Virus record (IMG/VR): IMGVR_UViG_3300031999_000160
Location: 1 to 28,031 of that record
From: a virus
DNA length: 28,031 nt
Strand: one strand, 5' to 3'
How positions within the stretch are numbered: the stretch's first letter is position 1; each line of letters begins with the position of its first letter. Positions 1-28,031 of this stretch are shown here, in pieces. Both the position numbers and the translations under genes were made by a program. The notes below the pieces were generated by a model. It was given only the letters and a program-made list of their open reading frames with translations. It was not told the origin of the DNA and made no database searches.

Positions 1-90
1 GCCATCGATGCCTCGGCAGACAGCCGCACAGGACTGTTCCCGGCAACCGTAGGCGCCATTATGCGGGGACTTGGTTGGGAGGACGGCAAG

Positions 91-303
91 ATGACGGCGG
101 GTCTCCTCATCGACTTCATCAACCACTTTCCAGATGAGGTGAGGATGGCCATTGCTGTCGGTATTGCCCAGGGTTTGGGGCTGATGATCCAACGCAAGGA
201 CGACGCCCTACTGGTGGATCTAGTTCAGCTCTACGACACATTGGCCTTGGGGAAAGACGCTGAGAAGCGGAGACCAAGCGGCCTAGTTTTGCCGGGGGAG
301 TAG
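91..303 (+). CDS. Small hypothetical protein at left edge (possibly the 3' end of a longer gene)
   Basis: This short plus-strand reading frame ends at TAG 301-303. I chose the ATG at 91 because a GGGAGG ribosome binding site lies about 8 bases upstream; it gives a 70-residue protein. An ATG at 61 is also in frame but has no clear binding site. The frame stays open to base 1 with coding-like codon ends, so the true gene may begin outside the window. The product is mostly helical, with a mild hydrophobic patch (AIAVGIAQGLGLM) and a charged C-terminus. No family is recognised. It is followed four bases later by a small membrane protein gene, so the two are probably co-transcribed and run opposite to the virion genes. 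A role in lysis is only a guess from this context. Confidence 0.5.
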   Translation: MTAGLLIDFINHFPDEVRMAIAVGIAQGLGLMIQRKDDALLVDLVQLYDTLALGKDAEKRRPSGLVLPGE

Positions 304-307
304 GGAG

Positions 308-508
308 ATGGCGGAAAGAGAAGGATACTGGCCCTGGTGGTGGAGTGCCGCGTGGACGGTCATCCTGGGCTTCGCGTCCATCATGGAGTTCCTCCACTTC
401 CGGCGTGAACTGAAGCAACAGGACTACAAGAACGTTATGGGCCCACTCTTTATGGGTGTAGGCTTGGGATATATGGCGTCGGAGAGTTGCCGGGGAGAGT
501 GGCCCTAG
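308..508 (+). CDS. Small two-segment membrane protein, holin candidate
   Basis: The protein is 66 residues. A GGGGGAG ribosome binding site ends about 7 bases before ATG 308 and overlaps the end of the upstream gene, suggesting coupled translation. A Trp-rich interfacial start (PWWWSAAW) leads into a first hydrophobic segment (residues about 10-28). A basic and polar loop (HFRRELKQQDYKN) follows, then a second hydrophobic segment (about 43-57) rich in Gly and Met. Small size, two membrane segments and a place at the end of the virion gene block fit a class II-type holin, which would permeabilise the inner membrane for endolysin. No endolysin is visible in the window, so this is inference. Its TAG stop overlaps the stop of the minus-strand gene at 505-606. 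Confidence 0.55.
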   Translation: MAEREGYWPWWWSAAWTVILGFASIMEFLHFRRELKQQDYKNVMGPLFMGVGLGYMASESCRGEWP

Positions 509-606
509 CACCCCAGCCGCTTGACCTTCTTCTTACCCTTGGCAGAAACCGCGGGCTGCCGCTTGGCCTCGCGCTGGGCCTTCTGCTTCTTCTTGCTCTT
601 GCTCAT
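505..606 (-). CDS. 33-residue lysine-rich basic peptide
   Basis: This micro-gene starts at ATG 606-604, three bases after the stop of the preceding virion gene, and ends at TAG 507-505. The product has 14 Lys/Arg in 33 residues, with clusters SKSKKKQK and KGKKKVKR, and ends LGC. Third codon positions are mostly G or C, like the neighbours. No family is recognised. Its charge would suit nucleic-acid or membrane binding, or a minor virion component, but nothing proves this. The ribosome binding site is weak (GTGAG), so translation may rely on coupling with the upstream gene. It is the last gene of the minus-strand unit and meets the plus-strand gene end-to-end at a shared CTAG. Confidence 0.55.
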   Translation of the reverse strand: MSKSKKKQKAQREAKRQPAVSAKGKKKVKRLGC

Positions 607-609
607 CGT

Positions 610-1299
610 CTAAAACTCACCGATGTAGGTCATAAGCCCGTTCTGAAGAGTCACTACCCAGAAGATACCCATCGTGATGTAGCAGAACGCGCCCTCCCAG
701 GTAAGAGACACGATCCCGTTGCCCGCCATATACGTACTTGCGGCGGGTTTGGGCAGCTTGAGGTTGGCCGTCTCCTTCGCCTGGGCATAGGCGCAGTACG
801 GGTGCCAGATGATGGTAGCCGGACTGCTCACGCCGCTGTCAGCTAGGGTCGCCTGGAAGAACATGGCCTGCGCATTGGTATAGGTGATGAAGGCTGTCAC
901 GTCCAGGTCGAAGAAGAGGCCAGCCCTGCCCGTGTTGGTCTGGCTCGCCGTTGTCAGGTTGTCGTTGTCATCCCACACGTCGGCATCGTCCGGGCTGTTA
1001 GCCGCGACCGTGATGTGGTTGGTGCCCGGAGTGATGGCCGTGATGCGGACCTTCTTGCCCTTTGTGGTGTTGTGGAGCACCATGTTGACCGACATACTGT
1101 CCTCGCCGGTGTCGGTGTCATAGGGCACGTCGGTCGAGGTCGGGTTGCCGTTGATTTTCCCCACGAAGACGCCCCCTAGTCCCCAGCCATCGCCGCCGGG
1201 GTCTGGCGTCCATATCTTGGTCGCTGACGGGTTGATGAGGATGCTGGCGTGCCCGTAGCACACCTCATCGGTCGGAATCGCCCCGAAGCGTCTGCTCAT
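610..1299 (-). CDS. Hypothetical virion protein, beta-rich (229 aa)
   Basis: The start is ATG 1299-1297 with AGGAG six bases upstream; that site overlaps the TAG stop of the tail fibre gene (TAGGAG), so translation is likely coupled. The protein is rich in Thr, Asn, Asp and Gly with short beta-strand patterns (VRITAITPG, NHITVAAN, AGLFFDLDVTAFI). This is typical of phage surface or tail-tip proteins. The C-terminal 40 residues are more hydrophobic and aromatic (SLTWEGAFCYITMGIFWVV). No known domain is recognised. Its place directly after the fibre suggests a fibre-associated or receptor-binding protein, or a fibre chaperone, but this rests on context only. Confidence 0.7.
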   Translation of the reverse strand: MSRRFGAIPTDEVCYGHASILINPSATKIWTPDPGGDGWGLGGVFVGKINGNPTSTDVPYDTDTGEDSMSVNMVLHNTTKGKKVRITAITPGTNHITVAANSPDDADVWDDNDNLTTASQTNTGRAGLFFDLDVTAFITYTNAQAMFFQATLADSGVSSPATIIWHPYCAYAQAKETANLKLPKPAASTYMAGNGIVSLTWEGAFCYITMGIFWVVTLQNGLMTYIGEF

Positions 1300-1308
1300 G
1301 GTTCACTC

Positions 1309-4300
1309 CTACTGGAAAATCACCGAATCGATCAACTTCTGAATAACCGTGCCGAGGACATCTGCTACCTCATCAATCGTCGTGTCGTCTGCGTCGAACG
1401 TCAACGTCTCAACCACATTCGCCAGTGTAAAGTCCGGTGCCGGGGAAAGTGGCGCCCATCCGCCTCCGCCAAGTGCTCCCCAAGCACCGTTCGCGTAGCC
1501 ATGAAACGCCTTGGTCGTGGCGTTGTAGATGAGCATCCCCTCAACCGCAGTAAGGGCATCGCGCTCCACCGTAGTCATACGAGGAAAGAGGGGGGCCTTG
1601 GTAACAGAGTTCAAGTCAAGGAGGACGCTCACCCCCAACGCCTCATCCGTACCCAGCATCATCCGCAGTGCCGTCAGGTCTCCTGCTGTCACGTTCAACG
1701 GGACCGCCGAACTGCCGATGCGCGCGTAGGTGACGACCCCCAGGTTGGTTGACACCCGCAGCGCCCCGATGATGTCGGCGATGTAGCCCGCCGTGATACC
1801 AGCGTCCGCCCCCACAAAGAGGCGGGTGGCGTTGACGTCGCCAGCTGTCACGTTCGTGGGGGCCGTGGCCGACCCCACGCGAAGGTAGCCGGAGAGTGTA
1901 GCGGGACCGTTTGCGGCCAAGATGACGTTCGCAGCAAGAGCGGCATCGCCAGCAATGAGTCTCACGCAGGTTAGATCTCCGGCCGTGACATTCGTAGGAG
2001 CCCCTGTGTTTCCTACCCTGGTGTGCCCGCTCAGGCGCAGCGAGTCGGGCGAGTAGAGAACGTCTGCCGCGCCTCGGTATATCTGAGTGTCCCCGCCGAG
2101 TAGAAGACCGGCGCCAGAGCCGGTTACGGGCAGTCGGAGTTGGGACGCTTCGGTAAGTACCATTGCAGAGACGAGACCGGCATTGTAGACCTGCCACTCG
2201 TAGCGTCCGGTCTCGGCGCCGTCTGTTACGCTCACCGCATACAGCCGGAATAGACCATACTCAATCTGTTCAGGCACCACCGCATCGTTCATGCCATAGT
2301 AGTGCTGGCCCATAATGATGTCCCAAGCTGCCGGAGAGACGCTGATATGCTTCATGTCCAGGCGGGCGCCTTCGCTGTCCGCACTTGTGTCCTCCAGGAG
2401 CAGTGAACTCAACGTCGCGCTGCTAACCGTGAGGGCGTAGCTTCCTGGAGTCTTGTCCGCCCCTATCATGGTCTTGGCGACGATGCGGTTGGCCCCGTTA
2501 ACGCCTGCCTGGTAGATGGGGATGATGGTTGTGGCGTTCGAGAGTTCCCTAATCTCCAGTCCCCGCACCACAGCCGCTCCGAGAGCATCCTGCGGCATGA
2601 TGACGATGCCGACCACCTCACCTGCGACACTGTTGAACCCCTGTGCCAGGTCGTTAATCTCCAGTCCCCAGACGCCGCCTGTTATCGCCGTACCAGTGTA
2701 GGCCGTCACGTCCCCTCCGGCGCTGAAGAAGATTACATCAGTGGCGACGGCATTGTTCTCCATCGCTAGAATCTGCAACTTGACACCGAGAACGTGGGCC
2801 TTCGCGCCCGTACCGCGCACGGAGACGGCGCCAATGAGGCCGCCCAGCCAGGTGAAGGTGTTGTTGTTGCCTGCGGCAACGTCACTCGCAAAGCGAAGGG
2901 CGAAGTCGTAACCCGTCACAGCGGCGTTTGGGTCGAAGGTGACAGCGACCGACACTCCACGATAAGCGGTAGCGCCAAGAGCACCGGAGAAGGTCTCCTG
3001 GATGTCGAGGGCAGCAGTGGCACTAACCGCTGAGACTCCACTACCCACGGCCCAGTGTTTGGACGAGTACATCCCTGTGCCCTCGTCCACGACAACGGTG
3101 GAGTCGGCGCCGAGGAGGATGTTGCCTTTTGTACCATGAGCGGTACTGCCCAGCGTCAGAGTCTCAGACGCCCCCGTGCCACCATAACCCGTCTGCCCGC
3201 CAGCTCGTCCCGCCAGTAGGAAGTAACCTGTGTGTAGGTCGCCCGCGATGGCCGGATGAGCGTGTACGTGGTCACGGTGGGAGAAGATAAGGGACGTGCC
3301 CTCTGTAGCCGCGGCAGCAATATCGGCTGGATGGGTGGCATCGAGGGCCGTCTTCCATGATGGAGTGGTCTCAGCGTTGTCGATGCCCAGGACGTTCCGC
3401 ACGTTTGCCGCAGGCACCGCGATGGCGAGACGACTCCACTTCGGGGTGTCGTTGCCAATTATCACATCCCCGGCCAGAACAGAGTCAGCCAAGATGTCGC
3501 TGTGAGTGGCCGAAAGTAGGGCGTGGGCAGTCGCCGGGAAGGTAGCGGGTGCCCCATGCAGGTGGTCACGGCGAGCGGCTGCAACCGCTGTGCCTGCGGC
3601 GGCAGCATCGCTAGGAGCAATAGTCGTAGGAACGGTAGCGTCGAACAGGGCCTTCCAAGAGGGCCGCGTTTCAGCATTGAACACGCCCAGCACGTTGAAG
3701 AAGGTGGCAGCAGGCACCGCGATGGCGAGACGACTCCATGCCGGAGTGACGTTGCCAATGATGGTGTCGCCATCTAGGACGTTATCAGCTAAGGTGTCAG
3801 AGTGGGTTACTGACAGTAGGGCGTGGGCACCACCACCGGCTACGGCTTGCCAGGTCAGGTCGTCACGCAGGTACTTGGTGCCATCCGGCGCCCCTGTGCC
3901 CAGGTCTGCGGCTACCAGGGAACGGAATGTTGGCGCGGCCACTGCACCACTGACGGGACCAGCGAAGATGAGGTTTGCGGCCTGTGTGTCGAGTGTAAGT
4001 TGTTGTCCCGTCAAGCCGAGCAGATTGGAGTCCAGAGTGGCACTTAGCGTGACGGCTGCATGGGCGCCGCCTATAGGAGCGTAGAGTAGGTCGGCCTCTC
4101 CAGAAGTCAGGTACTCCGGGTGCAGATCGCCACTGTTCAGGACCGGATGAGCGTGTACGTGGTCTCGGTGAGAGAAGATAAGGGATGTACCCGCCGAGCC
4201 CGACGCAGCAATGGCAGCCGCAGCCGTGCCATCAAGGGCAGTCTTCCAGGAAGGCCGAAGTTCGGCGTTGTCGATGCCCAGGACGTTGCGGACGTTAGCC

Positions 4301-5772
4301 GCCGGGATGCTAATTGCCAACCTGCTCCACTTGGGAGTGGCGTTCCCGATGATGATGGCGCCGTCCAGCACGGCGCCCAGGAGGGTATCCGGGTGAACAA
4401 CCCCGTCGAGCAGGTTGTGGACATCGGCGTCGGCCACAACGGGGATGTTATCCTTCTCCGTCGTCACGCTCTCATAGGCGCTGTTCCCAATCTCTGACGT
4501 GCCATCGAGGGCATCGTCTTCCGCCTCGTATGCAGTCCCAACGGACGTGAAGGCGTTTGCCTTTGCAACGACTCCAAGGTTGGCACGGCCAAGAATATCG
4601 GCCTTGAATAGAACCCCGACAGGATAGTTCCCGATGATGTTTCCGACAACCGTTCCTCCAACCACTCCTCTCAACTGGATGGCTGCGGAACCGTCCGCGT
4701 GGGTCTTCCCTGGCCCCTTGAAGAGGTTGTCTGTAATCCGAACGTGGTTCTGGTGGCCGTGGGCGAGTTTGACATAGATTGCAACGTTGTGGCAATCTGT
4801 AAGTTCAAACGTCGAGTCGCTGACCTGGAATCCACCATAGCCAAGGGACAGGCTATCTATCTGAATGAGTGGCGTGGCGTTATCGGTGGTCTGGATGAAC
4901 TGACAGGAGGCCGCCCGAAACGACCCATACCTGTTCGTGCCCCCAGCCGCAATCGGGCCGCCGCTGACGTAGCAGTGGTTGAAAATCCACTGGGTCTGGT
5001 CGGCGCCATCAACGTTAAGAAGTAAGGCTCCATAGTTCAGGACGCTGTGTACTGCATGGAACACTCCCTGACATTGGATGGCGCCCTCTAGGTCGCAGTC
5101 CTGCACGTAGATGTCGCTGTCCGATGACGTAGTTTCCTTCAGCGCATAAGCCGTCCCGACGGCAACTAGAGCCAGCCCCTTGAGGGTCAGGGAGATGAAT
5201 GTCCCGGCGAGGGTCAGGATGTCTGCATTTGCAACGCCGGTAACCTTGACAAGGTAGTTGTAGCCTGGCGTAGGGATGAGACTAACCGGCGCACCCTGCG
5301 CTTCGAGAATCACACGAGTTGCGTGGCTGGCACTTGTCGTAATTGTTAGCGCCTCTGTGTAGACGCCGGGATTGACGTGAATCACGACTACATCGGTCGG
5401 GACGCTGGCCGCGATGATATCAGTGATGGCCGCCTGGATGGTGGTGTGGGTGCCGTGCCCGGTCTTGTCTACAACGGCGTGCTTGCCCAAGGAACCAGGC
5501 GACGAGGAGAGAATCTGTAGACGAACCTGGCCCGTGTAGGTCCGTCCCGTTGCGGGATCGAGGACACTTTGGACACGTGTGCTCACGCGCCGGGCCCGAA
5601 CCTTAAAGAAGAACCTCTGGGTATCGGGCAAGCCGGTGAAGAGGACGATTCCACCAAGGTCGCTCGCTACAACAGAGATTACGGCGAGGGTGTCAACGTC
5701 AAAACACTCCACCTCAACCCCAATGAGGGGCAGGAAGTCCTCATTTACGGTGGCGATCCGTGCCCACGCCAT
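1309..5772 (-). CDS. Tail fibre/tailspike with N-terminal beta-helix and internal repeats (1487 aa)
   Basis: The start is ATG 5772-5770 behind GAGG at a spacing of 8. Residues 1-85 form a small beta domain that may attach to the virion. Residues about 95-435 look like a right-handed beta-helix of the pectate-lyase type (TIQAAITDI near the start, PGVYTEALTI, many short strands), as in tailspikes. Residues about 455-840 carry three copies of a module with IIGN.TP.WSRLAI, NVLG..NAE..PSWK and RDH.H. A typical fibre linker (GDLHPEYLTSGEADLLY) lies between copies. A long beta region follows. Near the C-terminus are three PTNVTAGD-type repeats and a trimer-fibre end motif (FPRMTTVERDALTAVEGMLIYN is split here as FPRMTTVERDAL and VEGMLIYN). 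The role is host surface binding, possibly glycan cleavage; no catalytic residues can be assigned. Confidence 0.88.
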   Translation of the reverse strand: MAWARIATVNEDFLPLIGVEVECFDVDTLAVISVVASDLGGIVLFTGLPDTQRFFFKVRARRVSTRVQSVLDPATGRTYTGQVRLQILSSSPGSLGKHAVVDKTGHGTHTTIQAAITDIIAASVPTDVVVIHVNPGVYTEALTITTSASHATRVILEAQGAPVSLIPTPGYNYLVKVTGVANADILTLAGTFISLTLKGLALVAVGTAYALKETTSSDSDIYVQDCDLEGAIQCQGVFHAVHSVLNYGALLLNVDGADQTQWIFNHCYVSGGPIAAGGTNRYGSFRAASCQFIQTTDNATPLIQIDSLSLGYGGFQVSDSTFELTDCHNVAIYVKLAHGHQNHVRITDNLFKGPGKTHADGSAAIQLRGVVGGTVVGNIIGNYPVGVLFKADILGRANLGVVAKANAFTSVGTAYEAEDDALDGTSEIGNSAYESVTTEKDNIPVVADADVHNLLDGVVHPDTLLGAVLDGAIIIGNATPKWSRLAISIPAANVRNVLGIDNAELRPSWKTALDGTAAAAIAASGSAGTSLIFSHRDHVHAHPVLNSGDLHPEYLTSGEADLLYAPIGGAHAAVTLSATLDSNLLGLTGQQLTLDTQAANLIFAGPVSGAVAAPTFRSLVAADLGTGAPDGTKYLRDDLTWQAVAGGGAHALLSVTHSDTLADNVLDGDTIIGNVTPAWSRLAIAVPAATFFNVLGVFNAETRPSWKALFDATVPTTIAPSDAAAAGTAVAAARRDHLHGAPATFPATAHALLSATHSDILADSVLAGDVIIGNDTPKWSRLAIAVPAANVRNVLGIDNAETTPSWKTALDATHPADIAAAATEGTSLIFSHRDHVHAHPAIAGDLHTGYFLLAGRAGGQTGYGGTGASETLTLGSTAHGTKGNILLGADSTVVVDEGTGMYSSKHWAVGSGVSAVSATAALDIQETFSGALGATAYRGVSVAVTFDPNAAVTGYDFALRFASDVAAGNNNTFTWLGGLIGAVSVRGTGAKAHVLGVKLQILAMENNAVATDVIFFSAGGDVTAYTGTAITGGVWGLEINDLAQGFNSVAGEVVGIVIMPQDALGAAVVRGLEIRELSNATTIIPIYQAGVNGANRIVAKTMIGADKTPGSYALTVSSATLSSLLLEDTSADSEGARLDMKHISVSPAAWDIIMGQHYYGMNDAVVPEQIEYGLFRLYAVSVTDGAETGRYEWQVYNAGLVSAMVLTEASQLRLPVTGSGAGLLLGGDTQIYRGAADVLYSPDSLRLSGHTRVGNTGAPTNVTAGDLTCVRLIAGDAALAANVILAANGPATLSGYLRVGSATAPTNVTAGDVNATRLFVGADAGITAGYIADIIGALRVSTNLGVVTYARIGSSAVPLNVTAGDLTALRMMLGTDEALGVSVLLDLNSVTKAPLFPRMTTVERDALTAVEGMLIYNATTKAFHGYANGAWGALGGGGWAPLSPAPDFTLANVVETLTFDADDTTIDEVADVLGTVIQKLIDSVIFQ
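1670..2025 (-). repeat. Three PTNVTAGD-type repeats near the fibre C-terminus
   Basis: Three copies of a unit of about 50 residues encode R.G...APTNVTAGDL..RL followed by a short variable strand pair. They lie just before the C-terminal fibre end motif and probably form repeating shaft segments. Confidence 0.65.
3253..4400 (-). repeat. Three coding repeats in the tail fibre gene
   Basis: Three divergent copies encode the module with IIGN.TP.WSRLAI, NVLG..NAE and RDH.H. A 29-base stretch is identical at 3410-3438 and 3710-3738, exactly 300 bases apart. The third copy, around 4143-4400, is more diverged but shares the GATGAGCGTGTACGTGGTC stretch with the one at 3256. Confidence 0.75.
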
Positions 5773-5773
5773 A

Positions 5774-6316
5774 TTATTGCCTCACCGTACTTGTCTGTTC
5801 GCCTCTGAAGGCTTTTTCTAACACGAAATCCGCCCGCGTGAGCAACGAATCCTCCCAAAGGTCAACGGATAAGATGCCGCGGCTGGCCAGCAGTAGTTTG
5901 GCGATGCCCATACGGGCCCGGTCATCGGTATTGACCCAATGCCAGCGAAGACCGTTGATGTTCCACACCATCTTCATACCGGGGAAGTAAAAATCGGAGA
6001 TGAAGCCCCCAAATGCGGTGCGTCCGCCCATGACAGCCCACTGCATAACGAAGTCCACGTTCTCTATCTGGTGCTTCTTGCCCACAAGCCAGTCCCAGGC
6101 GATGAACTCCAGCAGGGAGCCGCCGTGTGTGGCCAACCATGCGTTGGCACGATCTTCTAGAGCCGTGTCCTGGTCTGCGGGTAGGGGGATAGAAGGCCCC
6201 TTCAGTGGACGTAGGGTAAGGCCCTTCTCCGTGAAAGTACGACGTAGGCGCCCCGCTTGTGGAATACCTGGGGCGCGAAATGGAGTCGGTCTTGTGAGGT
6301 CAATTCGTCTTGCCAT
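5774..6316 (-). CDS. Vsr/DUF559-like PD-(D/E)XK nuclease-fold protein, probably degenerate (180 aa)
   Basis: The start is ATG 6316-6314, overlapping the previous stop (TAATG); the stop is TAA one base before the fibre start. Residues about 68-152 follow the order of Vsr-like/DUF559 endonuclease-fold proteins: an early Glu helix, FVMQWAVMGGR, GGFISDFYFP (Asp108 at the catalytic Asp position), a beta strand ending in NGLRWH, then DRARMGIAKLLLASRG and VDLWED. In the family the strand before the G..WH motif normally carries the catalytic Glu; here the matching residue appears to be Asn (MVWNING). The fold is therefore moderately supported, but activity is doubtful. It lies between the nozzle and fibre genes, so it may be a repurposed structural or tail-attachment protein. 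The family match is by eye. Confidence 0.6.
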   Translation of the reverse strand: MARRIDLTRPTPFRAPGIPQAGRLRRTFTEKGLTLRPLKGPSIPLPADQDTALEDRANAWLATHGGSLLEFIAWDWLVGKKHQIENVDFVMQWAVMGGRTAFGGFISDFYFPGMKMVWNINGLRWHWVNTDDRARMGIAKLLLASRGILSVDLWEDSLLTRADFVLEKAFRGEQTSTVRQ

Positions 6317-8250
6317 TACGCGCCTATGGGTTCTATCAAGGTCAACTCGAATAGTCCATTGCCTTTTACTGCGTCTCGGAAGTCATCGAAGGTTCCTGGT
6401 AGATCAGCGATCTTCACGTATGTACCTGTGGTCACATTGGGAATCACGAGTAGAACCAGGGGTTTCGTGTTCCAGATGGTGATCAGTTTCTCCCAGACGT
6501 TCTTCAGTGTGGCGGGCACCCCACCCACAAGAGTACCCTCAGCTTTCATCTGGTTGACATCCACGCGGAAAACCCAGGTCGAGCGGAACTGGGGCTTCTT
6601 GTCATAGAGGAGTACCAAAGACATCAGTTCAGGACTGAGGTTTGCCGTGCCGCCACGGTCGAGGGTGATGCGGAAGCGGACGGTGCGAAACTGGAGGCCC
6701 GTGCCGCCGCCGGGGAAATCAATGGACGTTCCGGCCGCGACGAAGGTTCCAAGGGTAGTCCACGCCCCTGCCTCATTGTTGTCGAGCTGGTACTCTACCT
6801 TTACCGTCTCGTTGGCTGTTAGACTGTACCCATCGCAGTAGAGTCGGTAGAGGACGCCGGACAACTCACGGAAGCCACCATCGATCCAGCCGGTGTCAAA
6901 GTACAGGGGGCCGTCTTGGAAATTGTCCACCCCCACCACCGGCACCTCGCCTGTGTTGGGAAGACGGAGCGTCATCAGTCGGGGAGTCGTTGCGGCCCCA
7001 TAGCCAGCGGCACCCAGAACCACGATCCGCCGTTCTGTGTCAACCGTAGCGGGCAACCACTTCGAGGCGATGCCAGACACGACCGAGCAGAAGGAAGCGA
7101 CGGCCGGGCCAAACTGGGACCAACCCACGCCGTTGTAAACGATAACCTGTGTTGCTCCCGCCCCCGTATGGAGGAGGGCGAAGAGGTAGTCCGTACCCCC
7201 AATGAGTTTGACGATGGCGCCGCTCTGGAGTCCCGGCGGGACACCTCCTCCCTTGCGCGGCCAGGAGATGTTCCGTACAGTCGATCCATCCCAAAGGAAG
7301 ACGTTGTAGCCGTCCGTAAGTACGATGTAGTTGTTCCAGATTAGGGCATCGTGCAGGTGGCGCTTGTTGTTGATGGGGATCAGGAGGGCGTTCCTATTGC
7401 TAAAGTCAAGGGCGAAAAGTGATTGCAGTCCGGCATCATCGCGTGCTAAGAAATGAACCGCACCCTCACCCCACGGGGCCATGTAGATTCCAATAAACTG
7501 GACACGGCCATATCCACACTTCCAGACAATATCTGGAATAGCTAGATCACAACTCCACGTCAGGCCGTTGGCAGAGAAGATGATCTCGGCGATAGGCCGC
7601 GTGCCAATGATCTTGTCCTGCCAGACAATCGCATCCTCGATAACCTTCTGGGTGCCGGTTCCACCGTCGGCCCAGGTCGTACCGTCGGTAGAACGCTGAT
7701 ACCGCGCTGTACCGGCGCCACCCTCACAGAAAGCGTAGAGTGCATTGACCCCCGCCGCTGGTTTGGGGCAGTACTCCAGGATCCGGGACACCATGTAGGC
7801 ATTGCTGATGACCTTAACACTGGCCCAACTAGCGCCGCCATCAGTTGACTTGTAGATATTGCCACCGAAACCGGCGTAGTTGGCAGGGGCACCGCTAACA
7901 TCGGATCCTGTGATGGGGACGGAGGGTTGGCGCTTTGTGTAGTCGGCTGCCCCAGGCGCCGTTAGAGCGCCGACGGTCTGGAGGGGTGGCAGCGTGATGT
8001 GTCCGGCACGGCGGATGTCTACGCCGCCAATATTGTCCCAGGCAGTACCCAGGGCCTCACGGATGTCGAGGCGCCGGTAGCCGATACCGCCCGAAAAGTC
8101 GTCCAAACACAACCAGAACGCATGGAGACGTTCATCATACGAAGCTTTCCCCACCTTCAGGCCAACGGTCCACTCAGCGACCGAGTTACAACGAATTGGC
8201 CCGGAGACGTAGAGTGACTGCCCGGCTAATGTAATCGCCTCATGTGGCAT
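6316..8250 (-). CDS. Tail nozzle-like protein with beta-propeller features (644 aa)
   Basis: The start is ATG 8250-8248; the gene overlaps the 3' end of the homing endonuclease gene by 11 bases. Near residues 135-142 there is an Asp-box (STDGGASW), with a second imperfect one at 187-193 (STDGTTW), as in BNR/sialidase-type propeller blades. Many further repeats of short strands follow. The C-terminal 90 residues form a separate domain (STWVFRVDVNQM, VLLVIPNVTTGTYVKIADL). Podovirus nozzle proteins (T7 gp12, P22 gp10 type) are propeller-based, about 470-800 residues, and encoded beside the adaptor. Size, fold hints and the two adaptor-like genes upstream all fit that role. A general tail hub is the alternative. 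Confidence 0.65.
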   Translation of the reverse strand: MPHEAITLAGQSLYVSGPIRCNSVAEWTVGLKVGKASYDERLHAFWLCLDDFSGGIGYRRLDIREALGTAWDNIGGVDIRRAGHITLPPLQTVGALTAPGAADYTKRQPSVPITGSDVSGAPANYAGFGGNIYKSTDGGASWASVKVISNAYMVSRILEYCPKPAAGVNALYAFCEGGAGTARYQRSTDGTTWADGGTGTQKVIEDAIVWQDKIIGTRPIAEIIFSANGLTWSCDLAIPDIVWKCGYGRVQFIGIYMAPWGEGAVHFLARDDAGLQSLFALDFSNRNALLIPINNKRHLHDALIWNNYIVLTDGYNVFLWDGSTVRNISWPRKGGGVPPGLQSGAIVKLIGGTDYLFALLHTGAGATQVIVYNGVGWSQFGPAVASFCSVVSGIASKWLPATVDTERRIVVLGAAGYGAATTPRLMTLRLPNTGEVPVVGVDNFQDGPLYFDTGWIDGGFRELSGVLYRLYCDGYSLTANETVKVEYQLDNNEAGAWTTLGTFVAAGTSIDFPGGGTGLQFRTVRFRITLDRGGTANLSPELMSLVLLYDKKPQFRSTWVFRVDVNQMKAEGTLVGGVPATLKNVWEKLITIWNTKPLVLLVIPNVTTGTYVKIADLPGTFDDFRDAVKGNGLFELTLIEPIGA

Positions 8251-8707
8251 ACGGCACCACTGCCTTCCGGTGCATGGCGCCCTTAAGTGAGGTATACGGC
8301 GCCATTCGTGCCCACAGTTCTTTCATCTTGAGCCAGTGAGTTGTTTTGTCCGCATAACGTCCACGCGGGCCGTTGCCAATTACGTCACGGTATTCCAGTA
8401 TAAGAACAGCCTTATGGCGCTTGATACGAAGGTATGGAAGTAATTGGTCGAGGACTAGGACAGCAACTTTTCCACTGACGGTCCATCCGTGCATCCCCAC
8501 ATCATTCCCTGTTCGGCCCAACCCACGATAGCCACCAAAAAGGGCGTGGGCCAATGCAACAGCCGCATCCTCTTTCTGCTTAATGCCGAGGGCCACGCGA
8601 AAACATTCACGCCAGCCTTTGTTAGCCCGACTTTCGCGGCAGACAGAAATCCAACCATCCGAATCAATGACCCCGGCCAAGTAAGCCAATTCTTCTGGTG
8701 TTGCCAC
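8240..8707 (-). CDS. Free-standing LAGLIDADG homing endonuclease (155 aa)
   Basis: The N-terminus carries a clear LAGLIDADG motif at residues 7-18 (LAYLAGVIDSDG), followed by the usual WISV strand. Only one motif is present, and 155 residues is normal for the single-motif class, which acts as a homodimer cutting a long DNA site. The start is GTG 8707-8705 with AGGAG five bases upstream; the site overlaps the stop of the adaptor-like gene (TAGGAG). The 3' end overlaps the nozzle gene by 11 bases. It does not look like an intein or intron ORF, since both neighbouring genes appear complete. It is probably a mobile gene inserted between adaptor and nozzle. Composition looks slightly less GC-rich than the neighbours by eye, which would fit transfer. 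Confidence 0.88.
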   Translation of the reverse strand: MATPEELAYLAGVIDSDGWISVCRESRANKGWRECFRVALGIKQKEDAAVALAHALFGGYRGLGRTGNDVGMHGWTVSGKVAVLVLDQLLPYLRIKRHKAVLILEYRDVIGNGPRGRYADKTTHWLKMKELWARMAPYTSLKGAMHRKAVVPYAT

Positions 8708-8715
8708 TTCTTCTC

Positions 8716-9369
8716 CTACCTAGTCGGAACATGCCGAGACGAAGGTTTTACGCGATACTCGGCGGGATGGTGCGCTAGTGCGCGTTCTGATAATGCGAAC
8801 AAGGAATTGGCAGTCGCCGTTCGCACGTTGGCGATGGCGATGCGCTTCTCCAGCAGTTCCGGGGTGGATTCCTCCACCGGGACGGCGGCCAAGTAGAGCA
8901 GGGCGTAGGCCTCTGTCCTCATTCGGATGAAGGACACGAAACCGTCCTCGATAGCCGTAGCATCTACAAGCGGCACCGTAGGGCGCTGCTGGCCCACGAT
9001 CTTGATCTTCTTTCCCGCAGTTGGCCCCCAGACCAAGGAGTTGAACATGATGACAGGCACACCGCCATCGTAGGCCGGGCGCCAAGCGTTATCCGGGATG
9101 GCGTAGTCGTACTGGCCCGGCGTGGCGAAGTCCTCTTCGAGGATCATGTAGATGTAGGCGAAGTTGGCTGGCACGGGGTAGGAGTACGTGTCCGCTACTA
9201 GCGTGATGGACTCGTCTTCCTCGACAGGCAGCAACCAGCCGGTCAACTTTAGGTCATCATAGGCGTCCTGGATGAAGCCTTCGATCAACCCCTCGCCCAC
9301 AGAGATGAACTGGGGGTCGTGTATCTTCGCTGCTATGTGCCTTTTCAGAGTCCCGTAGGTTGTACTCAT
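8716..9369 (-). CDS. Adaptor/head-tail connector-like protein, paralogue B (217 aa)
   Basis: The start is ATG 9369-9367 with GAGGTGA upstream that includes the end of the previous gene. The N-terminal 45 residues are helical (LIEGFIQDAYDDL), then comes EDESITLVAD...YPVPANFAYI (from residue 51), a variable middle, KIKIVGQQRP, and a helical C-terminal part (FVSFIRMRTEAYALLYLAA). The same order occurs in the adjacent gene, so the two are tandem paralogues. A protein of about 200 residues of this helical/beta layout, next to a nozzle-like gene, fits a podovirus adaptor (T7 gp11-like), which joins portal to nozzle as a dodecamer. Assignment is by layout and context; sequence identity to T7 gp11 cannot be judged here. 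Confidence 0.65.
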   Translation of the reverse strand: MSTTYGTLKRHIAAKIHDPQFISVGEGLIEGFIQDAYDDLKLTGWLLPVEEDESITLVADTYSYPVPANFAYIYMILEEDFATPGQYDYAIPDNAWRPAYDGGVPVIMFNSLVWGPTAGKKIKIVGQQRPTVPLVDATAIEDGFVSFIRMRTEAYALLYLAAVPVEESTPELLEKRIAIANVRTATANSLFALSERALAHHPAEYRVKPSSRHVPTR

Positions 9370-9378
9370 CTACTCACC

Positions 9379-9993
9379 TCACCGGCCGGGAACGCGTTTG
9401 CTGTCCGGAAGTGGGCGCCATTCGCGGGGGATCCGCTGCATTATGAGGTTGGATCTCGTCCAAGCCTCCTGGACCAAGGCCCGCCTCCATGCCGACAGCT
9501 CAGAGGCACTACTACCCAGGATGTCCGCCGCGTAGCCGATGGCCCGTTCGCGGATGAAGGACTCCAGGCCCGGCTCCGCAACCGCGACTCCGGCCAACTG
9601 AGCCACACGCTTCTGTCCGATGACCTTGAGGTGCAGACCGGCGACAGGCGTAAACTCGTTCTCGTCGAACTTGATGATGGCGGTAGTGGTGGTCTCGATG
9701 GTTAGGCGCCAGAGGGATGGGTGGATGACGTTGGGGTACTTGCTGGAGGCCGCCGCCGACTCCTGCCGCAGTTCCTTGATGTAGGCGAAGTCAGCCGGGA
9801 CCGTGTAATCCCAGACGTTGGCGGCGAGGGTTAGGGACTCGTCCTCGGCGAGGGGTGTGACGATCTGCTCGGCAGTCAAGTCGTCGATGGCTTGATTGAC
9901 CAAAATCAGATATTGCGCGTCAGTCAGTTCCAGCTTGCTGGGGTCGTGGCACCGGAGGGCAACGCCCGCCGTTAGGTCGGCAGCGGTGGTCAT
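9379..9993 (-). CDS. Adaptor/head-tail connector-like protein, paralogue A (204 aa)
   Basis: The start is ATG 9993-9991 behind a purine-rich GGGAGAGAGG site. The domain order matches its downstream neighbour: helical start with YLILVNQAIDDL, EDESLTLAAN...YTVPADFAYI (from residue 50), LHLKVIGQKR, then FIRERAIGYAADIL. After that the C-terminus diverges. It is preceded by a 96-base gap with two hairpins, which may mark a change in expression level between the small virion genes and the tail genes. Role by context: ring that docks on the portal and binds the nozzle. If both paralogues are in the virion they may form stacked or mixed rings, or one may be a head-completion factor. Confidence 0.68.
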   Translation of the reverse strand: MTTAADLTAGVALRCHDPSKLELTDAQYLILVNQAIDDLTAEQIVTPLAEDESLTLAANVWDYTVPADFAYIKELRQESAAASSKYPNVIHPSLWRLTIETTTTAIIKFDENEFTPVAGLHLKVIGQKRVAQLAGVAVAEPGLESFIRERAIGYAADILGSSASELSAWRRALVQEAWTRSNLIMQRIPREWRPLPDSKRVPGR

Positions 9994-10014
9994 CCTCTCT
10001 CCCTTCTAACAATT

Positions 10015-10053
10015 CGGGGCGACCCTTTACGGGCCGATGGCCCGGCCGCCCCG
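10015..10053 (-). other. Two-tier GC-rich hairpin upstream of the adaptor genes
   Basis: An outer seven-pair stem (CGGGGCG with CGCCCCG) encloses an inner six-pair hairpin (10030-10035 with 10039-10044, loop of three). It stands in the 96-base gap before the first adaptor-like gene. Confidence 0.55.
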
Positions 10054-10072
10054 GAGGTGTAATCTGCTGGCG

Positions 10073-10089
10073 CCCCTATCACACAGGGG
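10073..10089 (-). other. Small hairpin abutting a stop codon
   Basis: There is a five-pair stem (CCCCT with AGGGG) and a seven-base loop, directly after the TGA of the 153-residue virion gene. It is weak alone, but lies beside the two-tier hairpin. Confidence 0.4.
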
Positions 10090-10551
10090 TCATCCTATTG
10101 CTTCCCAGCGAACGATGAACAGGTTATTCACTACGGAGAAGTCCACTGTGAAGCCATCGTCGTCCATCGACACGTAGGCCGCTGTCACCCGCGAGACCCC
10201 GGATGCGTTGATGGTATACATGCAGAGGTCTGTCCGGCTGTCACCCTTAAAGGTGTTGCTCCAGACACCGGCCCAGGCCATTGAGTTCTGGTTTCCGAGG
10301 TCGTCCATGAGTCCCTGGCAGCAGCAGAAGTGGGTCTGGAGTCCTGGTGCCTTGGAGATCCAAAACTTCACCGACTTCGGTTTGAAACCCAGGCCTGCAA
10401 CAGAGTAGTGGCCAACCGACGCCGGGCAGGTAAATGACCCAACACGGACATGTACTCCACCCAACGCCCCGTGCCCCTCTTCGTGCGCCTTCAGGTCCGC
10501 ACGGGCCTGGGGATCTACGACCTGCTCCACTCCATCGACATAGATAGGCAT
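10090..10551 (-). CDS. Small virion protein, beta-sandwich-like (153 aa)
   Basis: The start is ATG 10551-10549, with GGAG about 11 bases upstream. After a short helical lead (QARADLKAHEEGHG), the sequence shows VGSFTCPASVGHYSVAGLGFKPKSVKFWI, given here as VGSFTCPASVGH and GLGFKPKSVKFW, then alternating strands ending DGFTVDFSV..LFIVRWEAIG. The GFKPK.V.FW pattern with a DGFTV strand near the end recurs in phage virion and fibre proteins. It contains Cys-Cys-Cys in the middle (FCCCQG). No function is proven; a capsid or tail decoration role is likely. Its TGA stop directly abuts a small hairpin. Confidence 0.65.
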   Translation of the reverse strand: MPIYVDGVEQVVDPQARADLKAHEEGHGALGGVHVRVGSFTCPASVGHYSVAGLGFKPKSVKFWISKAPGLQTHFCCCQGLMDDLGNQNSMAWAGVWSNTFKGDSRTDLCMYTINASGVSRVTAAYVSMDDDGFTVDFSVVNNLFIVRWEAIG

Positions 10552-10555
10552 CGGG

Positions 10556-10960
10556 CTACAGCTCCGTACACTCCGTTATGATGACGACCTGTGACAGTTC
10601 GCCGCCCACACCCGCCGCCGGACAGTACACATCGATAACGTCATCCGAGAACAAGTCGATAGGCACAGCCGGGAGGAACGAACCGGATGCGGCGACATTG
10701 AGGGCAATGGAGCCCAGCAAGCCGTCGTAGGTCGGACCGATCCCGCTGTTCAACGTCACGGTACAGGTCTTCGTGACCGCGTTCGTGTACTTCACCAGCA
10801 CCGCGATCAGGCGGCGTGGCTGTGCGGGGGCCCGTGCATCCGCGGCCGGGGAAGTGGTGCAGGTCTGCGCGGCATTGTCTCCGCTGGCCTGGCTCCACCG
10901 CTCAACAACGTAGCGGTTGTCGCCGTAGCCGACGGTTTCTTTCTTGTAGGCAACAGTCAT
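10556..10960 (-). CDS. Small beta-rich virion protein (134 aa)
   Basis: The start is ATG 10960-10958 with AGGAG six bases upstream, and that site overlaps the TAG stop of the upstream gene. The first 45 residues are polar, then a series of strands follows (RLIAVLVKYTN, KTCTVTLNS, GSFLPAVPIDLFSDDVIDVYCP, given here in pieces, and LSQVVIITE). The layout suggests a small beta-sandwich like those of capsid decoration or fibre-knob proteins. It resembles its upstream neighbour in size and strand pattern, without clear identity. No family is recognised with confidence. Confidence 0.65.
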   Translation of the reverse strand: MTVAYKKETVGYGDNRYVVERWSQASGDNAAQTCTTSPAADARAPAQPRRLIAVLVKYTNAVTKTCTVTLNSGIGPTYDGLLGSIALNVAASGSFLPAVPIDLFSDDVIDVYCPAAGVGGELSQVVIITECTEL

Positions 10961-10969
10961 GGTAGGCTC

Positions 10970-11398
10970 CTATAGTACGCCTGGCTGGTGACGCCGCACC
11001 ATCGCGTGAACCGTCATGTCATCCCCAGCACCCGAAAAGAGAGCGACAAGTGCGCTAAGAATGAACCCAGGTGGCAGCATCAGCCCACTGGGAATGGGTA
11101 CGAAGGCTTCCCTCTCGGCGGTGCCCTCATTCTGTTCGGCAGAACCGCCAGGAGCAAAGGTGACGTACCACTTCTCACTGGCAGTGATAACGCCCCCCAT
11201 TCCCCTTATGAGGGTGGGGTAGGTGTCCGGGTCGCTCACCATAATGATAGGTTGCCTGTCAGCAACAGCGGCCGAAGCCTCATAGATGACGAAGACCCAG
11301 AGAAGTTCGTAAACCTCCCCAGTTGGGACGGTAAAGATGTTCTTCGACGTACTATCGGGCGTCGTGTCCCGAAAGTGCAGCAGTTCTGGAAAGGGCAC
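10970..11398 (-). CDS. Small beta-rich virion protein (142 aa)
   Basis: The start codon is GTG 11398-11396, with AGGAG eight bases upstream; that site again overlaps the TAG stop of the preceding gene (TAGGAG). The protein shows beta-strand pairs (NIFTVPTGEVYELLWVFVIYE in pieces FTVPTGEVYELLW and VFVIYEA, KWYVTFAPG, ILSALVALFSG, MTVHAMVRRH). A loop rich in Glu and Gly lies between. This pattern is common in small phage capsid-surface proteins. The family is not recognised. It lies in a run of three similar-sized genes between the capsid and adaptor genes, so all three are probably minor virion proteins. Confidence 0.65.
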   Translation of the reverse strand: MPFPELLHFRDTTPDSTSKNIFTVPTGEVYELLWVFVIYEASAAVADRQPIIMVSDPDTYPTLIRGMGGVITASEKWYVTFAPGGSAEQNEGTAEREAFVPIPSGLMLPPGFILSALVALFSGAGDDMTVHAMVRRHQPGVL

Positions 11399-11409
11399 AG
11401 CCCGTACTC

Positions 11410-12078
11410 CTATTCCTCACCCTCTTCACCCTTGGCAACCCTGCCCGCCCTGCCGGTGGCCTTGGCCGACCGGACCAGTGCCTCACCCGCCCCGCCAGTG
11501 TGCCCACTTAGCTGGCCGCCGGTGAGGATCTTGTCCACATCGATGCCCGGTGGCATCGTGGCCTCACGGTTGGCGAGGGGCACCTGAGCGGCCTTGAACT
11601 CGGCCCAGGCCTCAGCCATCGGGTTGCTGGCGTCGCAGCACAGGCCGACCCTGACCTGGCACCGGCGCGGGTCTGTCCCCTTCTCTTTGTGGTAGGCGAC
11701 GTGGGCATCCGCGTAGGGACCATGTGCCTCACACCATGCGATCACTTCAGGGTCATCTGTCGCCAGAACTCCATTGTGGAACTCGGCCCAGATGTCGCCG
11801 TCGCGGGACACATCGCGCTTGCCGGTCGGGGAGTTGGGGTCTCGGAAAGAGACCACCGTACCTCCCTTGACCAGGAAACTGGTGTTGGGGTGCTGGGGAC
11901 TGATGAAGACCCGCAGGCCGGGGATGGGGTCTAGTTTGACACCCTTCTCCTTGACGGCCTTGAGTCCCTCAACCGCCTTTGCCGTTACCGCGTTCCTGGC
12001 CGCAACCTGGTCCAGGGCCTCTTTGCGCTGCTCGGCTGTCATATCTGCGACAGGGGCAGTGCTCTCTTCTTGCACCAT
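11410..12078 (-). CDS. Hypothetical head-region protein (222 aa)
   Basis: The start is ATG 12078-12076 with GGAGGAG eight bases upstream, just downstream of a strong hairpin. Residues 1-50 are charged and helical (TAEQRKEALDQVAARNAVTAK). Residues about 50-140 form a compact domain containing GLRVFISP, FLVKGGTVVSFRDP, DIWAEFHNGVLATDDPEVIAWCEAHG and three Cys. The F.nGv..TDDPEVI.W pattern occurs in small phage proteins encoded near capsid genes. The C-terminus is Gly-, Ala- and Lys-rich and probably disordered, ending EEGEE. No function can be assigned; a head or connector accessory is the best contextual reading. Confidence 0.65.
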   Translation of the reverse strand: MVQEESTAPVADMTAEQRKEALDQVAARNAVTAKAVEGLKAVKEKGVKLDPIPGLRVFISPQHPNTSFLVKGGTVVSFRDPNSPTGKRDVSRDGDIWAEFHNGVLATDDPEVIAWCEAHGPYADAHVAYHKEKGTDPRRCQVRVGLCCDASNPMAEAWAEFKAAQVPLANREATMPPGIDVDKILTGGQLSGHTGGAGEALVRSAKATGRAGRVAKGEEGEE

Positions 12079-12104
12079 TAGGGTGTCTCCTCCATTCGTG
12101 CGAA

Positions 12105-12156
12105 GGGGGGCCAGGGGCCGGAGGAGAAGGCGAGGAGGTCAAGCCCCCGGCCCCCC
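12105..12156 (-). other. Long GC-rich hairpin after the 111-residue protein gene
   Basis: The stem is 14 pairs with one mismatch (arms 12105-12118 and 12143-12156), with a 24-base loop, in the 119-base gap between two genes. It is one of the strongest structures in the window. No U-run follows in the direction of transcription. Nothing else is seen in this gap except the ribosome binding site near 12090. Confidence 0.6.
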
Positions 12157-12197
12157 GTTTCGCTGTGCTTAAATGGCCTCGCCTATATTCTCCTCAC

Positions 12198-12533
12198 CTA
12201 TTCGACGGGGGCTTCTTTGTCGTCCTCGACGAACTTCTCGTAAAGGTCTAGCTGTTGCAGTGAGAGACTCTTTGTGGCACTCGCCTTCTTGAGTTGGGTG
12301 GCGATGATCGCCTTGGCAGCAGGACCGATCTCGATCTCTGTCGGAACATCGGCTTCTTGCTTCCAAGCGACTCGCCCCGGTGTCTCCTGGTTGAACTCTA
12401 GGGTCGCCGTTTCCTCTTCGTTGAACCCCAGGTTCACCTGTAGAGAACGGACAAGCCGCAATGCGGTGATGTCGCCCTCTATCGGAGCTAGTAGGTTCAG
12501 CAGCATGAGCCTCTCAGCTACTTTCAGTTCCAT
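12198..12533 (-). CDS. Conserved small phage protein (111 aa)
   Basis: The start is ATG 12533-12531 behind GGGAGAGACGAG. The sequence has a pattern that I recognise from many phage structural regions: LMLLNLLAPIEGD, then LRLVRSLQVNLGFNEEE, a short beta segment around VAWKQ, and a C-terminal helical part ending LYEKFV. Its biochemical role is not established to my knowledge. It sits alone between two hairpin-bearing gaps, after the large capsid-fibre gene. It is acidic and probably helical, so a chaperone or assembly factor is possible, but this is inference. Confidence 0.68.
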   Translation of the reverse strand: MELKVAERLMLLNLLAPIEGDITALRLVRSLQVNLGFNEEETATLEFNQETPGRVAWKQEADVPTEIEIGPAAKAIIATQLKKASATKSLSLQQLDLYEKFVEDDKEAPVE

Positions 12534-12555
12534 CTCGTCTCTCCCCTCTTTTCGG

Positions 12556-12586
12556 TGGGGGCCGAATTGTCAACGCCCGGCCCCCA
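12556..12586 (-). other. GC-rich hairpin after the capsid fibre gene
   Basis: There is a perfect nine-pair stem (TGGGGGCCG with CGGCCCCCA) and a 13-base loop, 14 bases past the stop of the 493-residue protein gene. No U-run follows on the minus strand. Confidence 0.6.
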
Positions 12587-12600
12587 TTGGCGTACTAATG

Positions 12601-14082
12601 CTAGTGCGGGACCGGCGCTACCTTGGTGGCGATGAGCCAAATGGGAATGTCATTCACTAGGCAGCGAATCTGGACATAGGTGGTGTCATCGACCCCCGGA
12701 ATATGGTCGGTCTCCACAATCATGCGCCCGCTGTCGTGGAGACTCGTCGAGTCCTCGTTCACGAAGCTAAACAGGTTCAGTGGATTTACAGCGCCATCGC
12801 TCCGTATCCGGATGAAGCACCGCGCAGGATGGGCGCCGCCCACCGTACTGTCGTTGCTATCCTTCAACTGGATGACGCCATAGGTACTCTGGTTCCCTGC
12901 GGCATCACTATCCACATGGAACTCACCGGCGTAGTAGGCGCCAGTGAAAATATCCCCCGTACCCGTAACGTGGATGTACGAGTAGATACCCGCCATGCGG
13001 TTGCCACCTGAACCTGTTGGGGTCAAACTGATGCGGAGTCCTTCCAGACCACCCGTCTGGGTTGGCCATCCGCCAGTGCCAGGAAGTACACCGGCCCCAA
13101 TAATCTCAGCGAGACGAGTGGCCACGGCATAGGTCGTACCTGCTGCGATGTTGAACGTCGGCACCACCAAGTTGAACTTGTTCGCGCTGGCGTCCCACTC
13201 CAGGTAGTTGCCAGTTGCGGACCCCATGAACATCAGGTCTGCGAAGGTCTCCGGGGTGGTGGTAGTGCCCAGAATCCAGAATGGCGTTGTGCCAAACATA
13301 TTCCTGACCGCGACGTTGAACGTACCGCCCCGAACCACTCCTGGTTCGGTCAGAATCACGTCGTCGTCAGCCGGTGACACCCTCCCCGCAGCACTCTTGA
13401 AGTGGAACAGGTTAGGTTGCCGGTACGCGGCTACGCTGTAGTCGTTCAGGCCAATGTAGGCCCGGACCGCAGAGACCGTCACACCGCCGTTGTTCTCGTT
13501 CAGGTTCAGAATGTAGTAAGCACACTGAACCGCGACACCCGCAGTGTGAATGACCTCCAGTTCTGCCGCAGTCACGTACCCATCGATTGGCCTGCCACCA
13601 GCAGGCATCGTGACCTTGCCGTAGATGGCTGAGGCCCAACCACCGTGGGCTCCAGCGGGGACCACAGCGACGTTGAGTCCAACCATCTGGTCAGCGCCCG
13701 CAGCGACCGTACCATTGAACGTAATGTCCAGGGCGTGATCCTCGTCAACAACGGTCTTGCTGGTTATGTAGAGGTAGAGAGCATCAGCATCAGACATCCA
13801 CCACACGTAGTTGCCTGAGCTACTCCCAAACGCCTTGACATCCATACTCAGGACGCCGTTGCCAATCAGTATTTGGCCAGTGTGGTCTGCCACGGGGAGG
13901 ACCAACAGGTTGGACCCATTCCACTTTATGCCGACATCAAAGGCATCCCCGAAGTACAGAACCTCGTTGTCCCCGAACCTAAGACTTTGGGTGTCAGCTA
14001 TATCGAGCTGCTCCACCCCACCGACGCCGGGAACGGGACCGTCGGGAAGTTCCCATCTCCCAGTAACGTAGTTTCGAGCCAT
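12601..14082 (-). CDS. Large capsid fibre or decoration protein (493 aa)
   Basis: The start is ATG 14082-14080 with GGAGGAAATAGAC upstream. The N-terminal 75 residues show the pattern LRFGDNEVLYFGDAFDVGI, given as LRFGDNEVLYFG and DAFDVGIKWNG, LLVLPV and ILIGNG. This resembles shaft modules seen in phage fibres and capsid-surface proteins. The rest is beta-rich with Thr and Gly (IYGKVTMPAGG, GGLEGLRISLTP, IYSYIHVTGTG, GVIQLKDSND). Its place immediately after the major capsid gene suggests a head fibre or decoration protein. It shares style, and possibly ancestry, with the middle of the tail fibre at 1309-5772. No enzyme motif is seen. Confidence 0.7.
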   Translation of the reverse strand: MARNYVTGRWELPDGPVPGVGGVEQLDIADTQSLRFGDNEVLYFGDAFDVGIKWNGSNLLVLPVADHTGQILIGNGVLSMDVKAFGSSSGNYVWWMSDADALYLYITSKTVVDEDHALDITFNGTVAAGADQMVGLNVAVVPAGAHGGWASAIYGKVTMPAGGRPIDGYVTAAELEVIHTAGVAVQCAYYILNLNENNGGVTVSAVRAYIGLNDYSVAAYRQPNLFHFKSAAGRVSPADDDVILTEPGVVRGGTFNVAVRNMFGTTPFWILGTTTTPETFADLMFMGSATGNYLEWDASANKFNLVVPTFNIAAGTTYAVATRLAEIIGAGVLPGTGGWPTQTGGLEGLRISLTPTGSGGNRMAGIYSYIHVTGTGDIFTGAYYAGEFHVDSDAAGNQSTYGVIQLKDSNDSTVGGAHPARCFIRIRSDGAVNPLNLFSFVNEDSTSLHDSGRMIVETDHIPGVDDTTYVQIRCLVNDIPIWLIATKVAPVPH

Positions 14083-14096
14083 GTCTATTTCCTCCA

Positions 14097-14121
14097 GGGG
14101 CGGGGAGGTTATCCCCGCCCC
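14097..14121 (-). other. GC-rich hairpin after the major capsid gene
   Basis: There is a perfect nine-pair stem, GGGGCGGGG with CCCCGCCCC, and a seven-base loop, 17 bases past the capsid stop. There is no U-run after it on the minus strand; a short T-run follows on the plus strand. It may be an mRNA 3'-end stabiliser, a processing site or a weak terminator. Confidence 0.6.
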
Positions 14122-14138
14122 CGTTTTATCGCGTAGGC

Positions 14139-15338
14139 CTACGCCGTGACGCTGAAGTTGTGGAGCCTAGCCATCGACCGAACACCCGACACGATGATCG
14201 AGGTGTCGCTGTAGTATGCCTTCTGCGAGCGAGGGCCGACGGTGGAAGGCGGCAGTTCCTCCAGGTGAGGGCGTCCACGCTGCCCGTGGTGGCCGACCTT
14301 GATCTGGTCGCGGTTGATGAGGTATAGGTCGTCCTTGGCCAACGCCGTGTGGAGCATGATCTCCACCACGCCGAAGTCGGTGTTGATGCGGTCAATGACC
14401 ACACCACCGGCACCCGTACCGGGGCCCAACCTCTCGGCCGAAGACCAGAACGAACTGATCTTCCTCTTCGCCCAGGCGCCGCAGAGAAGGGTCTTCGCCA
14501 TCTTGTCAGCGCCGACAGCGTAGAAGAGGGCCTGGAGCTTGTCGTCGATGTCCTTGCGGGTCAGAGCAACGGTAGCCAGGTCAGTGACCTGTGCTCCGTT
14601 GGCCGAAGTGACGAAGTAGATCACCCCACCGCTGGCCGCCGGTACGTTGGCCGTACCAGCGAACCGCTGGCCCATGAGGACGGTCTGCTCCAGGGCCACG
14701 AACTGCTCGGCAACCAAGTCCAGCGCCCGGTAGTCCAGGTCGGACCCGCGCATATTGAGAAGCGCGGTCTCCTGGCGCCGGAAGCTGGCCTGGATGCCCT
14801 GCTGCTGGACCTGGGGATAGTTGTACGGGAAACTGAAGATGGCGGTCGGACGGAACACGTAGTTGTCGTTCTCGTCCATCGAGTGGCCCGCCACGATGAT
14901 CTCGGACGTGTTAGCCACGGCACCTGCGCCGCCGCTGGCGGTCGTGTAGATGTCGCGCCTGACGACCACGTTATCCGCGTCGGTATGGGTCTCGATGCGG
15001 CAATACTCCACGTCGCTCGGAATGTAGAGGATGGTGCCGATGGGGTAGCGGTGGGCCGCGCCGGTCACGGTCAGGGTGGTGGTGCCACCAGCAGCAAGAC
15101 CGCCATGCGACAGACGCCGGTTCCACACGTCATCTTCCTGCCACTCGACCTTGGTGGTGCGGAAGTCGAAGGACTCCGGCCCGCCCACGTACTTGAGCAG
15201 GTCGGTGCTGCGCTCGCTCATGTTGACCAATAGTGGGGCTACGAACCTGACCTTGCTCGTAAGTGTAGTGTCAAACTCCGCCGGGAATCCGGCGTCGGGC
15301 ATACCAGCGATACGTTCTGTGAGAATTGTTCCTGGCAT
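14139..15338 (-). CDS. Major capsid protein, HK97-fold (SU10/DUF5309-like)
   Basis: At 399 residues, preceded by a scaffold-like gene, this is the head shell protein. Features matching DUF5309-type capsid proteins: an N-terminal arm, FDFRTTKVEWQED, a beta insertion (residues about 80-150), a long spine helix region with YPQVQQQGIQASFRRQETALL split as YPQVQQQGIQAS and FRRQETALL, the RALDLVAEQFVALEQTVLMGQ helix given as LVAEQFVALEQTVLMG, then KLQALFYAVGADK and the A-domain strands VVEIMLHTAL, DLYLINRDQIKV. The start is ATG 15338-15336 with GGAGGT eight bases upstream; that site can fold into a hairpin. A GC-rich hairpin follows its stop. It should be the most abundant product of this unit. Confidence 0.88.
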   Translation of the reverse strand: MPGTILTERIAGMPDAGFPAEFDTTLTSKVRFVAPLLVNMSERSTDLLKYVGGPESFDFRTTKVEWQEDDVWNRRLSHGGLAAGGTTTLTVTGAAHRYPIGTILYIPSDVEYCRIETHTDADNVVVRRDIYTTASGGAGAVANTSEIIVAGHSMDENDNYVFRPTAIFSFPYNYPQVQQQGIQASFRRQETALLNMRGSDLDYRALDLVAEQFVALEQTVLMGQRFAGTANVPAASGGVIYFVTSANGAQVTDLATVALTRKDIDDKLQALFYAVGADKMAKTLLCGAWAKRKISSFWSSAERLGPGTGAGGVVIDRINTDFGVVEIMLHTALAKDDLYLINRDQIKVGHHGQRGRPHLEELPPSTVGPRSQKAYYSDTSIIVSGVRSMARLHNFSVTA

Positions 15339-15346
15339 TCTAATTT

Positions 15347-15376
15347 ACCTCCGTGAGGTGATTGGCCCAACGGAGG
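15347..15376 (-). promoter_or_regulatory. Hairpin covering the ribosome binding site of the major capsid gene
   Basis: On the minus strand the GGAGGT ribosome binding site lies in the 3' arm of a perfect five-pair hairpin (ACCTC, loop ACG, GAGGT; 15347-15359). It can alternatively pair with an upstream CCTCCG (15371-15376 with 15348-15353). Both forms would hide the site. This suggests translation control or coupling to translation of the scaffold gene upstream. Confidence 0.5.
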
Positions 15377-15383
15377 CGACGGT

Positions 15384-16286
15384 CTAAGCCTTTCGGACTT
15401 GGATCGACTCCGTTGGAAGGTTTGTTAGATTCTCGAGCATGGCATCTCTGCCCTGCTTTGGGTTGAACTCATGTTCCTTGGGGGCAGGAGTTCCACTACC
15501 CACATCCGACGGGGCCGTTAGCCCTGCCGGGGTCTCCGGCGCGAGCTGCGTGCCTGCTATCGGTGGCTCCACCGTAGCCGCTGGCTTCGGTAGTGCCGCG
15601 GCATGAATGCCGCCCTTAGCCATCTTCTCGAAGTAGTCCGCTTTGGAATCCCGGCAATACAGTTCCATCTCGTCGAGGGTCTTGTCTTGGAGGTCTTCCT
15701 CCTTGACACCGTACTGTCCGTACCCTGTGGTCAGACGCACAACCATCAGGTCGTGGTCGTAACCCTTGAGGGTCTCGGCATACGCATCCAGTTCTGCCGT
15801 GCGGTCGTCGTCGGACCACTTCTTCACGAGTGCCTTCTTTTCATCTTCTTCCAGACCCACCAACTGCGTCTGCCGCAATTCCTCGCGGATAGACTTTATC
15901 GCAGCCGTGTGTTCTTGCTGGAGGCGGGTGATCGCCTGATCCCTGCTACGGAGGGCCTCGTGGTGCTCCTTGTCCCGCTCTTCCAGGTAGGTGTCCAGTC
16001 GTCCGAGGGCTGCAACGTACTCCTCATCCTGAACGCCCTCCCCAACCGCAGATTCGGCGGGTGGGGCCTCGGTTAGGGCCGGTGCAGCGGGCGGGCCTGC
16101 GGTGGTAGTCGGTGCAGCCTGCGGGCTGGCGACCTCTGTGGCAGTAGGAGCGGGTGCCGCGGCTGCTCCCGAAGCAGCAACCCTCGCCACACGCGCCTCA
16201 TCCGTCAACAGGGGATCGTCTTCCGAATCAGGATCCACTACTTCCATTCGAGTTCCCGTCACCTCGTCATTGACGATGTTTACCAT
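15384..16286 (-). CDS. Capsid scaffold protein (300 aa)
   Basis: The start is ATG 16286-16284 with AGGAGGT nine bases upstream. It is the first gene after the promoter-like element at 16310-16352. Residues about 35-85 are Ala/Pro/Thr-rich and disordered. Residues about 85-160 form a long charged coiled-coil (LGRLDTYLEERDKEH, QAITRLQQEHTAAIKSIREEL in pieces). A Pro/Gly-rich segment follows, and the C-terminus carries a short charged end. This layout and the place just upstream of the capsid gene are typical of phage scaffolding proteins, which guide procapsid assembly and leave before maturation. No protease motif is visible, so it probably is not a protease-scaffold fusion. Confidence 0.85.
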   Translation of the reverse strand: MVNIVNDEVTGTRMEVVDPDSEDDPLLTDEARVARVAASGAAAAPAPTATEVASPQAAPTTTAGPPAAPALTEAPPAESAVGEGVQDEEYVAALGRLDTYLEERDKEHHEALRSRDQAITRLQQEHTAAIKSIREELRQTQLVGLEEDEKKALVKKWSDDDRTAELDAYAETLKGYDHDLMVVRLTTGYGQYGVKEEDLQDKTLDEMELYCRDSKADYFEKMAKGGIHAAALPKPAATVEPPIAGTQLAPETPAGLTAPSDVGSGTPAPKEHEFNPKQGRDAMLENLTNLPTESIQVRKA

Positions 16287-16309
16287 TGGTAAGGAACCTC
16301 CTCTTAGGT

Positions 16310-16352
16310 CTCTCCACTATTAGGATCGCACAAAAGGGTATGTAATTGTCAA
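16310..16352 (-). promoter_or_regulatory. Promoter-like element A, upstream of scaffold gene
   Basis: On the minus strand this 43-base stretch begins TTGACAATTACATAC and ends in a 21-base core (16310-16330) that is identical to 27945-27965. It stands 23 bases before the scaffold start, in the 88-base gap after the giant gene. TTGACA matches a -35 box, but the best -10 candidate (CCTAAT, 16319-16324) lies 22 bases away, too far for ordinary sigma-70. A different sigma factor, an activator or a phage RNA polymerase may recognise it. Confidence 0.6.
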
Positions 16353-16357
16353 GTCGC

Positions 16358-16371
16358 TTGAGCATTTGAGC
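16358..16371 (+). repeat. 14-base box, copy 1 (operator candidate)
   Basis: TTGAGCATTTGAGC, containing a direct repeat of TTGAGC, lies five bases from promoter-like element A on its upstream side. The same 14 bases occur in the opposite orientation next to element B. Confidence 0.5.
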
Positions 16372-16374
16372 CAA

Positions 16375-19300
16375 TTACTTGGCACCCTGCACGGCCGGAG
16401 GTGTGAAGTAGGCGCGGTCGGGGTACTGTGCCTTGAGGTCGTTGGCCGTCTGCACAGCAGTCAAGGTCTGAACCTTGTCCACGTAGCCCTGCCGGTACAG
16501 TTCCACATCCAGCCGGGGGTCGGCTGTCCGGATGGCGGTTCGCAGACTGGAAAGTGTGCGGCCCTTCCCCAACTTAGCCTCAAGACGCTGGTTCAGCATT
16601 TCATCCACCACGGCCCACACGTCGGCGCCGCCTGCACGATGCCCCCCCTCCAAGAGAACCTGTTGTGCGGCCTGCTGGAGAGCGGACAGATCGACGCCAA
16701 GGGCCGTCGCTACGGTTGTCCGCGTTTGTAGATAACCGGAAGGCTTGATAATCTCATCAGAGGTCTTCTGGAAATCGCGGTGCAGTTCACTCTCATGCCG
16801 GGACAGATACCAGTCCACGTCGGTACGGTCTGTCTCTGATAGTCCAACGAGGGTTGCCTCACGGTCGGCGTAGAACCCCTCCCAGTCAGTCTCCTGGGTT
16901 GCTGGGTCAGTATAGGCATTCAGGTCAACGGCGAAGTAGGCATTCAGGGTGCCGTCCACCGTGAGCGCACCAACTGGTTTCTCGCCCACCACGGCCTCCG
17001 AACGTCCTTCCGCCGTGGCAACCCAGTTGTGTGCCTCTGGTTGCTTAACACCCCTATCCACCAGGAGACGTTCAACTACTTCGTGAGTAAGAAACGCGTT
17101 GGAATCGATGCCCCGTTCGGGATGCGCCAGATACTCCTCGGCACCGCGATAGATGTTCTCAAGAATCTTTGCGGATAGACCCCCACCCGTTGTCGCCTCC
17201 TTGAAAAACGTGTCTAGGTTATTTTGGGTAGGGGAAGGAAGTAATTTCGATTCCTTGAATGTCAGCCCCAGAGCATCCTGGAGGCCAGTGAGTTCCCCGA
17301 ACTCTTGACGCTGGAGGTCGGAGTACCGGGAGCGGTAGTCGTCGCCTGCCAGTTTTCCGGCACGAGCGGAGGTATCCAAACCTTCCTTCTGGGTTCCGTA
17401 GTTCGCCCGCACGTCTTCCGACTGCTTGATGTACTTGTCCCAAGAGGACTCCGGACGGTATTGCTGCATGGGGCGGACATAGCCTTCCACCACCGCAACT
17501 ACTTCCGGACTGTCATCGACCCGCTGGCGGGCAACGCGGTTATTCTTCATCGCAGCACTTAGATGCCCCGGTGAATCCCAATAGTCCGTCCCGTACATCT
17601 GATTAGACACACGGTTCTGGATGGCCAGTAGAGCTTCGCCGCCCGTCTCCGGAGAGGTGCGGAGGCCAAAGAACTCGGCTATCGCCCGCGGCGCCCGCCG
17701 CGACCAATCCCCTTGTCCCGCAAGATAGGCGTTGACCGTAATGGGGGTGTAGTTGTCGGTAAAGTAGTTGAGGAGTTTGCGGGGGTCGTCCACAAAAGCA
17801 GCAATGTCTACTTCTTGGCCGATGTAGTCCGCACCGTTTATGAAGTCAGCAAACTTGGTGGACATGGGGGCGCCCTTAGACCGCAAACCACGGGTAATGG
17901 GGTTATTCCAGATTCCATTCGGGAGATGGGCCCCTCCCGGAGTGGTGGCCTCCCAGTTGTCGTAGTTCCAGTTGTCTTTGTCAGCCATGCCCGCCAATAT
18001 AGCGAACCCGGAACGGTAGGTGCCCCCCATTCCGTACCAACCTCCCCCGATGTTCATGGCCATGAACTTCTTGCCGGACATAGGATTGAGGGCCACGGCG
18101 ATCTCGTCTAGGATCGCCTTTTGGCTTCTACCTTGTATCGTCCCTCTGGCCATGATAAGTCCGGAAGTTATGGCCGCCCCGCCCGTGAGCATCTTCGCCA
18201 TGATGAGGCGGGCCGCCGCCGGGGTGTAACCAGAACCAGCGACGTAAGACAATGTGCCAAGGAAGGAGCGCGTGTACCGTGTGGCGAACCAAACCCAAGC
18301 AGATTCGATCTGCATCTGACGGGGACTGAGGACGCCGCTCAGTTGTGGCTGGCCTATGAGGGTGTCGGCAAACCTGGCTATGCGAAACTTCTCATATTCG
18401 AGAGCCTCGCCCGTCAACCCTTTCGGAGCCCCGGCCATCCGAAGCAGTCTGCCGGGGGCTTTGGCAGCATCAACCATAGCGTCATAGGCCATGACCCTGC
18501 CAAAGAGCAGGGAGGACTCAAACCCCCGCGTAAGACTCTGTATTCCCCCGCGACCTACCCGCAATGGGGCCGTGACCGCACCTAGAACCTTTCCGGCTGG
18601 GCCGGGGCCTTCTCCCAACAGCCTGGTAGCCTCAAAGAACTCAGATTCGATCTGCACATTGCCACCATGCGCGGCAAAGTCGCGGGCAGCCGGGCTTTGT
18701 ATAAACTCATAGATTGTCCGTGGCTTCGCCATAGCCTGGAAGCCTTCGGCCATTGACTGCGCCCAGAGTTTGGCGCCTACAGCGGGGTTGTCTGCCACAA
18801 AAGGCAGTGTTTGGAGTTGGATGGCACCCCAACCCGTATCGGCCGAACCCGTGAGTACCATCCGCATGACGGCGTTGATCTTCTGCGGGATGGTAATGGC
18901 TGGACTACGGGATCGCGCACCGGGTCCAAGGAAAGTCTCCACCTGCCGGAGCTGTTCCTTCGGCATAACGCCACGGAATCCAAACCCCAGACCCCCGATA
19001 GGGGCCTCCTTCAGTGTCGGGGCTCCGATCCGTATTACGCCTTTCTCTTTCCAGAAGTTGTTGACCAGGGCATTTCGCGTGATGCGCTGCATCCCTTGGA
19101 TGTAGAGATCCGCCTGGAATATCAGGCCGGGGCGGTACTTCACACCCAATTCTTCAATCGCCTGTTGCTGCACTTCGATGATGCGCCGGTTCAGGGCGGC
19201 GGGTTTACCACCACCGACCCCAGACTCCAGACCCACCCGCTTTGATGTAGGGTCAACCGCAAAACGCGGCCAGTGTACGTCCCGTGTAGCGATCTTTATG

Positions 19301-21222
19301 CCTAGAGCTGCTTCGGCCTCAGCAGTGGGGCCAGCGGTCGTGGCGTAAATCTTCCTTACCCACCCCACCTGTTCCGGAGTAAAGCGAGAGATGTAGGTAC
19401 TTTCCCCCCGCAGTATGCTTTCGATGACATCTCCGCCCGCGATCCACACACCCGTGCGCCCACCGACTGCCGCAGGCACCCATATCTGGCCAACGGCGTT
19501 CTCAAGAAACGGGACACGGGCTCCATTGAATGGGGCCAAGGCCTCTGCCCGCGCTGCGTCCTGCCATGTCTTGTCGAGTATCCAGCGTGCCACCCCGCCC
19601 ATGTGCGGATCATCCATTATGGCCAACTGGTTGACTCGCTCAACGAGGAACTGGCCACCCGGAACCCGGTTTGCGAACGTCCTTGCAAACTTCCGCAGGA
19701 GATCGTTGGCTTCGGGGCGCTCAAGGATCGCATAGGCCATCCGCTCCTGTAGTTCGGGGGTGAGCATGTCTGCGCCGCCCGCTATTGCGGGAATGGGTGC
19801 ACCTTCGGCGGCACCCTCCACAATAGGTTTGATGCCCGCAGGATTCGTGACACGGACGGCGCCACGGTCGGCGGCCAAGCCCACGATCTCTGAGGGCGCA
19901 ATCGCATCCGGGGCGGCCTCAACTGCAATGATCCGCGGTTCCCCGCCTATGTGTCGTGCGGTAGCATTGGCGTAAACCTGGGCATCTTCTTTGATGGGCG
20001 TCAGGAATGCCCCCACCGCCAAGGGTTGATCGCCTACCACAGTAGAGGTGCCGTGATACAAAGTCTGGGGCTTCAGGCCAAGGGCCTGATTGATCTCATC
20101 CGGGCCGGTGACAACATACCCCGCCTTCCGGAGCAATTCGGTTGCAGGAGTCCCGGCTATGGGATCCTCCGCAGCACGTTCTAGTGTTGCGCGGAGACCC
20201 GCACGAGTGAGACCAGGAGCAGAGTGGAGCAAAACAGGGAGAGCAACCCCTCCCACGACGGCACCCACCACAGGTGGGGCCCATCCCTGCACTGACGCCT
20301 CCTCCCCAGCCGCCATTCCGGTAGAAACCTCCGCCATCGTTATCGCCTTCCCGATCAACGACGTACCTGGGAAGAAGGGCAACGTGGCTAAGAAGGCAGG
20401 ATCTCCCATCAGGTCTACCGTGCTGGCAAGAATGTTGGTGAGGGCTCCCGCCGGTAGATTCTTGCGTATGGCGTCGGATAGAGGGGCCCCAAACCCGCTT
20501 ACTGGGATCGCGTTGCCAGGTTCATACGGCGGTGCCAACAGGGAAATCTGCGCCCGCTGAAGAAGATCCTGGAGGCCAGCGTCGGAGGCCAGGTAGGTTG
20601 TGTAGTCCTGCGGGTGCTCTCCGGCAATGGAGGTAACGGCATCCGAGACGGCCCGCTGCGGATTGAGGGTGCCTACCGTGTTGGCGTAGTCGGATCCCAC
20701 ACTACCCACAACAGTCCGTTGGAGATCCTTTATTCCCTCCGGACTGTACGCCCCGACCTGATCCAGCAAAGCCTCCATCTGCTTCTGGGCGAAGAACATG
20801 TTGCCGTAGGCATCGTACATATCTGTACTGGCGCCCTTGGGAAGCGTAAGTCCGCTCCGCGCCTCCGTCTCCTGGAGGGAGATGTACTGTTTGAACTCCT
20901 CCTGAGCTGTGGGCATATCCGTGGGTTGCCAAGGCACGAAGTTAAATGGCGCAGGCTCACTAGGTCTCCCCGGTGCAGTGACGTAGTACGGGGTTGGAGG
21001 CTGGGTGGGGGGTGCAGGTTCGCTGGGTCTCCCCGGCGCAGTGACATAGTATGGTGTAGGTTCCTGGACAGTAGAACCAGGAACAGGTGTAGGAGCAGGC
21101 GAGGGCGGCGGAGTAGGCGCAGGTGTAGGTGGTGGGGTCGGAACTGGTGTTCCCGCCGGAGCGGGCTGGGCCGCCGACACCGCCGCACGCGAAGCACGGA
21201 TGCGCTGTAGGATCGTGGGCAC
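16375..21222 (-). CDS. Giant internal/ejected virion protein with ADP-ribosyltransferase-like domain (1615 aa)
   Basis: The start is GTG 21222-21220, right after the previous TAG, with GGAGGTG as ribosome binding site. Residues 1-50 are TP/AP-rich. Residues 54-92 hold two copies of PTPYYVTAPGRPSEPAP. A hydrophobic segment lies at about 316-334. Residues about 387-440 carry LYHGTS (His390), AFLTP, AQVYA (Tyr417) and RIIAVEAAP, the order seen in H-Y-[E/D/Q]-type ADP-ribosyltransferases, including those in phage polyvalent proteins. A long helical body follows with further hydrophobic stretches. No lytic transglycosylase or tail-tape pattern is seen. It lies between portal and scaffold genes. 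I infer a head-internal protein ejected with the DNA that could modify host proteins; activity is unproven. Confidence 0.72.
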   Translation of the reverse strand: MPTILQRIRASRAAVSAAQPAPAGTPVPTPPPTPAPTPPPSPAPTPVPGSTVQEPTPYYVTAPGRPSEPAPPTQPPTPYYVTAPGRPSEPAPFNFVPWQPTDMPTAQEEFKQYISLQETEARSGLTLPKGASTDMYDAYGNMFFAQKQMEALLDQVGAYSPEGIKDLQRTVVGSVGSDYANTVGTLNPQRAVSDAVTSIAGEHPQDYTTYLASDAGLQDLLQRAQISLLAPPYEPGNAIPVSGFGAPLSDAIRKNLPAGALTNILASTVDLMGDPAFLATLPFFPGTSLIGKAITMAEVSTGMAAGEEASVQGWAPPVVGAVVGGVALPVLLHSAPGLTRAGLRATLERAAEDPIAGTPATELLRKAGYVVTGPDEINQALGLKPQTLYHGTSTVVGDQPLAVGAFLTPIKEDAQVYANATARHIGGEPRIIAVEAAPDAIAPSEIVGLAADRGAVRVTNPAGIKPIVEGAAEGAPIPAIAGGADMLTPELQERMAYAILERPEANDLLRKFARTFANRVPGGQFLVERVNQLAIMDDPHMGGVARWILDKTWQDAARAEALAPFNGARVPFLENAVGQIWVPAAVGGRTGVWIAGGDVIESILRGESTYISRFTPEQVGWVRKIYATTAGPTAEAEAALGIKIATRDVHWPRFAVDPTSKRVGLESGVGGGKPAALNRRIIEVQQQAIEELGVKYRPGLIFQADLYIQGMQRITRNALVNNFWKEKGVIRIGAPTLKEAPIGGLGFGFRGVMPKEQLRQVETFLGPGARSRSPAITIPQKINAVMRMVLTGSADTGWGAIQLQTLPFVADNPAVGAKLWAQSMAEGFQAMAKPRTIYEFIQSPAARDFAAHGGNVQIESEFFEATRLLGEGPGPAGKVLGAVTAPLRVGRGGIQSLTRGFESSLLFGRVMAYDAMVDAAKAPGRLLRMAGAPKGLTGEALEYEKFRIARFADTLIGQPQLSGVLSPRQMQIESAWVWFATRYTRSFLGTLSYVAGSGYTPAAARLIMAKMLTGGAAITSGLIMARGTIQGRSQKAILDEIAVALNPMSGKKFMAMNIGGGWYGMGGTYRSGFAILAGMADKDNWNYDNWEATTPGGAHLPNGIWNNPITRGLRSKGAPMSTKFADFINGADYIGQEVDIAAFVDDPRKLLNYFTDNYTPITVNAYLAGQGDWSRRAPRAIAEFFGLRTSPETGGEALLAIQNRVSNQMYGTDYWDSPGHLSAAMKNNRVARQRVDDSPEVVAVVEGYVRPMQQYRPESSWDKYIKQSEDVRANYGTQKEGLDTSARAGKLAGDDYRSRYSDLQRQEFGELTGLQDALGLTFKESKLLPSPTQNNLDTFFKEATTGGGLSAKILENIYRGAEEYLAHPERGIDSNAFLTHEVVERLLVDRGVKQPEAHNWVATAEGRSEAVVGEKPVGALTVDGTLNAYFAVDLNAYTDPATQETDWEGFYADREATLVGLSETDRTDVDWYLSRHESELHRDFQKTSDEIIKPSGYLQTRTTVATALGVDLSALQQAAQQVLLEGGHRAGGADVWAVVDEMLNQRLEAKLGKGRTLSSLRTAIRTADPRLDVELYRQGYVDKVQTLTAVQTANDLKAQYPDRAYFTPPAVQGAK
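20951..21060 (-). repeat. Tandem repeat in the giant protein gene
   Basis: Two copies of a 63-base unit encode PTPYYVTAPGRPSEPAP at residues 55-71 and 76-92 of the 1615-residue protein. Third-position differences show that the copies have drifted while the protein sequence was kept. Confidence 0.75.
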
Positions 21223-21642
21223 CTAGACACCTCCAGAGAGGATCTGGCGGGCCCGACCCAAAGTCGTCAATCCCGTCGGTTGGGTGGGCGGTTTAGGTTG
21301 CGGCGGAGTCGCCTTCTGAAGTCCTGTCAGGAAGGTTGCCGCCTGCTCCAACATCGCCTTACGCTTGTCTGTGGCCATCACCGAACCCGGCGTGGCGGCA
21401 GGAGTCTGCGGTTGCTTTGCCGCAGGAGGCGCAACCTGGGGTGCGGTCGGGGGAGCAGCGGGCGGAGCAGCGGGTCCGGTAGGAGAAGTTGGAGCCGTGC
21501 GCTTCAATCCTCCTTGAGGGACGCCACCCATGTCTCCACCGGGAGTAAAACCCAACCGCTCGCGGATCTTGTTGATCTGCGACCGTTTGGCCACCAAGTT
21601 GCCCAGGATACTGCCGGAACCACCTACACCCGACTGTCCCAT
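21223..21642 (-). CDS. Small proline/alanine-rich protein (139 aa)
   Basis: The start is ATG 21642-21640 with GGGAGGA upstream; the stop TAG directly abuts the GTG start of the giant protein. A short basic helical start (LVAKRSQINKIRERLG) is followed by a long disordered Pro/Ala/Thr stretch (residues about 48-85), a helix (DKRKAMLEQAATFLTGLQ) and another proline-rich tail. No family is recognised. The proline-rich composition resembles the N-terminus of the following 1615-residue protein, so the two may work together inside the head. This is inference from order and composition. Confidence 0.65.
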   Translation of the reverse strand: MGQSGVGGSGSILGNLVAKRSQINKIRERLGFTPGGDMGGVPQGGLKRTAPTSPTGPAAPPAAPPTAPQVAPPAAKQPQTPAATPGSVMATDKRKAMLEQAATFLTGLQKATPPQPKPPTQPTGLTTLGRARQILSGGV

Positions 21643-21644
21643 GA

Positions 21645-21821
21645 CTATTTCCTCCCCGAAGAGAACTTGCGGACGGCCTGGCGCCGTTCCCGAAGGTGTG
21701 ACTGTACGGCCTTCACAGCATCCTGCGCCATCTGGCGCAACTCCTCCCGTTCGGCTGGCGGATGATCACGTGCCGCCAGGAGTGCGGCTACGAACCGATC
21801 TGCACGTTCAGCGATACCCAT
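21645..21821 (-). CDS. 58-residue charged helical protein
   Basis: The start is ATG 21821-21819, immediately after the TAA stop of the upstream gene (TAA-ATG); the stop is TAG at 21647-21645, two bases before the next start. The product begins MGIAERADRFVAALLAARD and continues REELRQMAQDAVKAV and HLRERRQAVRKFSSGRK. It is almost entirely helical and Arg-rich. It fills a gap between two coding regions exactly, and its codons end mainly in G or C, both of which support it as real. No family is recognised. Context places it among candidate internal virion proteins between portal and the giant protein. Confidence 0.68.
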   Translation of the reverse strand: MGIAERADRFVAALLAARDHPPAEREELRQMAQDAVKAVQSHLRERRQAVRKFSSGRK

Positions 21822-22850
21822 TTACCTAACCACCCGTGGTAGAACGATCGGAGGCGCTGTAGCAGTCTCAGCCTCGCGCCTCTTCGCCCCCCGCTGTCCC
21901 TGGTACAGCATTTCAAGATCTGTACGCTTCTGGAGGAACTCCAGGGGAGATATGGCGTAAGCATAGTTCAGGTTAGGGCGGGCGTAGATCTCCTCTGTCT
22001 GTGTCAGTTGAGAGAGGGCCTTATTCTTCTCGGTGGTCGCGGTTTGCTGCTCAGTGGTGGTAGTTGTCTGTCGTTGGGTGGTGCCACCCCCACCGCCAGC
22101 CCCACCCGCCTGCACAGAGGTCGCCGCCGATTGTGCTTGTTCCTGGGCCTGCTCCAAGGCCTTAGTCTCCGATTCCGTCTGGCGAGTCTCTACAGCGCCA
22201 GGGCGGGTGCCAAGAAACTCCGGGGCGCCCCCAACACCAACGGGCTTGAAGATCTGCTCGCCCTTAGCGGCACGGGCCCCCAGGTCTGCCATGTAGTCGT
22301 TGTAGAGCACATCCGGATTGTCCAGGAGCCAGAGACCAGCACCGCGGCTGAGTGTACCTGCCTTAACCTGGGCCTGAACGTGCGTAGCTAGGCCAGTCTC
22401 AAACTTATTCAGGAACTCCTCTGGTGTCGGAATGTCCAGATATGCGCGGGAGGTACGCTGCTCAACCGAGACTGTCTCCTGTTGGCGCTGCACCTGGGAG
22501 GTGACGTAGTTGGAGATACTCTCCGCGACGTTGCCTCCTGCCTGAGCGCCCCACAGAGCATTTGCCCGGTCTATCAACGCAGCCTTTGCTTGCTGGACTG
22601 CGGGTTGCTTTGCTATGTCTTCGAGGGAGGACGGCCCCCAGGGAGACATCTGTGCCGCCGCATTCTGGGCATCGAGGTAAGCCTGGGCAGCATCCGTTAC
22701 ATCCGTGGTGTTGATAGGAACATCAATGCCCAAGCCCTCAAGCATCTGGCGCAAAGCAGCCCTATCGAGGGTTCCCGTTGTGCCGACGCCCCAAAGATCA
22801 TCGAGAGCCCTTTGTGCAGCCGCTATTTCTTCCGGTGTTGGTGGTGGCAT
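21822..22850 (-). CDS. Hypothetical virion-associated protein with Gln/Thr/Gly-rich segment (342 aa)
   Basis: The frame is open further upstream to 23006, but I chose ATG 22850-22848. It overlaps the stop of the preceding gene as TAATG, has GAGGGG upstream, and starts a protein-like sequence (MPPPTPEEIAAAQRALDDLW). The longer version would run through another gene in a shifted frame. Residues about 1-200 are helical and Ala-rich. Residues about 225-290 are low-complexity (EQAQEQAQS, a run of Gly, TTTTTEQQT). The C-terminus is basic. No domain is recognised. The low-complexity helical style and the place between portal and the 1615-residue protein suit an internal head or ejection protein, unproven. 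Confidence 0.72.
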   Translation of the reverse strand: MPPPTPEEIAAAQRALDDLWGVGTTGTLDRAALRQMLEGLGIDVPINTTDVTDAAQAYLDAQNAAAQMSPWGPSSLEDIAKQPAVQQAKAALIDRANALWGAQAGGNVAESISNYVTSQVQRQQETVSVEQRTSRAYLDIPTPEEFLNKFETGLATHVQAQVKAGTLSRGAGLWLLDNPDVLYNDYMADLGARAAKGEQIFKPVGVGGAPEFLGTRPGAVETRQTESETKALEQAQEQAQSAATSVQAGGAGGGGGTTQRQTTTTTEQQTATTEKNKALSQLTQTEEIYARPNLNYAYAISPLEFLQKRTDLEMLYQGQRGAKRREAETATAPPIVLPRVVR

Positions 22851-23155
22851 TACCAGCCCCTCCGTAAAATTGCCCCGATGAGGGCACCTGCCGCCGTAAA
22901 GATGGCAGCAACGATTCCAGAGATACCGCCAACGCGAGCAAGACTCGGTTTCGAGGGCGGGTGGTTGACGGTGTGTTCGGTAAGGCGTTCGTCCAGACCC
23001 CCACAACGTTGATCCACTCCAGTAAGGCGCTCGTGCAACAGTCCAAACTGCCCCATCATCCGAACGTCCACTTCATGGAGGGCCTTGTAGAGTTGGGCGC
23101 CACTCACGCGCTGGCCGTTGGGTTCATCTATTGTCTGCGGGATTTCATCTACCAT
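22850..23155 (-). CDS. Small coiled-coil protein with C-terminal membrane segment, XhlA-like
   Basis: I chose ATG 23155-23153, which overlaps the portal stop (TGATG) with GAGGG eight bases upstream; a GTG one codon earlier is possible. The 101-residue product has a polar start, a helical coiled-coil region (QLYKALHEVDVRMMGQFGLL, then ERLTGVDQ, LDERLTEH), a linker and one membrane segment (residues about 75-97, GIVAAIFTAAGALIGAIL), ending RRGW. This layout resembles XhlA/haemolysin-type phage proteins, which are linked to lysis. Here the gene lies in the head cluster, so it may instead help DNA entry at the host membrane. It overlaps both neighbours by a few bases, showing tight coupling. Confidence 0.75.
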   Translation of the reverse strand: MVDEIPQTIDEPNGQRVSGAQLYKALHEVDVRMMGQFGLLHERLTGVDQRCGGLDERLTEHTVNHPPSKPSLARVGGISGIVAAIFTAAGALIGAILRRGW

Positions 23156-25179
23156 CACACGGACCCTCGTTCACCAAGTTGCCCCATAAGACCGGGACCG
23201 ACACCTTCCGCCGCCTGCCCCTGGCCGGTGCCGGGGTGCTGCGTCGCCGGTGCAACGCCGGTCTCGGCGGGCATCGTCGTGTTGCCGGTCGGCATAGCCA
23301 TCGTGTTCTGTCCATACGCCTGCGTCTGACCCGTCTGCTGGCGGAACTGCATCTCCTGGAGGTAGGCCGCACGGAACTCGGTGGTGCGGATACGGGCCGC
23401 CATATCGTGTTCCTGCCTGCGCTCCAAGGCCTGGGCGACGTGCTCCAGGACGATCACTGGGTCGGTGTTGGCGATGTCCTCCCAGATGCGGTCGATCTCG
23501 GCCGCCGGGTCGTCAATCTGGAGGATGTTCTCCAGGACGGTCATCAGACTCAGGACAGGACGCCGCGGGTCGAGGGCGAACCGGGCCGCCTGGATGCGTA
23601 GGGACATATCATCCGGCAGACTCGGCTTGAAGACCGGCCGTGGCCGGTAGCGGCGCCCGCGATCCAGGTCGATGGCTGGGTCAAACTCGACGTTGAAGAA
23701 AGTCTGGCGGCGAACGATGGACGCAGACGCGGGGGCAGTCACAGTAAACTTCTTGAGTGAGGTGCCGCCGGACTGGAGTTGCGCCAGGATAGATGTTCCC
23801 GCCCGCGTACCGAAGTTCTCCATACCGTCATGGAAAGGCTCCAGGGCATTGAGGGCGGCGTTGGCTACCTGCTGGAACATGATGCCACTGCCCTGGAAGG
23901 GCACAACGGCTTGGAGGATGTTAGAGAGGACACCCTTCTGACGTTCGTTGTCAAGGATGGCCACCAACCTGTAAGCATCCGGCGTCACCGGAGACATCTC
24001 CGCCCGGCGCAGGTCTTCCTCTGGGCGGATGGCAACCTTCGCCTCAATGCCGGGTGTGAACTCCGGCAGTTCTCCGGATGGGGTCTTGAAGATCCAGGTG
24101 CCGTAGGTGCCGATGCTGAAGTGATGGAAGATAGTGGCGATGAGTTCGTTGTACTGTGGCACCTGCTCCTCGACTGCCGACAGTAGGGAGCGCCCGGACT
24201 CGGAAACCCAGGAGTTGCTGGACGACTGCCAGAAAGCCCCATACTCACCCAGACCCATCAACCGGGCCCTCTCTCGGTTCCGGTCGAGGACGAGGTTCAT
24301 TATCGAAGGTTTAGTGACAACATTGACCCCATTTACGGCCACACCGAAGATGGGGAGGGCCTGCGGAGAAAACCCGTGCCTGTAGGGTGGGATAAGCCAC
24401 TTACCATCGGCCAATGGCAGGACGTTGTTGGGGTTGTAGAGCTGGTGGGTCGGGACAGCCGATCCCAGCACCCCGGTTACGCCCTTCATCTCCCCACGGT
24501 CGTTGGACCAGTATTCAAACTTGACCGCCGGACGATTGGGGTCAAAGTTCTTGTCGTTGTACTCGTCGCCGTAGGCTTCCGGGTAGAGGCTCGCCAGGTC
24601 TCCCATCGTCGTGGGCTTCTCAATGATGCCGTAGTTCAGTCCCATCGCATCCAGGTATGGATACACGGTACGGGAGTCGTAGACCTCGGCGATCACTGGC
24701 GCCTCCCGGTACTTCAGGGCCTCTTCGGTGACGTGCAACTTGCCCCAGATCCAACCGCGGAGGAGGGCCTGCATAGCCACCTGCTTCCAGAAAGGCATGA
24801 GGCCACGCATAGAGAAGTTCTCATCCACGTCATAGATGACACCCTGGAGAGTGCGCTCAACCTTACCGATCCGCCGCCGCTCGTCCATGTTCTCGTCAGT
24901 GGCTTCATTGAGTGGGATGCGCCAGAAGGACTCATTGCGGGTCAGGATAGAGAGGGCGGCATCCAGCGCCGTCCGGGGTTCGTTGCTAATGAACCGTCTG
25001 TATCCGATTGGTTTGTACTGTTGAATAACATCAAGCAGAAAATACATTGCGCTCCAGTAATCTTGGCGTACGTGCAATGGGGACCAGAACCTTTTGCCAT
25101 ACTGAAGTTTGGTCGTAATACTCTTACGTAGGTCTTCTGCTTCCTTTTTGTTTAGGAGTGCGCCACGGGGAATAGCCAT
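23155..25179 (-). CDS. Portal protein (674 aa)
   Basis: The start is ATG 25179-25177 with GAGGTAA upstream; that site contains the terminase stop codon. It follows the large terminase gene, the usual portal position, and the length fits podovirus portals. N-terminal helices (residues 1-70) precede a region with YRRFISNEPRTALDAALSIL given as RFISNEPRTALDAALS. The central part is mixed alpha/beta (VYDSRTVYPYLDAMG, VKFEYWSNDRGEM). The stem/crown helices include YNELIATIFHHF and EHVAQALERRQEHDMAARI. The last 60 residues are Gln/Gly/Pro-rich. The protein forms the dodecameric ring at the head vertex through which DNA is pumped. The call rests on order, size and layout rather than on a single catalytic motif. 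Confidence 0.82.
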   Translation of the reverse strand: MAIPRGALLNKKEAEDLRKSITTKLQYGKRFWSPLHVRQDYWSAMYFLLDVIQQYKPIGYRRFISNEPRTALDAALSILTRNESFWRIPLNEATDENMDERRRIGKVERTLQGVIYDVDENFSMRGLMPFWKQVAMQALLRGWIWGKLHVTEEALKYREAPVIAEVYDSRTVYPYLDAMGLNYGIIEKPTTMGDLASLYPEAYGDEYNDKNFDPNRPAVKFEYWSNDRGEMKGVTGVLGSAVPTHQLYNPNNVLPLADGKWLIPPYRHGFSPQALPIFGVAVNGVNVVTKPSIMNLVLDRNRERARLMGLGEYGAFWQSSSNSWVSESGRSLLSAVEEQVPQYNELIATIFHHFSIGTYGTWIFKTPSGELPEFTPGIEAKVAIRPEEDLRRAEMSPVTPDAYRLVAILDNERQKGVLSNILQAVVPFQGSGIMFQQVANAALNALEPFHDGMENFGTRAGTSILAQLQSGGTSLKKFTVTAPASASIVRRQTFFNVEFDPAIDLDRGRRYRPRPVFKPSLPDDMSLRIQAARFALDPRRPVLSLMTVLENILQIDDPAAEIDRIWEDIANTDPVIVLEHVAQALERRQEHDMAARIRTTEFRAAYLQEMQFRQQTGQTQAYGQNTMAMPTGNTTMPAETGVAPATQHPGTGQGQAAEGVGPGLMGQLGERGSV

Positions 25180-25182
25180 CGC

Positions 25183-26949
25183 TTACCTCATCCAGAACTG
25201 GGGGCCGTTTTTATTCTGGCGGTAGGGGTTGATGATGTCCCCATTCCGGCCCACCAGGATCACGTCGTCTTCGTCTTCGCGCTTGCCGGGCTTCCTGCGG
25301 ATCTTGGCCTCCGGCGCCATGAGGAGGCACCCCGCGACAGACATAAGGATGTCGTCGTGTGCCTGAGCACCGGAGGCCTGTGCCTTCATCCGGTTCTGGG
25401 CTTTCGTCCAATCGAAGGTGCCCATCTCCTGCATCTCCAGGGCATCCCGCGTGACGTAGGTGTGGTTCACTACCGCCACCCGGAGACCCTGAAGGAGTTT
25501 CTCTCGCATCTGGGGGGTCGGGTAAATACCCGGCTTCACTTCTTTCTTGGGTTGCATCGGGTCATAGTGGTAGTAGATGTTCGGGTAGAGGAGTTCACGC
25601 ACCCGGTCTAAGCACGCCGAACCATGCCCGATGCGTTCCACACCCAGGAGGGCGTTTCCGTAGTATTCGCCGATGGCGCAAGCGATGGCCGCTGCATCGT
25701 TGGGCGTGACCTTTGCCCGGAAGCGGGCGGCCTTGTGCATAGTTGCCACATTAAGGACGTTGATGGCTGTATAGTCCGCTGAGTCCCCTTGCTCACCGCT
25801 GGCACAGTCCACATAGACTGTGTAAACCTGCGCGGGATCCGGGAACTCCCAGAGGGCTAGGCGACCGCTGTCAAAGCGCACCGGAGACTTGTTGTAGGGC
25901 AGAACCTCCATCTCCAGAACAGGAGGGGTGATGAGGTTCCTGTACCACTCCAGGTGGTCGATGCCATCCGGTGTAGCGAAGTAGTTGCCGCTGATGGACA
26001 GGAAGCAGCTCTCCAAGGACTCAGGGAACTCCTGGGCGAAGGGCGTGGTGGTCCTGGCTAGGTCTGCCATCTTCAGGCGGCGCCAGAGGATCCGGTCGGG
26101 GGTCAAGTCCGCCTTGTGCATGAGGCGCTCTTCCTCCGGTGTCGGCCGGAAGTTGGTCAGTTTCTCTTGCAGCTCGTATGCGGGAATCAAGATGTCCACC
26201 CCAGGTTCAGAGCCCACACGGTAGCGCGGCTCCATCCACCACGGATAGAGATGCACAGTCCAGAGCCCCTCTGGATCATTCGGACGGGCAGTAAGGATCT
26301 CACCGTAGAAATAACCTTCCGCCCCATTTGGTGTGCTCTCCAGGACGATTGACCCAAAGGGCGGGCCCGGCACAGAGGGCTTCAGTCCCCCCATCAGCGG
26401 GCCGACGGTCTCCGGGCGCCAGTGAGCCACCTCCGAGAAGTGGACTCGGTGAGCCGTGCGACTTCGACCAATGATGCGCTTCTCGCCAGACTGGAAGATG
26501 ACCCGGCTCTCAAGTCCTTTGATGGCCAGCTCATCGTCGTTGTCAACAGACAGGGTGTACTCCAGACCATGCGCCGCCAGGTCTTTCAGGTGGTGCTTGA
26601 TACGGTGGCGGAAGGCCTGTGTATCGGGGTCATTGTGAACGCCAGTGATGGCGGTGTAGCCCCAGGTCGTGGTGAGTTCCCTCACCGTGACCATCAACTC
26701 CAGGCTAGAGGTTCGGGACTGCCTTCCCTTCACCGTAACGTCGCGGCCTGTGTGGTCCTCCAGCATTTGTATCTGCTGGGGAAAGAGTCTGACATCTACG
26801 ATCTGCTGTTGAAGGTCTGGGACAGTCAGAAAGGTCTCACACCAGGCCTGAATGTCAGCAGGAGAGCGGCCATAGAAGAGAGGCTGGAGCGACGGGTCAA
26901 GATCCGTCCCCAACTTCTCAACCGGCGGTAGATGAACAGTCCGTGGCAT
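25183..26949 (-). CDS. terL: Terminase large subunit, ATPase-nuclease packaging motor (588 aa)
   Basis: The start is ATG 26949-26947; the ribosome binding site is weak. The N-terminal ATPase has a Q-type motif (FPQQIQML, residues 56-63), a Walker A-like loop at 74-81 (KGRQSRTS), Walker B with catalytic Glu at 169-173 (VHFSE), and the coupling motif ESTPNG at 204-209. The C-terminal nuclease is RNase H-like: Asp381 in YVDCASGEQGD, Glu438 in LLGVERIGHG, and Asp532/Asp533 in AHDDILMS. All landmarks are in the right order and spacing. The usual Lys of Walker A appears as Arg (SRT). The enzyme pumps DNA into the prohead and cuts the concatemer. The candidate small subunit, if present, is among the three small genes upstream. 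Confidence 0.95.
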   Translation of the reverse strand: MPRTVHLPPVEKLGTDLDPSLQPLFYGRSPADIQAWCETFLTVPDLQQQIVDVRLFPQQIQMLEDHTGRDVTVKGRQSRTSSLELMVTVRELTTTWGYTAITGVHNDPDTQAFRHRIKHHLKDLAAHGLEYTLSVDNDDELAIKGLESRVIFQSGEKRIIGRSRTAHRVHFSEVAHWRPETVGPLMGGLKPSVPGPPFGSIVLESTPNGAEGYFYGEILTARPNDPEGLWTVHLYPWWMEPRYRVGSEPGVDILIPAYELQEKLTNFRPTPEEERLMHKADLTPDRILWRRLKMADLARTTTPFAQEFPESLESCFLSISGNYFATPDGIDHLEWYRNLITPPVLEMEVLPYNKSPVRFDSGRLALWEFPDPAQVYTVYVDCASGEQGDSADYTAINVLNVATMHKAARFRAKVTPNDAAAIACAIGEYYGNALLGVERIGHGSACLDRVRELLYPNIYYHYDPMQPKKEVKPGIYPTPQMREKLLQGLRVAVVNHTYVTRDALEMQEMGTFDWTKAQNRMKAQASGAQAHDDILMSVAGCLLMAPEAKIRRKPGKREDEDDVILVGRNGDIINPYRQNKNGPQFWMR

Positions 26950-26974
26950 CGTTCTACTACTACCCGACAGTGCC

Positions 26975-27229
26975 CTACTTCTTGGCCTTTAGCGCATTTT
27001 TGGCGAAGTTAACCTTACGCATAAGAGCCAAACCTTCCGCGGTGAGTTTGCCGTCCTTGCCCTTCATCTTGCTGGCGGCTGCGGCTAGGCGGTTGAGATC
27101 CTGTTCGGTGAGGGTGTCGCCCTTGCCCTTGATCAGTCCGCGCTTCTGGGCGACGGCACGCAGACTACCCGCTGTGCCTGTACGTTCCATCTTGGCCGCG
27201 ACCGGCCCCATCCAACGCTTGACTGTCAT
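26975..27229 (-). CDS. Small basic hypothetical protein (84 aa)
   Basis: The start is ATG 27229-27227; GGGG lies about 8 bases upstream next to the previous stop. The protein is strongly basic and helical (KRWMGPVAAKMERTG, KGKGDTLTEQDLNRLAAAAS split as KGKGDTLTEQDL and NRLAAAASKMKGK, NFAKNALKAKK). No family is recognised. Its place just upstream of the terminase gene and its charge would suit DNA binding, for example in packaging, but it lacks a clear helix-turn-helix pattern. It could also be a minor virion protein. Confidence 0.65.
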   Translation of the reverse strand: MTVKRWMGPVAAKMERTGTAGSLRAVAQKRGLIKGKGDTLTEQDLNRLAAAASKMKGKDGKLTAEGLALMRKVNFAKNALKAKK

Positions 27230-27234
27230 AGGAC

Positions 27235-27459
27235 TTACCCCTTCTTCTTTGGGACATAGATGCCATGCCGCCGCAGACGACCGGAGGCCTCCATTCCGTA
27301 GGCCACGCCTGCCGCCTTCTTGCGGCCCTCTGCTGTATTAGGAACCTCGCCCTTGTCTACGAGGTACTTGATCTTCTCACCCACGCGCTGTTGCGCCTCT
27401 GGCGAAAGGTGCGCCTGTACCTTCTTCCGGTGCTCCTTGAGCCGCTGCTGGATGCCCAC
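27235..27459 (-). CDS. Small basic protein, resembling DUF6496-type phage proteins (74 aa)
   Basis: The start is GTG 27459-27457 with AGGAAGGA seven bases upstream. The protein is basic. Its middle (EKIKYLVDKGEVPNTAEGRKKAAGVAYGM in pieces KIKYLVDKG and GRKKAAGVAYGME) follows a pattern common in short phage and bacterial proteins, where a KI..L...G segment is followed by a helix of the type QA.A.A.SM. The end is RRHGIYVPKKKG. The biochemical role of that group is not known to me. It is the second gene of the terminase unit, separated by three bases from the first. Confidence 0.65.
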   Translation of the reverse strand: MGIQQRLKEHRKKVQAHLSPEAQQRVGEKIKYLVDKGEVPNTAEGRKKAAGVAYGMEASGRLRRHGIYVPKKKG

Positions 27460-27462
27460 GGA

Positions 27463-27903
27463 CTATTCCTTCCTGGGAGCAGCGTTCTCTTTGGCCTGCA
27501 CCTGGGTCGGTGCCTGTGGTCCACCGGGCCCCATCCGGGCCGCCACCAGAATCTCGTTCACCTCACGCAAGAGCTGGCTCTCCTTCTCATCTAGGGTGGC
27601 CATCTCTTTACTGCGGGAGACCGACTCCACGTCGTAGGGTTGGCGGGTAGGTGGGGTTGGGCGCGTTGAGCCCCACTTGTTGGCCTTGTACTCCGCAGCC
27701 CACAACACACTGATGCGTGCCCGCACCTCGTTCAGTTCATCAATGATGTCTTGGATGGCGCGGGGCACCGCGGGGGCGGGTTTCAAGGCACCGGCACCGG
27801 AACGTGTCAGCGACTCCTGTGCGGCCTTATCTGTGTTCTGGGCCTCTCCCCGTGGGGCGGTGCCGTCAGGACGGCGGGATGGGTAGTACATGTCAAAGGG
27901 CAT
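27463..27903 (-). CDS. Hypothetical protein, first gene of the packaging unit (146 aa)
   Basis: The start is ATG 27903-27901 with AGGGAGC nine bases upstream. It is the first gene after the promoter-like element at 27945-27986. The first 45 residues are polar and probably disordered. Residues about 48-75 form an amphipathic helix (RAIQDIIDELNEVRARISVL). A second helix lies at about 100-122 (MATLDEKESQLLREVNEILVAA), and a Pro/Gly/Gln-rich tail follows. Two helices of this kind could form a coiled-coil oligomer. By position it is the best candidate for a small terminase-like DNA recognition subunit, but no helix-turn-helix is evident, so I leave it unassigned. Confidence 0.68.
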   Translation of the reverse strand: MPFDMYYPSRRPDGTAPRGEAQNTDKAAQESLTRSGAGALKPAPAVPRAIQDIIDELNEVRARISVLWAAEYKANKWGSTRPTPPTRQPYDVESVSRSKEMATLDEKESQLLREVNEILVAARMGPGGPQAPTQVQAKENAAPRKE

Positions 27904-27917
27904 AGTTCAGCTCCCTT

Positions 27918-27935
27918 GCTCAAATGCTCAAATGC
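27918..27935 (-). repeat. 14-base box, copy 2 (operator candidate)
   Basis: On the minus strand this reads GCATTTGAGCATTTGAGC and includes the exact 14-base box of 16358-16371, inverted. It lies 9 bases downstream of element B, between it and the first gene, where a bound protein could block transcription. Confidence 0.5.
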
Positions 27936-27944
27936 TTACACGCC

Positions 27945-27986
27945 CTCTCCACTATTAGGATCGCAAATTGTGTATGCAATTGTCAA
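27945..27986 (-). promoter_or_regulatory. Promoter-like element B, upstream of the terminase unit
   Basis: This 42-base stretch is the partner of the element at 16310-16352. It shares TTGACAATT.CATAC and the identical 21-base core, with a one-base length difference between them. It lies 41 bases before the first gene of the packaging unit (27463-27903). Its TTGACA overlaps the -35 of a plus-strand promoter. Confidence 0.6.
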
Positions 27987-28031
27987 TGGGTCTACTCGCC
28001 TGTTATGATTAAGGCGGAGGGAGAGAGATGG
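27980..28031 (+). promoter_or_regulatory. Divergent plus-strand promoter and start of a gene cut by the window edge
   Basis: TTGTCA (27980-27985), 18 bases and TATGAT (28004-28009) make a good sigma-70-type promoter. GGAGG (28016-28020) and ATG at 28028-28030 follow, so a rightward gene begins here and continues outside the window. The expected transcription start falls close to the ribosome binding site, so the leader would be very short. Confidence 0.6.

What the first reader, a model, noticed from the sequence alone, without database searches (positions are those of the whole stretch)
16375..21222. 1615-residue internal virion protein with an ADP-ribosyltransferase-like domain
YHGTS, FLTP and AQVYA motifs occur in the order expected for an ART fold, inside a very long helical protein encoded between portal and scaffold. 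It may be delivered with phage DNA to modify host proteins at the start of infection. Its gene order differs from the T7-type arrangement, where large ejection proteins follow the tail genes.
Basis: partly seen in the sequence, partly recalled or inferred. Interest (0 to 1): 0.65.

Follow-up and report, generated by a model that had tools for sequence, protein, structure and literature searches.

The report
Swappable ART-fold cassette in phage protein
A huge phage protein encoded among the head-building genes carries a small exchangeable domain shaped like an ADP-ribosyltransferase, but the enzyme's usual active-site residues are mostly altered or missing, so it may bind rather than modify its target.

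Summary
The 1615-codon ORF is real (minus strand, 21222→16375, GTG start). It lies between the portal-like gene and the scaffold-like/SU10-type capsid genes and is under purifying selection in four related contigs. Residues ~386-468, holding YHGTS/FLTP/AQVYA, form a compact ART-fold domain. They match phrog_2110, a family of ~105-aa proteins in T4-like phages (E=1.5e-4; hhalign score 48.8 against a best of 17.9 in 150 shuffles). In the AlphaFold comparison, the rows printed for the window domain are all ART-superfamily structures (Tpt1/KptA, Arr, PARPs, LT/cholera A). The phrog_2110 family, modelled without window sequences, matches Arr first (prob 1.00, TM 0.61) and Tpt1/KptA at Z~9.

The Tyr that is catalytic in Arr is Phe, the loop thought to contact NAD is deleted, no acid is clearly conserved at the third position, and one relative has Arg for His. 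The domain occupies an exchange site: a 77%-identical relative carries an unrelated ~140-aa segment there. Packaging and ejection are inferred from gene position only. Best reading: a polyvalent-protein-like head-locus protein with a swappable, noncanonical ART-fold cassette.

The parts
16375..21222 (-). ORF of 1615 aa, the large head-locus protein
   Evidence: homologues 1496-1598 aa in L002-L004 at the same locus; dN/dS 0.05-0.36 across segments
19819..20067 (-). compact ART-fold domain, residues about 386-468
   Evidence: phrog_2110 E=1.5e-4; hhalign prob 95, E=2e-8; AlphaFold pLDDT 72.8, pTM 0.63; structure matches to ARTs
20044..20058 (-). motif I, YHGTS (residues 389-393, H390)
   Evidence: Arg at the His position in L003
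19996..20007 (-). motif II, FLTP (residues 406-409); F406 aligns with the catalytic Tyr49 of Arr
19969..19983 (-). AQVYA (residues 414-418) in the helix after motif II; Tyr417 and Ala418 invariant with the T4-like family
16966..17247 (-). lineage-specific ~94-aa insertion (residues 1326-1419), absent from L002-L004; no family match
20923..21222 (-). N-terminal Pro-rich stretch (residues 1-100) with a duplicated PTPYYVTAPGRPSEPAP unit
   Evidence: variable among relatives
23155..25179 (-). portal-like protein upstream
   Evidence: phrog_64 E=0.02; 86-95% identical in L002-L004
25183..26949 (-). large terminase
   Evidence: phrog_24361 E=4e-11 and phrog_38407; tblastn to annotated phage terminases
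15384..16286 (-). scaffold-like protein downstream (by position)
   Evidence: position before the MCP; no family match
14139..15338 (-). SU10-type major capsid protein
   Evidence: PF17236 E=2.4e-29

Best explanation
The gene encodes a large, modular protein of the head gene cluster of a tailed phage. Residues ~386-468 are a compact ART-fold domain of the Arr / Tpt1(KptA) shape, a remote relative of the standalone phrog_2110 proteins of T4-like phages. It sits at a site where relatives exchange whole domains, as effector cassettes do in phage polyvalent proteins. The active site is noncanonical: Tyr to Phe at position II, NAD loop deleted, no clearly conserved acid, His to Arg in one relative. 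The module is therefore more likely a ligand- or target-binding module, or an ART of altered chemistry, than a classical H-Y-E/D mono-ADP-ribosyltransferase. Shown: gene, locus, homology to phrog_2110, domain exchange, purifying selection, and predicted ART fold. Inferred: packaging in the virion, ejection with the DNA, action on a host component early in infection, and loss of classical activity.
For: Homology: phrog_2110 match with the domain alone, E=1.5e-4; hhalign 94-95% probability, E 8e-8 to 2e-8, score 48.8 against a best null of 17.9; the T4-family HMM ranks P0004, P0001 and P0003 above 3000 shuffles. Fold: the window-domain rows printed by VIA are all ART-superfamily entries, best Z 7.3 to Tpt1 and Arr; Foldseek viral hits include 'ART-PolyVal-like' and 'Ms Rifampin ADP-ribosyl transferase'. 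Bridging family modelled without window sequences: Arr ranks 1-3 (prob 1.00-0.96) and Z 8-9 to Tpt1/Arr. Active site: with Arr H19/Y49/D84 from PMC6092378. Exchange: L002 is 77% identical overall but has an unrelated segment at this site, and L004 has ~90 extra aa. Constraint: dN/dS 0.09-0.15 in the ART segment. Locus. Published precedent for ARTs near terminase/portal genes and in polyvalent proteins: PMC5512222, PMC9503650.
Against: The window-domain model is of moderate confidence (pLDDT 72.8) and was built with the T4-like sequences in its alignment, so its fold is not independent of them. Its Z values (7.3) lie in the range the tool warns about. The window domain has no direct sequence match to Arr or to Pfam ART-PolyVal. 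No other known domain was found in the 1615 aa, so 'polyvalent' is not demonstrated. Conservation of His in two of three members and purifying selection are also compatible with an active enzyme.
Confidence: 0.6

Rival explanations
1. Active ADP-ribosyltransferase: the domain is ejected with the DNA and ADP-ribosylates host proteins (or nucleic acid) early in infection, as T4 Alt does, using His390 and a substitute for the missing Tyr and acid.
For: ART fold, His390 kept in two of three members, purifying selection, acidic residues D439 and E445 near the expected place; ARTs are the commonest modifying enzymes in polyvalent proteins (PMC5512222). Arr homologues keep Tyr49 in only 87%, so Tyr is not absolute.
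Against: Phe at the Tyr position in all members and relatives, NAD-loop segment deleted, no aligned D84 equivalent, Arg for His in L003.
Confidence: 0.27
2. Purely structural internal virion or ejection protein: the ART-fold segment is a fossil insertion that forms part of a head core or ejection channel without any role of its own.
For: Position in the head cluster; ~1500 aa of unassigned body conserved in relatives; the segment is replaceable in L002.
Against: The ART segment is more conserved than its flanks between P0001 and P0003, with dN 0.13 against 0.31-0.38; a passive filler would not be expected to be better conserved than the flanks.
Confidence: 0.1
3. The motifs are chance and there is no ART relationship.
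For: No Pfam ART family matches the protein at all, and no PDB sequence matches.
Against: Profile-profile and shuffle tests; ART structures fill the printed list.
Confidence: 0.03

Closest known systems
phrog_2110 proteins (standalone ~105 aa, T4-like phages, beside dmd)
   Same: YHG[TS] motif, F-[FL]-T at strand 2, A..YA, R.A.S/H.GGEP.LYRV..PxD block; significant profile match
   Different: The window domain lacks an 18-aa loop (SEKGRKKNL region), is embedded in a 1615-aa protein, and has an extra C-terminal strand pair (VRV...IKPI)
Rifampin ADP-ribosyltransferase Arr (PF12120, PDB 2hw2, 9iaf)
   Same: Fold; HGT motif I aligns
   Different: Tyr49 is Phe, no equivalent of Asp84 of the DPN[V/L] motif, NAD loop absent, no direct sequence match for the window domain
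tRNA 2'-phosphotransferase Tpt1/KptA
   Same: Fold, best Z
   Different: No N-terminal Tpt1 lobe: the match covers only the C-terminal ART lobe of Tpt1 (chain residues ~88-180)
ART domains of phage polyvalent proteins (Tox-ART-HYD2 clade / ART-PolyVal PF18760)
   Same: ART domain inside a very large phage protein encoded with virion genes; exchangeable domains (PMC5512222)
   Different: No PF18760 match; the defining H-Y-D site is not kept; no second known domain found
T4 Alt
   Same: Idea of an ART carried in the head
   Different: Alt is of the R-S-E clade (PMC5512222); no such motif was noted here, and packaging was not shown

Membership tests
ART superfamily (fold) | ART core fold with motif I at the end of strand 1 | tested here: met
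   Model SS E-E-H-E-E-H-E-E; printed structure matches are ARTs; bridging family modelled independently
Catalytically competent H-Y-[E/D/Q] ARTs | His of motif I | tested here: inconclusive
   His390 present in window and L004, Arg in L003
Catalytically competent H-Y-[E/D/Q] ARTs | Tyr in strand 2 | tested here: not met
   Phe in the window domain and in the aligned relatives
Catalytically competent H-Y-[E/D/Q] ARTs | Catalytic acid (third position) | tested here: inconclusive
   No aligned acid without a gap; D439 and E445 lie nearby; no coordinates available to decide
phrog_2110 | Profile match | tested here: met
   E=1.5e-4 for the domain alone, 0.0068 for the whole protein; hhalign
Arr (PF12120) | Profile match over the curated cut-off | tested here: not met
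   No match in the window record or in Pfam scans
ART-PolyVal (PF18760) | Profile match | tested here: not met
   No match at E<=10
Phage polyvalent proteins | Two or more recognised effector domains in one polypeptide | tested here: inconclusive
   Only the ART-like domain recognised; exchangeable segments seen but unidentified
Phage polyvalent proteins | Encoded with virion genes of a portal-terminase phage | tested here: met
   Gene order
Phage polyvalent proteins | Packaged in the head and injected | not testable with these tools
   Needs virion proteomics

The most novel reading that the evidence does not exclude
A head-locus ejection protein carries a hot-spot slot for exchangeable early-infection modules, one of which is an ART-fold pseudoenzyme or ART of new chemistry. 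This module shares ancestry with a T4-like protein encoded beside dmd in the anti-toxin-antitoxin island, which suggests a counter-defence function delivered from the virion.
Probability: 0.2. Interest if true: 0.65.

Novelty: new variant of a known kind. Interest (0 to 1): 0.36.

Why it matters
ARTs packaged in phage heads are a recognised strategy for taking over the host, but those described in polyvalent proteins keep an H-Y-D site. A selectively maintained ART-fold module with an altered site, in a slot where relatives carry other domains, would point to noncatalytic or chemically altered ART modules among ejected phage proteins. It would also link an unstudied gene of T4-like phages to head-delivered proteins.

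Tried and rejected
Pfam on the whole protein, relatives and sub-segments gave no curated match. PDB sequence search gave only Pro-rich chance hits, and profile searches gave none of use. tblastn of the whole protein at E<=0.01 and of residues 481-1260 at E<=10 found nothing in 50,697 phage records, so the body has no detectable relatives there. Scanning viral contigs with the whole protein, its alignment, the ART-only alignment and the portal alignment found only the same three contigs. Genome contigs with the body found none. LPD38 and ART-PolyVal models did not match, although LPD38 rang in no control either and so says nothing. The L002 replacement segment looked ART-like by eye ('VWAT...GGTVAYRPEDVTVL') but profile comparison does not support this (prob 1.3%), so I dropped it. 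The ~94-aa insertion in P0001 and the L004 insertion have no family match. T4 TifA was considered because it lies near dmd, but it is gene 61.4 on the other side of dmd with a different predicted fold.

Full report
OBSERVATION. The reported coordinates are those of a real 1615-codon ORF, but on the minus strand, from a GTG at 21222 to a stop at 16375. It begins directly after the preceding ORF (21223-21642). YHGTS is at residue 389, FLTP at 406 and AQVYA at 414. None of 5000 shuffles of the protein contains even a loose version of the pattern. The window is a whole IMG/VR record of 28,031 bases.

SURROUNDINGS. Read on the minus strand the order is large terminase (25183-26949), portal-like protein (23155-25179; phrog_64 E=0.02 only), 394 aa, 139 aa, the 1615-aa protein, a scaffold-like protein (by position), and an SU10-type major capsid protein (E=2.4e-29). 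The whole block is conserved in three IMG/VR contigs, L002-L004 (portal 86-95% identical). Their large proteins are 67-84% identical to the window's. Codon comparison gives dN/dS 0.05-0.36 across segments, so this is a coding gene under purifying selection.

THE DOMAIN. The isolated region matches phrog_2110 at E=1.5e-4 (0.0068 for the whole protein). Members of that family found in T4-like phages are ~105-aa standalone proteins; 597 phage records hold a match to one of them, and some are annotated as rifampin or putative ADP-ribosyl transferase. Profile-profile comparison gives 94-95% probability and E 8e-8 to 2e-8. The score of 48.8 compares with a best of 17.9 among 150 column-shuffled controls, and the rest of the protein scores 14.7. 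The T4-family HMM ranks P0004, P0001 and P0003 above all 3000 shuffles.

THE FOLD. AlphaFold on residues 372-485, with a 21-sequence alignment that includes the T4-like relatives, gives pLDDT 72.8 and pTM 0.63, with strands and helices in ART order. Foldseek against the PDB ranks Tpt1/KptA, Arr and PARPs first, at E values of 0.1 and above. The structural re-alignment lists ART-superfamily structures throughout its printed rows, led by Tpt1 and Arr at Z 7.3 over 74-77 residues. Against viral models, ART-PolyVal-like and Arr-like proteins are among the leading hits. Because Z under 8 can be non-specific and the model was helped by the relatives, I modelled the T4-like family alone, with no window sequence: pLDDT 73.7, Arr at ranks 1-3 of Foldseek with probability 0.96-1.00 and TM ~0.6, and Z 8-9 to Tpt1 and Arr, with a gap to Z ~6 for the next group. 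Sequence profiles also align this family with Arr, score 26.7 against a shuffled maximum of 22.3. The chain window domain - phrog_2110 - Arr/Tpt1 is therefore reasonably firm. The window domain alone shows no direct sequence match to Arr.

THE ACTIVE SITE. Arr catalysis needs H19, Y49 and D84, and a loop between strands 2 and 3 is thought to contact NAD (PMC6092378). His390 aligns with H19 but is Arg in L003. F406 aligns with Y49, and the T4-like family also has Phe there. The ~18-residue loop segment before strand 2 is deleted in the window group. At the D84 position the ungapped alignment gives Pro; D439 and E445 are nearby, and E445's counterpart varies in the T4-like proteins (D, N, K, H or E). 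I cannot settle this without coordinates.

THE EXCHANGE SITE. In L002, 77% identical overall, this stretch is replaced by a ~142-aa segment without detectable relation. L004 has ~90 extra residues after the ART segment. The window protein has a private ~94-aa insertion at 1326-1419. Between the window and L003 the ART segment is better conserved than its flanks (dN 0.13 against 0.31-0.39 in the other segments before the C-terminal region, and dS also lower), which fits exchange plus constraint. This resembles the domain mosaicism described for polyvalent proteins (PMC5512222), but no second known domain was recognised, so membership there is inconclusive.

MECHANISM. From gene position, and from published surveys that place many phage ARTs next to terminase and portal genes (PMC9503650), I infer packaging and ejection. 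I commit to a binding or chemically altered ART-fold module as the likelier reading (0.6), over a classical transferase (0.27). The T4-like relatives lie beside dmd, in a region proposed to be an anti-toxin-antitoxin island (PMC9391042). That is only a lead toward a counter-defence role.

VERDICT. Observation confirmed; interpretation partly supported; a new variant of a known kind with moderate interest.

Noticed in passing
8240-8707 (minus strand): 155-aa ORF with YLAGVIDSDGWIS, LAGLIDADG-homing-endonuclease-like, among the structural genes; Pfam LAGLIDADG_1 only at E=0.18.
   Followed up: partly
L005:1471-1788 and L009-L036: phrog_2110 gene of T4-like phages beside dmd: predicted Arr/Tpt1-like fold, unknown function, within or next to the proposed anti-toxin-antitoxin island.
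   Followed up: partly
L037:4010-4351: A Patescibacteria MAG contig encodes a phrog_2110 homologue (E=1.9e-26, 48% identity to the T4-like query), with VFLT as in the window domain's AFLT.
   Followed up: partly
L002:9102-9527: Unidentified ~142-aa segment replacing the ART-like domain in an otherwise 77%-identical protein.
   Followed up: partly
16966-17247 (minus strand): Private ~94-aa insertion in the C-terminal part of the window protein, absent from three relatives; no family match.
   Followed up: partly
5774-6316 (minus strand): 180-aa protein with a GGRTAFGGFISDFYFPGMKMVWNINGLRWHW stretch that looks nuclease-like by eye; the only PHROG match is a homing endonuclease at E=0.58.
   Followed up: no
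20923-21222 (minus strand): Pro-rich N-terminus with a duplicated PTPYYVTAPGRPSEPAP unit; L003 and L004 have one similar copy and L002 none.
   Followed up: no
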